This document shows, piece after piece, positions 1 to 52,778 of a DNA stretch of 52,778 bases. Both the position numbers and the translations under genes were made by a program. The stretch comes from a virus, in IMG/VR virus record IMGVR_UViG_3300008117_000215, positions 1 to 52,778 of that record. The stretch is one strand, 5' to 3'. The notes beneath the pieces are model-generated. The model saw only the letters and a program-made list of their open reading frames with translations. It did no database searches and was not told where the DNA came from. The number at the start of each line of letters is the position of its first letter. Position 1 is the stretch's first letter.

Positions 1-624
1 TGATCTAAAACCACCACCGCCACCTGTGCCACCACCACCTCCTGTGCCACCCCCGCCACCTATGCCACCACCACCTCCTGTGCCACCCCCGGATATTTTA
101 CCCGCATAGGCAGCACCCATTGCAGCTGTGAATCCTTGAAGCAAATCCATTCTTTGTTGTCCGGCTTGTTGCTTGGCAAGACCTGCCGCTTCAATGGCTC
201 GTAATTTTATCTGTCTTTCTTCACCAGTCTTACGTACATCGGCTGCGGTCAGCATCTGCGCCAATTCAGAAGCCCTCTGCCTACGCATCATAGCATCCCT
301 AGCGGCCAAATCACCGTATTGGGTTATGGTTCCATAGTTTATACCTGCTTGAACCGCACCGGCTAGATTAGGGTTGGTCTGAATAGATCTTTGATAACCG
401 GCTTGGGCTTGGCGGGCAATATCCCCCCTGGCCTTAGCCATTTCTTCAGGAGAAAAACCTTTTGCTGTTGCTTGAGCTTCACGCTGAATATCTTGGGCAG
501 TACGGTATTGAGGCATACCTTGCCTCTGAAGCTTTTTCAATAACCTATCGGCTTTCCCACCTCTAACAAAAGTATCAACAAGACCTACGCCTGTTGATAT
601 AGCTGCTGCTGTAATTAACGCCAT
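1..624 (-). CDS. Virion-associated protein with Gly-rich C terminus (N-terminal 208 codons; continues across the window ends)
   Basis: The frame opens at ATG 624 and runs off position 1 without a stop. The first ~150 residues are helical and rich in Ala, Gln, Arg and Lys, of the kind seen in small phage internal or tail-associated proteins. The C-terminal ~30 residues are almost pure glycine with periodic Thr (repeats of TGGGGG). Position 1 ends exactly on a codon boundary, and the frame continues in phase from position 52778 down to a stop at 52683, giving a 239-residue protein if the molecule is circular. It is the first gene after the TAnnTTTG element at 639-646. The biochemical function is not recognised; the virion role is inferred from neighbouring tail genes. 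Confidence 0.8.
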   Translation of the reverse strand, partial: MALITAAAISTGVGLVDTFVRGGKADRLLKKLQRQGMPQYRTAQDIQREAQATAKGFSPEEMAKARGDIARQAQAGYQRSIQTNPNLAGAVQAGINYGTITQYGDLAARDAMMRRQRASELAQMLTAADVRKTGEERQIKLRAIEAAGLAKQQAGQQRMDLLQGFTAAMGAAYAGKISGGGTGGGGGIGGGGGTGGGGGTGGGGGFRS

Positions 625-638
625 GATACGGATTTTTA

Positions 639-646
639 CAAAGTTA
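639..646 (-). promoter_or_regulatory. Bacteroidetes -7 element TAACTTTG
   Basis: The minus strand reads TAACTTTG, an exact TAnnTTTG match, 14 bases before the ATG at 624 in the 43-bp gap between two tail genes. No well-spaced -33 TTTG is visible. It probably drives the Gly-rich protein gene and those beyond it. Confidence 0.5.
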
Positions 647-667
647 GTTAATAGTCAATGTTTTTGT

Positions 668-1099
668 TCACTTTAATATTATTTTATACATCAAACTGTG
701 TCCAGCCTGCCGGGTCAAGTTATAGATAATCGCATCCCTTACTATATGCTTGAATTTTCCAGAGTTACCCGGATAGGTTACAATGGCAAAGCTCATGGCT
801 TGGTTGGACAACATGTTGAAGAAATGAGGAGCGTCCGTGGTCCATACGAATACATTGGTTGCACCCCAGAAAGCTGGTCTCATATCATTCGGATAGTCCT
901 TGTACTTGTTCTCCCACGACTCGTCCGAGTTCCACCAACGGGAACTGGCATCGTTCATATGGAACATGGCAGCGTCACGCGTCCCATCAGACAGGCCACT
1001 GGCAAAGGTGAATGCCAGGCTGGTACGATGCTGCTTGAGGTTGAACTTCTGGGCATGGCATGGAAACGATAAAAGAATTAAGATTATGACTTTTATCAT
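668..1099 (-). CDS. Secreted protein of unknown function, 143 aa
   Basis: The N terminus (MIKVIILILLSFPCHAQ) is a clear signal peptide with a probable cleavage site after CHA, so the mature protein is exported or membrane-anchored. The mature part is rich in Trp, Phe, Asn and His, and contains WW and SWENKYKDYP segments common in Bacteroidetes exported proteins. I do not recognise a catalytic motif. The gene overlaps the preceding one (stop/start, 1096-1099) and closes the tail-fibre transcription unit, so it could act at the cell surface during infection or release. Confidence 0.75.
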   Translation of the reverse strand: MIKVIILILLSFPCHAQKFNLKQHRTSLAFTFASGLSDGTRDAAMFHMNDASSRWWNSDESWENKYKDYPNDMRPAFWGATNVFVWTTDAPHFFNMLSNQAMSFAIVTYPGNSGKFKHIVRDAIIYNLTRQAGHSLMYKIILK

Positions 1100-1416
1100 A
1101 CCAATGTCAGCTGTAGTTGTTGAGCAACATAATCAAAGATAATCTGATCATCAGCACCCCATTGACTAACAACAGCATCAGTCAATTCAATGGATCCTGA
1201 TTGCATCGGATATTTAAATATCGTATAAGCTTGACCACCTTGACCATCCGGAACAGGATTGCCAGTCACCTCATCAAAGCCAAGCTCTACGACATAGGCG
1301 CAGATGACATAATGAACATGACCAGGCTCACCTTTGAAGTTGTAGCTTTCAAAGTTGTCAATCCTCAGCACAGTGCTGAAGGTGCATTCCCTCTCGTTAG
1401 CGTCAAGTACCATCAT
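1096..1416 (-). CDS. Small tail-region protein, 106 aa, unknown function
   Basis: An acidic, probably beta-rich protein with no signal peptide. It starts at 1416, sharing one base with the stop of the Gly-rich fibre gene, and its own stop overlaps the next start by four bases, a tight coupling typical of phage tail operons. The sequence (for example YVVELGFDEVTGNPV) suggests a small structural or chaperone-like protein. No family recognised; position between fibre genes favours a baseplate or fibre accessory role (inference). Confidence 0.75.
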   Translation of the reverse strand: MMVLDANERECTFSTVLRIDNFESYNFKGEPGHVHYVICAYVVELGFDEVTGNPVPDGQGGQAYTIFKYPMQSGSIELTDAVVSQWGADDQIIFDYVAQQLQLTLV

Positions 1417-2648
1417 CAGAATATGTTCATTACGATTACCAATCCTACTCCACCATCACCGCCCTTGCCAGATGTGGTTCCGTTCAATACACCTGAACCG
1501 CCTCCACCACCTGCACAGTACCCTCCATTGCCACCATCCTTAAAAGCTGGATATCCACCTGCGCCACCTGTTCCAAGTCCTGTTCCACTTGTCAAGGTGC
1601 TGCTAAAATGTAGGAAGTTGGATTTGTTATTAACGCCATTGGGTGTTGCGCCTGCGGTTGGTCCTGCTTGCAAGACACCGTTCTGGTAGATAGCTCCACC
1701 TGATCCAGCTGTGGTAGCTGAAACGTTGGCACTGTTTATACCACAACCTCCAGCACCTCCTGCCGTTATTTGTGTTCCAGTCATACCAGAACCACCTGAT
1801 GATGATGCGGTATTGGTAGTCCCAACCGTTCCAGCACCACCTCGCAACGAGTAAGGACCATAAGCAATGGTAGTAGTTGTTTCAGTTCCTGCTGCACCTG
1901 CTGTCCCACCTGCTGCGGTAGTTCCACCACCTCCTGCTCCACCACCCTTGGCTATGACAATGGAGCCAAACGATGAATCACCACCTGCCGTTCCAGAACC
2001 TCCGTTGGTATTATCAGCGGTAACACCTGCTGCTCCTGTGCCAGCTGCTCCAACAGTTACAGCTACAGTTGATGTTAATGAAGCTGCATCGACAAGCTGC
2101 CAAACGCCTGCACCTGCTCCACCTCCACCACCACCAAAGCGGTTTGAACCAGCTGCGTTCCTTGCACCAGCACCTGCCCCACCACCTGCCCCACCGCAGA
2201 AGATAAAGGCAGCTTTTAATCCTGCTGGCTTTGTCCATGTAAATGAACCAGCGGTATTATACACATCAAAGGTATAAGCCGCCTGACTTGTACCAGTTGT
2301 TATCTTCCATCCTGTTTCCCTTGACCATTCCAAGGTATCGTTGGGCTGAAGCAATACATCTACAAGGAAATACTCTGTTCCTGATACATCCTTTTTGATA
2401 ATAACAGTTTCAGAAGTTGTATCATCGTTAAATACCGATATATGAACCACCTGCCTATTGGTAGAAGCAGCAGGAGCAGTCACCATATCAACCGTGGTGG
2501 TATCATTGGTCAGACCCTGAGAGCTTGACTGCGGCAAGGTCATTCCTGCGGATGTGATGTCTTGGTAACTAACAACCCATTCAAGCTGGTTGGTTGTAAC
2601 ACTTGATCCAAGGACTATCTCTAATTTATCTGTTGAGCTTAAATACAT
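1416..2648 (-). CDS. Glycine-rich tail fibre/adhesin, 410 aa
   Basis: Residues ~1-125 form a beta-rich domain. From ~126 the FDVYNTAGSFTWTKPAG segment introduces a long Gly/Ala/Thr-rich region (GGGGGGAGAG, GAGGAGG) that runs to the C-terminal VGLVIVMNIF. This architecture, a W-TKP lead-in followed by a glycine-rich domain, is typical of the glycine-rich phage fibre and adhesin modules used for host recognition. It sits directly after another fibre gene and is probably the receptor-binding tip. The pyrimidine-rich antisense strand generates proline-rich shadow frames that are not genes. Confidence 0.85.
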   Translation of the reverse strand: MYLSSTDKLEIVLGSSVTTNQLEWVVSYQDITSAGMTLPQSSSQGLTNDTTTVDMVTAPAASTNRQVVHISVFNDDTTSETVIIKKDVSGTEYFLVDVLLQPNDTLEWSRETGWKITTGTSQAAYTFDVYNTAGSFTWTKPAGLKAAFIFCGGAGGGAGAGARNAAGSNRFGGGGGGAGAGVWQLVDAASLTSTVAVTVGAAGTGAAGVTADNTNGGSGTAGGDSSFGSIVIAKGGGAGGGGTTAAGGTAGAAGTETTTTIAYGPYSLRGGAGTVGTTNTASSSGGSGMTGTQITAGGAGGCGINSANVSATTAGSGGAIYQNGVLQAGPTAGATPNGVNNKSNFLHFSSTLTSGTGLGTGGAGGYPAFKDGGNGGYCAGGGGGSGVLNGTTSGKGGDGGVGLVIVMNIF

Positions 2649-2649
2649 A

Positions 2650-3360
2650 TTAGTATGCTGCTATGTGTGCCATTACCTGGTTTATTGTCAAAGATGGGCC
2701 AGTACTTAACTGAACCCATGTAAGATTTGTAGTGCCGATTACAATAGGAACTGCGGCCGGAGTCAAGTGCCAAATTGTATTTGCTAAGGTAGTTCCGTTG
2801 ATTACACTGATTGTTGCTTCTGCAAGGAACGCAGGGGTATTGGCATCAGCAGACCTTGTCAATATGAATGGCTGCGTGATACTACCAACCTGTGTTAGCA
2901 CATATATTCCATTGTTTGGAGCATTAGCTCCGATTTCGTCTTTAACAAGAAGCCTCTCGTTTATCAATATCGTATGTCCATCAGTAGTGGCCGTAGGTAT
3001 AGCACCATTGGCAACACCTGTCAATACTTGTCCACCACCCGATACGGTGTAGGCAGGTAATGCAGCAACGGTTCCAGTATGTGCGGCCTCTTTCCAATCA
3101 ACGCCGTTTACAAGATTATCCACATACTGCTTTGTTGCCGCTTGTAGATTCAAAGTTGGATCTGCGTTCAGGATCAGGTTACCAATCATGGTGTCCCCAC
3201 CCTTGTCAACAGGAGTATAACCAAGTACATTTTGCTTGGTTAGAAGTCCATTGTCCACATAAGTCTTGGTCGCTTGCTGTGATGCAACCAAAAGATCGCT
3301 GTTGTTTGACAGCGTAGGATCTGGATCAATGGGTACTCCTCTTGTATATGACTGACTCAT
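2650..3360 (-). CDS. Tail fibre protein with ATKxYVDN repeats, 236 aa
   Basis: Residues ~28-90 carry two copies of the motif A-T-K-x-Y-V-D-N/x-L (QQATKTYVDNGLL and QAATKQYVDNLVN) around a GGDTMIGNL segment. This is the classic repeat of trimeric phage tail fibres. The rest is beta-rich and ends with LTINQVMAHIAAY. The start overlaps the stop of the upstream gene by four bases, and the stop lies one base from the start of the Gly-rich adhesin, so the two probably assemble together. High confidence as a structural fibre; receptor unknown. Confidence 0.88.
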   Translation of the reverse strand: MSQSYTRGVPIDPDPTLSNNSDLLVASQQATKTYVDNGLLTKQNVLGYTPVDKGGDTMIGNLILNADPTLNLQAATKQYVDNLVNGVDWKEAAHTGTVAALPAYTVSGGGQVLTGVANGAIPTATTDGHTILINERLLVKDEIGANAPNNGIYVLTQVGSITQPFILTRSADANTPAFLAEATISVINGTTLANTIWHLTPAAVPIVIGTTNLTWVQLSTGPSLTINQVMAHIAAY

Positions 3361-4604
3361 CGTATCTCCCTAAATGTTATACCTGCATATATGGTAGGCG
3401 TTCCACTCAATGCCGTTGCTTTCAATGTAATGCTTCCAAGGGTTCTGTTTAAACCAGCGGCATCAAGTGTTATTGGATACCTTGAAACAATGGTGGCGCT
3501 AGATTCACCCTTTTGACCAGCTCCCACAGTAACCCATCCCGAGTCTATGATTACAGCAGGTGACCCTGACAGTGTCGCTCCGGTATTCACTTCAACACCT
3601 GAGTAGGTTGTATTAACATCAGCCCATGTCCCTCCGGTTATTGCCTGACCAACACACAAGTCCCATCTGATATTCTCGTTGGTGCTACCAAGGTTCAGTA
3701 TTTCAACATCAATGTATGCAACCCTCATTCTGTTGGATATTCCGTTAAATGTTGTTTTGGGCCTCAATGTCAAAAGCTGTGTACCTGCTACACCAACCAC
3801 TCTGTTTGTATTTGTTTCAAATGTATATCCAAAGGCATTTATATCTTCAGATCCACCCTCTGATATGACAGCCGAACAGATGAAATTCATCGTTGTTGTA
3901 ACCGTTCCGGAGCATGTCATACCGCATCTAACTGGAAGGTTGGCTGATTGAATATATGGATACAATGAAAGGTTGGCGTGCAAAAACTCATGGGCATATA
4001 CGATTTCACCTCCAATGTCAAATCCTACCCTTACACGACCCACATATAACGCTTGTATGTCTATGACAAGTATCTGGGTCTTACTTAGGTCAAGCGTTAC
4101 ACCGCTAGGGCCTGTTCCATCCAATCTGTCAAGGTTCCAGTTGGTTTGTGTTACCGTTTCATTGCCAAGTGATGATGCCGAATATATTACGAATTGATTT
4201 ACTGTTCCGTTGTTTTGAAACTCAATACCGTTTGTGCCGTCTGAATATCCTGCGAACTTAAGTGTATTGGCAACCGCAGCCACCATGTTGAATGTGACGA
4301 ATACCAGTTGCGATCTACCAGGCTGATATGGAAGATACTCAAAGGATTGCATATAAGCTGAACCTCCTGTTGGCGTTGCTGCAAATGTCATTAGCGCACA
4401 CCTGTTTGTGGTATCATGCGTAATGGTTGCTCCAGAACCAGACACTATCTGCTCAAATAAAATAGGAACAAGGTCGTATGTCATTTGAGCATTGAACAGA
4501 ATCAAAGGGTTGCTTATCCTCAGCCTGCTGAACGCATCAAGATTGGCGCTGTCCTTAATGGTAACAGCGCTATCCATTATGTTATATCCTGCGTATCCTT
4601 GCAT
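3357..4604 (-). CDS. Tail/fibre structural protein, 415 aa
   Basis: The N-terminal ~50 residues include DAFSRLRISNPLILFNAQ, an attachment-like segment seen in many phage appendage proteins. The remainder is beta-rich without Lys-rich regions, with Thr, Ser, Gly and Asn repeats consistent with jelly-roll or concanavalin-like folds. It shares one base with the end of the upstream 109-aa gene and overlaps the fibre gene by four bases, so it belongs to the fibre operon. An adaptor linking fibre to tail is plausible; no enzymatic motif seen. Confidence 0.82.
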   Translation of the reverse strand: MQGYAGYNIMDSAVTIKDSANLDAFSRLRISNPLILFNAQMTYDLVPILFEQIVSGSGATITHDTTNRCALMTFAATPTGGSAYMQSFEYLPYQPGRSQLVFVTFNMVAAVANTLKFAGYSDGTNGIEFQNNGTVNQFVIYSASSLGNETVTQTNWNLDRLDGTGPSGVTLDLSKTQILVIDIQALYVGRVRVGFDIGGEIVYAHEFLHANLSLYPYIQSANLPVRCGMTCSGTVTTTMNFICSAVISEGGSEDINAFGYTFETNTNRVVGVAGTQLLTLRPKTTFNGISNRMRVAYIDVEILNLGSTNENIRWDLCVGQAITGGTWADVNTTYSGVEVNTGATLSGSPAVIIDSGWVTVGAGQKGESSATIVSRYPITLDAAGLNRTLGSITLKATALSGTPTIYAGITFREIR

Positions 4605-4933
4605 TATGTTATTTCTGATCCAAAAAGTTGGAATGTTAAATTTGCCGATGAAGCATAGGCTCTTATCACATCCGTAGCTTCCAAAGTTACACCAATTGTA
4701 GCAATGAATGTATCATAACCGGCTATGGGTAGGTCATAATACAAATAATCCGTATTTGCCGTTACACCACCTGCCTGTACTACGGCAACCCTAAATGTGG
4801 CAACCGTAGCGCCTCGGTTTGTTATGGTTACGCTACTTGCGACCGCCTCCGTTGATGCAGGAACAGTATACAAGTCCTGCTCCGTTGTGGCCGGAGGAGC
4901 CAATTGTCCAAGGATTTTATAAGCTACAGGCAT
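4604..4933 (-). CDS. Small virion structural protein, 109 aa
   Basis: A beta-rich protein with an immunoglobulin-like pattern: KILGQLAPPATTEQDLYTVPASTEAV, then ITNRGATVATFRVAVV. This is a recognisable pattern of small phage tail or baseplate proteins where the 'LYTVPA' strand precedes a decorated beta sandwich. No signal peptide or membrane segment. It abuts the 415-aa protein (one shared base) and lies two bases from the previous gene. The family is common but functionally undefined. Confidence 0.8.
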   Translation of the reverse strand: MPVAYKILGQLAPPATTEQDLYTVPASTEAVASSVTITNRGATVATFRVAVVQAGGVTANTDYLYYDLPIAGYDTFIATIGVTLEATDVIRAYASSANLTFQLFGSEIT

Positions 4934-4934
4934 A

Positions 4935-5264
4935 TCAAGCTCCCATTAATAAGAACGGATTTAAAACATCTACACCACCACCGGTGGCAGCAACCAAGGG
5001 ATTACCAACAGACCCATCACCTGTTATGGTAACCCCGTCAACAGCCACATTCAATACTGGATTCTGTGGATCAAAGTTATCTACGATGGGTCCTGATACG
5101 GATTGTACATATCCACTAAGTAATGATATTATGGAATTATAATTGTTTGCACCTTGCAAACCCAAAGCCTGTATGTCATCCATGACCCTCCAAAGGTGCT
5201 GGAACTGAACCGTTGTTTCAGGCTGTTTGCTTCTATAATATGGACCTGAGAATTGCAGCATCAT
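4935..5264 (-). CDS. Small tail protein downstream of the giant tail gene, 109 aa
   Basis: The N-terminal half is polar and helical (WRVMDDIQALGLQGANNYNSIISLL). The C-terminal half contains VAVDGVTITGDGSVGNPLVA, a short repeat-like segment of the GDGSxxNPL type common in fibre shafts. The start ATG overlaps the stop of the 1939-aa gene as ATGA, suggesting coupled translation. Probably an adaptor between the giant tail protein and fibres (inference). Confidence 0.78.
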   Translation of the reverse strand: MMLQFSGPYYRSKQPETTVQFQHLWRVMDDIQALGLQGANNYNSIISLLSGYVQSVSGPIVDNFDPQNPVLNVAVDGVTITGDGSVGNPLVAATGGGVDVLNPFLLMGA

Positions 5265-8200
5265 CTAAACCATTTCCTAGCCCTGTCACGGACCGATGCA
5301 ATGAATGAATTTATCTTGTTGTAAGTACCAGCACCAATGGTGAATCTGAATATACCGAAGTCGCCCATGATGATGCTCTCGGTGGTGGTATCCTTCACAT
5401 ATCCATCAAACTCTTGACCCTCTCTCTGCTCGAACTCGGCCGCCAATGTGGTACTTGATCCGGAACCGCTTGTGACGGTCATGCTCGTTGGAGCCACATC
5501 CGATTCTACCCTGACCGCAAGATATCTTTTCCTGCCTTCAGGACTGTTTATGGTAGCATCGAAATAAGCATCACCAGAATGGGCAGATACTCCATCATTA
5601 AACCATGTAGTCGGTATTCCTGAGTCACTCACATAAACTTCGCCGGTATCGCTGATTGGTCTTGGAACCAAATATCCATTTTGGAAATGGGCGTATATCC
5701 TTGGCAATATCGTCATAAACGATTGGAAGCGGTTCTTTATTTCGTTATACACCACCGTATATTCGGTATAATATGCAGGATTCGTATGAGGTATCAATTC
5801 CCAATCAGGATCGTCTGGGTCAGGTGGTGAATACGGATTGCTTGTTACATTGTCCTTCAGACATATCCATATATCAGGAGTTTGTGACCATGTTGACATC
5901 ACACTTCCATACCCTGTTGTCTGGACAATGTCCCCCGTATTGTACTCTTTCAAAACACCAGATGTACACAAGGATATGTTCGACTTGATACATCCATCAA
6001 AAGTAGGGTTCGGTATGAAAGTAATCACACCGGTAGCCGTAGGTGACAAACTGACCGTATATTCTCCATCCGCTGTTATGTTTAGCGTAGGACTTATGGC
6101 ATTTCCTATCTTGACACGCAAATCACCTGAAACATAACCATCCACAAAAAATTTCAATGTATATGGCATGTTGGGTGTGATGTAATCCGGAACACTTTCA
6201 AAAAGCTGCGCGGCTGTTCCACCGGAATTCGTACACGCTTCGTTATTGGAAAGAACCCATCCGCCTGATGTGTTCCATTCCAAATCATTCTGATATGATT
6301 CCCTTATGGAAGCATATGTTACATACGCCTTGGCTCCTACAGGACAGTAAAGACATATGTTGTTATCACCTGGCTGGGCGGTATAGTTGAAATAATAGTC
6401 TCCAGCGGATGTTATGCTATACTGTATGGTTCCACCAAGCTGGAACGCCACTCCGATTCCTGTTGTACTTGAATTGGCTCTTATATTGATGACATATGTG
6501 TTTCCAGGAACAAGGGGAATTGACGATGTGTTCAACAGATACCCTTCGTCTGCCAAATTGGTCTTAATGAAAGCATAAGGCTGTGTTGGACCGGGAAGCA
6601 CAGTGAATGTCCAAGCCGTGTTTATAGCGTATGGAAATGTTCCAGCCCTTGATTCCCAACACTGCTCAGTTGAGGCGGAACTTGTTATGTTGTAACAAGG
6701 AACAAGTTCGTTTCCATAACTGCTATAGAATTTTTTCAGGTAACAGAAATTGTCTTCCGATTGCCATTCAGGGTAATCCTTCCTTCCCCTCAAAGTCCAT
6801 ATCACCTCACGGTATCTTTGGTTTGCAACACCCCTTATTCCTTCATCATGCGCCGGTGTATATTTCCCACGAATCCATTCAAGGTTGTTTGCAAAGAATG
6901 ACTTCATTCCTTGAATCTCCTCCAAGGCATTCGTTCCATCGTACCCGATACGCCATACGGTCTTGTTGATATCATCAATACCATACATCACATCGCTACC
7001 TTTATCCGAAAGTCCGACAATGACCGACCACTTGTGCTTGCTTCCAAACTTGTTCATGGTAGTACCCCTTCTGGATAATACAGCACCGGAGCCAAGATAT
7101 ACGTCTCCACCGTTCTGTGTCGATATCATCGCCGTACTGTTGAAATACTGCCTTTGAACCTCCCTTGGTTGTATGGTTACAAGCTCTCCGTTCAACGCTT
7201 TTGCCTCCGTAATGGAACCCTGTGTATAGTCAAGGAACTTCAAGTTCAATGGAGGAAACACCCGAAGGTTATCCGTGTTGGAACCTTCTGACTCAGGATT
7301 GCTCCAAGCTATGGCATTTCCCCAATCTGTTTGGTATTCCAAAAGTGGATTGAATGTGTTCTTCGAGATGACATTGTTTGTAGGCGTATATCCATTGTTG
7401 TAAAACGATTGTGCATCTCTACCGTTTCCATCTGGTATTACATATAATCTTCTTGAAATATTGAAAGCAGTAGGATTCCCATTATCCGTATATCCATAAA
7501 AAATATATGCATTTATGTCTTTCGGTGGAAGCAGGTCATCATTGAAATTATTGTCTATTAAACACCTAAGCTGTATGTTGCTTCTGTTCTGACCATAGAA
7601 TCCAAGAGCCGCGCCCCATCCTCCCCAAGTACCAGCCGCATTCCAAGATGGAGTTGGTGTGCCGGCAGCATAATCCCACTTGGCCGGATACCTCTGCTTC
7701 ATATATGACTTCTGTGTGAAGCAATCACCATATGTGTCAAAAGTTATGGTTGCTATTTGACTTCCGACTACAAATGGTGGAAGAAACTCAGTATACTGTG
7801 TCGATGCAGGATCACCATATTTGTTTGGTATAGGACGGTAATATATAGCCCTGTAAAAACCATAATCTGCATTACCAAGGGTATTGTTGTCATTTATTGT
7901 AGTAGCAAAATTTGTAATTCCCAAAACAGCTTTTTCATTTTGAAACAATAATGGGTACAAATCATCTGAAATTGGACCAGTAAACCTACTTATGGCATAT
8001 ACTGTAAAATTCCTATGGTTTGTACCAGCTATTGAACGAGTCTCTTTAACACCAGCGGCAGGACTTAAAACATTCTCGGCAGCACCAACGGGTATAGGAG
8101 TTGGATTTTGAGATACTCCAGTCTCTCCATCCCAATCAAAATAATAGGAAAGATATTCTCCATTTGTACCACCACCACCTTCTCTAAAACTATACCCTCC

Positions 8201-11080
8201 ATATCTTAAAGGACTTCCAAATACATAAAGTTCGTCTCCTGTTTGAAATCCGAATTCAGTAAGATTGAAATATATTTCAGGTGAATAAAAATAATAAGCT
8301 GTCCTTTGCGATCCAAAACTGACATCATTGACAGTTCCTGGATATATATCGTTTGTAAGGTCAATTTTTCTAGGGTTCCATCCATCTCCACCACCTCCGA
8401 AAGCAAATGGATATGGTATGATGCCATCTGGAATCGTAGTAGAAATGGTTGCCTCATCAGGCCTTATGAAATCCGAATTGGTCAAAGCCGGTTGGTTGTC
8501 TATATTACCAGCCTGACCCGAAACACCCAGTGCCAACATCCCATGAGCTAGCACCTCAGGAACTACAGTTGCCCTGCAAGGTATAATCTCATCTATCAGC
8601 TCATATGCCGGTGTTCCATCAATCAAAAAAGCCAAGTCTATATTCTCCCATGTTATATATATGGAAAGCGCCCGGGCGGGAGTAGGTCCAGAACCACCGC
8701 GTGTAAGATCAAAATTAACAAATGTGCCGGGCCTTCTTTCCAAAGGCAATGTTGCAGGAAGGTCTATTTTTATATCATACCCTGGATAAAAAACAGGCGT
8801 CAATGCACCCGATTTCAACTTGAACATAAAGCCATATCTATATGTCTCCATCATCATATGGCTCTTGTAACTATAGACATTCATTGGGACTTGGTATTCT
8901 CCAACAGATAATTGGTTCAACCCCCAAGAACCTACGGATATTAGTTCTCTGTAGTTTAAACTATATTCAAAAGTCGAAACCCACTCGCGGAAATCATATG
9001 TCTGATTAGGAGTAAGATTCGACAATATGGCCCTTCCATCAAGAAGTTCCACATTTTGAGCAAGATAGAAAGATTGAGAAAAGTCATTCAAAGAACCGAC
9101 ATCAAGGTCCAGAACATTGTTCTCGTACCCGTTATGTGAGAAGAACTGCTCCAGATTTCCATCCAGCACATATCTTCCTATGATGAATCCTGATGGAGCC
9201 GCTGTGTTGAAATAATTCAGGGCGGCTATTTCCACATAGGTGAATATGCCAGAAACCTCATTGGTAAGTTTAAGCTGATTGACTTTGTTACATACAACAT
9301 CAGGAAGACTGCCTATCAATCCTACATAATTATTGTCATTTGCAAAAACAGGTATGCCTTCCGTTAGCTGGCTCCAATTCGTTGCTGAGAAATCAGATGT
9401 AAGAAGCCTTGCAGAATACCTCCACAAACCGGATTTGACTGCACCACCACCTGTTGTTTGGCTTATGACTTCAATTCTGAATTTTTCATTGTTTATAATC
9501 CATTTGGATTCTAAATCAATATTGCCATATTGGTATATGTTGTTTGAGTCAACTATGGTCAGACCGCCATCGGTGATATATGCTCCCTTATAATAAAAAA
9601 CCCTTGGTAAATTAAAATTGTCGGTATAGTAAACAGAGAATTTTTGAGTATCCTGCTTCCTCTTTGCGCGGCAATCGATCTGCTTTAATGTGGAAAAGTT
9701 AAACTCCTTCGACCTTAAAAGTCTGGTATATGATATAACACCCTGGTCATCCTGTACGGCAACACCGATTTCACCAACACCATATATGTTTATTCCAACA
9801 AGCCCCCCGGAAACATATGTAGGGCCAATGAATGCGGAATTGTTAAGGTCGAAATTGTAAGCATCGATAACGGTAACGGTCCATATTCCTATGGCTTCTG
9901 GAACACCAACCACATTGGATATCCTAACGGCTTGGTTGTTTACAAGACCATGAGGATTCAATGTTGTTATTCTTACAACTCCCAAAGAATTCGATATGTT
10001 CCAAATCTCCAATTCGGATGGGAGCGTCCTTCTGGTAGTCCAAAACTGGAACGAATCAGTCGGCTTGTCATCGCTTCCAATCAAATTCCATTCACCAAGA
10101 CAACCCGGATCTATGGCTTCTTGTGATATGATAACCTGAATCTTATCACCGAATTTGAAACTCGATAATATTTCATCATATTCTATGGAAAAGAAATAAT
10201 CAAAATTCGGGAAGTCTGTGAATTCAACCTCTACATATCCTGTATAGGCTCCGGTCGCAACTTGCGATGTAACGGGCAGTCTTGCAGGAAATCCATTTGA
10301 TGTCTCATTGGCAAACCAATCCTCTATGGCTGTAAGGGTGTCTGTTACATTGCTTGATATAGGCCAATAAGATACCGTTTGTGTAATCAAACTAATCCCG
10401 GAAGGAGTGGTAAGCGAAGGGGTAAATACGAAAATATCAGCTGTTTTTGTAACGATTATATTATCTATCGACCCATCGAATGAACTAGATGCGTCAAAAA
10501 CAAGATTGAAATTTCCCAAAGTATCTACATAAACGGCGTATGGTGCATAAAAAGTCCCGTTCGTTGAATATGCAGTTCCGGAAAACTGATCCGAAGGTAT
10601 CGTTATTGAACCTGCCGTGACACCACTGATTGTAAATGTCACTCCGTACATTCCGGGTACGATTCCGGTCTGTGTTTGAGATAACGAACTTGCCACACCT
10701 GGCGCATGTGCAGCGGCCAAACCTACAATACTCCAATTCGTACCAAGCGTCCAGTCTGTTGAACCTGCTGAAAAATCACCATTCAAAACAATATCAGGTT
10801 GACCAACAAGAACAGGCTGGTCAGAGGTGTCAACATATATCCTGAATTTCTTATTCTGTACGGTCAGCGCATCAGGCTTGTAAACATATTCATTCCCATA
10901 CATCGGCTCGTAATCGGGCGAAACATTAGCACCACGGCCTACAGATCGTATGTTCATACCACCCGTGTTGACACCGTTCACCAATAAATCTCCGTTTCCG
11001 ATGTTTTTCGGGTCTATGTCTGAGTTAAGACCACCCTGCTGTGGTGACCATTTGGTTTTATTGATTTGAGGTTGAGCCAC
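5261..11080 (-). CDS. Giant tail structural protein, 1939 aa
   Basis: The largest gene in the window begins with GTG at 11080 (MAQPQINKTKWSPQQGGLNSDIDPKN). That N terminus matches the opening of tail-tubular-B or muzzle-type proteins of short-tailed phages, which commonly start with a QGGLNSD-like segment. The body is beta-rich, with many Tyr, Asn, Gly and Thr residues and no coiled-coil tape-measure pattern. A Cys-containing carbohydrate-binding-like region lies around residues 1440-1640. It follows three ring-like proteins and precedes fibre genes, the expected place for the distal tail nozzle. Exact family uncertain. Confidence 0.85.
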   Translation of the reverse strand: MAQPQINKTKWSPQQGGLNSDIDPKNIGNGDLLVNGVNTGGMNIRSVGRGANVSPDYEPMYGNEYVYKPDALTVQNKKFRIYVDTSDQPVLVGQPDIVLNGDFSAGSTDWTLGTNWSIVGLAAAHAPGVASSLSQTQTGIVPGMYGVTFTISGVTAGSITIPSDQFSGTAYSTNGTFYAPYAVYVDTLGNFNLVFDASSSFDGSIDNIIVTKTADIFVFTPSLTTPSGISLITQTVSYWPISSNVTDTLTAIEDWFANETSNGFPARLPVTSQVATGAYTGYVEVEFTDFPNFDYFFSIEYDEILSSFKFGDKIQVIISQEAIDPGCLGEWNLIGSDDKPTDSFQFWTTRRTLPSELEIWNISNSLGVVRITTLNPHGLVNNQAVRISNVVGVPEAIGIWTVTVIDAYNFDLNNSAFIGPTYVSGGLVGINIYGVGEIGVAVQDDQGVISYTRLLRSKEFNFSTLKQIDCRAKRKQDTQKFSVYYTDNFNLPRVFYYKGAYITDGGLTIVDSNNIYQYGNIDLESKWIINNEKFRIEVISQTTGGGAVKSGLWRYSARLLTSDFSATNWSQLTEGIPVFANDNNYVGLIGSLPDVVCNKVNQLKLTNEVSGIFTYVEIAALNYFNTAAPSGFIIGRYVLDGNLEQFFSHNGYENNVLDLDVGSLNDFSQSFYLAQNVELLDGRAILSNLTPNQTYDFREWVSTFEYSLNYRELISVGSWGLNQLSVGEYQVPMNVYSYKSHMMMETYRYGFMFKLKSGALTPVFYPGYDIKIDLPATLPLERRPGTFVNFDLTRGGSGPTPARALSIYITWENIDLAFLIDGTPAYELIDEIIPCRATVVPEVLAHGMLALGVSGQAGNIDNQPALTNSDFIRPDEATISTTIPDGIIPYPFAFGGGGDGWNPRKIDLTNDIYPGTVNDVSFGSQRTAYYFYSPEIYFNLTEFGFQTGDELYVFGSPLRYGGYSFREGGGGTNGEYLSYYFDWDGETGVSQNPTPIPVGAAENVLSPAAGVKETRSIAGTNHRNFTVYAISRFTGPISDDLYPLLFQNEKAVLGITNFATTINDNNTLGNADYGFYRAIYYRPIPNKYGDPASTQYTEFLPPFVVGSQIATITFDTYGDCFTQKSYMKQRYPAKWDYAAGTPTPSWNAAGTWGGWGAALGFYGQNRSNIQLRCLIDNNFNDDLLPPKDINAYIFYGYTDNGNPTAFNISRRLYVIPDGNGRDAQSFYNNGYTPTNNVISKNTFNPLLEYQTDWGNAIAWSNPESEGSNTDNLRVFPPLNLKFLDYTQGSITEAKALNGELVTIQPREVQRQYFNSTAMISTQNGGDVYLGSGAVLSRRGTTMNKFGSKHKWSVIVGLSDKGSDVMYGIDDINKTVWRIGYDGTNALEEIQGMKSFFANNLEWIRGKYTPAHDEGIRGVANQRYREVIWTLRGRKDYPEWQSEDNFCYLKKFYSSYGNELVPCYNITSSASTEQCWESRAGTFPYAINTAWTFTVLPGPTQPYAFIKTNLADEGYLLNTSSIPLVPGNTYVINIRANSSTTGIGVAFQLGGTIQYSITSAGDYYFNYTAQPGDNNICLYCPVGAKAYVTYASIRESYQNDLEWNTSGGWVLSNNEACTNSGGTAAQLFESVPDYITPNMPYTLKFFVDGYVSGDLRVKIGNAISPTLNITADGEYTVSLSPTATGVITFIPNPTFDGCIKSNISLCTSGVLKEYNTGDIVQTTGYGSVMSTWSQTPDIWICLKDNVTSNPYSPPDPDDPDWELIPHTNPAYYTEYTVVYNEIKNRFQSFMTILPRIYAHFQNGYLVPRPISDTGEVYVSDSGIPTTWFNDGVSAHSGDAYFDATINSPEGRKRYLAVRVESDVAPTSMTVTSGSGSSTTLAAEFEQREGQEFDGYVKDTTTESIIMGDFGIFRFTIGAGTYNKINSFIASVRDRARKWFR

Positions 11081-11082
11081 GG

Positions 11083-11817
11083 TTATATGTTATGGTTTAG
11101 TACGGATGCCGGATTAATCATGATAGCACGGGCTATTGCAGAGAAAATACCCTTATGCTGACGATGGTCGCGCTGGGCCGATTTGCCGCGTATCTTGTTC
11201 AACTGGGCAACCCATTCCCTTTGCCATGCCTGTGCCTGAGGATACATCTTATAGTTCATACCACTCATAGCATATTGATATGCCGCATAAGCGCTGAGTC
11301 CCCTTTGCCAATACTCGTCAAGGAACATGAGTCCGTTCTCATCCATGTTATAACTGCGGAACCATATCTTCACACTCGTAGCAGTGAAACTGCTTGAGAA
11401 CACAAGATATCCGTTCTGTACATCAAACACATTCAATCCACTGCCGCAATTGTAACCTTGTCCACAAAACTCGGTCAAGACATTGCGGTCGATGGCATAA
11501 TAGGCGCTGCAATTGCAAACGATATTGGTGGGATTCTGGTCGGTCTCCGGATTGAAATTGTAATTACAACCACACGATCCGCTGCAACTATCCCCCTCCG
11601 GCTTGATGCAAATCAATTCAAGGAAGCCTTCTGGAAGTTTAGCCTTGTGGCAATCCACATCCAATGTCTCGCACGAAACAACATAGGTCTCAATCGCATC
11701 AAGGTGCATCGCCCCCTCATTTATGAGCCTTTCCAAATCGGCATCGGCCAAGGTCGTATCCCTCAAGCCAAGCCTGAATTTCGTTGAATCTATTACGGAA
11801 TCAATACAGACTTTCAT
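11083..11817 (-). CDS. Ring/tail-tubular-A-like connector protein, 244 aa
   Basis: The N-terminal region (MKVCIDSVIDSTKFRLGLRDTTLADADLERLINEGA) resembles the helical start of head-tail connector or tail-tubular-A proteins. The central part is Cys-rich (SCSGSCGCNYN at ~96-106), and the C terminus is helical and basic. It starts on the last base of the 217-aa gene and stops two bases before the giant tail gene. By analogy to crAss-like and T7-like gene order (connector rings before nozzle) it probably forms a ring under the portal. Assignment rests mainly on order. Confidence 0.75.
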   Translation of the reverse strand: MKVCIDSVIDSTKFRLGLRDTTLADADLERLINEGAMHLDAIETYVVSCETLDVDCHKAKLPEGFLELICIKPEGDSCSGSCGCNYNFNPETDQNPTNIVCNCSAYYAIDRNVLTEFCGQGYNCGSGLNVFDVQNGYLVFSSSFTATSVKIWFRSYNMDENGLMFLDEYWQRGLSAYAAYQYAMSGMNYKMYPQAQAWQREWVAQLNKIRGKSAQRDHRQHKGIFSAIARAIMINPASVLNHNI

Positions 11818-12470
11818 TACATTCTAGGTTGTGGTGGTATGGTTGTATCCCTCTGCTCATTTATCCTATCCATCGGAGTTCTTGAAATCATATTCATGCT
11901 TCCCTGAAGTATGTACAATTCCATCTTACTGATATCGGATGCTTCGATTGGATATTGATCGAAGTCCACATTATACGAAGGAACCTTAGTTGGGTCTGCG
12001 AATATCGCCTCCATACGCATGTTCTCTATGCTGTCGTTTGAATAAACCTCTATCTCTCCGTTTCCAAGCACCAACACCATAGGCTTACGCATCTTCTTTA
12101 TGATACGATTGTTCATCATAGATGCCATCTGCGCCCTGTTGTTCACCTCACGAAACTGGCATAACTGTCCGTTCGCTCCGACATATCCAAGACCCGTTGC
12201 ACGACCATCAAGTGAAATAAGGTCGGGAACATTGTAAAACTTGCTGTAACAAGTGTCTTCGTCTTGAGAAAGGATTACATACTCCGGCTTGTATACTTGA
12301 TAATAAACAGGAGGAACAAGTCCATTCTGCTTCCAACGCTCCGAAACAATGAATGCCCGAGCAGTATGAATCAATGAATAGATATAACCCTTGTCAAACC
12401 TTGTGTCAACAGTCAGATATCCACCGCTTGGCAGGGAACCTATGCGTTCATATAGTTCAGGAAGCGTCAT
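11817..12470 (-). CDS. Ring/tail connector-like protein, 217 aa
   Basis: Starts MTLPELYERIGSLPSGGYLTVDTRFDKGYIYSLIHTARA, a helical N terminus of the kind found in phage ring proteins, followed by mixed alpha/beta sequence and a Met/Ile-rich C terminus. It lies one base from the 286-aa gene and shares one base with the 244-aa gene. Three consecutive proteins of 217-286 residues between capsid and nozzle genes fit stacked tail rings. No sequence motif gives a firmer call. Confidence 0.72.
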   Translation of the reverse strand: MTLPELYERIGSLPSGGYLTVDTRFDKGYIYSLIHTARAFIVSERWKQNGLVPPVYYQVYKPEYVILSQDEDTCYSKFYNVPDLISLDGRATGLGYVGANGQLCQFREVNNRAQMASMMNNRIIKKMRKPMVLVLGNGEIEVYSNDSIENMRMEAIFADPTKVPSYNVDFDQYPIEASDISKMELYILQGSMNMISRTPMDRINEQRDTTIPPQPRM

Positions 12471-12471
12471 C

Positions 12472-13332
12472 TTATGGCTGGTTTGTTATCTCGGATTGCG
12501 ACTGTATCATCAAATTATCATCCCTCATGGACATCGCCATCAATCTTGCTGTCTCATCCGCAATGAAATATATGAACCTCTCAGAGTAAATAGTAAGGAG
12601 GTCTGTACTTGCGTTAGTCACATCTATATAAACCGGAATGGAAACATAATCCATCGTGATCTGTGTACATGTCAAATCAATCGGATATATCTTCATAACC
12701 GTATTGGCAATTTCATAGTACGGATCGTAAACCGAAGGTGCGTTCAGATTGCTGAACTTCCTATTCGATTTCATATCATAGGCATCGTTGTAGATGATCC
12801 TGTTGATAAGCCCCGTTCCACTAAAAGCCGTAACACCTACTATGGGTGTGATGAGGTATTTATCCGAATACAACTCGAACAAGTCGTTACGAAGACGCTT
12901 TACATATCTCGTACCGTTCGCCTGTGCGTTCACACTGGCTATCTGAACAGCCTCTCCATTACGCAAATTAACTTCACCGGCCAATGTGATTCTGATGGGA
13001 GTAGTAGCCGTAGCCGATGTTATATTCACACCAAGAGGCATGATATACTGAGCCTTGACATTCATCACATGGTGGTAATCGGTCATGCCCGCACCACCAG
13101 GAATCAAATCCAATGTATTCGATGTAGGAGTGAAAGTAGCATTGGTTTTGAAGATTCCAAACAAATCATCCTGCACCTGTATGCGGTCATTGGTGGCAAC
13201 CTTCAGCTCAACACCCTTGTTGGTGGCTTCCCTTACAAACCTGTTCTTCTTGGCTGTTGTGAAATATCCGGTATACGCCTGATCTGTCTTTAGATCTAGG
13301 ATATTATTAAAGTCTGTTCCAAATATCGGCAT
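12472..13332 (-). CDS. Ring/tail connector-like protein, 286 aa
   Basis: First gene of the tail unit, with an exact TAnnTTTG element only four bases before its ATG. The sequence (MPIFGTDFNNILDLKTDQAYTGYFTTAKKNRFVREA) is followed by beta-rich stretches (LDLIPGGAGMTDYHHVMNVKA) and a helical C terminus. This is consistent with a tail ring or barrel component. The product contains no enzymatic motif. The terminator at 13372-13408 isolates it from the upstream gene, so the tail genes are a separate transcription unit. Confidence 0.75.
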   Translation of the reverse strand: MPIFGTDFNNILDLKTDQAYTGYFTTAKKNRFVREATNKGVELKVATNDRIQVQDDLFGIFKTNATFTPTSNTLDLIPGGAGMTDYHHVMNVKAQYIMPLGVNITSATATTPIRITLAGEVNLRNGEAVQIASVNAQANGTRYVKRLRNDLFELYSDKYLITPIVGVTAFSGTGLINRIIYNDAYDMKSNRKFSNLNAPSVYDPYYEIANTVMKIYPIDLTCTQITMDYVSIPVYIDVTNASTDLLTIYSERFIYFIADETARLMAMSMRDDNLMIQSQSEITNQP

Positions 13333-13336
13333 AGTA

Positions 13337-13344
13337 CAAAAATA
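13337..13344 (-). promoter_or_regulatory. Promoter -7 element TATTTTTG, near-leaderless
   Basis: An exact TAnnTTTG match on the minus strand ends four bases before ATG 13332. It lies just past a strong terminator, so it is well placed to start the tail operon (rings, giant tail protein, fibres). If transcription starts ~7 bases after the element, the mRNA would be leaderless or nearly so. Confidence 0.65.
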
Positions 13345-13371
13345 GGTAACACATAGCCATTATGCCTCATT

Positions 13372-13408
13372 TCCAATAAAAAACCCCCTCGGCCAAACAC
13401 CAAGGGGG
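13372..13408 (-). terminator. Rho-independent terminator after the 428-aa gene
   Basis: On the minus strand the sequence CCCCCTTGG, a seven-base loop, then CCGAGGGGG forms a 9-bp stem with one G-T pair, followed directly by TTTTTTATT. It sits 22 bases after the stop of the 428-aa gene and before the tail promoter. Confidence 0.85.
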
Positions 13409-13429
13409 CAAACTAAACAATCAAACAAC

Positions 13430-14716
13430 TTATTCCACTTCCAGTACCGTCTTGATTTTCTCCTTCAAAGCCGATACGGATTTATAAGCTTGATATCCAG
13501 GAACACCCAGTTCCTTGGCATATTCTTTTAATTTTTCAAGGTCTTGTGTATCAATTATGTTTACTGAATCCTGAAGCTCCTTGGTTTGTGACTTACCCAA
13601 AGATACTTCGTTTTTCAAAGCCTCGATGATTTCCTTGATTTCTTCGTACTTGATATTGTTAGGAGCCTCCTTGCCCGTGAGTTCCTTATAGTCTCTCTTC
13701 AGCAATTTGTAATGCTCATTAAAAGATGCAGTGCTTTCTTGGTTCTGCTTCTTGGTTGCGAACTTGCTCTTGGTGTATGCCTCCAGCTTCTCATCCCTCA
13801 AATCATCTTCGGGAAGATTACTCATGCGGTTTACCTCAGGCTGTACGACATTCACATACGAATCAATATCCTTAGAGAAATATATCACAGCATCATCCGA
13901 ATCACGACCTACGAAAGTGTTTCCTTGCAGGTACAATCCGTTGGTGTTCTTTACAATAATGCCCAATGCGATAGCCTTATTGACATATATCTTCATAACA
14001 ACGGTTGGGTTGTTGCTGTAATTGGCAAGGAAGTCATCGGCATAGGTCATAACACCGTTGTAGGCTTTCTGCCACAACTTTCCACCAAGATGGGATTCCC
14101 TTGTTCCGATACCCTTTAAGCCAATCAAGCCGTGGAGAATCTCACTCCTTCTCTTGCCGGCCAATTCGGGGGCATAGTATAAAGCTAAATCATACTGCTC
14201 CTGCCATGTCATGCCATCAACGATGGTGAACACATGCGTTTTCTTCCGATCCGCAAGGTGCATTAACCTAGACCTTTGCGTTACAATCTCTACGATTCCG
14301 ATAGGCTCGGTACTTGGAGCGTGTCCGTTTTGGAAATCGGTTCCATGCTCCAACTGCATATGACGGGAAAAGAACTCACGCACAGCGATACGCTTGCGCC
14401 TGTTCATCTCATTCATCTCACGCAATTGTTCGTATTGGTTCATTTCCTCGTATGTGTCCGGATTGTTCTCGTCGAACTTGGGACGTGGAGGAAGCGGCTT
14501 GTCCTCGGTGTCATATTCAAACTCCCATGTTTTGTTCAAGGGAGTGAACTTGACGCGAAGGATATCCATGTTTCGGTACTGCGGATTGGTTTCAAATTCC
14601 GCAGAGGTCATCATGATGAAGTCCTCTGTAAGGACATACCATGTGCCATTAATGATGGTTTGTGCGACAAACTCCGTGTTTTGGAGTTTGCTCGTAATTC
14701 TGAGCTTTTCTTTCAT
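13430..14716 (-). CDS. Structural-region protein with C-terminal SAP/Rho-N-like segment, 428 aa
   Basis: The N-terminal ~80 residues are beta-rich with a Lys/Pro linker (DKPLPPRPKFDENNP). The centre (~90-290) is mixed and contains acidic-helical stretches. The C-terminal ~45 residues (DTQDLEKLKEYAKELGVPGY...KSVSALKEKIKTVLEV) resemble a Rho-N/HeH/SAP-type helical fold often used to bind nucleic acid. The gene is a monocistronic unit: its own promoter at 14744-14751 and a terminator right after its stop. The location between capsid and ring genes suggests a virion or head-completion protein that contacts DNA (inference). Confidence 0.7.
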   Translation of the reverse strand: MKEKLRITSKLQNTEFVAQTIINGTWYVLTEDFIMMTSAEFETNPQYRNMDILRVKFTPLNKTWEFEYDTEDKPLPPRPKFDENNPDTYEEMNQYEQLREMNEMNRRKRIAVREFFSRHMQLEHGTDFQNGHAPSTEPIGIVEIVTQRSRLMHLADRKKTHVFTIVDGMTWQEQYDLALYYAPELAGKRRSEILHGLIGLKGIGTRESHLGGKLWQKAYNGVMTYADDFLANYSNNPTVVMKIYVNKAIALGIIVKNTNGLYLQGNTFVGRDSDDAVIYFSKDIDSYVNVVQPEVNRMSNLPEDDLRDEKLEAYTKSKFATKKQNQESTASFNEHYKLLKRDYKELTGKEAPNNIKYEEIKEIIEALKNEVSLGKSQTKELQDSVNIIDTQDLEKLKEYAKELGVPGYQAYKSVSALKEKIKTVLEVE

Positions 14717-14743
14717 GTTAGTACAGTTTAGACGTTACATCGG

Positions 14744-14751
14744 CAAATATA
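14744..14751 (-). promoter_or_regulatory. Promoter -7 element TATATTTG
   Basis: Exact TAnnTTTG on the minus strand, 27 bases before ATG 14716. It lies at the end of the U-run of the preceding terminator, so termination and re-initiation occur back to back. Confidence 0.6.
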
Positions 14752-14782
14752 ATAAAAAAAACCTCCCGGTAATCAGGGAGGT
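14751..14782 (-). terminator. Rho-independent terminator after the auxiliary capsid gene
   Basis: Minus strand ACCTCCC, eight-base loop, GGGAGGT, followed by a run of T. The 7-bp perfect stem lies about 24 bases past the stop of the 246-aa gene, closing the capsid unit. Confidence 0.85.
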
Positions 14783-14805
14783 CTTCGCAAAGGAGGAAAC
14801 GGGGA

Positions 14806-15546
14806 TTAGATAACGGCGATAGCGTCAGCTGCATCAGTACCATCGAGGTCGGCAGTGATTGCAGCGAGTACGGCTGCGTAATCAGCTTCACCATCTTCAA
14901 GGTAAAGATCAAGTACGCTTGCTACTGACACACCATCCTTGATGTTCATTCCTGTAACAGGAGAATACTCAATGTGAACGGTAGTGTAAGTATTACCAGC
15001 AGGAACTGTGATACCTTGAAGAGCCAAGGCGGCAGTAGTTCCTTTGGCAACTACACCTGGAGTACCGGTAACTTGTGTCAAACCACCACCAACTTGCAAG
15101 ATAGTCACGGTAAACACTGGGAATCCGGCTTCAGCGGTCAGAACCAAAGTGGTTGTACCAGTGGCAGCAATCTTGATGTTCTGGTCATTGTTGATTTGAC
15201 TACGGAACGCATCACCGATAGTGGTAGCAGTATCACCGGAAGCAGCGGTAGTGTAGGTATAAGTACCTGTGTAGGTCTTACCAGTACTGAAGTTGTACTG
15301 CTGGATGATGAACTGATACACACTGTTGTTTGCCGCAACAGGGGTCAAGGTTGTAACCTGTAGGGTTTCAGCAACGGCAGCAGTGATGCTAGCCTTGGTG
15401 ATAGCGTTGTACTTGGTGATAACCTGACCTTGTGTAGCAAGGGGGTCACTCCAAGTGATAACACCAGCAGCCATAGCCCAAGAGGTAGCTGTGTATACAT
15501 CGGCAACGATGTAGGTCTTATTTGGATATGTTGATACGATAGACAT
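14806..15546 (-). CDS. Auxiliary capsid/head-decoration protein, 246 aa
   Basis: The protein is Thr-, Ala- and Val-rich, almost without Lys or Arg, beta-strand patterned, with repeated TTLT/TGTYTYTTAASGDT segments and an acidic C terminus (DLDGTDAADAIAVI). This composition and its place directly after the major capsid gene match phage decoration or head-fibre proteins. It is followed by a terminator, as expected for a highly expressed capsid unit. The leader is A-rich (AATCTAAAAC before ATG) with no Shine-Dalgarno. Confidence 0.78.
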   Translation of the reverse strand: MSIVSTYPNKTYIVADVYTATSWAMAAGVITWSDPLATQGQVITKYNAITKASITAAVAETLQVTTLTPVAANNSVYQFIIQQYNFSTGKTYTGTYTYTTAASGDTATTIGDAFRSQINNDQNIKIAATGTTTLVLTAEAGFPVFTVTILQVGGGLTQVTGTPGVVAKGTTAALALQGITVPAGNTYTTVHIEYSPVTGMNIKDGVSVASVLDLYLEDGEADYAAVLAAITADLDGTDAADAIAVI

Positions 15547-15581
15547 GTTTTAGATTTTTTTTAAAGGTTAATTAATTAAGA

Positions 15582-16943
15582 TTAAGCGGCAAGTTCCCAC
15601 CATACGCAAGCGTCAGCAGTGAAGTCAACACCAGCGTCTTCGAGGATTTCGAACTGTCCACCGTCAGTAGCGGAAGCACCCATCTGGTAACCATTCAACA
15701 TGCCACCACCGGTGGAGTTGGTAGTTCCAGGGCCAACCATACCTGGGATGAAACGATACAAGGTCTCAGCACCACCGGTCAAATCAGATGAACCGAAGTG
15801 GAACTTACGAACCGAAGGAATCATTCCGCCAAGCTTGTTTGGAACAGGGTTCAGGTTAAGGATACAGAAGGTGTTAGACTCTTTGTAACCAGCACCAGCG
15901 ATAGTGGAAATGGTTGGGAAAGAGTAAACATCATCAAAGATGGACATAACCATAAACTTGATGGTAACACCGTTGATGGTAGCTTGTGTTACATCGAAGT
16001 TCAATTCGTTACCGTTGATGACAGCTTTGGAAACGGTGAACTGGATGTTAGCACCACCATAAAGGTCGTTGATTCTGGCCCAAGCACGACGGCCACCGAT
16101 CCACAAATAGTTCTGCTCTTGAGCAGGATCGTTGATAGCCATGAAATCAAGCAAAGACTCGAAACCGGCTTGAGTCAACAATGTAGTGGATGAAGTGAAA
16201 GAACCACCCTGATTACGCACAGCGGCACGAAGACCTTCGTAACGGTTAACAGTACCTTCAGTAGGAGATACGAACTGACCAGGCTCAGAGTAGAACATGT
16301 TCTTAACCTTGTTCTTCATGAAGCGCTGGATCATGTCCAATTCACCTTGAGTGTAAGAGTAGAAAGTCTCATCGAACTTGTAGCTGATGAACTTCTCACG
16401 ACGGCTCATGGTGAAAGACTCACGGGTAACAGCAGTCCAGTTGTAACGGACAGCGTTCTCCTTGTATAGGTTGGTTACTCCGGTAGAGTAGTGGTTACCG
16501 GAACCAGAACCCATCTCCAATACGCTGCGACCAGCAACGAAGTGAGAAGCAGCTACAAGAGCAGCAGGGTTGGTGGCAGGAGCCAAGGTAACAGTACCGG
16601 GAGCAGCAGCCAATACATAAGCTTGGTTACCGTTTGAATCACGGACAATCATCTTCTCACGGAAGGCGTTGTAAGTAGGATCAACCCAGGTAACAACCAG
16701 GTTAGCACCTGACTGTGTAACGGTAGCAACGGTTGCAACAACCTCTTGACGGGGTTGGAAAGCAACGCGCAACTGTCCATCAGGACCTTCGATTGAATAA
16801 GAACCGGATGGGTTCAAAGCGTCAACAAGCATCAACGGCTTGGCCCAACCACGGGCGAGATCTTGTACTCCGGACGCCCAGTTACGGTTGTTCACAATCG
16901 TAGCGAACAACGGGTTATATTGGGGGTTATTTGGTGTAATCAT
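15582..16943 (-). CDS. Major capsid protein, 453 aa
   Basis: Length, position after a scaffold-like gene and before a decoration gene, and composition (few Cys, many Gly, Ala, Asn and Thr) fit a HK97-fold major capsid protein. Useful segments are LMLVDALNPSGSYSIEGPDG near the N terminus, an inserted beta domain at ~70-110, a basic-helical centre (MSRREKFISYKFDETFYSYTQ) like the spine helix, and a C terminus ending CVWWELAA. The leader before ATG is A/T-rich (CAATCTAAAAAA) without a Shine-Dalgarno, typical of highly expressed Bacteroidetes genes. Fold assignment is inference. Confidence 0.87.
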   Translation of the reverse strand: MITPNNPQYNPLFATIVNNRNWASGVQDLARGWAKPLMLVDALNPSGSYSIEGPDGQLRVAFQPRQEVVATVATVTQSGANLVVTWVDPTYNAFREKMIVRDSNGNQAYVLAAAPGTVTLAPATNPAALVAASHFVAGRSVLEMGSGSGNHYSTGVTNLYKENAVRYNWTAVTRESFTMSRREKFISYKFDETFYSYTQGELDMIQRFMKNKVKNMFYSEPGQFVSPTEGTVNRYEGLRAAVRNQGGSFTSSTTLLTQAGFESLLDFMAINDPAQEQNYLWIGGRRAWARINDLYGGANIQFTVSKAVINGNELNFDVTQATINGVTIKFMVMSIFDDVYSFPTISTIAGAGYKESNTFCILNLNPVPNKLGGMIPSVRKFHFGSSDLTGGAETLYRFIPGMVGPGTTNSTGGGMLNGYQMGASATDGGQFEILEDAGVDFTADACVWWELAA

Positions 16944-16965
16944 TTTTTTAGATTGTTAAATTAAG

Positions 16966-17946
16966 TTAGAATTTTCCCGACATCATGGCCCTCAATGCTT
17001 TTTGAGCCTTCTCTGCGTCGGATTGGTTAGACTTTACTTCTGGCAACTTGGTTGCAACGGAGCTTGAATCACTTGGACGATGAATCTCCTTCAGGATCTC
17101 CTTCCTTCCCTCTGAAGCACCTCTTGCGAAATTAGCCTTTTGGATGGCCGAAATCTTCGTCCCTATCCAATATTGTTTCATCGCAGCCATGTTCAAAGTT
17201 CCGTCAGAGTTGAGTGTGTTGAAGTTTTGTACAAAACTCTTAAAATCCTCAGCATCCTTCTGGGTAAACTTCGTGGAGAATATCTCCTTGTCCACTATTG
17301 TAGCCGCCTCCCGCTCCAAATCGGAGGAAGCCTTTTGAAGTATCCACGCCTGCTCCTCATAGGATTGCTTGTAGTTCCCAGCAAGTTGTTCAATCTTGCC
17401 AGCCTGAACCGCGTTAAGCTTCTCCTTCCAAGAGTTAGTCATTTCAAACTTCTGAATCGGATTCATAGACGATATGCTGTCTATCGACTCCTCTATCTGA
17501 TCTTCACTAAGACCAAGGTGCTGCCCATAGTGTTTAGCCAGGTCCTCAGCACTCATCTTGTCATAGTCAATCACTTGATATTCCTTTGATATGTCCAGCA
17601 AGGACTTCCCGGCCTTCTTCGCCTCAATGAAAAGTTGAGCCTCCTTGTCCTGTAACAACGCCTCGTAAAACCTTAGCTTCTCTTCGGCGCTAGGACCTTC
17701 ATCCTTTTTAACAGACTCACTACCTTGTGCAGGAAGGTCAAGCCATGAGGTATCAGGCTCCGACTCCATGACAGGAGTGGATTCAACCTGTGGGGCCGAC
17801 TCGACTTGCGGCTCCGGCTGACTTTCAACTGCCTCAGGAGCAGTTTCCTGCGTAGGTGCAGATTCTTGCTGTTGTGATACAATGTTTCTTAAATGATTTC
17901 CAATACTTGGCATGTTCGCCACATCATTGTTTTGATTCTCTTCCAT
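16966..17946 (-). CDS. Scaffolding protein, 326 aa
   Basis: Acidic and almost wholly helical. The first ~75 residues are disordered and Glu/Pro/Gln-rich (QETAPEAVESQPEPQVES), followed by coiled-coil-like helices. The C terminus is basic (KLPEVKSNQSDAEKAQKALRAMMSGKF). That arrangement, disordered acidic N terminus plus basic capsid-binding tail, immediately before the major capsid gene, is standard for phage scaffolding proteins. It would be expelled or degraded during maturation; no protease is recognised beside it. Confidence 0.87.
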   Translation of the reverse strand: MEENQNNDVANMPSIGNHLRNIVSQQQESAPTQETAPEAVESQPEPQVESAPQVESTPVMESEPDTSWLDLPAQGSESVKKDEGPSAEEKLRFYEALLQDKEAQLFIEAKKAGKSLLDISKEYQVIDYDKMSAEDLAKHYGQHLGLSEDQIEESIDSISSMNPIQKFEMTNSWKEKLNAVQAGKIEQLAGNYKQSYEEQAWILQKASSDLEREAATIVDKEIFSTKFTQKDAEDFKSFVQNFNTLNSDGTLNMAAMKQYWIGTKISAIQKANFARGASEGRKEILKEIHRPSDSSSVATKLPEVKSNQSDAEKAQKALRAMMSGKF

Positions 17947-17961
17947 ATTTTGTTTTTTAAG

Positions 17962-18354
17962 TTAGCTCCCGTTCCTAAAACGCTTCACCTTCGCAGCAAC
18001 TGACTTTGGCTGCTTGACGAATTGTTTTCCCTTTTTGTTTCCCTCAGCCTTGGCTTTGTTGGTCGCACTCTTTTCAGATGGACTCAACGCAGACCATGCC
18101 GCCTTGGGTAGGTATCTCCTTTTCCCTTCCGATGGCTTGCCGCTGGATGTTGTCCAATCCTGCTTGGTCCATTTGGAAAGGCTCGTCTCACTCTTAGGCC
18201 CCACATAACCCCCTCCCGATTTCTTATACAAAGATACGGCAAGTTGGGCCTTTCTCGCACTCCACTCGCCTGGGTCTCCGCCTTTTGTACCGGCCTTAAC
18301 CCTGGCAACTATCCGCTTCCATTTAGCGGGATCTTTCTTGACTGCCGTTGCCAT
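17962..18354 (-). CDS. DUF5872-like small basic protein, 130 aa
   Basis: Contains the diagnostic core K-W-x-R-I-V-A-R-V-K-A-G-T-K-G-G-D-P-G-E-W-S-A-R-K-A, then GGGYVGPKSETSLSKWTKQDW and KRYLPKAAWSALSPSEKSAT. This is the arrangement I know from DUF5872 proteins of phages and large DNA viruses. Function unknown; very Lys/Arg-rich, so DNA or capsid-interior binding is plausible. Starts at 18354, overlapping the next small gene by 32 bases, and is the first of a row of tiny basic proteins between scaffold and portal. Confidence 0.82.
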   Translation of the reverse strand: MATAVKKDPAKWKRIVARVKAGTKGGDPGEWSARKAQLAVSLYKKSGGGYVGPKSETSLSKWTKQDWTTSSGKPSEGKRRYLPKAAWSALSPSEKSATNKAKAEGNKKGKQFVKQPKSVAAKVKRFRNGS

Positions 18355-18514
18355 TCTCCTTGTTTTTATATGGGAACATCTCGTTTAGTTTCTTCCGACG
18401 CTCCTCACATGGACTACACTTTTTATCATCATTAATAGCCTGAACTATCTTTTTAATTCCAGTAGCCGTCGTAATCTTATCAATGGTGTCTCCTAATCCT
18501 TTGCTGTCGCTCAT
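18323..18514 (-). CDS. Small CxxC protein, 63 aa
   Basis: The sequence GLGDTIDKITTATGIKKIVQAI is followed by CSPCEERRKKLNEMFPYK. A helical N terminus with a single CxxC and basic tail is a pattern I recognise from small conserved proteins of Bacteroidetes and marine phages, whose function is unknown. The CxxC may bind a metal or form a disulfide. It overlaps its neighbours at both ends (32 bases with the DUF5872 gene; ATGA with the 108-aa gene), so it is translated in a coupled series. Confidence 0.8.
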   Translation of the reverse strand: MSDSKGLGDTIDKITTATGIKKIVQAINDDKKCSPCEERRKKLNEMFPYKNKENGNGSQERSR

Positions 18515-18837
18515 ACTCCTCTTTTATATTTCTGTGACTTCGGTGGCATTTTCTTGTCCCCACTAGGTCCAGACCAGAACGCTTTATCGGCCCAATACGC
18601 AGCCGACATCTTTCCTTTGGCAATATTCTTGCCATGCCTAGCCTTGAATGACTTCCTCGCCTCAGGTGAGTAATTGTGACCCATCTTCTGGTCCCCGAAG
18701 CGAATCAACTTGTACTTGCCACCCTCGCTCGCCATCACAACACCCTTCTTGGTAGGATGGGATGGAGTCTTCTTGGGCTTATTCACCCCAGACAAACCCT
18801 CCTTGGCCATTGCGTTCTTTATGCGATCTGGTATCAT
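18511..18837 (-). CDS. Conserved phage basic protein, 108 aa
   Basis: The core ASEGGKYKLIRFGDQKMGHNYSP, followed by ARKSFKARHGKNIAKGKMSAAYWADKAFW, is a strikingly conserved phage and large-virus pattern of unknown function. Many Lys, Arg and His residues suggest nucleic-acid contact. It overlaps the 46-aa gene by four bases (ATGA) and the CxxC gene by four bases. Length is close to complete for this family. Confidence 0.82.
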   Translation of the reverse strand: MIPDRIKNAMAKEGLSGVNKPKKTPSHPTKKGVVMASEGGKYKLIRFGDQKMGHNYSPEARKSFKARHGKNIAKGKMSAAYWADKAFWSGPSGDKKMPPKSQKYKRGV

Positions 18838-18974
18838 CCTTGTCCTCTTGATAGTTTCTGATAGAATTTAGAACCCTTGACCTGACTACTCTTGGTCTTG
18901 GCATGCACACCAGGCCGCTTGACCTTGGGTCGAGACTTGTACTTACTGGCGGTCTGTGCTTTTACCTTGGCCAT
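18834..18974 (-). CDS. Tiny basic protein, 46 aa
   Basis: Read by hand: ATG at 18974, stop at 18834. The product is MAKVKAQTASKYKSR, then PKVKRPGVHAKTKSSQVKGS, ending KFYQKLSRGQG, so it is extremely Lys/Arg-rich with a KRPGVHAKTKSS core that I recall from other Bacteroidetes phages. The ATGA overlap with the next gene supports translation. Function unknown. Confidence 0.75.
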   Translation of the reverse strand: MAKVKAQTASKYKSRPKVKRPGVHAKTKSSQVKGSKFYQKLSRGQG

Positions 18975-18976
18975 TA

Positions 18977-19243
18977 TTATTGATTTCTATTCATCCAATT
19001 CCATCTATCAATTCCCATGTCAGAAGGTCTAGCACCATTACCTTTTCCACGTTTTCCTTTATTCATAGGAGTTGTAGGAGTTGAAGGCTTATTACGATTT
19101 ACTTTAGGACTTTTAGTCAATAAAGTGTTTGGCGGAGGTGTAGGCTTAGGTAATTGCTTTGGTTTTTTACGTATTTCATCCAACTTTTTTTTAGCCTTAT
19201 CAGCACGCATTTTTTTTTCATAATTGTTTGTAGTTGAATACAT
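18977..19243 (-). CDS. Small Lys/Pro-rich protein, 88 aa
   Basis: Basic helical N terminus (KKMRADKAKKKLDEIRKK), then a Pro/Thr linker (PTPPPNTLLTKSPKVNRNKP) and a short C terminus ending DRWNWMNRNQ. No known domain. Two bases separate it from the 46-aa gene and a 24-bp AT-rich gap lies before it. Probably part of the same coupled set of basic proteins; could be a minor virion or DNA-condensing protein. Confidence 0.65.
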   Translation of the reverse strand: MYSTTNNYEKKMRADKAKKKLDEIRKKPKQLPKPTPPPNTLLTKSPKVNRNKPSTPTTPMNKGKRGKGNGARPSDMGIDRWNWMNRNQ

Positions 19244-19267
19244 GTCTTTAATTTTTACAGATTAATA

Positions 19268-19369
19268 TTACTTATTCCCCCTACGAGGAGACAACTTTGG
19301 ATATCCGCTACGCTTTGCCTTGGTTGGCTTTGGTGCTGGCATGTTCTTGGATGAGCAGTTTGATTTCAT
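19268..19369 (-). CDS. Tiny basic protein, 33 aa
   Basis: ATG at 19369, one base after the stop of the 123-aa gene. The product (MKSNCSSKNMPAPKPTKAKR then SGYPKLSPRRGNK) is Lys-, Pro- and Arg-rich like its neighbours. Its leader is the identical AAAAAATCTAAATAACATG also used at 19742. Short length limits certainty. Confidence 0.55.
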   Translation of the reverse strand: MKSNCSSKNMPAPKPTKAKRSGYPKLSPRRGNK

Positions 19370-19370
19370 G

Positions 19371-19742
19371 TTATTTAGATTTTTTAATAGGTGCTTTTTT
19401 AACTGGAGCCTTAGGTGCAGTCTTCTTTGATTTCTGCATTTGCTCATAAATCTTTTTAGCTTCTGATATTTTTTCACGGATGGTCTTGCCACCAGCAGCC
19501 TTATACTCCTCACGCAAACGCATTCTTTTGCCCTTTTCATAATCAGACTTAATTTGAGAAGCCTTTTCACCAAGAGCCTTGCCAACCATGATAGGCGCAC
19601 CAACAATATAACCTGGAGCCTTCATAATCTTTTCAGACATAGGAAGATCCATGTATGATTCAATATAACCCTTCTTGGGCTTTGGTTGAGCCTTAGGCTT
19701 GGGTTTAGCAACAGCCTTTTTCTTGTTTGTTCCGTATGCCAT
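19371..19742 (-). CDS. Lys-rich helical protein, 123 aa
   Basis: Start chosen at 19742 (MAYGTNKKKAVAKPKPK), one base after the previous stop; an upstream in-frame Met would overlap the neighbour by 89 bases. Ala/Lys/Pro-rich N terminus, a short hydrophobic stretch (APGYIVGAPIMVGKALG) at ~42-58 and a basic C terminus ending KKAPIKKSK. No domain recognised. Its C-terminal codons double as the A-rich leader of the 33-aa gene. Confidence 0.7.
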   Translation of the reverse strand: MAYGTNKKKAVAKPKPKAQPKPKKGYIESYMDLPMSEKIMKAPGYIVGAPIMVGKALGEKASQIKSDYEKGKRMRLREEYKAAGGKTIREKISEAKKIYEQMQKSKKTAPKAPVKKAPIKKSK

Positions 19743-19743
19743 G

Positions 19744-20247
19744 TTATTTAGATTTTTTGGATTTAATAATCGTTCTTGAAGGAACCTTGTTGCCATAGGC
19801 ATCGTAACTCTCGCCCATTGTTCTTTTGACAACTTTTGACTTCATACCCATACCCTTTCTCTTAACCATACTGGTCTTATCAGTGGAGGTGTAAGCAGGT
19901 ACATTAACCTTTTTTCCACCACTCATGGTATATGTAGCAGCGGGTTCGCTGAATGTATCATATGAACTGGTACGCTTGGTCTTCATACCACCAGCTTTTA
20001 TCTTCTCGATAGCACCACCATATGACCCGCCATCCTTTGATTTATAAGAGAAAGAGCCGGTCATTGACTTGCCCATCGGACCTTTTTCAACAACAGACTT
20101 ACCCGTATAAACACCAGCCTGACCAATCTTGGTCTTGGTTCTTTCAACACGCTTCATGCCATCACCCTTGGTTACGGTCTTTGTCTTTACAATATCTCCA
20201 CCTCGGCGTGTGCGTACCTTGGTGCGTACTTTAGGTTCGTTTTTCAT
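19744..20247 (-). CDS. Basic repetitive protein, 167 aa
   Basis: Very basic (N terminus KNEPKVRTKVRTRRGGDIVK) with Ser/Gly/Tyr-rich segments (SFSYKSKDGGSYGGAIEKIK) and a KKSK C terminus. Disordered and repetitive, no enzymatic motif. The ATG overlaps the stop of the 97-aa membrane protein by four bases. It may be a DNA-binding or capsid-interior protein; not recognised as a defined family. Confidence 0.7.
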   Translation of the reverse strand: MKNEPKVRTKVRTRRGGDIVKTKTVTKGDGMKRVERTKTKIGQAGVYTGKSVVEKGPMGKSMTGSFSYKSKDGGSYGGAIEKIKAGGMKTKRTSSYDTFSEPAATYTMSGGKKVNVPAYTSTDKTSMVKRKGMGMKSKVVKRTMGESYDAYGNKVPSRTIIKSKKSK

Positions 20248-20537
20248 TTGTTTTCGGTTATTATTTTACCAATGGTGGTTATGTTGCTTTTTATATTGAC
20301 AATGGAATTACCCATTGATTCGATTTTCTTATTCTGTTCTAAAACCATAGCCGTAAGAATGGAATCCTTGGCATACAATGAATCAAGTCTGGCTGATAAC
20401 AAACTATCCTTAGCAGTAACCATACCACTACTACGGACAAAACTTGCCTCATTGAAATCCTGAATCACGGAAACCATGAAAGAAAGCAGTCCGACAACAG
20501 CCACAACTATTATGCCTATGGAAACCTTACTGTTCAT
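20244..20537 (-). CDS. Single-TM coiled-coil protein, spanin-like, 97 aa
   Basis: Residues ~4-24 are one membrane segment (VSIGIIVVAVVGLLSFMVSVI). The rest is a polar coiled-coil-prone helix with heptad-like Ser/Leu/Lys spacing (KDSLLSARLDSLYAKDSILTAMV). This topology, an N-terminal anchor plus a long soluble helix, fits an inner-membrane spanin, and the gene overlaps the holin-like gene by 11 bases within a lysis cassette. No outer-membrane partner lipoprotein is adjacent, so the assignment is tentative. Confidence 0.6.
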   Translation of the reverse strand: MNSKVSIGIIVVAVVGLLSFMVSVIQDFNEASFVRSSGMVTAKDSLLSARLDSLYAKDSILTAMVLEQNKKIESMGNSIVNIKSNITTIGKIITENK

Positions 20538-20814
20538 CCTTTGGTGTCATTTTACTAAGTTTCTCCTCCAATTCCTTGTTCTTCCTTGACAATTCATCGA
20601 TAAGTAAACTCTCATCACCGGTTATCTTTTTCAAAGAACCTGACATCGCTCCGAACAGTACCGAAACGAATGCAATCAGCAACTCCCTGTTCTCATCAGG
20701 CATGACCGTACTCATCAGCATTATGAATATGCCGATAGCCACACCCAATACAAGTAGGCTGCCAAGGAAATTTATCATCTTATCTGTATTGTTCATAGTC
20801 GTTGTTTGGGTCAA
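20527..20814 (-). CDS. Holin-like two-TM protein, 95 aa
   Basis: Two hydrophobic segments (FLGSLLVLGVAIGIFIMLM at ~15-33 and LLIAFVSVLFGAMSGSL at ~45-61) are separated by a short polar loop. A charged C-terminal coiled coil follows (IDELSRKNKELEEKLSKM). Size and layout suit a phage holin, and the gene overlaps the end of the M15 endolysin gene by 35 bases. MNNTDK at 20796 is an alternative start. Confidence 0.68.
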   Translation of the reverse strand: MTQTTTMNNTDKMINFLGSLLVLGVAIGIFIMLMSTVMPDENRELLIAFVSVLFGAMSGSLKKITGDESLLIDELSRKNKELEEKLSKMTPKDEQ

Positions 20815-21277
20815 AATCAGTTACAGGCTTATATACAGTCTTGCTTCCATCCTTCAATGCCACCAACTTCTGCTTTCTGTTACCACTCTTTTTCAATGAT
20901 ACATGCACCCAGCCGGAGTTTACACCTTCTTCAGGCTTGAAAAACTCCAATATGATTTGGTCAAACTCCAAGTTCTCGGAAACCCAATCGGCAACAGTCT
21001 TGTTTGAAATACCAGGTATCTCAAAATCAACCGCTTCACCGTTAACATGCTGAGAGGTAGAACTCCCCCCGACAGCACGGTTCAAAGCAGGCGATCTGTA
21101 CGAACTGTTCACTTGAACAGGCTTGCCGAAAAACGCTCTAGTTGGTTCAAGAATCTTTTCGCATACATATTTCATGTTAGCCAAATGCTCTGCCGTAGGA
21201 GTATTGTCAATCCCCTTCGCCTTAGCCGTAGGACTATCAGTAAGCTCCTTTAAAGTGAAGTGAGGTGTAAGGTTCAT
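20780..21277 (-). CDS. Peptidase M15-family endolysin, 165 aa
   Basis: The zinc-peptidase signature is complete. S75-x-H77-x-x-G80-x-A82-x-D84 (SQHVNGEAVDFEI) supplies two ligands, and W123-V-H125-V-S supplies the third His. VNSSYRSPALNRAVGG at ~56-71 is the usual substrate-groove segment. M15 enzymes cleave peptide cross-links of peptidoglycan, so this is the lysis enzyme. It is full length for the single-domain type, with no separate cell-wall-binding domain and no signal peptide, so export would need the adjacent holin. Confidence 0.92.
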   Translation of the reverse strand: MNLTPHFTLKELTDSPTAKAKGIDNTPTAEHLANMKYVCEKILEPTRAFFGKPVQVNSSYRSPALNRAVGGSSTSQHVNGEAVDFEIPGISNKTVADWVSENLEFDQIILEFFKPEEGVNSGWVHVSLKKSGNRKQKLVALKDGSKTVYKPVTDFDPNNDYEQYR

Positions 21278-21465
21278 TTCTTCTTTCCTTTTACAGCCAT
21301 AGCTGTCATTTTCTTTTTACCGTATTTCTTCATGCCAACCTTGGCCGCAATAGCACCTGCGACCGCCTTGGCCTGCTTGGCTGACTTGCCTTTCTTGGCA
21401 TAGAACTTCTCGGCCTTTGCCTCGATAGCGGCGAACCTTTCGCCTGATCCTAGTTTTGCTTTCAT
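21274..21465 (-). CDS. Small Lys/Ala-rich protein, 63 aa
   Basis: MKAKLGSGERFAAIEAKAEK then a Lys/Ala/Gly repeat ending MAVKGKKK. The opening GSGxRFAAxxAK is a common signature of small basic phage proteins encoded near portal genes, function unknown. It overlaps the M15 gene and the 58-aa gene by four bases each (ATGA), so it is translationally coupled. Confidence 0.72.
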   Translation of the reverse strand: MKAKLGSGERFAAIEAKAEKFYAKKGKSAKQAKAVAGAIAAKVGMKKYGKKKMTAMAVKGKKK

Positions 21466-21638
21466 TTCTTTTTTGATGTTTTTGCCTTAGGCATCGTTAC
21501 AACTTTCTGAATCCTGGCTGCCGCCTTGGCAACCTTCGCCATCAAAGCACGATTGGCACGAATCTCTTCGGCCTTCTGTAGAGTTTCAAGAGCGTCGGAT
21601 ATCTCCCACTTCTCTTTCATTTCCTTTTCTGTTTTCAT
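21462..21638 (-). CDS. Tiny helical protein, 58 aa
   Basis: Read by hand from ATG 21638 to a TGA overlapping the next ATG. Product: MKTEKEMKEKWEISDALETL, then QKAEEIRANRALMAKVAKAA, ending MPKAKTSKKK. Amphipathic and charged, probably a single helix; the coupled start and stop make it a credible gene. It starts one base after the stop of the portal gene. Function unknown; possibly a portal or packaging accessory. Confidence 0.7.
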   Translation of the reverse strand: MKTEKEMKEKWEISDALETLQKAEEIRANRALMAKVAKAAARIQKVVTMPKAKTSKKK

Positions 21639-21639
21639 A

Positions 21640-24039
21640 TTACATGGGTTCTTGTTGTGGTTCTTCTTCCATCGGAGGTTGTTCCTGCTCCTGTTGTTGT
21701 TGCATCATGGCCAATTCCTCCGGACTCGGACCCTGTGCCATCTGTGCCATCTGCATGGTCAACGGACTCACACTCGGAGGTCCTTGTTGCAACTTCTGTA
21801 ACAACAAATCTAGATTCTTACTCAACGCCTGCAACTCAGCCCTAAAGTTAGCATTGTCCTCCTTGACTTGTACCAAAGCAGCTTCATTTAATGCCTTCTG
21901 CTGGACAAGATTCGCCTCATGCTGCATCTGCATCATCTGCTGCTCACTTGCCTGTGCCTGCATCTCCTTTATCTGTTTGTTCTTACTATACTTCAATCCC
22001 TTCACAGCCTGGTTCAAAGTAGGAGCCATCAGGATATGCTCAACATAGTCAACCGTGTCAAGCCTTCCGTTTTGAGCCTCACTCAATGCAATGCTCTTCA
22101 ACTCCAATCTCTGCTGCGGATCCAAAGTGCTTGCTATATCCATGAACACCATCAATGGCTGTGTGCCAAACTCCTTCGGATCAACAATCTTCAAAAGGAA
22201 ACTTCCCTCCTCGCCTATCACCAAGGACTCTTCAACCGAATCCTCGAACTGATACAACATCTGCTTCAAATTCACATTGTACTGCAACACCTGGTTGAAG
22301 TGCTTCATCAAACCCCACATCAAAGTGGCCGTTCCGTAACTGTTCTGGTTGATGGTCTGCTCCTGGACACTCTTTCCAATCACAGCACCCTGCTGACCCA
22401 AAGCAATCTTACTGACCGAACAAATCGTCTCCATCTCGGTCTCAAGCATACGCCTCAACTCAACATACCTGATGATGTTCGCATCCAATGTCATGTCAAC
22501 AGCCTCAACCATCCTTTGGTTGTTCTGCGGATCATCAACCTCGCCACTGCCACCATCGGAAACAAAAACACCAATCGACTTCAAGTCGTTGATGATTTCC
22601 GTGGATGTAATGCCGTTGAACTTGTTTCCGTTGAACACATATACCTTGCCCACATCCTTGGCAACCTTCTCCTTTATCTTATATGCGTACATGTCCAACT
22701 CATCCTGATAAGGAACCAGCTTTCTCACCAAGGACTTACCCTGGTTGATGGCCATACCAGAACAGAATATCGTAATAGGCAACATCGGACGACCCTTCTT
22801 GTCAAAATCACGCAACACATTCGGCATATAACCGTAATTCACGATGTACTTGTTTCCAATCAAAGTAGCCATGTGGATGTCCCACCCATCAAAATCACCG
22901 GACATGTCCTTGCCCTTGACGGACTTCCCATCAACGGAATATGTCTCGTTGTCGTTTATCGGCAACACACGCTCCACACCATACCTGTTAGGCAACTGAC
23001 GGTATCTCCAATCACGGGGAGCAATCCAATATACGGTGGCAAGGCTCATGGTCATATTGCTCGTTCCTGCATTATGCCACCAGTTGAACCTGTTGTCAAC
23101 ACCGAATCCAACATTATAATAGAACAGGAAATCCTCCATGTTGTCATACCCGCTGGAAGCAATCAAACGAATCTCTTCCATCTCCTCAGGAGTCAACCAT
23201 TGCTTATAACGACGGATAACCTCTTGATAAGGAACATTGTGCTTAACATAGCCACACAAATAAGCCTGCTTGTTAAACGGATCATTATCCCTGTTATCCC
23301 AAATCAATTCATAATCAGGAATAACCGTATTGACAACACGACCGTTCTGAACCTCGGTCAACATACCGCTGATTCCACCAACAATCTGATTGGCTCCATC
23401 CTGTAAGAACTTCTCCTTCAGACTGTCCATGAATATCTGACTGCGACCTATCTTCTCAGCAACAATACTGTACTTGTCCTGCCATTTGTCTACATATTTG
23501 GCAATGTCCTCCCTTGTGTCCAACACAGCCTCAGGGTCGTTAACCGGCGTAAACTCAATGCCTTCAGGCATCTCACCCTTCACCAAATCCCTTAACTCGT
23601 ATTGTATCATCAACTTCTCCAACATCTTGGCCCGCTTACTGGCCACATCACGACTCAGATTCTTAGCCGTAACCTCAATGTTCTCCACACTGCTCAATAA
23701 AATACCTTTCATGTGGTCAACCAAGGATCCGATCTTCCCACCGGGAATCCATTGCACAGGCAACTGGTTCCCACTGAAATCCGTAGTCATATATTTGTAT
23801 CGGTAATTGTTCTGATTACCAAATACATATGACCAGTTCTCAATAGCCTCCTGAGCAATACCCTTGTCTACGATATCTCCACTATAAAACGCTTGCCTGG
23901 GTTGGTTGTAAAAAGTAGCCACAGCCCATCTCGCATACTGGGTAAACCAGTCAACGGTCTTTTCGCTCTCCTTAACAAAATCATTAGGAGGTGAAAACAA
24001 AATCCCAGCCGAGGGACGTGTCCAAGTCTGCTTTGCCAC
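21640..24039 (-). CDS. Portal protein, 799 aa
   Basis: Length, helical content and position between terminase and capsid genes identify the portal. The first third contains a large mixed alpha/beta clip-like domain, with GTSNMTMSLATVYWIAPRDW in the middle. The last ~130 residues form a Gln/Met-rich coiled region (KEMQAQASEQQMMQMQHEAN) followed by a Pro/Glu/Gln-rich disordered tail. It uses a GTG start at 24039, only five bases past an exact TAnnTTTG element. A dodecameric ring for DNA entry is the expected role. The antisense strand has long open frames that are shadows. Confidence 0.88.
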   Translation of the reverse strand: MAKQTWTRPSAGILFSPPNDFVKESEKTVDWFTQYARWAVATFYNQPRQAFYSGDIVDKGIAQEAIENWSYVFGNQNNYRYKYMTTDFSGNQLPVQWIPGGKIGSLVDHMKGILLSSVENIEVTAKNLSRDVASKRAKMLEKLMIQYELRDLVKGEMPEGIEFTPVNDPEAVLDTREDIAKYVDKWQDKYSIVAEKIGRSQIFMDSLKEKFLQDGANQIVGGISGMLTEVQNGRVVNTVIPDYELIWDNRDNDPFNKQAYLCGYVKHNVPYQEVIRRYKQWLTPEEMEEIRLIASSGYDNMEDFLFYYNVGFGVDNRFNWWHNAGTSNMTMSLATVYWIAPRDWRYRQLPNRYGVERVLPINDNETYSVDGKSVKGKDMSGDFDGWDIHMATLIGNKYIVNYGYMPNVLRDFDKKGRPMLPITIFCSGMAINQGKSLVRKLVPYQDELDMYAYKIKEKVAKDVGKVYVFNGNKFNGITSTEIINDLKSIGVFVSDGGSGEVDDPQNNQRMVEAVDMTLDANIIRYVELRRMLETEMETICSVSKIALGQQGAVIGKSVQEQTINQNSYGTATLMWGLMKHFNQVLQYNVNLKQMLYQFEDSVEESLVIGEEGSFLLKIVDPKEFGTQPLMVFMDIASTLDPQQRLELKSIALSEAQNGRLDTVDYVEHILMAPTLNQAVKGLKYSKNKQIKEMQAQASEQQMMQMQHEANLVQQKALNEAALVQVKEDNANFRAELQALSKNLDLLLQKLQQGPPSVSPLTMQMAQMAQGPSPEELAMMQQQQEQEQPPMEEEPQQEPM

Positions 24040-24044
24040 GATTA

Positions 24045-24052
24045 CAAAAGTA
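24045..24052 (-). promoter_or_regulatory. Promoter -7 element TACTTTTG before the portal gene
   Basis: Exact TAnnTTTG ending five bases before GTG 24039. The element with its flank (ATTACTTTTGTAAT) is nearly the same as the one before the HExxH gene at 44187-44194. It allows the portal-to-capsid block to be transcribed independently of the terminase genes. Confidence 0.62.
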
Positions 24053-24121
24053 ATTGATTAGTTTTCAAATAGACATGAATCCGATAAATTATTTTGTAAT
24101 TTAGAAAAAAATATACATACA

Positions 24122-24385
24122 ATGCCCATCTCTGGTCCAAAACCCCCAAAAAAATACAGCTACCTAAACCCTGAAAATCCCAACGAAACAATCACTATGA
24201 AGAAAACTGCGACATTGGCAGGAGGGAAATCAGCATATGAGCGCGTTTATGAAAAACCCAAAACCAAATTCGCTACAAGAGGCGATGGGAAACCAAGAGG
24301 CTCAGGCAAAAGTCCAAGGAAAACATTCAAGCAAGGAAGCTGGTCGTGCGGCCCAGACGGATGCACCAAACCATCCAACAAATAA
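24122..24385 (+). CDS. Small basic protein on the opposite strand, 87 aa
   Basis: A lone plus-strand gene in a minus-strand block. The product (MPISGPKPPKKYSYLNPENP, then Lys/Gly-rich, ending GSWSCGPDGCTKPSNK) resembles the tiny basic proteins between portal and scaffold in composition and has a C-x-P-D-G-C pair near its end. The leader is A/T-rich; a near match (TTATTTTG) to the -7 consensus lies upstream. Its stop abuts the next convergent gene. Function unknown. Confidence 0.5.
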   Translation: MPISGPKPPKKYSYLNPENPNETITMKKTATLAGGKSAYERVYEKPKTKFATRGDGKPRGSGKSPRKTFKQGSWSCGPDGCTKPSNK

Positions 24386-24601
24386 TCACCTGGTGTAAGT
24401 AATCAGCAAACTGCTGTTACTCTCTATCTCTGCAACAATATTCCCGTCATGGTCGTATACCCTATATACGACCATTTCATATTTAGTACCCTCACCCCAA
24501 CGGATCGGCTTCAACTCCTCTTGGATACGGGCATAGCGTTCACCAACCTTGAACCACATGGCGTACTCACCCTGCCCCTTCTGAATCGACTTTATTTTCA
24601 T
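24386..24601 (-). CDS. Small beta-rich protein, 71 aa
   Basis: Start taken at 24601 (MKIKSIQKGQGEYAMWFKVG) rather than upstream, because earlier codons fall inside the DUF1599 gene in a different frame and look non-protein. The sequence alternates charged and hydrophobic residues (EMVVYRVYDHDGNIVAEIES), typical of a small beta barrel. It overlaps the DUF1599-like gene by 35 bases. Not recognised as a family. Confidence 0.6.
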   Translation of the reverse strand: MKIKSIQKGQGEYAMWFKVGERYARIQEELKPIRWGEGTKYEMVVYRVYDHDGNIVAEIESNSSLLITYTR

Positions 24602-24893
24602 CTTCCAAAATCTGTGACAACAAAGTGGCATAACAAGCCAAATCCAAAACGCTGTCCTGTACACTCTCATGCTTGGGACTACCACTACTATTCAGCAATA
24701 CCCCCAACCTTGCGACCTTCGTAGCTATCATATTCAAACAATTCAACTTCGCACCAATACCGGTAATACTACCAGCCAATTTGAAATTACTCAACCTGTC
24801 CTTATTCGCATAGTCATCCCCCTTGTTCAACATCGTATCAGCCATCTTCATCACAAACGCATTGAAGTGCGCCACCTGCTCATCCCTTGTCAT
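24567..24893 (-). CDS. DUF1599/nucleotide modification associated domain 1 protein, 108 aa
   Basis: The family pattern is visible. KGDDYANKDRLSNFKLAG at ~24-41 is followed by ATKVARLGVLL at ~57-67, then ESVQDSVLDLACYATLL at ~76-92. In phages this domain has been predicted to act in nucleotide or base modification; the precise reaction is unestablished. Length is close to complete. It overlaps the terminase C terminus by 14 bases. Presence alongside a methyltransferase remnant, a glycosyltransferase and a PAPS-reductase-like protein hints at modified DNA (inference). Confidence 0.82.
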   Translation of the reverse strand: MTRDEQVAHFNAFVMKMADTMLNKGDDYANKDRLSNFKLAGSITGIGAKLNCLNMIATKVARLGVLLNSSGSPKHESVQDSVLDLACYATLLSQILEDENKVDSEGAG

Positions 24894-26877
24894 ATTCGCT
24901 TAGTTTTTCCCTTTCACTACCACTGGCCTTCTGCCACCAATAATGTCCGTATTTTTTCTTTAAGTTGTCTATATACTGGTCTTTGGTCTCACTGCGAACC
25001 TGCTCACCCTTGTTGGCAATCTTCTCCTGAATGGTCTTATATCCATACGAACCATCACTGTTCTTGGTAAGAATAACCTTGCTCCTATACCTCACCTTCT
25101 CCTTCCTCTCCACAGGCTTGTCGAAATTGGGAACGCTTATCATGAATATCAAAAACGCATCTCGTAAATCCGCGTTTTCATTCTCACCCATCAACAACGA
25201 TTCCAACAACAACCTGCTCTTGATATTCGCACCATGCTGACGAAGGAACATATTCGCCTGCCTAACCTGCCACTCCCTGGTATGCTCGTTGATGGCACTG
25301 CCCCTCTTCTTGGTATTTATATAACCCTTTCCGGACAAATCCTTTCTCTTATACGCATACTGGTACAGATTGTTCTTCTCCAAAAAAGTACCGAAGTGGT
25401 CGCCCGTTGAAGCATTCACCTCATAATTTATCTCCTTCCCACCACCATATTGATTGTAGAAATTCCATTGCATAGCCATCTGCCTATAACCATCCTCAAT
25501 CGTATTTGGCCTCTCATAATATATGGCAACCGGAGTGAACGAACCACCATCCGGATCCCAACCCTTGAATATGATACAACCTATCCAAGACCCCCTCTCT
25601 CCACCTTCCCTCCTACCTGTACCGATACCGTCAATGGCCTGGTAATACATAACACCCTTCTTAGGCATCTCAATGATCCAATGACCCCCATCCTTCTCCT
25701 TGGCTCTTTTAACCGAATCAGGAACGGCCTCGACACCCGAACCCGTATTTATCATCCTGTAGGCAACCTCAGGATTCCTTTCCGATAACAACTGCTTATA
25801 TGTATGTCCAAGCAAATCGGCCACATCAGGCTCGAAAAATCCACCCTGTGACAAATCGAATATATCCTGCTCGTCCTTTGGATACTGCATCCGAAAATCC
25901 CTCAACCCCTTCACATCACCACTCTCCTCAAAACGCTTGTAGTTCTCCCAATACCAATCCATACCCGCCTTCTCATCACTCCATCCGTTCTTGCTTATCA
26001 ATCCCATCCATACAGGAACCATCTCGCTTCGCACATTCAAATTCTTACTCCTCTCAATCAAATCGTAAAACGCAGCAACCTGGTTCGGAGTCAACTTCGG
26101 CTCAACCGTACCTGCAATCACCAATAATCCCGTCCTATCAATCCCCTTACTAATCGCAGGAAAGATAGACCCCAAAAAATCCTCAACCCTGCTATGCAGC
26201 GGACCTTCGTCCACATACACATACTTATACCTTCGACCCGACAAGTTCGTAGGACTGTCTGGCTTCTCGCTCGTCTCCTTACAGAACAACACACTCGTCC
26301 TTAACTCCTCGGTACTTATGTTCTCGTTCCATACCTTCAGACTCACCTCCAAGCTCGTTACATTCTTGGTATTGTTCATCTGCACAGGCTTGGTGTTAAA
26401 TACAATCGGATTGAACCTATTATAGCTGAACAGCACCTTGTCGTTGAACATACCGTTGATACCGTCGTTACCCTTACCACTGGTAAGTCCAATCCTGCAT
26501 CCGGGATACACCTTCATGAACCAATACGGCAGATTCGCAAATACCGAAGTCGCCCCAACCTCACGTCGCTTATATACAAGCAGACTCTGGCCTGACTCCA
26601 TACATTCATCAACCCACTGGAACATCAACTCATCCACATCCCTCCACGCAGGACGAAAAACATTTCCATCAATATCATTCAGGAAACACTCCTGCAAATA
26701 GAAGTAATGCGCCCCGGTCAGACCGGCATGACCCTCAATCCATCTCCTATTCTGCTCCTCCCAATACTTGTCCTCCTCCAGTTTCGGATGCTTCATGGAA
26801 GCGAAGTCCGGAACCGGCTCGTATACCCACTTGGGCGGTGGAGGGTCAAACCCTTCAGAATAGTTCGGCTTTCGCAT
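24880..26877 (-). CDS. terL: Terminase large subunit, 665 aa
   Basis: The ATPase/nuclease motor packages DNA into proheads. Residues 103-110 (KRREVGAT) form the variant Walker A loop, and 219-224 (YVYVDE, Asp223/Glu224) the Walker B and catalytic carboxylate. The C-terminal half begins its nuclease domain with QAIDGIGTGRREGG, and DLRDAFLIFMIS near residue 570 offers a further acidic site. Length is typical. The gene overlaps the methyltransferase C terminus by 23 bases. No small subunit is recognisable; the 130-aa gene at 30780-31172 is only a positional candidate. Confidence 0.93.
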   Translation of the reverse strand: MRKPNYSEGFDPPPPKWVYEPVPDFASMKHPKLEEDKYWEEQNRRWIEGHAGLTGAHYFYLQECFLNDIDGNVFRPAWRDVDELMFQWVDECMESGQSLLVYKRREVGATSVFANLPYWFMKVYPGCRIGLTSGKGNDGINGMFNDKVLFSYNRFNPIVFNTKPVQMNNTKNVTSLEVSLKVWNENISTEELRTSVLFCKETSEKPDSPTNLSGRRYKYVYVDEGPLHSRVEDFLGSIFPAISKGIDRTGLLVIAGTVEPKLTPNQVAAFYDLIERSKNLNVRSEMVPVWMGLISKNGWSDEKAGMDWYWENYKRFEESGDVKGLRDFRMQYPKDEQDIFDLSQGGFFEPDVADLLGHTYKQLLSERNPEVAYRMINTGSGVEAVPDSVKRAKEKDGGHWIIEMPKKGVMYYQAIDGIGTGRREGGERGSWIGCIIFKGWDPDGGSFTPVAIYYERPNTIEDGYRQMAMQWNFYNQYGGGKEINYEVNASTGDHFGTFLEKNNLYQYAYKRKDLSGKGYINTKKRGSAINEHTREWQVRQANMFLRQHGANIKSRLLLESLLMGENENADLRDAFLIFMISVPNFDKPVERKEKVRYRSKVILTKNSDGSYGYKTIQEKIANKGEQVRSETKDQYIDNLKKKYGHYWWQKASGSEREKLSEYDKG

Positions 26878-29655
26878 CGTTTATCCTTTGTCCAATCCAT
26901 CTCATACACGGAACAGCCATCGAGTTTCCACATGCCTTATACCTAGGGCCGTCAGGACAGTCTTCGATAGGCTTGTTCTTCCAAGGAATCAGCGTCCAAT
27001 TATCAGGGAACCCTTGGAGTCTTTCACATTCCAATGGGGTAAGTCTGCGGATGGCCATAGGCTGTTGGGCATATATCGCCTTTATCTCATCAATGGCTTC
27101 CATAGATGAACCTCCCCTACTTCCCTTGCATTGGGTTATGGTCGGACTGATATTAGGCATCATCACCTTGGCTCCACTTGTATTTGTTCCACCTACCGCT
27201 TCGGTAATAGTAGCCGCAACTTGCCCATCAATCGCTTGATTATACACATCCACGGCCATAGGTGGAATCAATACCGCATTGGTATTCGTGCCATGTTGTT
27301 CCCTAACAATACCCATGACATTCCCAGTTGTTTTTTGATTATACACATCCACGGCCACAGGCTCCTGATACACCCCATATGCATCACAACCACTCCTCAA
27401 GGTAGGACTCAGTTCCTGCTCAATACCCAATCCGTGTGCTTTGCTGCCCTGGGTAGGTAGGAAACCGAACGAAGTCAGAACCACATTGACGGCCCTCACA
27501 TCACCCTGGTCGAAACAGTTCAATGTATTAATCACCTCGTCACGCTTCCATGTCTCGAAATCATCCGCACTCTTCGCCCTGCGAACCTTTCGATACGCTA
27601 TCTGCTGGTCTTGAGAGGCGGCAATGGTGAAAGCCAACTCATCGGAACCGAGGTATCCTTTTCTGGCAGCCTTGCCAGGTGTGCCTCCATACTCGCCAGT
27701 CTCGGTAGGAGAACCTCCACGGATCTTGAAGGCATGGGCAACGGCATGCACATCCGACTTGGTCAAGGTATACATCGTACCATCGACAGACGCACCCATG
27801 CCTTGCGGACCACCACTGTCCCTTCCAACCAAATTGCCTTGGATGGAGATGGGTTGGGCGACCCCTTGCGTAGCATGGGTATCTATAGTATATGCTGTTC
27901 CATCATCATTCCACCCCTTGCCATTCTGAGCCTTGTCGCGCGTAGTCACATCCTGAATGGCTATCGGTATCGCCACACCATGTGGTCCACTCTTGATGAG
28001 CGTCGGTGTCGTATCAGACTGCTCTATACCAGGGTCCCGGTCGAAATCAAATCCCGCATTCATGGCAGAGCGGTCAATGACCGTAACAGCATGCGGCCCC
28101 CTAGCCACCAACGATGGCATGACCTGCGACTCTTCAATCTTGATGTCGTATTGGGCATTCTCACCCTGGTTGAACGCCGCCCGGTCAATCACCGTAGGTG
28201 TCAACACAGCTCCAAAGTTATCCTTGTCAGGCATGTACTGGCCACCACTCCTAGTAGTCACGGTCGATTCCGTCTGGTCTCCGTTCCACCAAGCCGATAT
28301 CGCAAGTCCCCTACCCTCATGGATGGAATCCGTGCTAGGACCCTTATAGTCCCTAGCCCTCAACGTGCCAACAGTGTCGGCTCCGTTAGGACTCATCCAT
28401 TGGCTACCGACTCCAACGCCATCCTCAGTTGATCCGGCAGCTGCTTGCCTCTTTTCTCGGCTCGGCGCAGGATGCCTTGACACGCTTTCTGACTCAAATA
28501 AAACCTTTGCGGCACTTCCCCTGTTTCCAAAGTTTCCGATAACAGACGTCGTACGTTCGGCTTGTTTGATGAAATCATCATACGGGAAAAACCCGTCCAT
28601 TTCGCTAAATAATTTTCCACTTGTTTTTCTCGCATAATTCGTAAGTTCCGTTTGAAGTGTTAAAAAAGACAATATTGTGCTTGACGAGTTTGGGGACAAT
28701 CCGCTCAAACGACATATGAGCCGACCTATGGCTTCCCCTATCTGGAAAAACATACAGATTCTCGATTCCATTATTTCCCTTGTCAAAGTCGATGTGGTGT
28801 ACAATCTCATCAGATCGTAAAGGTCGTCCAATGCTTTGTTCAACGATCCTTCTGTGAGTGTAGACTGGCCGTCCTGATTCAAACCCAACAATAGGTCTTC
28901 CAGCGTGAGTTCCTTTTCGCTCTTTCCCCCACTTGGCAAATCCCAATTTCTTGACTCTGGTGGAAACTTCTGAAAGACATCTACCAAGAGCTGTTGCCAA
29001 TTCCTGTAGTTGCAGTTTTCCGTAAGCAGACCGAATAACCTCATCCTCCTCTCCACTCCATCTCTTGATTGGCTGACTGACTCCGATTTTAGCGGCTCTC
29101 TTCCGTATACTTTTAAAGTTTCTACCAAGATGACGTGCAATATCTCGGCTAAACATTGTGCGATAGTTAGCGCGGATAAAATCGTCTTCTGACTCAATAT
29201 AGTTTCTACGCTTTGGGCGCATACGAATACCCTTTTTCTTCTTTGTGCGACTCCGAAATTTTGTGCATCCAAAATTTCAACATCACAAACATAGCCTATT
29301 TCTTCCAAGCCGTCAAGGAAAGATTCAAAATCCTTACCACCATTGGACGATAAAACACCTGGTACATTCCCAGAAAAGTCAGCATAAGATTTCCCCTTGG
29401 GTCTTTCAAACCCTGCCTCAATCCCGCTACCGAGAAAGACTGACACGGTGTACCACCTACCAATAGGTTCACCTCCGTATCGGGCCAAGACTCATATTTA
29501 GTCATATCCCCCCAGTTCGGGACATGTGGGAACCTGTGTTTCAGAACCGCACTGGGAAACGGTTCTATCTCGGAGAAGGCAACGGGTTGCCATCCCATAT
29601 CGTGCCAAGCGACACTGGCGGCTTCGATGCCACTGCAAACGGATAAGTATCTCAT
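26855..29655 (-). pseudogene. C5 cytosine DNA methyltransferase, frameshifted by deletion and interrupted by an HNH gene
   Basis: The N-terminal frame (29655-~29367) carries motif I (VCSGIEAAS) and the catalytic PCQ at 70-72, reaching GNLMLTFLG. The rest lies in another frame, 29366-26855. It resumes with NVPGVLSSNGGKDFESFLDG and GVAQRRKRVF, then has motif IX/X at the C terminus (RRLTPLECERLQGFPDNW; RYKACGNSMAVPCMRWIG). The block normally between LTFL and NVPG, including the ENV glutamate, is missing. The target-recognition region holds about eight related modules with repeated VIDRS/VDVYNQ-like phrases, as in multispecific phage enzymes. An HNH gene occupies 28605-29222. Probably inactive unless a recoding event occurs. 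Confidence 0.85.
28605..29222 (-). CDS. HNH homing endonuclease nested in the methyltransferase gene, 205 aa
   Basis: Residues ~1-95 contain two Myb/HTH-like repeats (each with basic RDIARHLGRNFKSIRKRA-type helices). HNH residues follow: EIVHHIDFDKGNNGIENLYV (His142, His143, Asn150/151) and RGSHRSAH (His165/169). The ATG overlaps the methyltransferase V89 codon, exactly where the conserved sequence breaks off. The enzyme sits in a different frame from the interrupted gene, whose frame stays open throughout. Free-standing HNH enzymes often insert into conserved phage genes. Confidence 0.88.
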   Translation of the reverse strand: MRPKRRNYIESEDDFIRANYRTMFSRDIARHLGRNFKSIRKRAAKIGVSQPIKRWSGEEDEVIRSAYGKLQLQELATALGRCLSEVSTRVKKLGFAKWGKERKGTHAGRPIVGFESGRPVYTHRRIVEQSIGRPLRSDEIVHHIDFDKGNNGIENLYVFPDRGSHRSAHMSFERIVPKLVKHNIVFFNTSNGTYELCEKNKWKII

Positions 29656-30086
29656 CTTACATCAACCCAACTTTCCTTCCAATTGTAATGAATGCCTACC
29701 ATACCAAGCGTAGCCATCACAGCCGTGACAAACCACCCGTTGCGGCTCTTCTTCACACGCTTCATAGCCTTCGTGTTGTCAATGGCCATCTGCATGTTCT
29801 GCGCCTCAAGCGTATCACGCTCCGAACGAAGGGACTTCAAATCGGTTTTCAACGAGGATATCGTATTGCTGTGCTTGGCAAGGTCAATGTATATCAACGC
29901 CAACTCCGCCTTGGCCTTCTTCAATTCCATACGATCCAAATCGCATTGGTTCAAGTCGCTCATCAAAGCCTCCATAAGATAGGCCGGCGTGTAAACCAAT
30001 GTATCATTCACCTGTTCCGTAACGCTTTGAGAGTAACTCATTGTACAACTCAGAAGCACTGTCATTGATAGGAGTAGTCTTTTCAT
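29652..30086 (-). CDS. Exported coiled-coil protein with C-terminal membrane segment, 144 aa
   Basis: Signal peptide MKRLLLSMTVLLSCTMSYSQ (possibly a weak lipobox, LLSC), then a long helix with Leu/Lys heptads (LMSDLNQCDLDRMELKKAKA, later SSLKTDLKSLRSERDTLEAQ). A hydrophobic segment near the C terminus (GWFVTAVMATLGMVGIHY) could anchor it. It overlaps the next TM-coiled-coil gene by 83 bases, an arrangement like overlapping spanin pairs, and its stop overlaps the methyltransferase start. Role in outer-membrane disruption is inference. Confidence 0.68.
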   Translation of the reverse strand: MKRLLLSMTVLLSCTMSYSQSVTEQVNDTLVYTPAYLMEALMSDLNQCDLDRMELKKAKAELALIYIDLAKHSNTISSLKTDLKSLRSERDTLEAQNMQMAIDNTKAMKRVKKSRNGWFVTAVMATLGMVGIHYNWKESWVDVR

Positions 30087-30345
30087 TTTTGTAGATGATT
30101 AAGGGTTTTTTGTCATTAATAAATTTCAATTCGTTCACTTGGTTGATTAACCTCGCATTCTCCTCAAGGAGATACGTGTTCATCGCATTGAGCTTCTCGT
30201 TGCGGTCAGTCAGCAAAACCACCGACTCACTCTGCTCGGTTACGGCCTGGTCAACCTGGTCAACCTTCTCCTGTACCACCTTCATGCGTGTACCAAGGAA
30301 AATGCAACCAAGCCCCAACGCCACTGTCGAAATCTTGTAAATCAT
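30004..30345 (-). CDS. N-terminal TM coiled-coil protein, inner spanin-like, 113 aa
   Basis: Residues 3-20 form one membrane segment (YKISTVALGLGCIFLGTR). A heptad-rich helix follows (VVQEKVDQVDQAVTEQSESV; NEKLNAMNTYLLEENARLIN), matching an inner-membrane spanin. The 83-base overlap with the exported coiled-coil gene reinforces this. Bacteroidetes spanins vary strongly, so sequence alone does not prove it. A second spanin-like pattern is at 20244-20537. Confidence 0.65.
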   Translation of the reverse strand: MIYKISTVALGLGCIFLGTRMKVVQEKVDQVDQAVTEQSESVVLLTDRNEKLNAMNTYLLEENARLINQVNELKFINDKKPLIIYKNEKTTPINDSASELYNELLSKRYGTGE

Positions 30346-30536
30346 TTTGTTTTAGTTTTATGGTTCATATCATTGTAATCATCGTATGTAATACATCTCA
30401 ATCCCTTCACATAAGCCTCCATCATCTGCCTCTGCTCCATCTTCAACGCATTCTCCTTCACCTTCGGCCACGAAGTCTCCCTAGTGGGATTGTCCAACTG
30501 CTCTATCATCCATTCAACAGCCGTCTGCTTCATCAT
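30342..30536 (-). CDS. Small KQTAVEW-motif protein, 64 aa
   Basis: Starts MMKQTAVEWMIEQLDNPTRE and continues to an ALKMEQRQMMEAYVKGLR helix. The same opening (KQTAVEWLIESL, then AKQMEKEQMIEAA) is found in the 146-aa product at 46161-46601, so the window holds two family members. This domain is frequent in Bacteroidetes phages and of unknown function. Overlaps both neighbours by four bases. Confidence 0.78.
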   Translation of the reverse strand: MMKQTAVEWMIEQLDNPTRETSWPKVKENALKMEQRQMMEAYVKGLRCITYDDYNDMNHKTKTK

Positions 30537-30778
30537 AGGTGCTTATCCAACAGTGCCAATATATTCAACCAATTGTGCTTGGTCTTGAAGTATACCTCCA
30601 TCGTGGTAGCACCACCCTTCTCATTCATCAAATACACATCAATACCATACAGATCCGTATCATCCTTGTACGAATAATAACCCTTGAAGTCAATCTGGTT
30701 GAACGTGAACATCACATATCCATCCACATAAACCTTGACCCGTCCGTTGTATATCTTCAAATCATAACTGTGTTCCAT
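30533..30778 (-). CDS. Small beta-rich protein, 81 aa
   Basis: Rich in Tyr, Lys and Asp (YDLKIYNGRVKVYVDGYVMF), ending in an amphipathic helix (TKHNWLNILALLDKHL). It has no signal peptide. It is one base from the 130-aa gene and overlaps the KQTAVEW gene by four bases. Not recognised; likely an early regulatory or inhibitor-type small protein. Confidence 0.7.
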   Translation of the reverse strand: MEHSYDLKIYNGRVKVYVDGYVMFTFNQIDFKGYYSYKDDTDLYGIDVYLMNEKGGATTMEVYFKTKHNWLNILALLDKHL

Positions 30779-30779
30779 C

Positions 30780-31172
30780 TCAACTCGTTTTTGCCCTGAA
30801 CGCCCTGTCCGTACTCTGCCTTAACCTGGTATCCTTGTTCAACGCCTCCTGCTCATCTCCGGTCAGCTTGGTCAACAGCCCTTCAGTCTGCTCGTACAAA
30901 TCAGTCTGCTTCTCCAAATACTTCAACACCCTGTCAACCTCCTTGTCCCTGGCCTTCGCCTTCTCCTCGTCATCATCATCCTTGCTGAACAACGACGGCT
31001 TGAAATTAATCAAATCCGCGTTCCAATGGTCAAGCGTCACCTTCCTGGCAACATAACTTTCATAAGCACTATTGTTCACCACCGAATCGTACCAATCCAA
31101 TAGAACCTTGATGTTCTTATCATCCTTGGCCAACCCCTCGAGGTGGCTGTGTTGTTCTTCCGTCAACCTCAT
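30780..31172 (-). CDS. Helical acidic protein, 130 aa
   Basis: Almost wholly helical, with a charged linker (SKDDDDEEKAKARDKEVDRV) and a second helical region (KYLEKQTDLYEQTEGLLTKL). No catalytic motif. Its position upstream of the terminase block makes a small-terminase role conceivable, but no DNA-binding motif is evident. Overlaps the sulfotransferase-like gene by four bases. Confidence 0.68.
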   Translation of the reverse strand: MRLTEEQHSHLEGLAKDDKNIKVLLDWYDSVVNNSAYESYVARKVTLDHWNADLINFKPSLFSKDDDDEEKAKARDKEVDRVLKYLEKQTDLYEQTEGLLTKLTGDEQEALNKDTRLRQSTDRAFRAKTS

Positions 31173-31678
31173 AATATAAACTCCACTTCCGGTCCGAACT
31201 TGATGTGCGGATCCTTATGTTGTACATTCAACTTTATCAACTGCTCTATCTTCATATACGGAACAGGCTTCCCAAAACAATACTCCCATATCGCCACACA
31301 CCCATCGAAAGTAAACACCTCGTTACGGTGTATCACCATCGGATCGTACCGGTCTCGCCAGTCCTCCAGCATGATTCGCAAAGCAGGCATCAAATCCGGA
31401 TCAATCAACTTACGGCAAGCTATCTCCGAACTAACATGGCTCTGGACAACATCACTGTCAATCATAATCCTGCGCTCCGAACGAATCCAAGCCTCAGGCA
31501 TGAACCCATATGTGTTGCAGTCAGCCACGATATCCCAATAACTGTCCACAATAGTCTCCCTCCAATTCCTGTCGTATGCAGCCAATTCATGATAAGCCAC
31601 ACAACTAGGGTGCATGTTCAGCAGCATCGACACGAATGCCGTACCACTCCTTGGAAGTCCCGTAACGGTTATAATCAT
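31169..31678 (-). CDS. Sulfotransferase-like P-loop protein, 169 aa
   Basis: Residues 5-20 (VTGLPRSGTAFVSMLLNMHP) match the 5'-phosphosulfate-binding loop of sulfotransferases (GxPRSGT), with PSCVAYHEL following as in the family. The normal 3'-phosphate motif further on is harder to see; the protein is short (169 versus ~250-300 residues), so it may be a reduced form or bind another nucleotide ligand. Its ends overlap both neighbours by four bases, making it part of the early small-gene operon. Substrate unknown. Confidence 0.75.
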   Translation of the reverse strand: MIITVTGLPRSGTAFVSMLLNMHPSCVAYHELAAYDRNWRETIVDSYWDIVADCNTYGFMPEAWIRSERRIMIDSDVVQSHVSSEIACRKLIDPDLMPALRIMLEDWRDRYDPMVIHRNEVFTFDGCVAIWEYCFGKPVPYMKIEQLIKLNVQHKDPHIKFGPEVEFIL

Positions 31679-32004
31679 AGTATCATAGTTGTCTCGGTGG
31701 ACAGCAACTCCTTATATTTAGCCTCGAACTCCTCACGGGTCTTACCCTCAATCAATACAGGTTCGCGCTTGCCATCCTCTCCGTCAACCATCTTGTACTC
31801 CACACGACCATCAATGGCCGTATGCTGCCAATACTCCATGTCAATCTCCTTCATCTTCTCAAGAATGGAGTTGATACGGACCATGTTGTCCTTCTCCCAC
31901 TGGGCAATCTTGCCCTTCAATAAATACGCAACAATGGAGCCGTTGCGCTTCATGTCGATAAGCTGCTCGTAGCAGTTAAGTAGTTGTTGATTCGTCAGGT
32001 TCAT
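31675..32004 (-). CDS. Coiled-coil protein, 109 aa
   Basis: A helical protein with MNLTNQQLLNCYEQLIDMKR and VRINSILEKMKEIDMEY, then a charged beta-like middle (DGEDGKREPVLIEGK) and a helical end. No DNA-binding or catalytic motif. It overlaps the sulfotransferase-like gene (four bases) and the preceding gene (29 bases). Function unknown. Confidence 0.7.
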   Translation of the reverse strand: MNLTNQQLLNCYEQLIDMKRNGSIVAYLLKGKIAQWEKDNMVRINSILEKMKEIDMEYWQHTAIDGRVEYKMVDGEDGKREPVLIEGKTREEFEAKYKELLSTETTMIL

Positions 32005-32200
32005 TGGGTCTTGATATTTGTAGTTCGTTCAATAAGTCATTCAAAGCAAGTTCCATCTGTATGAACTCGTATACCTCTATATTATGCAACAACTCCTCCG
32101 TCACATCCTCAACAGTTTCGCCAAAAGCACACAAATAAACCTTGCCCCTGACATAACCGCAGTAGAAGTCCTTGACCCTGAATATCACCAACTCAACCAT
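31976..32200 (-). CDS. Small acidic protein, 74 aa
   Basis: Start set at ATG 32200 (MVELVIFRVKDFYCGYVRGK), which overlaps the preceding stop by eight bases; the longer reading would overlap by 44. The product has a beta-rich N terminus and an acidic helix (ETVEDVTEELLHNIEVYEF), ending Pro/Asp/Thr. No family recognised. Confidence 0.62.
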   Translation of the reverse strand: MVELVIFRVKDFYCGYVRGKVYLCAFGETVEDVTEELLHNIEVYEFIQMELALNDLLNELQISRPNEPDESTTT

Positions 32201-32426
32201 TAATGGTAAAGGTAGTAACAAGCAGGTTCGATTCATACCATTTTATTATCTTAATCAACGTCTCCCGATCAGAGCCGTAGTACTGTATCATCCTGGGCAT
32301 GTCCACACTACAGTCGTTCAGGTTCTGCCATTTATGCTTCAACATCTTGCATACCCTGGCAGTCAACATGTGGTCAATCCCCTCGATGTAATACCTATTT
32401 AAGTCTTGGCTTGTTACCTCTTCCAT
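32193..32426 (-). CDS. Small helical protein, 77 aa
   Basis: Start set at 32426 (MEEVTSQDLNRYYIEGIDHM). It is mainly helical (KIIKWYESNLLVTTF at the C terminus) with Cys at two positions. It overlaps the 95-aa basic gene by 32 bases and the 74-aa gene by eight. Not recognised. Confidence 0.62.
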   Translation of the reverse strand: MEEVTSQDLNRYYIEGIDHMLTARVCKMLKHKWQNLNDCSVDMPRMIQYYGSDRETLIKIIKWYESNLLVTTFTING

Positions 32427-32682
32427 TCCTAGCCCTGTTCGAGCTGGCCTTCTCAAGCGTGGTTCCACCATCCTTGGTGTGGCTCACATCCTTGCCGTCA
32501 CCGACCTTGGAGCCGGAGGTACGATTCGCCCTGTTGAGCCGGGACCGATACCTCCTTCTCTCCTCGGTACTGTGGTATTCCTTGTTGTACTCGTTCTTCT
32601 TCTCCCTCGAATCAGGATTCAATGCGAAGTAACGAGCCGATTTGCTCTTACCCTTGAACTTTCCAGCCAACTTGTTTCTCAT
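32395..32682 (-). CDS. Conserved basic protein with DVSHTKDG motif, 95 aa
   Basis: Contains KSKSARYFALNPDSREKKNE, YHSTEERRRYRSRLNRANR and the phrase GKDVSHTKDGGTTLEKASSN, a motif combination I recall in cyanophage and large-virus proteins of unknown function. Highly basic, no Cys, probably nucleic-acid-binding. It shares one base with the DUF3127 gene end, which fits a replication-linked role. Confidence 0.8.
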   Translation of the reverse strand: MRNKLAGKFKGKSKSARYFALNPDSREKKNEYNKEYHSTEERRRYRSRLNRANRTSGSKVGDGKDVSHTKDGGTTLEKASSNRARNGRGNKPRLK

Positions 32683-32987
32683 CAGAACGGCAAGTCGGTA
32701 GCCGGTGCAGACTGAAGCAACTCAATCTTCCAAGCGTTCAGGTTCGTATAATACTTTCCGTTGTACTCACGGCTCTCCACATTGAAAGCCACGTTCACCT
32801 CAGCCCCTTCAGCCAAGTTCCCTACACGCTCAAGCGCCGCATCAGTACGGGCCGTGAACGCCGCAAGCTTGTCGTAACTGCCATCCTTGAACTCCACAAT
32901 GAAGTCACGACGCTTCCATCCTTTTCCGTTCTTACTCTCCCCCTGCTCAATAGGCAGGATTGTCTTCACTCTTCCTTTGATTTCCAT
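32682..32987 (-). CDS. DUF3127 single-strand-binding-like protein, 101 aa
   Basis: MEIKGRVKTILPIEQGESKN starts an OB-fold-like barrel, and ESREYNGKYYTNLNAWKIE near residues 70-88 is the typical DUF3127 segment. The family is found mainly in Bacteroidetes and their phages and is thought to bind single-stranded DNA. Full length; it ends with a short DLPF tail similar in position to the acidic tips of SSB proteins. Overlaps the RHH gene by 41 bases. Confidence 0.88.
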   Translation of the reverse strand: MEIKGRVKTILPIEQGESKNGKGWKRRDFIVEFKDGSYDKLAAFTARTDAALERVGNLAEGAEVNVAFNVESREYNGKYYTNLNAWKIELLQSAPATDLPF

Positions 32988-33111
32988 TTCTTATATGATT
33001 TTCGATTAGTAATTCCACTTCCTTGGTAATAGTCCTTTTATTCCTTCGTGCCAATATGCGAATCATTTCGTGCATTGTCACCGGTATCAATATTCGCAAC
33101 TCCTTCCTCAT
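32947..33111 (-). CDS. Ribbon-helix-helix-like regulator, 54 aa
   Basis: Read by hand from ATG 33111 (overlapping the previous stop as ATGA). LRILIPVTMHEMIRILARRN followed by KRTITKEVELLIENHI is the strand-helix-helix pattern of Arc/MetJ-type DNA-binding proteins. It lies at the head of the long minus-strand operon and overlaps DUF3127 by 41 bases. It could regulate its own promoter at 33318-33325. Confidence 0.7.
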   Translation of the reverse strand: MRKELRILIPVTMHEMIRILARRNKRTITKEVELLIENHIRNGNQRKSEDNPAY

Positions 33112-33287
33112 GATACCGAATCAATATAATTCAACATGAACTCGGCAACATAAACCACCTCCTCCTTGGTCAGATACACCGTTGTGCTTTCATTCCCCCA
33201 CTGGGTCGTAGTCAACGCAATAAGACCCAGGTTCTCGATATGCTTCAACTCTATCGACTGGTCGTCCGTGAGGTTTATCAGTACCAT
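33108..33287 (-). CDS. Small acidic protein, first gene of the leftward operon, 59 aa
   Basis: Start chosen at ATG 33287 (MVLINLTDDQSIELKHIENL), as an earlier Met lies inside the promoter. The product is acidic and helical (TKEEVVYVAEFMLNYIDS). No family recognised. It overlaps the RHH gene by four bases, and is the first gene expressed from the -7 element at 33318-33325. Confidence 0.65.
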   Translation of the reverse strand: MVLINLTDDQSIELKHIENLGLIALTTTQWGNESTTVYLTKEEVVYVAEFMLNYIDSVS

Positions 33288-33317
33288 GATGCGAAGATAA
33301 ACAAATTTTCGATACTC

Positions 33318-33325
33318 CAAATTTA
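33318..33325 (-). promoter_or_regulatory. Promoter -7 element TAAATTTG of the leftward early operon
   Basis: Exact TAnnTTTG on the minus strand, 30 bases before ATG 33287. It is back to back with the rightward element at 33340-33347, 14 bases apart. A second partial match (TATCTTCG) lies immediately before the ATG. Confidence 0.55.
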
Positions 33326-33339
33326 TTGGAAGATTTTTT

Positions 33340-33347
33340 TATTTTTG
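33340..33347 (+). promoter_or_regulatory. Promoter -7 element TATTTTTG of the rightward operon
   Basis: Exact TAnnTTTG, 24 bases before ATG 33372. Divergent with the leftward element, marking the boundary between the minus-strand virion block and the plus-strand replication block. Confidence 0.6.
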
Positions 33348-33371
33348 TACGAACCTTACGCACTCATATAT

Positions 33372-33821
33372 ATGAAGCCACTCGACAGGCTCAAAGCACT
33401 TGCCATTGAGGAAAATAAACGTAAATACCCAGAATTCCCAGATTCATACAGGCCTGTGAAAAAATATAAAACAACAACTGCAAATGGCTGTACATCAGCA
33501 ATATGCGACTTTCTGAATTTCTCTGGACACTTTGCATCACGCATAAACAATACTGGACTTTGGGTTAAAGAAAAAGCTCATGTCAATGGTGGATATTACC
33601 GCCCATCAACCCAAGCAAAAGGTATTGCAGACATATCGGCTAACATCAATAAAAACGGTATAGCCCATGCGGTTTGGATTGAAATAAAGATTGGAAAAGA
33701 TCGAATGTCAACAGCTCAACATGAATTCAAGGAAAAGGTTGAACGAGCAGGAGCGCAATATTGGATTGTGAAAACATTCGATGATTTTTATGAAAAATAT
33801 ATGCAATTTATTGAATCATAA
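33372..33821 (+). CDS. VRR-NUC-type nuclease, 149 aa
   Basis: Start set at MKPLDRL (33372), since earlier in-frame codons overlap the promoter. The signature is present: GIADISANI (Asp87), WIEIKIGK (Glu104, Lys106), then STAQHEFKEKVERAGAQYWI. This is the PD-(D/E)XK pattern of VRR-NUC enzymes, which in phages act as Holliday-junction or replication nucleases. The gene is full length and starts the replication module next to an HNH insertion and the primase gene. Confidence 0.87.
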   Translation: MKPLDRLKALAIEENKRKYPEFPDSYRPVKKYKTTTANGCTSAICDFLNFSGHFASRINNTGLWVKEKAHVNGGYYRPSTQAKGIADISANINKNGIAHAVWIEIKIGKDRMSTAQHEFKEKVERAGAQYWIVKTFDDFYEKYMQFIES

Positions 33822-33823
33822 TA

Positions 33824-33831
33824 TATTTTTG
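33824..33831 (+). promoter_or_regulatory. Promoter -7 element TATTTTTG upstream of the HNH gene
   Basis: Exact TAnnTTTG three bases after the VRR-NUC stop codon. A leader of about 100 bases, containing no obvious gene, precedes the HNH start. Identical in sequence to the element at 33340-33347. Confidence 0.5.
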
Positions 33832-33938
33832 TAATGCTACTCAGTTACTATGATATTTAAATCCCCCTATTTCAAACATTGCCATTTTTCGCATAAGCGG
33901 ACACTGGGTAGCCTTTGTTTGATTGGGGGGTATTTTAA

Positions 33939-34661
33939 ATGTTTAATAAAAAAAACAGAATTATAAAAAACTGTAAGGTATGTAATGCCTCTTTTGATAT
34001 ACAAAAATCAAAAGAAAACAGAGTATTTACTTGTTCAAAAGAATGCCAAAACAAAAACAAATCTAATCAAAGGATAGGCAAAAAACACAATATAAAACCC
34101 AGATATAAAAACTGTAAAAGATGTGGAAACCAATGGCAATTAAATGGTGAAAAAAAAAGATATAGAAATAAATACTGCTCATCAAAATGTCAAAATGACG
34201 CCCAATCTGAAAGATTAAAAGGGGAAAAGTCTAATTTTTGGAAAGGAGGAAAATACAATACAAATAAAAGATCAAAATATTCAAGGGAAATATACAAATG
34301 GAGGAATGCTGTATTAAAAAGGGATAATTATAATTGCAAACATTGCAACTCGAATATTAATCTTGAAGCTCATCATATAATACCATGGTCAGTATCTATT
34401 GAAAAAAGATTTGACATAGATAATGGTATTACATTATGTATAAATTGCCATGGTAAAGTACATGGATTAGATTTTAAAAATATTAGAAAAAAAACTAGAG
34501 AATTTATATTTAAAAAATGTATTGATTGCGATTCTATTATATATAAAAATAGTACTAGGTGTATTAAATGTTATTACATTGCAAGAAAGAAAAAAATAAT
34601 AGTAAATAGAGTTATAATTGATGCAAAATCTAAAATCATCGATAATAAAACACCTTATTGA
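33939..34661 (+). CDS. AT-rich HNH homing endonuclease, 240 aa
   Basis: Two CxxC zinc-ribbon-like segments at 12-36 and 59-84 (KNCKRCGNQWQLNGEKKRYR...YCSSKCQ) are followed by a helical linker and the HNH core EAHHIIPWSV (His145, His146), Asn162 and CINCHGKVHG (His171). A third CxxC pair closes the protein. Its codons are very A/T-rich with long A-runs, unlike the C-rich primase beside it, a sign of recent transfer. It seems a mobile insertion between replication genes. Confidence 0.88.
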   Translation: MFNKKNRIIKNCKVCNASFDIQKSKENRVFTCSKECQNKNKSNQRIGKKHNIKPRYKNCKRCGNQWQLNGEKKRYRNKYCSSKCQNDAQSERLKGEKSNFWKGGKYNTNKRSKYSREIYKWRNAVLKRDNYNCKHCNSNINLEAHHIIPWSVSIEKRFDIDNGITLCINCHGKVHGLDFKNIRKKTREFIFKKCIDCDSIIYKNSTRCIKCYYIARKKKIIVNRVIIDAKSKIIDNKTPY

Positions 34662-34866
34662 TAATGGCCACACGGCCTGGAATTCAAATAGTAATAAAGT
34701 TGTATCAAATATCAATGTAAGGATTACTGGAATAGATATACCAATAGAAATTTACTGGGTTATCGATAACGGATCAAACAATATGGATAATGTTAGTTTT
34801 ATCCATATAAACTCTTTTGAGGATTTCCTTCAAAAATACAATGAAATTATTTTTAAGTACTCATAG
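34618..34866 (+). CDS. Small AT-rich protein, 82 aa
   Basis: Begins MMQNLKSSIIKHLIDNGHTA and overlaps the HNH gene by 44 bases. It is beta-rich with Asn, Ile and Asp (ITGIDIPIEIYWVIDNGSNN). Same A/T-rich composition as the HNH gene, so both probably arrived together. No family recognised; an immunity or anti-restriction small protein is possible but unsupported. Confidence 0.6.
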   Translation: MMQNLKSSIIKHLIDNGHTAWNSNSNKVVSNINVRITGIDIPIEIYWVIDNGSNNMDNVSFIHINSFEDFLQKYNEIIFKYS

Positions 34867-34974
34867 GAAAGTTTTCAACATTGGTTCGTAACTCGTAGCG
34901 TTACATTATATTCGCCTTCCCCAACGAGCCTTCCCATCCATGTCGGCCAGGTCGGTCTCGCAGGGACACACACC

Positions 34975-37149
34975 ATGAGCCAAATATCCCTGTTCCCAAA
35001 CGCATACGCAACCGAACCATCAGCCATGCTCGCCATCAGCGAACTGCTCGATGGCATACGCAACGGCAAATGGGCCGAACAAGTCGAAGCCGTCCGCTCT
35101 TGTGAGGACAAGGACTCCCGCGACACCGCCAAACGATCCGTACCGTGCGTGACCGTCAGCGGCGTGTTCACCAAACGCAACCAATCGTCCCTGGTCAAAC
35201 ACTCAGGATTCATCTGCATCGACATCGACACCGAATGCAACCGAACCGCACTGGCACTGGACCCGTACACCTACGCCCTGTTCGACTCGGTCAGCCGCCA
35301 AGGCGTGGCCATCATGGTCAAAGTCAAACCCGACAAACACAACGAATCCTTCGACTGGCTCCAACAATACTACTTCGACACCTACGGCGTAGTCATCGAC
35401 TCCAAACCACGCAACATCGTATCACTTCGGTTCGTATCGTATGACCCGGACCTGGTCGTCAACGAGTCCAGCCGAACAGCCAAGACCAAGGCACGCCGTG
35501 TAGTAGTACCCAAGTCCCTACCCATCGTATACACCGGTGACCAAATCAGCCAACTCGTATCCGACGCCGTAGCATCCGGAGTCAGCATCGCCGAATCCTA
35601 CGAAGACTACCTCAACCTCTCCTTCGCCCTGGCCGACGAACTGGGCGAGTCAGGCCGTTCACACTTCCACTCGCTCTGCTCCATGAGTGCCAAGTACTCC
35701 ACCGAGCAGGCCGACCGACAGTACTCCATCGCACTGCGCCGTGACACCACCGGACGCCGTGTCACCATCGGAACCTTCTACCACATGCTCAAACAGGCAG
35801 GCGTGACACTGCCCAAGACCAACCGAGATCTCATAACCCTGGCCGCAACAGCCAAGGCATCGGGCGAAGACGTGGCATCCGTACTGTCCAGCAGAGGCGA
35901 CCTGTCAACCACACAAGCCGAATCCATCGCACGGAGCGTACAGTCCCGACCCGATGTGACCCTGGCCACCCTCGCCTCAGACCCCGAACACCTGATCGAA
36001 GGCCTTATCATGTTCATCAAGACCAAGTACCCGGTCAAACGAAACGCCGTAACCCACAAACTCGAGAAATCCCGCTCCGGCGAAGCCCTCCTCGAAGAAG
36101 ACATCAACGACATCTACCTCAACGCCAGAGCCGTGTTCAACACACCCAACGTCACCAAGGACCTGGTCCAGACCATACTGTTCTCCAACCAAACCCCCAC
36201 CTACCACCCCATCAAGGAGTTCATCGCCAAACACCAATCGGTACAACCAACCGGTGTCATCGATACCCTCATCTCCTGCGTTCGTACCAATACCCCACAC
36301 GCAGCCAACTGGATACGCAAGTGGCTCATCGGCATACACGCCGCCATAGACGGATACCCCGTGCGGTCCATGCTCGTTTTCACCGGCCCCCAATACAACG
36401 GCAAAACAGAGTTCTTTCGTCGGCTACTGCCTAACTCCCTTCGGTCGTACTACGCAGAATCCAAACTCGACCGAGGCAAAGACGATGAACTGCTCATGTG
36501 CCAGAAACTCATTGTCATGGACGACGAAATGGGTGGCAAATCCAAACAGGACGAGAAACGCCTCAAAGAACTTACCTCCAAAGACACCTTCTCCCTTCGC
36601 GCACCATACCGTCGGGACAACATGGACTACAAACGCCTAGCCGTCCTGTGCGGTACTTCCAACCCTAACGAAGTCATATCCGACCCGACCGGCAATACCC
36701 GTATCCTTCCAATAAAAGTGGAATCGATAGACTTCAATCGTATCAATGCCATTGACCGAGTGGAACTCTTCATGGAAGCTTACCACGCATACGCATCAGG
36801 CGAAACATGGCTCCTGTCCACCGACGAGGTCAATCAACTCGGAGACGTGTCCGATGACTTCACCTCCATCTGCTACGAACGAGAACTTATCCTCCAATTC
36901 TTCTACCCCCCCGACGGATCAGGACACATCGACTGGCTCACCGCCACCGAAATAAAAAATGAAATAGAAATCAATACCAAACAACAAATACGACATATGG
37001 CCAAGTTCGGTATCGAACTCCGTAAACTATTCGGCGATCCCAAAACAAAACGGAAAGGACCAGCCATGGTCAAGTGCTATAATGTGGTAAGATGTGGTAA
37101 GACCACTTACCACACTTTTCAGCCTGATAATCAATCACCTCCGTTCTAA
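34975..37149 (+). CDS. Primase-helicase with BT4734-like N domain and VirE/D5-type helicase, 724 aa
   Basis: Residues ~50-165 match the BT4734-like domain that accompanies primase-helicases (TVSGVFTKRNQSSLVKHSGF then ICIDID). ~190-330 is a linker. The C-terminal helicase has Walker A GPQYNGKT (471-478), Walker B LIVMDDE (512-518), sensor asparagine in CGTSNPNEV (561-569) and the arginine finger in GNTRILPI (R576). This VirE-like superfamily-3 layout is common in Bacteroidetes phages and elements and initiates replication. The coding strand is strongly C-rich. The gene ends inside the first iterons, consistent with acting at the adjacent origin. Confidence 0.9.
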   Translation: MSQISLFPNAYATEPSAMLAISELLDGIRNGKWAEQVEAVRSCEDKDSRDTAKRSVPCVTVSGVFTKRNQSSLVKHSGFICIDIDTECNRTALALDPYTYALFDSVSRQGVAIMVKVKPDKHNESFDWLQQYYFDTYGVVIDSKPRNIVSLRFVSYDPDLVVNESSRTAKTKARRVVVPKSLPIVYTGDQISQLVSDAVASGVSIAESYEDYLNLSFALADELGESGRSHFHSLCSMSAKYSTEQADRQYSIALRRDTTGRRVTIGTFYHMLKQAGVTLPKTNRDLITLAATAKASGEDVASVLSSRGDLSTTQAESIARSVQSRPDVTLATLASDPEHLIEGLIMFIKTKYPVKRNAVTHKLEKSRSGEALLEEDINDIYLNARAVFNTPNVTKDLVQTILFSNQTPTYHPIKEFIAKHQSVQPTGVIDTLISCVRTNTPHAANWIRKWLIGIHAAIDGYPVRSMLVFTGPQYNGKTEFFRRLLPNSLRSYYAESKLDRGKDDELLMCQKLIVMDDEMGGKSKQDEKRLKELTSKDTFSLRAPYRRDNMDYKRLAVLCGTSNPNEVISDPTGNTRILPIKVESIDFNRINAIDRVELFMEAYHAYASGETWLLSTDEVNQLGDVSDDFTSICYERELILQFFYPPDGSGHIDWLTATEIKNEIEINTKQQIRHMAKFGIELRKLFGDPKTKRKGPAMVKCYNVVRCGKTTYHTFQPDNQSPPF

Positions 37150-37404
37150 AAATCCAATTTGTGGTAATGTGGTAAGTACTTTCCTATAAATTACCCGGAA
37201 CAAAATATTTTTTTTTCAATAAATCCAACTATTATTGATTATCAACTATATATGTATATATGCGTATTTTATATATATATATATACTAATTAATGAATTT
37301 TACTTACCACCTTACCACAAAGTATATAATGTATTACATATCAATGCGTTTGGCGTGGTAAGTATGTAACATTTTCTACTTACCACACCTTACCACGTTA
37401 CCAC
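37084..37404. repeat. Probable replication origin: eleven GTGGTAA iterons around an AT-rich core
   Basis: GTGGTAAG (or its complement CTTACCAC) occurs exactly at 37084, 37094, 37106, 37169, 37303, 37311, 37355, 37379 and 37389. One-mismatch copies (GTGGTAAT, GTGGTAAC) lie at 37161 and 37397. Copies lie in both orientations. A ~120-base AT-rich segment at ~37177-37300 with a TATATATA run fills the middle, like an unwinding element. Iterons plus AT-rich core beside a replicative helicase gene is the standard theta-type origin layout, and plus-strand base skew flips here. Confidence 0.8.
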
Positions 37405-37429
37405 AAAATTTTTTTTCTGCCGGGGACAG

Positions 37430-37540
37430 GTGGAGACACATACCACACACGGGTACGCACACGCGCGCCCAGGCACACCCCCCCGGGTACGCGCGCGATC
37501 ACGCACACACACACGCGCGTATATGTGCGCGTATTTGCGT
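37430..37540. repeat. GC/AC alternating purine-pyrimidine tract
   Basis: Immediately after the iterons, ~110 bases of alternating CA/CG-type dinucleotides occur (CGCGCG, CACACACACAC, GTATATGTGCGCG) with a short C-run. Such sequence readily adopts Z-DNA or cruciform forms. No ORF in it looks coding, though a spurious GC-rich frame exists on the minus strand. It probably belongs to the origin or is a low-complexity spacer. Confidence 0.6.
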
Positions 37541-37547
37541 ATCTTTG
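37540..37547 (+). promoter_or_regulatory. -7 element TATCTTTG downstream of the origin
   Basis: Exact TAnnTTTG at the end of the alternating tract. The same octamer precedes the ArdA gene at 38192-38199. It lies before the HTH gene, with ~143 bases between; a leader RNA is possible. Confidence 0.4.
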
Positions 37548-37612
37548 ACAAAATCAAATCTAACCCAAACCGAAAGCGAAAATCCAATGCAAAAAGTTAT
37601 GTATCATGAAGT

Positions 37613-37620
37613 TATATTTG
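37613..37620 (+). promoter_or_regulatory. -7 element TATATTTG upstream of the HTH gene
   Basis: Exact TAnnTTTG, directly followed by an inverted repeat at 37622-37661. With the HTH gene downstream, this is a credible autoregulated promoter. Confidence 0.5.
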
Positions 37621-37621
37621 C

Positions 37622-37661
37622 TTGTTCCATTTCACTATCGGTGGTTAGAGAGTTGGAACAA
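37622..37661 (+). promoter_or_regulatory. Inverted repeat TTGTTCCA/TGGAACAA, possible operator
   Basis: TTGTTCCA at 37622-37629 and its perfect complement TGGAACAA at 37654-37661 flank 24 bases. It begins one base after the -7 element, as expected for an operator or an mRNA leader hairpin. The HTH protein that follows could be its ligand (inference). Confidence 0.45.
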
Positions 37662-37690
37662 TGGTAAAACCGTTTGGCATTCAGTAAATT

Positions 37691-38113
37691 ATGAACGAGG
37701 CTAGACCAGTTAATGCACCAATTGAAAAATTGGGGGGCAAAAGTGAGCATAGGCAAAGGGCAAGATTCATCCGAAAACCCAATGCAGTTCCAAGATTCAC
37801 CAAAGGAAAGCCCTTCCCACTTTGTAGCAATATGCGAGAGGTTGTTTTCCTTCAATTGGCTTTGGATATGGAGCGACTCCGATACAACATCAAGTACATT
37901 GCACACAAGCGAGGTTCTAATGTTGCCCAATTGTGTAGGGACTTGCATAGTGTAGGCATTAAGACAAGCCGAGATGGTATAGTGCGAGGCAATCGTAGAT
38001 TTTCGGTGCAATTGCAATACATAACCACTATGGCTTTAGCCCTTCGTGTCCCAACTTGGCTGATGATACACCCCGACATCGAATCCATTTGGGATAGCCT
38101 CGACTTGGACTAA
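37691..38113 (+). CDS. HTH-type protein, up to 140 aa
   Basis: The reading frame is 140 residues from 37691; the reliable part begins near an internal Met at 37832 (93 residues). That part contains MERLRYNIKYIAHKRGSNVA and the helix-turn-helix segment QLCRDLHSVGIKTSRDGIVRG, ending TWLMIHPDIESIWDSL. This resembles small Cro/C1 or plasmid-type regulators. The first ~47 residues are basic and Pro-rich and may be leader. It sits between the origin and the ArdA cassette and could control either. Confidence 0.65.
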   Translation: MNEARPVNAPIEKLGGKSEHRQRARFIRKPNAVPRFTKGKPFPLCSNMREVVFLQLALDMERLRYNIKYIAHKRGSNVAQLCRDLHSVGIKTSRDGIVRGNRRFSVQLQYITTMALALRVPTWLMIHPDIESIWDSLDLD

Positions 38114-38162
38114 TCTAATATTGTCCGTATAGACTCTTGTATCTTTCGAGGAACTTTGCGTT

Positions 38163-38186
38163 ACCTATTGACTTTTGTTAATAGGT
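38163..38186 (+). promoter_or_regulatory. Hairpin ACCTATT/AATAGGT
   Basis: A perfect 7-bp inverted repeat with a ten-base loop between the HTH gene and the ArdA promoter. No U-run follows, so an operator is more likely than an intrinsic terminator. Confidence 0.4.
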
Positions 38187-38191
38187 GCATA

Positions 38192-38199
38192 TATCTTTG
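38192..38199 (+). promoter_or_regulatory. Promoter -7 element TATCTTTG before ArdA
   Basis: Exact TAnnTTTG, identical to 37540-37547. About 47 bases to the ArdA ATG leave room for the CTGGCGAG...GTACGC leader motif at 38222-38238. Confidence 0.6.
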
Positions 38200-38221
38200 A
38201 CCCCGTTAAACAACTAGAACG

Positions 38222-38238
38222 CTGGCGAGCTTGTACGC
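38222..38238 (+). promoter_or_regulatory. Leader motif A copy 1 (CTGGCGAGnnnGTACGC)
   Basis: The 17-base segment CTGGCGAGcttGTACGC ends eight bases before the ArdA ATG. Copy 2 at 41034-41050 (CTGGCGAGtcgGTACGC) matches at 14 of 17 positions and ends nine bases before the gene at 41060. GCG and CGC halves can pair, so a small mRNA hairpin at the ribosome site is suggested. Confidence 0.5.
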
Positions 38239-38246
38239 TTAAAATC

Positions 38247-38738
38247 ATGAAAATCTATGTAGGAACTTTTTACAAGTACAATTGTGGAAGCATTGAAGGT
38301 GCATGGCTAGACCTTGACGATTATTCAAGTGCTGAGGAGTTTTATCAAGCTTGTTACCAGTTACACTCTGACGAGGAAGACCCTGAGTTAATGTTTCAAG
38401 ATTGGGAGGGCATCCCTGAGAGACTTGCCGATGAGTGCATGGATGTAAAGGAACTATACGAGTACCGTGAGATGTTGGAGCGTGTGAGTGATGCCGAAGC
38501 CTTCGAGGTGTTTGTGGGTTACTATGGTAGTGCCGATGTGAGAGCTTTTGAGGATGCCTACATGGGTGAGTGGGACAGTGAGCAGGCATTCGCTGAGAAC
38601 ATCATGGAGGATTGCTACTCCGATGTCCTCAAGGCGATGGGTTCGCTCCGTTACTACTTCGATTATGATGCTTTTACTAGGGACTTGTTCATGGGTGATT
38701 ACACCTATCAGAGTGGCTATGTGTTTCGTTGTGTTTAA
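38247..38738 (+). CDS. ardA: ArdA-family antirestriction protein, 163 aa
   Basis: Start set at MKIYVGTFYKYNCGSIEGAW (38247). This opening followed by LDLDDYSSAEEFYQACYQLH, DWEGIPERLADECMD and a highly acidic remainder is the ArdA pattern. ArdA proteins mimic DNA in charge and shape and block type I restriction-modification enzymes. Length (163) is typical. It opens the small-gene cassette and is probably expressed early to protect incoming DNA. Confidence 0.93.
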   Translation: MKIYVGTFYKYNCGSIEGAWLDLDDYSSAEEFYQACYQLHSDEEDPELMFQDWEGIPERLADECMDVKELYEYREMLERVSDAEAFEVFVGYYGSADVRAFEDAYMGEWDSEQAFAENIMEDCYSDVLKAMGSLRYYFDYDAFTRDLFMGDYTYQSGYVFRCV

Positions 38739-38772
38739 ACAAAGGTTGACTGACTAGACTTCAGTAGTCGAA

Positions 38773-38788
38773 ACGCTCTAAGGAGCGT
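38773..38788 (+). promoter_or_regulatory. Hairpin ACGCTC-TAAG-GAGCGT
   Basis: Perfect 6-bp stem with a four-base loop, 49 bases before the ATG of the 92-aa gene. Resembles the other short GC hairpins upstream of genes in this cassette; it may be a leader structure or an attenuator. No U-run follows. Confidence 0.5.
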
Positions 38789-38837
38789 ATCAACCAAACT
38801 AGAACCTTATGGTGTATAGGCTAACCAATCAGACAAC

Positions 38838-39116
38838 ATGGAAAAGTTAAAAGAAAAAATTGCAAACTATTACCGAACATCTACTACTGACAAGTATGGG
38901 CAATTGTCTACAATAGGCATCTATTCGGTTACTGAATCCGATGAGGAACGGGAGCAACTGAAGGAACTTGTAAATGTTTGCACCTATGGTGGTCGTTTAG
39001 GGACATACAAAGCATTCTCACCTTGGGGTGAATTCAAGTGTGCCGAATTGGAGCAGATGTGCCGTGAGGCATTCGCTCTGAATGAGCATCGTAAAAGAAA
39101 CTTAAATTCTTGGTAA
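38838..39116 (+). CDS. Small protein of the anti-restriction cassette, 92 aa
   Basis: A charged, mixed protein (MEKLKEKIANYYRTSTTDKY, then Glu-rich and KAFSPWGEFKCAELEQMCRE). No family recognised. It follows ArdA after ~100 bases with its own hairpin leader and precedes a run of acidic small proteins. Possibly another restriction or defence inhibitor, by context only. Confidence 0.72.
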   Translation: MEKLKEKIANYYRTSTTDKYGQLSTIGIYSVTESDEEREQLKELVNVCTYGGRLGTYKAFSPWGEFKCAELEQMCREAFALNEHRKRNLNSW

Positions 39117-39130
39117 TTATATAACAACAT

Positions 39131-39158
39131 AAGACCGAGGGGTGCGTCTCCAACGCAC
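39131..39158 (+). promoter_or_regulatory. Leader motif B copy 1 (AAGACCGAGGGGTGCG + hairpin)
   Basis: AAGACCGAGGGGTGCG at 39131-39146 is repeated exactly at 41594-41609. Here GTGCGT (39142-39147) pairs with ACGCAC (39153-39158) over a CTCCA loop, ending seven bases before ATG 39166. Likely an mRNA leader hairpin controlling translation. Confidence 0.6.
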
Positions 39159-39165
39159 GAAAAAA

Positions 39166-39426
39166 ATGAAAACCTATTTGCTATTCAATGAGAATGCGTC
39201 CCACTACTACTCGTACGGGACTGAAAAGTATCTGAAGAGAATCCACGATGGGGACTGCGAGGGTTTCCACCTCTTGGCTTACGATCCAAGCACGATGACC
39301 ATCCACGATGTGTTGGAGTGTCACGATGGCTACACGGCATCTTGCGAAATCACCAAGGAAGACTTTGACTATTTGGCTACGAGTGACCATGCCTATATCG
39401 GAGGAGGGGAGGTGACCAATGGGTAA
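39166..39426 (+). CDS. Small cassette protein, 86 aa
   Basis: Start at ATG 39166 (MKTYLLFNENASHYYSYGTE) rather than a GTG inside the leader hairpin. The product is acidic, with His and Asp (DGDCEGFHLLAYDPSTMTIH). No family recognised. Its end overlaps the next start (39419-39426), which has a GGAGGTGA ribosome site within it. Confidence 0.72.
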   Translation: MKTYLLFNENASHYYSYGTEKYLKRIHDGDCEGFHLLAYDPSTMTIHDVLECHDGYTASCEITKEDFDYLATSDHAYIGGGEVTNG

Positions 39427-39661
39427 GGTATCAACAACTGAACAAGCAAAACAAGTACTGCGTGAAGCAGGGTATTACGTTGACAACCTATGGCACGTCA
39501 GCGATGTGATGGACAAGTACGAATGCACCAAAGAGGAAGCAAAAGAGGTTTTGGATGGAGCATTGAAAATCGAACGGTATTATGAGGACAATACGTTTGA
39601 TGCTATTGAAAACTATGCGACTGATTTGGGTTTAAAGAGAAAGGAGGTGACCAATGGATAA
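39419..39661 (+). CDS. TTEQAK-family cassette protein, paralog 1, 80 aa
   Basis: STTEQAKQVLREAGYYVDNL, then WHVSDVMDKYECTKEEAKEV, form a well-conserved acidic helical domain. The 75-aa product at 41631-41858 shares TTEQAKQxLRxAGYYVDNLW and EAxEVLxGAL. This domain is frequent in Bacteroidetes phages and mobile elements but has no known function. Preceded by the strong ribosome site GGAGGTGA at 39408-39415, six bases before ATG. Confidence 0.8.
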   Translation: MGKVSTTEQAKQVLREAGYYVDNLWHVSDVMDKYECTKEEAKEVLDGALKIERYYEDNTFDAIENYATDLGLKRKEVTNG

Positions 39662-39917
39662 GATAAGCCAAGACTTTCCGAAGATATGGAAGCACTACTC
39701 CGAGTGTGGCAATGCCCGTAAGACTGCGTTTGCCGTAGCCAATCAGAGGGTGATGATGCTATCCGGATTCGGACTTACCGATCTGGCAGACACATCCGAT
39801 GTCGCTGACTTGTTGGATGGGTTGGAGGATGCCATCAGTTCCAACGATTCGGAATCCTTACGGAGTGCCGTTGAAACAATCAATCAAGAATTCATACAAT
39901 CATTAATCTACAACTAA
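39654..39917 (+). CDS. Small acidic cassette protein, 87 aa
   Basis: A helical acidic protein (ADTSDVADLLDGLEDAISSN, ending FIQSLIYN) coupled to the previous gene by an 8-base overlap and GGAGGTGA ribosome site at 39643-39650. The acidic character could suit a DNA mimic but no family is recognised. Confidence 0.75.
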   Translation: MDKISQDFPKIWKHYSECGNARKTAFAVANQRVMMLSGFGLTDLADTSDVADLLDGLEDAISSNDSESLRSAVETINQEFIQSLIYN

Positions 39918-39927
39918 AACTAAAACC

Positions 39928-40128
39928 ATGTTAAACGAAAGACAAACAACTTTAATTTCCGCACAAATCCAAACCAAATCAAACTATCGTAACTTGAATG
40001 GTCTCTGGTTTCAAGTAACTGAAATGATGAATGACCGAATAACTTGCCTTGTGGAAATAGATGGCAAACTGCAAAAGGTAGATTTCAATATTTCTGAAAT
40101 AAAAGGTTTCAGATACAACGCACAATAA
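39928..40128 (+). CDS. Small cassette protein, 66 aa
   Basis: Beta-rich with a Gln/Thr N terminus (MLNERQTTLISAQIQTKSNY) and a WFQVTEMMNDRITCLVEIDG core, resembling a compact barrel. Not recognised. A short A-rich leader (ACTAAAACC) precedes ATG instead of a Shine-Dalgarno. Confidence 0.68.
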   Translation: MLNERQTTLISAQIQTKSNYRNLNGLWFQVTEMMNDRITCLVEIDGKLQKVDFNISEIKGFRYNAQ

Positions 40129-40153
40129 TCCAAACAATCCAAAACCAAACAAA

Positions 40154-40873
40154 ATGAAACAACAACTTCCAAAGGGGCAACAAGCCTTAATTATCAAAGC
40201 CATTGAGCGAACACTTAAGCCATCGGCTGAACCGTTGAACGAGTACGATTCGTTCGACTTGAATGTACTGAAAGCGTTGATGGATCAGCGTAACGATGTA
40301 ACGATTCATCTGCCCAAGGATGTGCTTGACAATTTCACGGCTCGTTATGGAGTTGATTACCCTCGGTATGATTTGCCTTTGACCGAGGACAAGGATGACT
40401 CGGTCAGGTTCAAGAGCAAAGCCATTGCATTCGGATTCTCAACTCCTACGGCTGATGAGTTATGGAGTGATTACAACGATGGTTGTTTCACGGTTTCCTA
40501 CGATGACTATTTGCGTGGCTTGGTGAATGTGATTGAGTTGATGCAAGAGTCGTATGATCCGAGTGTATACGATAGTGGACACGACTGCATCCGTATAGAG
40601 CGAGATGGTTACGACCAGAGTATCTACATCCGATGGGATGATTACAAGAGAAGATTGGTGGTGGACTACCACCACGGAACTGATTTCGAGGATTGGAACG
40701 GCAACGAGGACTCGTTGTTCCGTCCGATGTGGGAGGAGTTCATCTACAACAATCCGATTACGGAGTACAAGACCATTACCGATTACCATAGGCAGCTCTT
40801 TGACCGGATATGCTATGTGGTGGATCTGCACACGAAGTTGTGGTGCTATGATGTGAAGGGAGGCAACCAATGA
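40154..40873 (+). CDS. Acidic cassette protein, 239 aa
   Basis: Begins MKQQLPKGQQALIIKAIERT and continues strongly acidic with many Asp and Tyr (SDYNDGCFTVSYDDYLRGLV, DYHHGTDFEDWNGNEDSLF). No catalytic motif. Its acidic surface and position after ArdA suggest a DNA-mimic or inhibitor of host nucleases (speculative). It overlaps the next small membrane gene as ATGA. Confidence 0.75.
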   Translation: MKQQLPKGQQALIIKAIERTLKPSAEPLNEYDSFDLNVLKALMDQRNDVTIHLPKDVLDNFTARYGVDYPRYDLPLTEDKDDSVRFKSKAIAFGFSTPTADELWSDYNDGCFTVSYDDYLRGLVNVIELMQESYDPSVYDSGHDCIRIERDGYDQSIYIRWDDYKRRLVVDYHHGTDFEDWNGNEDSLFRPMWEEFIYNNPITEYKTITDYHRQLFDRICYVVDLHTKLWCYDVKGGNQ

Positions 40874-41028
40874 TACGATCGGTAATCAGTTTGACCATAG
40901 CCATCGTGTTGGTGGTTATGGTCTTCATCGGCAACATCGGATTCGTTGGACACATTGTGTGTATGTTCACGGCGGTTGTGTTGAGTGCCTATGGATGTAA
41001 TGAGTGGGAAAAATATAACAATAACTAA
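40870..41028 (+). CDS. Two-TM membrane microprotein, 52 aa
   Basis: Read by hand: ATG 40870 overlaps the previous stop as ATGA and uses GGAGG at 40859-40863, six bases before ATG. MIRSVISLTIAIVLVVMVFI then a short turn and GHIVCMFTAVVLSAYG give two membrane segments. Unusual among the acidic soluble proteins of this cassette; perhaps a membrane exclusion or defence-sensing inhibitor (inference). Confidence 0.75.
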   Translation: MIRSVISLTIAIVLVVMVFIGNIGFVGHIVCMFTAVVLSAYGCNEWEKYNNN

Positions 41029-41033
41029 GCAGA

Positions 41034-41050
41034 CTGGCGAGTCGGTACGC
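41034..41050 (+). promoter_or_regulatory. Leader motif A copy 2
   Basis: CTGGCGAGtcgGTACGC, nine bases before ATG 41060; compare 38222-38238. It begins right after the stop of the microprotein, in a 31-base intergenic gap. Confidence 0.5.
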
Positions 41051-41059
41051 ATAAGCAAA

Positions 41060-41581
41060 ATGAAAACATTAACGGAGAATCAACAATGCATCATAGATGC
41101 AATTACATCGGAGTTCAGTAGGATTAATGGTTTATCAGCAACGAGTGGAAGTTTTAATTTGGTGGATGCGAGTGGACTCATGTCAATTAATGATGAGATT
41201 AAAAGAAACAAAGAAGAGACTGATGCTATAAACCACCATTGGTATCAATTGGCTATGGATGAGGCTTTGCGTGTTGCTGAATTATTGCAACAAGACCTAC
41301 CTATGGCTTGTGTTGAGAGATTCGGAAAGAGCAATGGTAAGTATGAATGCCCTTCCGTGATAATTCAAAGGAAAAGTGGCAGATGTGGTCACCACGAAAA
41401 CTATGTATCGTTTGATGTGAAGATTGTATATGGTGATTATGTTCGGCAATCACACGGATGTGGTTACAACAAACCGATAGGATTACGATATGAATACTCA
41501 GGTAAAAGTTACGATTCGGTGGAAGATTTGTTTAAGAATTCCCAAATAACGAAAGAAATCCGTATCAAGATATTAAAATAA
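41060..41581 (+). CDS. Cassette protein, 173 aa
   Basis: Start set at MKTLTENQQCIIDAITSEFS after the leader motif; the earlier Met lies inside the microprotein gene. Helical N terminus, then RVAELLQQDLPMACVERFGK, and a His/Cys-containing beta-rich C-terminal half (RKSGRCGHHENYVSFDVKIV). Not recognised. Confidence 0.7.
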   Translation: MKTLTENQQCIIDAITSEFSRINGLSATSGSFNLVDASGLMSINDEIKRNKEETDAINHHWYQLAMDEALRVAELLQQDLPMACVERFGKSNGKYECPSVIIQRKSGRCGHHENYVSFDVKIVYGDYVRQSHGCGYNKPIGLRYEYSGKSYDSVEDLFKNSQITKEIRIKILK

Positions 41582-41593
41582 CAACTAACAACT

Positions 41594-41620
41594 AAGACCG
41601 AGGGGTGCGACTCCATACGC
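41594..41620 (+). promoter_or_regulatory. Leader motif B copy 2
   Basis: Same AAGACCGAGGGGTGCG as at 39131-39146, then ACTCCATACGCAT forming a shorter TGCG/CGCA stem, ten bases before ATG 41631. It precedes paralog 2 of the TTEQAK family, whereas copy 1 precedes the gene upstream of paralog 1. Confidence 0.6.
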
Positions 41621-41630
41621 ATGGGAAACT

Positions 41631-41858
41631 ATGACAACTGAACAAGCAAAACAATTACTGCGAGATGCAGGGTATTATGTGGACAACCTATGGCATATTG
41701 ATGATGTGATGGATAGGTTTGAGTGCAACGAACAAGAGGCACAAGAGGTGCTGAACGGGGCATTGACAAATAGTCATGTAATGGAGACAATTCATTATGT
41801 AATTGAGGCGTATGCTTCGGACGATTACAAGAGAAAGGGGGTGACCAATGACAATTGA
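41631..41858 (+). CDS. TTEQAK-family cassette protein, paralog 2, 75 aa
   Basis: MTTEQAKQLLRDAGYYVDNL, WHIDDVMDRFECNEQEAQEV and LNGALTNSHVMETIHY form the same domain as at 39419-39661. About two thirds of residues match in the first 50. Preceded by leader motif B. It overlaps the next gene by 11 bases, with a GGGGGTGA-type ribosome site. Confidence 0.82.
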   Translation: MTTEQAKQLLRDAGYYVDNLWHIDDVMDRFECNEQEAQEVLNGALTNSHVMETIHYVIEAYASDDYKRKGVTNDN

Positions 41859-42348
41859 ATTCGGATACCAAGGTGAGTGGATCGTGTACGAAATGAACCC
41901 ACAAGAACCGGATTGCTGGGAGTCGGATGGTAGGTTCGACTACCACTACTGCGAGGATTACAATAAGGTCTGCGTGTATTTGGTTGGGGACAATATGTTC
42001 TCCAATACCATCCATACCCAACCAATCCGAATCGGATTCGAGCAGATACAAGGTAGCCAAGCCATCGGTACGAGTTGGCACGGAGCGGTTGTGAAGGCAT
42101 CGGTTAGGGAACTGACTGACATCCTCGGTGAACCATCGTGTGCGACCAATGATGGTGCTGACAAGACCAACTTTGAGTGGTGTATGCAGACCATGGATGG
42201 TGATGTGTTCACGGTATACGATTGGAAGGAGTACCGTGTACTGGACTTGGACGAGACTATTGAATGGCACATCGGTGGTCATTCACCGGGTGTGACAAGT
42301 GTGGTTGCCGACTTGATACGGAAGGAGGTGTGTCATGGAGACCTATGA
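41848..42348 (+). CDS. Cassette protein, 166 aa
   Basis: Acidic, Trp/Tyr-rich, with KTNFEWCMQTMDGDVFTVYD followed by WKEYRVLDLDETIEWHIGGH, a segment I associate with conserved phage proteins of unknown function. It overlaps the 54-aa gene by 14 bases. Possibly part of the same defence-inhibition set (context only). Confidence 0.75.
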   Translation: MTIEFGYQGEWIVYEMNPQEPDCWESDGRFDYHYCEDYNKVCVYLVGDNMFSNTIHTQPIRIGFEQIQGSQAIGTSWHGAVVKASVRELTDILGEPSCATNDGADKTNFEWCMQTMDGDVFTVYDWKEYRVLDLDETIEWHIGGHSPGVTSVVADLIRKEVCHGDL

Positions 42349-42499
42349 CATTTACTACGATGGCAGGCGCATCGGCTCGGTACTGGCTTACTCCCAGTAC
42401 CATGCCGTTGACATGGTGGCTAATGAGCATCCGACATACGAAAGGAAACTGCTCAAGGCAGTAGTGAGGAGGTATGTATGCCGTTCACAAGGAAGGTGA
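42335..42499 (+). CDS. Small protein, 54 aa
   Basis: Read by hand. METYDIYYDGRRIGSVLAYS, then QYHAVDMVANEHPTYERKLL, ending KAVVRRYVCRSQGR. GGAGG at 42324-42328 lies six bases before ATG. The pattern of DGxxIGxxLAYSQYHAVDMV is typical of small helix-strand phage proteins of unknown function. It overlaps both neighbours. Confidence 0.68.
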   Translation: METYDIYYDGRRIGSVLAYSQYHAVDMVANEHPTYERKLLKAVVRRYVCRSQGR

Positions 42500-42642
42500 C
42501 TTATGAGGAGTATCAGAAGGCTATTGGTAATGTACCGACTACGAGGTTGATGCGATGGTGCATCCACATGGTGAGATATGGATATAAGTCTGGAGTGTTA
42601 ATTGAAACTAAAATTATAAATTTGGCAGTCTATGGAGAATAA
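42478..42642 (+). CDS. Small basic protein, 54 aa
   Basis: Read by hand: MPFTRKVTYEEYQKAIGNVP, TTRLMRWCIHMVRYGYKSGV, LIETKIINLAVYGE. GGAGG at 42468-42472 lies five bases before ATG. It overlaps the next gene, whose promoter-like TAAATTTG lies inside it. Helical and basic, possibly DNA-binding; not recognised. Confidence 0.65.
   Translation: MPFTRKVTYEEYQKAIGNVPTTRLMRWCIHMVRYGYKSGVLIETKIINLAVYGE
42617..42624 (+). promoter_or_regulatory. -7 element TAAATTTG before the recombinase pair
   Basis: Exact TAnnTTTG seven bases before ATG 42632. Located inside the preceding gene. If used, the recombinase pair has an independent near-leaderless promoter. Confidence 0.45.
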
Positions 42643-42838
42643 TGTAATATGCACACGGGCGGATTTCGCCCGTATTATTGGAAGAACAAGAACTTGGGTA
42701 ACGGACAAGATTAAACGGCAGAACCATCAAGGGACTATTGAATTTACATCGGTTGATGGCAAGGTGTATCGTATCAGGTTGATTCGTGCTAGTGGAACTA
42801 AAAAGGATTTGATATGTATTGTCTCTACGCAAGGGTAA
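42632..42838 (+). CDS. Small HTH-like protein, 68 aa
   Basis: CTRADFARIIGRTRTWVTDKIKR looks like a DNA-binding helix-turn-helix, then KVYRIRLIRA forms a strand region. It overlaps the recombinase start by 25 bases, so the two are probably partners, the small protein perhaps acting as directionality factor or repressor. The element at 42617-42624 precedes it. Confidence 0.65.
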   Translation: MENNVICTRADFARIIGRTRTWVTDKIKRQNHQGTIEFTSVDGKVYRIRLIRASGTKKDLICIVSTQG

Positions 42839-43485
42839 GTACGAAAAGGCAAGGGGATTCGGGACTGGGGTTACAGGCTCAGAGGGATATAGTCAAGCAC
42901 TTTTATCCCGACATCCATAGGGAGTTTGTGGAGGTGAGGTCGGGCAAGAACATCCAAGATAGACCGATATTAGCCGAGGCTATTGAGTATTGTCTCAAGC
43001 ACGATATGGTCTTGGTGGTGGCTAAGGTTGATAGGTTGACACGAAGCACGAAGGATGGGTTGGACATACTTGATAGGCTCAAGGGGAGGATCAGGTTCTG
43101 CGACCTTCCCGGAGAGCCTGACAAGTTCATGTTGACATTGTTCTTTGCCTTTGCCGAGAGGGAGAGGGAGTTGATAAGCATACGAACCAAGGGTGCGCTC
43201 AAGAGTGCCAAGGAGAGGGGTAAGATGCTTGGCGTATCGAATCCCAATGGAGGCAGAAAGCCTTGGCTTGAGGAGTATCGGATGTTGGCTAATGAAGTGC
43301 GGATTCGTGATAGTAAAAAGAATCCTGACAATGTAAGGGCAATTAACTACGCCCGTGAGTTGCATCAGAACGGAGCGAAGATTCGTGTGATTGTTCAGAG
43401 GCTTAACGAGGGTGGATTTGGCACTCCATCTGGAAAGGGTAGGTGGAGTAACGGATCGGTCTATAGGTTATTACAACGTGAATAG
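42814..43485 (+). CDS. Serine recombinase (resolvase/invertase type), 223 aa
   Basis: The N-terminal catalytic domain has YARVSTKRQGDSGLGLQAQR (catalytic Ser9, Arg7), the second active-site cluster KVDRLTRS (Arg74, Arg77), and LFFAFAERERELISIRTKGA as the long dimer helix. The C terminus ends with a small HTH (GGFGTPSGKGRWSNGSVYRL). Length fits a simple resolvase or invertase rather than a large integrase. It could invert or resolve a segment or integrate the phage; no inverted repeats were found to choose between these. Confidence 0.92.
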   Translation: MYCLYARVSTKRQGDSGLGLQAQRDIVKHFYPDIHREFVEVRSGKNIQDRPILAEAIEYCLKHDMVLVVAKVDRLTRSTKDGLDILDRLKGRIRFCDLPGEPDKFMLTLFFAFAERERELISIRTKGALKSAKERGKMLGVSNPNGGRKPWLEEYRMLANEVRIRDSKKNPDNVRAINYARELHQNGAKIRVIVQRLNEGGFGTPSGKGRWSNGSVYRLLQRE

Positions 43486-43486
43486 T

Positions 43487-43494
43487 TACATTTG
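43487..43494 (+). promoter_or_regulatory. Near-leaderless -7 element TACATTTG
   Basis: Exact TAnnTTTG, five bases before ATG 43500. The recombinase stop is at 43485, so the element occupies the whole short gap. Confidence 0.6.
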
Positions 43495-43499
43495 ATCCC

Positions 43500-44183
43500 A
43501 TGAATCTATGTGTCATCATACCTGTTCATGGTCGTTTGAGCCTTTTGGCTTGGACTATGGACAGGTTGTTGGCGATAGGTTGCAAGGTGGTATGTGTCGG
43601 GTCGGATTCGGAGGCTGAGGATTTGGTCAGGAGTATGGGCGGGGATTGGGTGTATCATCCGAACCGACCTTTGGGGATGAAGTACAATGTGGGATGGTCG
43701 TATGCCATGCACAAGTACGATCCGGATTTTTATGTGATGGGAAATGTTTCGGACTGGTACGGTCAGGGGTATCTGCATTATGCGTGTACCAACATGGGTT
43801 CATACGATGGGTTCGCTCCGAGCAACAAGTATTATCTGCATTACGGAAGGTATGGGAGGCTTTTAGTGGATAACAAGGGGTCTAATCCAAGGAGTAGTGG
43901 TTTGGTGCTGACAAGGGCTGTTGTAAGGGCTTTTGATGGGTGTCCGTTCAACGAGACGATGGATGGGGATTTGGAGTGGTCTGTTATGACCAATTTAAAG
44001 GATTCGGGTTATCGGATCAGGGTATATGACCAGACTGCTTTTCCGGTGATGGGTATATCGTATTATAAGTGGACAAGTGCGTATCGTTTCGATGCGTATT
44101 GGAACAGGGGTAATCAGATGGGTGATGGTTGGGATTGGCTGATGGTTAATTTCCCTGAAGCCTTGGATATGACCCTATGGTGA
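43500..44183 (+). CDS. GT2-like glycosyltransferase, 227 aa
   Basis: Starts MNLCVIIPVHGRLSLLAWTM with the GT-A Rossmann beta-alpha start. YHPNRPLGMKYNVGWSYA carries the N-x-G-W donor-loop segment, and MGNVSDWYGQ with MDGDLEWSV are likely acceptor and metal regions. Family 2 transferases move sugars from nucleotide donors; phage versions modify DNA bases or host surface glycans. No membrane segment. Which target is involved cannot be seen here. Confidence 0.82.
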   Translation: MNLCVIIPVHGRLSLLAWTMDRLLAIGCKVVCVGSDSEAEDLVRSMGGDWVYHPNRPLGMKYNVGWSYAMHKYDPDFYVMGNVSDWYGQGYLHYACTNMGSYDGFAPSNKYYLHYGRYGRLLVDNKGSNPRSSGLVLTRAVVRAFDGCPFNETMDGDLEWSVMTNLKDSGYRIRVYDQTAFPVMGISYYKWTSAYRFDAYWNRGNQMGDGWDWLMVNFPEALDMTLW

Positions 44184-44186
44184 GGT

Positions 44187-44194
44187 TACTTTTG
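44187..44194 (+). promoter_or_regulatory. Near-leaderless -7 element TACTTTTG
   Basis: Exact TAnnTTTG four bases before ATG 44199; a TTGG lies at 44163-44166, about 20 bases upstream, as a plausible -33 element. Close twin of the portal promoter at 24045-24052. Confidence 0.62.
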
Positions 44195-44198
44195 TAAT

Positions 44199-44576
44199 AT
44201 GTATGTTTACATCGACCATCCTGAAAGACCTTTTAAGTTACACATTTTCATAGGGGTTGAGCCTAAAGAGATCAGCAAGAAGCTGAATCGGAACAGGAAG
44301 AAACTGCATACATTTCCGAAGGATTATTTTTCCGTGCATCAGAACGATGAGGCTATGACTTATAACCTGGAGGATTCGCTTCCCGGTCATTTCGTCATAC
44401 AGTTTACGGAGGTTCCAAAGGTGGGTACTTTGGCACACGAGGTGTTCCATGTGGTTGCCCAGCATTTCCGGTATGTGAACCAACCGTTGACCAAGAGCAG
44501 TGAGGAGAGCTATGCGTATATGATTTCTTACCTGATACAACACATAACCGATGAGATTGCCAAGCATAAAGGATAG
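44199..44576 (+). CDS. HExxH metallopeptidase-like protein, 125 aa
   Basis: TLAHEVFHVVAQHF at 77-90 carries the zinc-binding HExxH (His80, Glu81, His84), and SSEESYAYM provides a downstream Glu (102-103) as a possible third ligand. The protein is shorter than free metalloproteases, so it is a compact phage version. It is known in several Bacteroidetes phages; substrate unknown. It overlaps the metallophosphoesterase start by 26 bases. Confidence 0.82.
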   Translation: MYVYIDHPERPFKLHIFIGVEPKEISKKLNRNRKKLHTFPKDYFSVHQNDEAMTYNLEDSLPGHFVIQFTEVPKVGTLAHEVFHVVAQHFRYVNQPLTKSSEESYAYMISYLIQHITDEIAKHKG

Positions 44577-45636
44577 GATTTACGAATTCGTAACCAAGGG
44601 TGATGCCGATGGGTCGTTGAGCAATTTGACGGCTTGGAATGTTGCCGAGTTGTTTATGAAGGTTCATCCTGAAACGGAGCATTCGATATATACCGTTGAG
44701 AAATACATCATACATACGAGGTCTGGCAAGTTGAAGCCAAGGTTCGCTCCTGATTTGGATGGTATTGCCCAGAGCATGATGGGTAACATCGAGGAGGCTC
44801 AGAGGGTGTTCGTTCATGAGCCGTTGGACAACGATCCACTTGGTGTGTTGGATTTGAACAAGGTGTTCTTTGAGATACCTGAGAGCTTGGCTGACCATCC
44901 GGCTATGTACGATGCGTCTGGTATCGGTAAGTTAGTTGGTGTGATGAGTGATATACACTTGCCGTTGCATGACCGGACCGCTCTGATGGCTACGGCATCG
45001 TACTTGAAGGATCGGAACATAGATGCGTTGATATTGAACGGTGATGTCCTTGACTGTTCCAATCTGACGCGGCACAGTCAGAGGAAGCCTATGCGTTACA
45101 CATGGGGTCAGGAGTTGGAGGTGGCTAGGGCGTTTTTCAGCAGTCTGAGGGTGTTGTTCCCCAAGATTCCGATATTGTATCTTGAGGGCAACCATGAGAA
45201 CTGGGTGAAACAGTATTTGGTCAGACAAGCGCCTCAGTTGTCGGGTGATTATGAGTTGGAGAAGGTGCTTGGACTTGAGCAATTGTGTATCCAATGGTTG
45301 CCAGAGGACAGGGTAGTGAAGTACGGAAAGTTGTACATCATGCACGGACACCAGTTGCGTATCGGTGGCAGTATGAATGTAGCCGAAAAGGTGTTACGCA
45401 AGTCGGGTGTGAATGTGATGTGTGGCCACTGGCATCAACAGGCTTACTATGAAAAAAAGAATTTGGTTGACGAGATCCATGCGTGTTGGATCAACGGTGC
45501 GTTGTGCGATTTGCATCCGGACTATATGCCATACAACAACCACGGTCATGGGTTTGCGACTGTGGAGTTGCTTGACAATGACGGCACATTCAATGTCGTT
45601 CAGCGCAAGGTTATGAACGGAAGGGTCATAGGTTGA
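44551..45636 (+). CDS. Calcineurin-like metallophosphoesterase, 361 aa
   Basis: All five motifs are present: MSDIHLP (Asp134, His136), NGDVLD (Asp165), EGNHE (Asn214, His215), HGH (265-267) and CGHWH (293-295). The first ~125 residues are an added helical, HTH-like region. These dimetal enzymes hydrolyse phosphoesters, including DNA or cyclic nucleotides. In phages with a nearby PP-loop protein and nuclease set a role against signalling nucleotides or in DNA processing is possible. The stop overlaps the convergent minus-strand gene by 11 bases. Confidence 0.93.
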   Translation: MRLPSIKDRIYEFVTKGDADGSLSNLTAWNVAELFMKVHPETEHSIYTVEKYIIHTRSGKLKPRFAPDLDGIAQSMMGNIEEAQRVFVHEPLDNDPLGVLDLNKVFFEIPESLADHPAMYDASGIGKLVGVMSDIHLPLHDRTALMATASYLKDRNIDALILNGDVLDCSNLTRHSQRKPMRYTWGQELEVARAFFSSLRVLFPKIPILYLEGNHENWVKQYLVRQAPQLSGDYELEKVLGLEQLCIQWLPEDRVVKYGKLYIMHGHQLRIGGSMNVAEKVLRKSGVNVMCGHWHQQAYYEKKNLVDEIHACWINGALCDLHPDYMPYNNHGHGFATVELLDNDGTFNVVQRKVMNGRVIG

Positions 45637-45865
45637 CCATCATCCATTCGTGTGCGATTTGTTCGACCTGGTTTGTGATGTGATGCTTGACTGAATATTT
45701 GAGTTTTCTCCACTCGTCCTTGTCGGTGAGGATACGGATGTTTTCGATCAACGGACTGTGGTTGTATTCGCCTATGAATACAAGGAATACGAATCCTTCG
45801 TGGTATACCTCCATCCTGTATTGGATGGCGGTTACTTTTACTTTGGCATCGTATGGGAAGTTCAT
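45626..45865 (-). CDS. Small beta-rich protein, 79 aa
   Basis: MNFPYDAKVKVTAIQYRMEV, then YHEGFVFLVFIGEYNH and a basic helical end. No known family. Overlaps the lipoprotein gene by four bases and converges on the metallophosphoesterase gene. Probably an early accessory protein. Confidence 0.65.
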   Translation of the reverse strand: MNFPYDAKVKVTAIQYRMEVYHEGFVFLVFIGEYNHSPLIENIRILTDKDEWRKLKYSVKHHITNQVEQIAHEWMMVNL

Positions 45866-46101
45866 TGGCAGGTTGTAACCGATGTTGTTGTAACTGTTAC
45901 CGATCCTGATGTGGCGGTTGATGTGACGGTTCCTTCGGCTGCTCTGATTTCATCCGATCCGCATACTTCTGCCGTTGATGTGGCGGTGTTGTCATAGATT
46001 GTACCGGGAGCGTCTGTTGTGACTTTGGTGGTACAGTTTTCACATTTACGGCACGATGCCAGACCCAATAGGGCGATTGCAATCAGGGTTGTTGTTTTCA
46101 T
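45862..46101 (-). CDS. Cysteine-rich lipoprotein, 79 aa
   Basis: A lipobox (ALLGLASC) follows a short charged start (MKTTTLIAI), so the mature N terminus is lipidated Cys17. Then RKCENCTTKVTTDAPGTIYD with a CxxC pair and a Thr/Val-rich C terminus ending SVTTCQ. Small surface lipoproteins often block superinfection by other phages. No partner gene is visible, and function is inferred. Confidence 0.78.
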   Translation of the reverse strand: MKTTTLIAIALLGLASCRKCENCTTKVTTDAPGTIYDNTATSTAEVCGSDEIRAAEGTVTSTATSGSVTVTTTSVTTCQ

Positions 46102-46140
46102 GGTTTTGTTTAGTTATTGTTTTTATTATACTCTATATGG

Positions 46141-46153
46141 GCGTAGCGCCAAT
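46141..46153. repeat. Direct repeat GCGTAGCGCCAAT, copy 1
   Basis: Thirteen bases, repeated exactly at 46671-46683. The two copies flank the 46161-46601 gene (with ~70 bases beyond its start). Each contains a GGCG/CGCC-like hairpin. They may be leader structures of the local transcription unit or insertion footprints. Confidence 0.55.
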
Positions 46154-46160
46154 TAAGACT

Positions 46161-46601
46161 TTAATCTCTTTCAACTAAAAAAACTTGCTGATAAACACCG
46201 TTTTTATCTCGCCCCCAGATTGATGAAGAACAATACAATATAGCTTGAATCATATCTTCGTATGTTTGTGGCTTTAGTGTTTTTTCTTCGTGTTCACCAA
46301 CAAAACAGTCCATATAAAAAACATCTCCTTCATTAACTCTTGCGGGTAAGATTGCCCAAATATCTTCATCATAATCACAAAGATAAAAACGCACCCTAAC
46401 CGCACCTATACCTAATTGAGTGGTTTCGTTGTAGTATTGTTCGGCAAAGTTTGTCCCCTTCCATCTTTCTGCTGCTTCAATCATCTGCTCCTTCTCCATC
46501 TGCTTGGCGTGTTGTACTAATTGACCATAGTGAGGATGTTCCCAATCAATTTGTGGTAACGACTCAATCAGCCATTCAACTGCGGTTTGTTTTTTATCCA
46601 T
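46161..46601 (-). CDS. KQTAVEW-motif protein, 146 aa
   Basis: Start set at ATG 46601 (MDKKQTAVEWLIESLPQIDW), since the upstream in-frame extension runs into the tRNA-like sequence. Residues ~1-50 match the 64-aa protein at 30342-30536 (KQTAVEWxIExL, MExxQMxEA). The rest (LGIGAVRVRFYLCDYDEDIW, ending QVFLVERD) is an added beta-rich domain. Not functionally defined; the two copies may be duplicates. Confidence 0.8.
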   Translation of the reverse strand: MDKKQTAVEWLIESLPQIDWEHPHYGQLVQHAKQMEKEQMIEAAERWKGTNFAEQYYNETTQLGIGAVRVRFYLCDYDEDIWAILPARVNEGDVFYMDCFVGEHEEKTLKPQTYEDMIQAILYCSSSIWGRDKNGVYQQVFLVERD

Positions 46602-46670
46602 TTTCTTAACTATTAGTACCCGTTTGGGTATGTTTTTGTATGATTCATCATTCATTATACCCCAAAGGGT

Positions 46671-46683
46671 GCGTAGCGCCAAT
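46671..46683. repeat. Direct repeat GCGTAGCGCCAAT, copy 2
   Basis: Second exact copy, 530 bases from copy 1 (see 46141-46153). It lies between the KQTAVEW gene and the tRNA-like gene. Confidence 0.55.
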
Positions 46684-46729
46684 ATCGTAGTTATGCGTAG
46701 AATACGATGATTATTCTCCGCATGATTAG

Positions 46730-46819
46730 TTGTCGGTGCGGGAGTCGAACCCGCATCTCCCAAAGTTAATTGGGGCGTTACCCTCAGACGATATTCATTT
46801 TCGTTTACGCCAACCGACA
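46730..46819 (-). tRNA. tRNA-like element with enlarged D arm, 90 nt
   Basis: Minus strand. The 7-bp acceptor TGTCGGT/ACCGACA is perfect and the T arm is canonical (GCGGG-TTCGACT-CCCGC). The anticodon arm is CCCAA-TTAACT-TTGGG with a six-base loop. A 4-bp D stem (GCGT/ACGC) encloses a ~28-base loop. Within it ACGA-AAATGAATA-TCGT forms an extra hairpin; removing these 17 bases gives a normal D loop (AACTGAGGGTA). The variable loop is AGAT. No CCA is encoded. The odd anticodon loop means the amino acid cannot be assigned; it may be a decoy or degraded tRNA. Confidence 0.7.
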
Positions 46820-46824
46820 TCCTA

Positions 46825-47430
46825 TCAGAAGAACAACTCCTCCTGGTAACTGATTAGTTTCTCGTTGAACTTTTCCAGTTCCGCCCAAGCTGTGTCTATA
46901 TCATCTTGGACATCCTCCCGATGGACCCGTAGCACCCATATCGGTTTCTTCGCAAGCCGTGGATCATAACTGATGAAGTCGAGCCATTGCAACGCAGGGT
47001 TGACCATGAAGTAGCACCATATCTGTTCCTTATAGTCGTTTGGTATTTTGCCTTGACGGATGTACTTGATATGCGTCTTGGTCTTGGGGCATTTCACCTC
47101 GACTGCTCCTGTCGTTCCGACATAGCCGTCGGGTGATTGGCACAGGATGGGTAGGCGGTCTGACTGGAGGAAGCCGTAGCGGGTCACGGTAGTACCGGTA
47201 AGGGATTCGTATTCTTTGATGGCTACGGGTTCAAGGTCTATGCCTCGTTGCATCTCCTCGGAGACGAAACCATCTTCGTCGGCGAATCCCGTTTCCGATT
47301 CCGCGATGATTTCGTCAACCAAGGAGAGATTGTCTTTGGCAAGGACTTTTTTCAGTCGTGTGGATGTTATCTTGCCCAGCCGTAGCTGATGCCATTCGTA
47401 TGAGCCTTGCTCAACTTCGTGTATGATCAT
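46825..47430 (-). CDS. YqaJ/lambda-type exonuclease, 201 aa
   Basis: ATG at 47430 preferred over an upstream TTG. YEWHQLRLGKITSTRLKKVL is the family opening. QRGIDLEP, SPDGYV (Asp101) and AVEVKCPKTKTHIKY (Glu111, Lys113) are the PD-(D/E)XK active site; DYKEQIWCYFMV is the conserved helix. These enzymes resect one strand of double-stranded DNA for single-strand annealing recombination. It is followed a few bases downstream by the tRNA-like gene, and the 165-aa protein upstream may be its partner. Confidence 0.92.
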   Translation of the reverse strand: MIIHEVEQGSYEWHQLRLGKITSTRLKKVLAKDNLSLVDEIIAESETGFADEDGFVSEEMQRGIDLEPVAIKEYESLTGTTVTRYGFLQSDRLPILCQSPDGYVGTTGAVEVKCPKTKTHIKYIRQGKIPNDYKEQIWCYFMVNPALQWLDFISYDPRLAKKPIWVLRVHREDVQDDIDTAWAELEKFNEKLISYQEELFF

Positions 47431-47635
47431 AGTCAAGGTTTATCAGGTTTTCGTCGTCTATCGGTGTCAATATGAATGTGTCTTCGAGTTCGATGGCAAC
47501 CATTACGATGCCACCTTCAAGGTATATCAGGTCGTCAACGATGCCGATTTTGTCAAGGTCGATGATGTATACGGCATCTCCTTCGCAGATTTTCTCTTCG
47601 ATGATGATGGAGTATTGTGATGATACGAATGCCAT
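47411..47635 (-). CDS. Small acidic protein, 74 aa
   Basis: Acidic and beta-rich (VYIIDLDKIGIVDDLIYLEG, then MVAIELEDTFILTPIDDENL). Not recognised. It shares one base with the preceding gene and overlaps the exonuclease start by 20 bases, so it belongs to the recombination operon, possibly an inhibitor or accessory to host nucleases. Confidence 0.68.
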   Translation of the reverse strand: MAFVSSQYSIIIEEKICEGDAVYIIDLDKIGIVDDLIYLEGGIVMVAIELEDTFILTPIDDENLINLDYDHTRS

Positions 47636-48132
47636 TACTTTACCTCTCCTTTCCTTTTGTCCTTTGCCTTTACCACATCGGGGTGTCCTTGTTCTTCCTT
47701 GGTCAGGCTAGAATATGTTTTCTTTAGTTCATCCAACGAGACACACGCCATGATGGATGCAATGGCTTTTGCCGGGTCTATCTGTTCGACCTTGGGTAGG
47801 AAGTCCCGGATGCGTAGTGCATCGACTTCTTCACCGAAAGCACGGATGCGACGGGCGTAGATTTGGATTTTGTGTCCGTTCCATTGCTCCACATAGGGTG
47901 TCTTGAGCAGTTTGCTGATGGTCTTTGCGTTGGTCGAGTTGACGATCATCGGCTTGTAATCCTCTTTGAAGTGGATGACCAGTTCATCTTCTTTCTTGCC
48001 TTCCGCGTTCACGATTGTTTCCATTCCGGCGGATTTGATGGTTAGTATCAGTTCTTCTCCCGGTTGTAGCACATATGCCCCTAGGTAGTTCGGGTTCTTG
48101 TAGACCCTCCAGTGTGTGAGTTTATTCTCCAT
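47635..48132 (-). CDS. Recombination-module conserved phage protein, 165 aa
   Basis: MENKLTHWRVYKNPNYLGAY and LQPGEELILTIKSAGMETIV, followed by KPMIVNSTNAKTISKLLKTP and YVEQWNGHKIQIYARRIRAF, is a family I recognise from many phages next to exonuclease or annealing genes, with an OB-like beta barrel expected. Possibly a single-strand-binding or annealing partner of the exonuclease; biochemical role not established. C-terminal extension is Lys-rich and may be a linker. Confidence 0.8.
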   Translation of the reverse strand: MENKLTHWRVYKNPNYLGAYVLQPGEELILTIKSAGMETIVNAEGKKEDELVIHFKEDYKPMIVNSTNAKTISKLLKTPYVEQWNGHKIQIYARRIRAFGEEVDALRIRDFLPKVEQIDPAKAIASIMACVSLDELKKTYSSLTKEEQGHPDVVKAKDKRKGEVK

Positions 48133-48346
48133 TGTCTAATTGATAATTGTTTGATACATATTCAATATCCATGAACGAAAGGTCTTCGTCACGGAGTTCC
48201 TTCATGTTGGTGATGGTATAGGAAACCAGTTCGGCTTCGTGGTGGTTGACTTGGTCATCGTCATGGATGATGAACTCGGCCTGCATGTCTACGGTGAAGT
48301 TTTTGTCAGGGTCGTGTACGAATATGTTAGCAGTTTGCTTTCTCAT
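48122..48346 (-). CDS. Small acidic protein, 74 aa
   Basis: MRKQTANIFVHDPDKNFTVD, then Asp/His-rich (DDDQVNHHEAELVSYTITNM) and ending IEYVSNNYQLDNGE. No known fold. Overlaps both neighbours (11 and 20 bases). Part of the leftward recombination operon. Confidence 0.68.
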   Translation of the reverse strand: MRKQTANIFVHDPDKNFTVDMQAEFIIHDDDQVNHHEAELVSYTITNMKELRDEDLSFMDIEYVSNNYQLDNGE

Positions 48347-48527
48347 GTTTCCTTATGTGTTTGGTGTGTCTGATGTAGTCCTCTTCGCTAGGGTATCCGT
48401 TTTCCGCCCAATACTCTTTCAACGATGCTATCAACATATGGTTGATGCTTCCACGGATCGTTTCGTTCCGTTCCACCTTGACCATGCGACCTTGCATGAT
48501 CTTGCGGTTGTAGTCTTCAATACTCAT
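48327..48527 (-). CDS. Small basic protein, 66 aa
   Basis: MSIEDYNRKIMQGRMVKVER then a hydrophobic-charged helix (MLIASLKEYWAENGYPSEED) and basic C terminus (IRHTKHIRKHEKANC). Small DNA- or RNA-binding protein is plausible; no family. First gene of the leftward operon, with promoter element TACATTTG five bases before its ATG. Confidence 0.68.
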   Translation of the reverse strand: MSIEDYNRKIMQGRMVKVERNETIRGSINHMLIASLKEYWAENGYPSEEDYIRHTKHIRKHEKANC

Positions 48528-48532
48528 GTCGG

Positions 48533-48540
48533 CAAATGTA
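48533..48540 (-). promoter_or_regulatory. Near-leaderless -7 element TACATTTG (leftward)
   Basis: Exact TAnnTTTG on the minus strand, five bases before ATG 48527, with a TTG about 21 bases upstream as a possible -33 element. It faces the rightward promoter at 48642-48649. Confidence 0.62.
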
Positions 48541-48641
48541 ACTAATAAAGTTATGTTTCAGCAAGGTAAAATGTAACATATTGATTTATAGGTTGATTAT
48601 TTTTATATCACATAATTTGTTACACATTTGATTGTTTTGTA

Positions 48642-48649
48642 TATATTTG
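48642..48649 (+). promoter_or_regulatory. -7 element TATATTTG (rightward, regulator gene)
   Basis: Exact TAnnTTTG, seven bases before ATG 48657, with TTTG at 48616-48619 about 22 bases upstream as a -33 element. The two divergent elements are separated by ~100 AT-rich bases that may hold regulator sites. Confidence 0.65.
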
Positions 48650-48656
48650 CCCCACT

Positions 48657-48860
48657 ATGAGAACAAGCGTATTGAATAACCTGGTGACCCGAAGCGGTCA
48701 GACCAGAGACGAGATTGCCCTGAAGATGGGTATTACAAGGATGCAATTGTACAGGTTGCTTACCAATCCAAAAAGGATGCGGATAGACCAGATGTTGCAA
48801 TTGGCACAGATACTTAACAAATCGCCAAGACATATAATATCACTGATAAGATGTTTGTAA
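48657..48860 (+). CDS. XRE/Cro-type regulator, 67 aa
   Basis: A compact HTH (SGQTRDEIALKMGITRMQLY, RLLTNPKRMRIDQMLQLAQI) of the Cro/C1 type, whose length matches a single DNA-binding domain. It faces the recombination operon across a bidirectional promoter and probably represses one or both sides. Without an N-terminal peptidase domain it is more Cro-like than a C1 lysogeny repressor. Confidence 0.88.
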   Translation: MRTSVLNNLVTRSGQTRDEIALKMGITRMQLYRLLTNPKRMRIDQMLQLAQILNKSPRHIISLIRCL

Positions 48861-49168
48861 TAGCAAAAAGCAAGAAGCCGTCTCCCACGGAGATAACCTA
48901 CAAGGAACTAGCCGAATCGCTTCGCAAGAGCCAATATGCCGCTGTGATGGCCATGAACGACCCACTGCTGATGGGAAAGTCTCCCGGTCAAAAGTTGAAG
49001 TGGCAGAAGAAGTGTCTCGATGAGATGCGAAGGGTCAACAGGTGGCTTGAGGACAACAACGAGAAGATTGAGGAGTTCTCCACAATTGAATTTGTAGACA
49101 ACGAGACCATTGAAGAGTGGTCTAAACGCATTAGAAATGGTACTGAAACTATTCTTCCGGGCTTATAA
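48851..49168 (+). CDS. Basic helical protein, 105 aa
   Basis: MFVIAKSKKPSPTEITYKEL then basic helices (GQKLKWQKKCLDEMRRVNRW) and an acidic middle (NNEKIEEFSTIEFVDNETIE). Overlaps the regulator by 10 bases. No family recognised; probably co-expressed regulator partner. Confidence 0.7.
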   Translation: MFVIAKSKKPSPTEITYKELAESLRKSQYAAVMAMNDPLLMGKSPGQKLKWQKKCLDEMRRVNRWLEDNNEKIEEFSTIEFVDNETIEEWSKRIRNGTETILPGL

Positions 49169-49238
49169 GTGGCTCAAGTTCGTTGAATCGGAGCGAATCA
49201 AGACAATGACTGAGGTGGGGAGGCCGACCTCGGTATGA
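49137..49238 (+). CDS. Tiny protein, 33 aa
   Basis: Read by hand: ATG 49137 within the preceding gene, stop TGA overlapping the next ATG (ATGA). MVLKLFFRAYKWLKFVESER, IKTMTEVGRPTSV. An amphipathic basic helix followed by a short tail; plausible as a coupled microprotein but too short to be sure. Confidence 0.4.
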   Translation: MVLKLFFRAYKWLKFVESERIKTMTEVGRPTSV

Positions 49239-50089
49239 GGGTTATTTGTTGGTGGAGTGGAGGCATAACCTCGGCAGTTGCTTGTAAGATAGCGCAGGAC
49301 TTATGGGGCGATGCTTGTGAGTTCATCATGATGGATACCATGAATGAGGACGATGATACCTATAGGTTCAAGTCTGATTGCGAGAAGTGGTATGGCAAAC
49401 CCATCCAAGTCATAAAGACCGGCAAGTTCGATTCAATAGAATCCGTATGGAGGAAGTTCAACTCTCTTAATGTGGCAACCGGTGCGATATGCAGTTATGA
49501 ATTGAAGAGGGTTGTAAGGGAAAGGTGGCAGAGGGAAAACCAATACGATTATCAGGTATTCGGTTTCGAGTTTGAAAAGAAGGAGTTCAATCGAGCCATG
49601 TCCATGAAGCTTAATCATCCCAAGACCAAACCTGTATTTCCGCTGATCATGATGGGTATGGACAAAACCGATTGTATCGAATACGTCAAAAATGTCGGAA
49701 TTGAAATACCCAGAATGTACATGTATGGGTTCCAAAACAACAATTGCTTTAAGACCGGATGTATTCAAGGAGGGATAGGTTACTGGCAGAAGATGAGACG
49801 GGAGTTCCCGGACAAGTTCGATAGGATGGCGTTGCTTGAACATGAACTTACCGATGCCAAAGGACAGCCTGTGACAATGCTAAAGGATCAGAGCAATCAT
49901 GCTGTAGAGACAGGAAACAAGCTTGTCTTCCTCAAGAAACATCCATCGTATCCAGACTTGAAGTGTATTGATGACATGCCAGAACGAAAGGTTCAACCTC
50001 TTATGGAATGCAATGGATTTTGCGGTGTGAACGATATGAATCCAAAGAATGAAACCACATATCAATTGAACTTTGACTATGAGGAATAA
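49235..50089 (+). CDS. PAPS-reductase-like PP-loop protein, 284 aa
   Basis: The nucleotide-binding PP-loop CWWSGGITSAVACK is at residues 5-18. A strand-turn after it (IMMDTMNEDDDTYRFKSDCE) fits adenine-nucleotide alpha hydrolases. The later Cys residues NCFKTGCIQGG and ECNGFCG could bind a cluster or zinc. Phage members of this family are often annotated as PAPS reductase family but their substrate is not known; roles in tRNA or DNA modification (as in DndC) have been proposed. Full length. Confidence 0.85.
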   Translation: MRVICWWSGGITSAVACKIAQDLWGDACEFIMMDTMNEDDDTYRFKSDCEKWYGKPIQVIKTGKFDSIESVWRKFNSLNVATGAICSYELKRVVRERWQRENQYDYQVFGFEFEKKEFNRAMSMKLNHPKTKPVFPLIMMGMDKTDCIEYVKNVGIEIPRMYMYGFQNNNCFKTGCIQGGIGYWQKMRREFPDKFDRMALLEHELTDAKGQPVTMLKDQSNHAVETGNKLVFLKKHPSYPDLKCIDDMPERKVQPLMECNGFCGVNDMNPKNETTYQLNFDYEE

Positions 50090-50339
50090 GAACTCTTTAC
50101 ATCTGTTTTTTACAGGTTATATTCAGGTATTCTTTGTATCACTGAACTTATGTTTCCTTATCAATAGGATGTACATAGGAGTCCTGTTGGCTTCATTTAT
50201 GATAAGTTTCATATGGTCTTTCAATGTGAAAAAAATTGTATTCGGTTCAACCTTGGACCGGGTATCCTATTCGTTGGGTGCTGCCTTTGGTAGTTTGTCA
50301 GGCATATGGTCTGAATCATTCATAACCGCGATACTATGA
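50079..50339 (+). CDS. Small membrane protein, 86 aa
   Basis: Start taken at ATG 50079 (MRNKNSLHLFFTGYIQVFFV). Two to three hydrophobic segments (LCFLINRMYIGVLLASFMIS) with a KKIVFGSTLDRVSYSLGAAF segment recognised in other phages' membrane proteins. Overlaps the PP-loop gene by 11 bases and the next gene by four bases. Function unknown. Confidence 0.8.
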   Translation: MRNKNSLHLFFTGYIQVFFVSLNLCFLINRMYIGVLLASFMISFIWSFNVKKIVFGSTLDRVSYSLGAAFGSLSGIWSESFITAIL

Positions 50340-50500
50340 TTAAACAACCTTATATCCTTATTTTCTTTGCCCTGTTGTTGGCTTTGTCAACGGCGATGAT
50401 TATCCTTGGCTACAGCAGATGGTGGTATGTAGGACTGGTGATTGGCTTCTACGGAACAGTCATTGCATTCCTGCACTGGATCAGTCCTCCTGAGGATTGA
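50336..50500 (+). CDS. Membrane microprotein, 54 aa
   Basis: Read by hand from the ATGA overlap: MIKQPYILIFFALLLALSTA, MIILGYSRWWYVGLVIGFYG, TVIAFLHWISPPED. Two membrane helices. Its stop (50498-50500) abuts the stop of the convergent minus-strand gene at 50501, so transcripts meet here with no terminator hairpin visible. Confidence 0.75.
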   Translation: MIKQPYILIFFALLLALSTAMIILGYSRWWYVGLVIGFYGTVIAFLHWISPPED

Positions 50501-50844
50501 CTACCTCTTGAGTGGTATGTAGTAACCGCCTTGGATGGTCTTGTTCCACGGATCGTATGATCCGAATATGACATTGTCTTTTTTGTTCCGGTAACCTATA
50601 GAAGGAGCAACCCCAATGCCATTGCCAAAAGTAGCAATACCTCCAAACAATACTTGACCTCGTTTTTCCGCATGTGTATGTGGCCAGGAGGAAGCTGGAA
50701 TGTCTGCGCCGGTAGGTTCACAATGACTGTGTCCTGCGATATTACGGTATCGGAACCGAACAGCACTCCAGTCCTCCTGAGATCTATGTATATGCCCACG
50801 AACGCAACGATGGCGACAAGGGCGAGAATGTTGTTGAACTTCAT
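50501..50844 (-). pseudogene. TM-anchored protein with frameshift, spanin-like
   Basis: The gene starts at ATG 50844 (overlapping the previous stop as ATGA) with a membrane segment (FNNILALVAIVAFVGIYIDL) and a periplasmic linker (DTVIVNLPAQTFQLPPGHIH). After an AAAAA run in this frame it ends at 50596 in a Leu-rich tail unlike protein. The -1 frame instead reads KRGQVLFGGIATFGNGIGVA then PSIGYRNKKDNVIFGSYDPW to a stop at 50501, a convincing protein end. One A missing from the run explains it (assembly error or mutation). Confidence 0.65.
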
Positions 50845-51005
50845 GAAATCTTCTGCCATCCGGTTCGGATACCGACCAGACCCATAGCTGTCAGGATAAG
50901 TTCTATGGCTTTGGTAATGTCACCGGTCTTCCAATAGTGCATCAGACCAAGTAATGTGAGGCCGGCTGCGGCCCAGATGGTTTTTGATTCGTACCAGTTT
51001 TTCAT
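50841..51005 (-). CDS. Single-TM holin-like protein, 54 aa
   Basis: Read by hand: MKNWYESKTIWAAAGLTLLG, LMHYWKTGDITKAIELILTA, MGLVGIRTGWQKIS. An N-terminal soluble start, a hydrophobic segment and a second weaker one; the form resembles small phage membrane proteins with a GDITKAIE turn. It is followed at once (ATGA) by the frameshifted TM gene. It may be a second holin-type protein. Confidence 0.72.
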   Translation of the reverse strand: MKNWYESKTIWAAAGLTLLGLMHYWKTGDITKAIELILTAMGLVGIRTGWQKIS

Positions 51006-51006
51006 G

Positions 51007-51555
51007 TCAGTTGCAGTTGTTTAGCCAAGGCGCACGGGTTCCAGCGGTGAACCTTACGGGCTTGGAGTTATACCAAATGGATTTTTGTCGCAAGGTATCC
51101 CGCTGTATGTACCTTACATATATGTCGTAGGTGTATCCGGGCCATACGGTACAGCCTGATCCCAATGTGTAATAGTAAGCGTTGGTAGAACTGACCGACC
51201 CACCTGTTTCACATCCGTTGGTATGACCGATATTGTCAAAACTGATGTAGTAGTATCTGGCTATGGTAAAGCAGGTGTCCGTTACCGGATTGAATCCGGG
51301 TTGTGCGTCCCATCTGAATATAACCGCGCCGCACAGGGTGGTATCGACGGTTATGTTGAAGTCCTTGTCTGTTACGGTTTCAACGGGATATACAGGATAG
51401 TTGGCGCACGGGTTGGTATTCTGATTGCCGTTGCCGTTGCCGTTGCCACCCCTGCGTTCATTGGATTGTTTCTGTTTAACCTTGACCGGTTTGACTTCCT
51501 CTGGTTCCTCGCATCCTAGTGCGAAGACAAGCAGTAGTGGGATAAGTGTTCTCAT
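51007..51555 (-). CDS. Surface lipoprotein, 182 aa
   Basis: The lipobox LVFALGC (MRTLIPLLLVFALGC) makes a lipidated Cys15. A charged linker rich in Lys/Gln is followed by GGNGNGNGNQNTNP and a fibronectin-like beta domain (TVDTTLCGAVIFRWDAQPGF, YYYISFDNIGHTNG) with paired Cys residues. A cell-surface or virion-associated protein binding host glycan or protein is plausible. It overlaps the coiled-coil gene by four bases. Confidence 0.8.
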   Translation of the reverse strand: MRTLIPLLLVFALGCEEPEEVKPVKVKQKQSNERRGGNGNGNGNQNTNPCANYPVYPVETVTDKDFNITVDTTLCGAVIFRWDAQPGFNPVTDTCFTIARYYYISFDNIGHTNGCETGGSVSSTNAYYYTLGSGCTVWPGYTYDIYVRYIQRDTLRQKSIWYNSKPVRFTAGTRAPWLNNCN

Positions 51556-52432
51556 CGTTTTTCGGATATTTGGGTTTTATCGACTCGGTCTCGTAGGCGG
51601 TTGATTTCGTCCTTGTTGTTGTCAAGTTGGTTCTCATGCTTGATGACCAGCTTGTGCATCTCTTTGACGGTGTCACGCAGGTCCATAAACTGCAATAGGC
51701 TTGAATAGCGGCTACATTACCAGGAATTGAAACATCTGGATTTGTTGTCGTAAATGTAAATCTTGGATCTACAGCTACAACGAATTCAGGACCCATTACA
51801 TCAAAGGTGGGTATAACCGTATCCGTCTGAGGCACTATTGTTTCATAGCATGTTTTAGTACACAAACTCTTCCAATTCAGAATAACAGGATCAGCTAAAT
51901 CATTTAGTATATTGAATACAGGGTCGTTTGTTCCATAATACCATACGATTATCTCGTAAGAAGTTCCTAAGGCTGAATCGTTTGTATATGGCGTATTGGT
52001 ATTACATCCTGCACTTGCGAATTCAGATTGATAGTTAGTTTCAAAATCAACACCATTTATCGTCCATCCAGTGAAATCAGATGCAGTTCCTTGATAACTT
52101 CCAATTATAGCATACCTGAAGTTATCACAACAACTCACATCGAACAACTGCTTCAGTCCCAGGTTCGCATCATACCCTTGGTAGTTGGACGGCACGATTC
52201 GGTCCACTACCGATAGAAGCTCTGGTGAAAGTTTCGGTGAGGCGAAGGTCGAATAGTCCTCGATCACTTTGGTCATCTCCAGTCCGAACTTGTCCGTTAC
52301 CCACTGATGCAGTCCGGGAGACATCGGAGTACCTGAAAAGTAGCAAAGGTTTTCAAGTCGGTCTTTGAGTTCAAGTTTGTACTCAGCAGGAGCGAGCCAG
52401 TTCAGTATGTAGTCGATGAGGATTGGGTTCAT
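51476..52432 (-). CDS. Tail-associated protein, up to 318 aa (C-terminal limit uncertain)
   Basis: Start chosen at MNPILIDYILNWLAPAEYKL (52432, ATGA with the upstream gene). The first ~95 residues are helical and acidic; ~100-240 is beta-rich with several Cys (CCDNFRYAIIGSYQGTASD; KSLCTKTCYETIVPQTD). From about residue 245 the sequence overlaps the coiled-coil gene and reads poorly (Ser, Thr and Arg repeats), so the real protein may end near 51690 or involve a frameshift. A tail or baseplate-type role is inferred from its place next to virion genes. Confidence 0.6.
   Translation of the reverse strand: MNPILIDYILNWLAPAEYKLELKDRLENLCYFSGTPMSPGLHQWVTDKFGLEMTKVIEDYSTFASPKLSPELLSVVDRIVPSNYQGYDANLGLKQLFDVSCCDNFRYAIIGSYQGTASDFTGWTINGVDFETNYQSEFASAGCNTNTPYTNDSALGTSYEIIVWYYGTNDPVFNILNDLADPVILNWKSLCTKTCYETIVPQTDTVIPTFDVMGPEFVVAVDPRFTFTTTNPDVSIPGNVAAIQAYCSLWTCVTPSKRCTSWSSSMRTNLTTTRTKSTAYETESIKPKYPKNDENTYPTTACLRTRMRGTRGSQTGQG
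51552..51686 (-). CDS. Small coiled-coil protein, 44 aa
   Basis: Read by hand: MDLRDTVKEMHKLVIKHENQ, LDNNKDEINRLRDRVDKTQI, SEKR. A single heptad-rich helix. Coupled to the lipoprotein gene by ATGA. It lies in another frame within the end of the 318-aa gene, so one of the two reading frames there is not translated as drawn. Confidence 0.65.
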   Translation of the reverse strand: MDLRDTVKEMHKLVIKHENQLDNNKDEINRLRDRVDKTQISEKR

Positions 52433-52683
52433 GGATTCTGTGTTGGAGGAAACCATCCGTTGGCTTCCATGTATGCTTGGTCTTTGAGTTCTGTTACTTC
52501 TGTTGGAGTCAGCTTGTCTGTCTCATCTTCGGGAACCATCAGTGCTGATTCAGGTGCGTTTGTATACGATACGATCCATCCGAACCAATATTCTGTTGAG
52601 CCTTGCTGACAGCCAAGATTTCTAGCGATTTCATAGGTTCGGTCTTTAGCGGCTTGTTCGGTGGGGAAGATTAGGTAAAGCAT
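52429..52683 (-). CDS. Small phage protein, 84 aa
   Basis: MLYLIFPTEQAAKDRTYEIA, then GCQQGSTEYWFGWIVSYTNA and a Thr/Glu-rich end (DKLTPTEVTELKDQAYMEAN). Resembles small tail-fibre assembly or accessory proteins by position. It overlaps the Gly-rich protein's stop (TAATG) and the next gene (ATGA). Not recognised as a family. Confidence 0.7.
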   Translation of the reverse strand: MLYLIFPTEQAAKDRTYEIARNLGCQQGSTEYWFGWIVSYTNAPESALMVPEDETDKLTPTEVTELKDQAYMEANGWFPPTQNP

Positions 52684-52778
52684 TATGGATAGATATTATA
52701 ATAACCGTTTATATTCGTTTCCATTCCTGCTACATTTGAAGCCTGATCTGATGGATAAATAATAAATTCACTAGCATA
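52683..52778 (-). CDS. C-terminal 31 codons of the Gly-rich virion protein (partial; continues at position 624)
   Basis: Minus strand from 52778 to the stop at 52683: YASEFIIYPSDQASNVAGME then TNINGYYNIYP. No start codon lies inside the window. The frame continues exactly from the reading frame that runs off position 1, so both ends are one 239-residue protein whose last 31 residues form a Gly- and Tyr-containing beta-like cap. Confidence 0.75.
   Translation of the reverse strand, partial: YASEFIIYPSDQASNVAGMETNINGYYNIYP

Follow-up and report, generated by a model that had tools for sequence, protein, structure and literature searches.

In replicons of the SaPI Rep-ori type an AT-rich region lies between the iterons, and in geminiviruses a conserved origin layout is combined with diverging iterons that are matched by a variable region of Rep, a rolling-circle protein unrelated to the one described here. 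The primase of phage P4 is of the bacterial Toprim type, and the layout and repeats of P4 are unlike those that we report. For SaPI Rep and for Cch2 of SCCmec, a C-terminal domain has been reported to bind repeats downstream of the protein's own gene (PMC7581432). The alpha protein of P4 binds origin repeats via its winged helix, whereas for pRN1-type proteins, built of an AEP primase, an SF3 helicase and a winged helix, recognition of a stem-loop and no iterons has been proposed (PMC4234260).

The stretch of DNA analysed here (hereafter the window, 52,778 nucleotides), a viral record of IMG/VR, encodes its own portal and terminase, and therefore represents a phage and not a satellite. A second record of 68,218 bases (G001) belongs to the same species, and since the window bridges both of its ends, the G001 genome is circular or circularly permuted; about 15.5 kb of its sequence are absent from the window. 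A nucleotide search of phage records gave no match, and searches of genomes from the family and class of Pedobacter added few further relatives. Relatives of the primase were found in Pedobacter, Chitinophaga, Pontibacter and related genomes, as well as in phages of Cellulophaga, Nonlabens and Flavobacterium, which makes Bacteroidota the probable host group.

The gene of interest (34975-37149, + strand) encodes a primase-helicase of 724 amino acids (P0001; Pfam PF08800, PF08707 and PF05272; phrog_15962; AF2 model with pLDDT 83), which comprises a BT4734-like AEP primase, PriCT-2, a VapE-like SF3 helicase and a C-terminal winged helix. The latter, our candidate reader of the iterons, spans residues 653-706 (codons at 36931-37092, + strand), and its domain model (pLDDT 88.5) shows the order strand-helix-helix-wing, with residue 693 (Arg, codon CGG at 37051-37053, + strand) in the first wing strand. 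By both sequence and fold, the solved structure nearest to P0001 is 7pds, PriRep1 with DNA (7pds_A: phmmer 5e-7, profile 3.5e-13, fold E 9e-14), a vapE-type protein and the staphylococcal SaPI initiator. The sequence similarity covers the helicase part only, and the winged helix taken by itself gives a weak match to 7pds. Searched alone against the PDB, this domain gave no significant match by sequence, and its fold retrieved generic winged helices only, all above the 0.001 limit. The C-terminal domain of the relatives matches Pfam DUF3874 weakly to moderately (8.7e-6 for L402, below the curated cut-off), which suggests that a DUF3874-like domain would gain a job in origin recognition. As for the surroundings, the primase gene has a GC content of 54% and a coding-strand GC skew of -0.25 (about +0.09 in its relatives, which are mostly AT-richer), a gene for an HNH endonuclease (33939-34661) lies directly upstream in a stretch of 29% GC, and a protein of 877 amino acids encoded at 26855-29488 gives several matches to DNA methyltransferase families and one to a primase family.

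The original prediction had counted nine exact copies of an 8-bp repeat within 37084-37404 and two more with one mismatch, and both counts were reproduced: nine exact copies of GTGGTAAG/CTTACCAC fall within 37084-37396, the one-mismatch copies are GTGGTAAT (37161-37168) and GTTACCAC (37397-37404), and a third one-mismatch copy at 37439-37446 (- strand), a possible outlying iteron, sits just beyond. It had also rightly seen more than chance in the 8-mer (13 exact copies in the whole window versus 1.43 expected), a start inside the 3' end of the helicase gene and an AT-rich core flanked by repeats. The first three copies (37084-37091 and 37094-37101 on the + strand, 37106-37113 on the - strand) sit within the last 22 codons of the open reading frame ending at 37149, where they mostly overlap codons of a disordered tail (residues 710-724, pLDDT <50). 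A left tandem array follows, made up of GTGGTAAT and an exact copy at 37169-37176 (both + strand), and then the core at 37177-37302, a putative unwinding element with 82.5% AT versus 55% for the window, which carries an alternating TA tract (37270-37285) near the right array. Right array 1 holds two exact copies (37303-37310 and 37311-37318, - strand), and right array 2 another two (37379-37386 and 37389-37396, - strand) plus the mismatched copy that reads GTTACCAC on the + strand and is oriented to the - strand, with a lone forward iteron (37355-37362, + strand) between both arrays. This array was the sole cluster of its kind found in both the window and the near-identical G001; over 460 bases around it the two records show three differences, none within an iteron. 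Directly after the array, positions 37440-37535 are occupied by a GC-rich alternating purine-pyrimidine tract (CACACGGGTACGCACACGCGCG...GTGCGCG).

We read this cluster, with a probability of about 0.87, as the site where a tailed phage, probably one that infects Bacteroidota, starts its replication; the origin would be bound by the winged helix of the adjacent AEP-primase/SF3-helicase. At the level of sequence, support comes from the array itself, from its conserved geometry, from its varied placement near the gene and from the way in which its sequence covaries with the winged helix and with residue 693, and it is from these that we infer origin activity. GC skew was discarded as evidence for an origin: its minimum at 37.6 kb coincides with the transcription switch, and relatives transcribed in one direction lack it.

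A tally made by hand over 73 distinct relatives placed an array near the primase gene in about 63 of them, 44 with a strong array immediately downstream of the gene, some seven with a weaker one of the same layout and 12 with one elsewhere nearby. The search for relatives that have the primase and lack the repeat was thus mostly favourable to the prediction, although two complete cultured phages of the same primase type, phi46:1 (W02) and P12024L (W03), have no convincing array, and about eight further relatives, partly fragmentary, show no clear array near the primase gene. In the longer records whose primase cluster exceeded the threshold (G001-G003, G010, G015, mumin9-1 and the window), no second cluster was found. 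The common layout consists of a forward tandem array, an AT core of ~90 bp and inverted arrays; it is fixed relative to the stop codon and has about 9 sites per phage, and the repeat sequence varies by group. The aligned iterons read TGTGGTAAG in the window and GGTAGTAAG, GGTTGTAAG, TGTAGTAGG, CTTAATAGG, GGTAACAGA, TGTAACGGG, TGTAACCT and TGCAAGGGT in the relatives. Orientation in 30 phages was 54 forward to 5 reverse sites in the left array, 49 reverse to 2 forward in right array 1 and 51 reverse to 13 forward in right array 2, and a forward site occurs in the zone of the lone iteron in 26 of the 30. Moreover, in 29 of 29 phages the AT content of the core exceeds that of its own locus, and 25 of them carry the alternating TA tract on the right side, and in the TTAATAGG group conservation reaches 0.94 in iteron columns versus 0.85 in noncoding spacer columns. 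The idea that GTGGTAAG defines this phage group had to be given up, as a literal search in the relatives recovered the full cluster only in the same species (G001), with 4 copies in L059; the relatives use other repeats, and what they share is the layout.

The placement of the array bears on the alternative that survives best, which is nonetheless unlikely: an operator array through which the primase-helicase or a phage repressor would control the neighbouring genes, with replication beginning elsewhere. The array does sit where the leftward and rightward gene sets of the window diverge, and initiators are often self-regulating. In the TGCAAGGGT clade, however, where another gene directly follows the primase gene, the whole array, its geometry unchanged, is located ~100-390 bp upstream of the primase start; L036 has its array 0.9-1.2 kb downstream of the gene, and in the cultured Flavobacterium phage mumin9-1 a AGGTAACC array is found 0.6-0.9 kb downstream. 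No fixed promoter fits an array located after the gene in most relatives, before it in one clade and 0.6-1.2 kb downstream in others. Besides, about nine sites around an AT core are more than the usual operator has, a promoter scan gave matches below the number expected by chance, and the domain that covaries with the repeats is part of a primase-helicase.

This covariation was measured as a partial correlation, controlling for the catalytic regions, over 34 relatives less than 90% identical. Iteron distance correlated with the wing (partial r 0.28-0.31, p 0.0005) and with the recognition helix (partial r 0.24-0.28, p 0.0005), and in the same 34 relatives there was no correlation with the primase N-domain or with either helicase half; the middle linker, however, also correlated, with a partial r of 0.27 for a fixed register and 0.13 for the best shift. 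The differences among repeats appear to follow the winged helix, and not the catalytic domains of primase or helicase. Among 4,824 residue-position pairs, the highest mutual information was that of residue 693 and iteron position 1, where the pairings were Arg-T in 20 of 20 loci, Lys-G in 15 of 16, Ser-C/A in 9 of 9 and Asp/Glu-T in 7 of 7; the score for position 1 was 0.64 for residue 693 and 0.29 for the second-best protein column. As the codon of this residue falls outside the iterons, the match is not an artefact of overlap. When a four-state base was simulated 2,000,000 times on the catalytic-domain tree, the observed value was never reached, and corrected for the number of pairs the probability is still <0.003. 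On that tree residue 693 changes ~10 times and the base at position 1 ~9 times; if only well-supported branches are considered, 2-3 independent switches of residue 693 can be counted, with zero disagreement. Apart from 693, enrichment of single residues in the winged helix was not significant (hypergeometric p 0.28 for the top 20).

For this first set, common features had served to fix the iteron register manually. A held-out set of about 90 more loci, most of them with arrays, came from two additional scans that used different queries; for these loci the register was taken from positions 2-8 only and near-duplicates were removed. Residue 693 and position 1 combined there as K/G in 24 loci, K/T in 1, R/G in 1 and R/T in 8, with a Fisher p of 4e-6 that is optimistic because the loci are interrelated. 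Beyond the rule there were three K/C, one K/A and three unclear calls, most with poor register scores, as well as a few loci with other residues at 693. Judged by these loci, the rule mostly held in phages that had played no part in finding it. We lean towards the view, with some reserve, that in this phage family the layout of the origin stays the same and the initiator changes its address by way of a readable code between a wing residue and a base (693: Lys-G, Arg-T, Ser-C/A).

The same data identify the likely reader of the array as the winged helix at the C-terminus of the primase-helicase, and make it very improbable that the origin is read by a separate initiator, either DnaA of the host or a small phage-encoded protein, for example P0002. 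Separate initiators are common at many origins, and P0002 is encoded immediately to the right of the array. Its open reading frame, 63% identical between the window and G001, is nevertheless confined to the same species and not conserved in the relatives, and was rejected as the reader; the closest DnaA-like box is 3.6 kb off, and the iteron sequence follows the primase-helicase winged helix, with 693 matching position 1. Altogether, the predicted origin with initiator-binding iterons beside a BT4734/VirE-type protein has gained strong comparative support, with the correction that the initiator activity is likely to reside in the winged helix of the primase-helicase and not in P0002. Still less credible is a partition, packaging or recombination site: such sites carry clustered repeats, but no partition genes were seen among the genes identified, the terminase gene is 10 kb distant and the array stays with the primase gene across phages of varied surroundings.

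If the cluster is an origin read by the winged helix, this domain would bind the 9-bp iterons in the forward left array and the inverted right arrays, and the arrays would load two facing helicase assemblies (a double hexamer). The facing helicases would then melt the AT core and the TA tract, and DNA synthesis would be primed, the likely order being binding of both arrays, loading, melting and priming. Constant geometry, with iteron sequence and winged helix changing together, would give rise to many replicon specificities.

The closest parallel is the SaPI Rep-ori, including that of PriRep1, with which the window shares a VapE/D5-type self-loading helicase with a C-terminal DNA-binding domain. 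The SF3 helicase is homologous to SaPI Rep, and a C-terminal winged helix is present in the AF2 models, although on its own this domain matches 7pds no more than weakly. As in SaPIs, short iterons lie directly downstream of the initiator gene (PMC7581432), or upstream in one clade of the phages. In contrast to SaPIs, the putative replicon described here belongs to tailed phages whose hosts are probably Bacteroidota, its helicase is fused to a BT4734-like AEP primase, and the window, with its own portal and terminase, is no satellite of a helper phage; its replicon would thus work like that of a SaPI but is not one. Cch2 of SCCmec also has a C-terminal domain and direct repeats downstream of its gene (PMC7581432), but only three iterons of 5 nt and a separate polymerase-primase. 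In P4 alpha, primase, helicase and winged helix are likewise joined in a single protein, whereas the N-terminus of P0001 is a BT4734-like AEP and not a Toprim (DnaG-like) primase. ORF904 of pRN1 and the replication protein of Bordetella phage BIP-1 combine an AEP primase, an SF3 helicase and a winged helix, with the origin downstream (PMC4234260), and the BIP-1 protein also shares PriCT-2 with P0001. An origin of the pRN1 type, with a stem-loop downstream of the gene (PMC4234260) and the repeats as secondary, can practically be dismissed for these phages, which have iterons and no conserved stem-loop, as the 29 cores, with a mean z of 0.05 and no value under -2, contain no unusual hairpin. The comparison with plasmid iterons was apt for the layout, which is similar, but not for the protein, which belongs with the self-loading primase-helicases of SaPIs and P4; P0001-P0004 contain no Rep_3 domain as in iteron plasmids (RepA/Rep_3), and the DnaA-like box is as distant as stated.

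The replicon type is therefore already known from the SaPI Rep-ori and P4 alpha. What appears new, for the residue-level code as far as could be checked, is its occurrence across phages whose hosts are probably Bacteroidota, together with a readable specificity switch. If true, related phages would form many replicon-specificity groups, analogous to the incompatibility groups of plasmids, and phages untouched by experiment would gain a mappable origin with a named candidate reader domain. About 100 natural initiator/iteron pairs would be at hand for studies of how self-loading helicases achieve specificity, and they raise the question of why phages keep changing the address of their origin; co-infecting phages in competition, satellites and host defence are conceivable reasons.

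One further element was seen at some of these loci. In L045, L039 and L070, ~200-250 bp past the primase stop, and also in L031, there is a gene whose product starts with MKG(Y/F)VY and which either lies next to the right part of the array or takes its place. It may encode a homing-type nuclease that settles at the origin; a similar gene beside the primase of L092 (5256-5819) is annotated as a nuclease.
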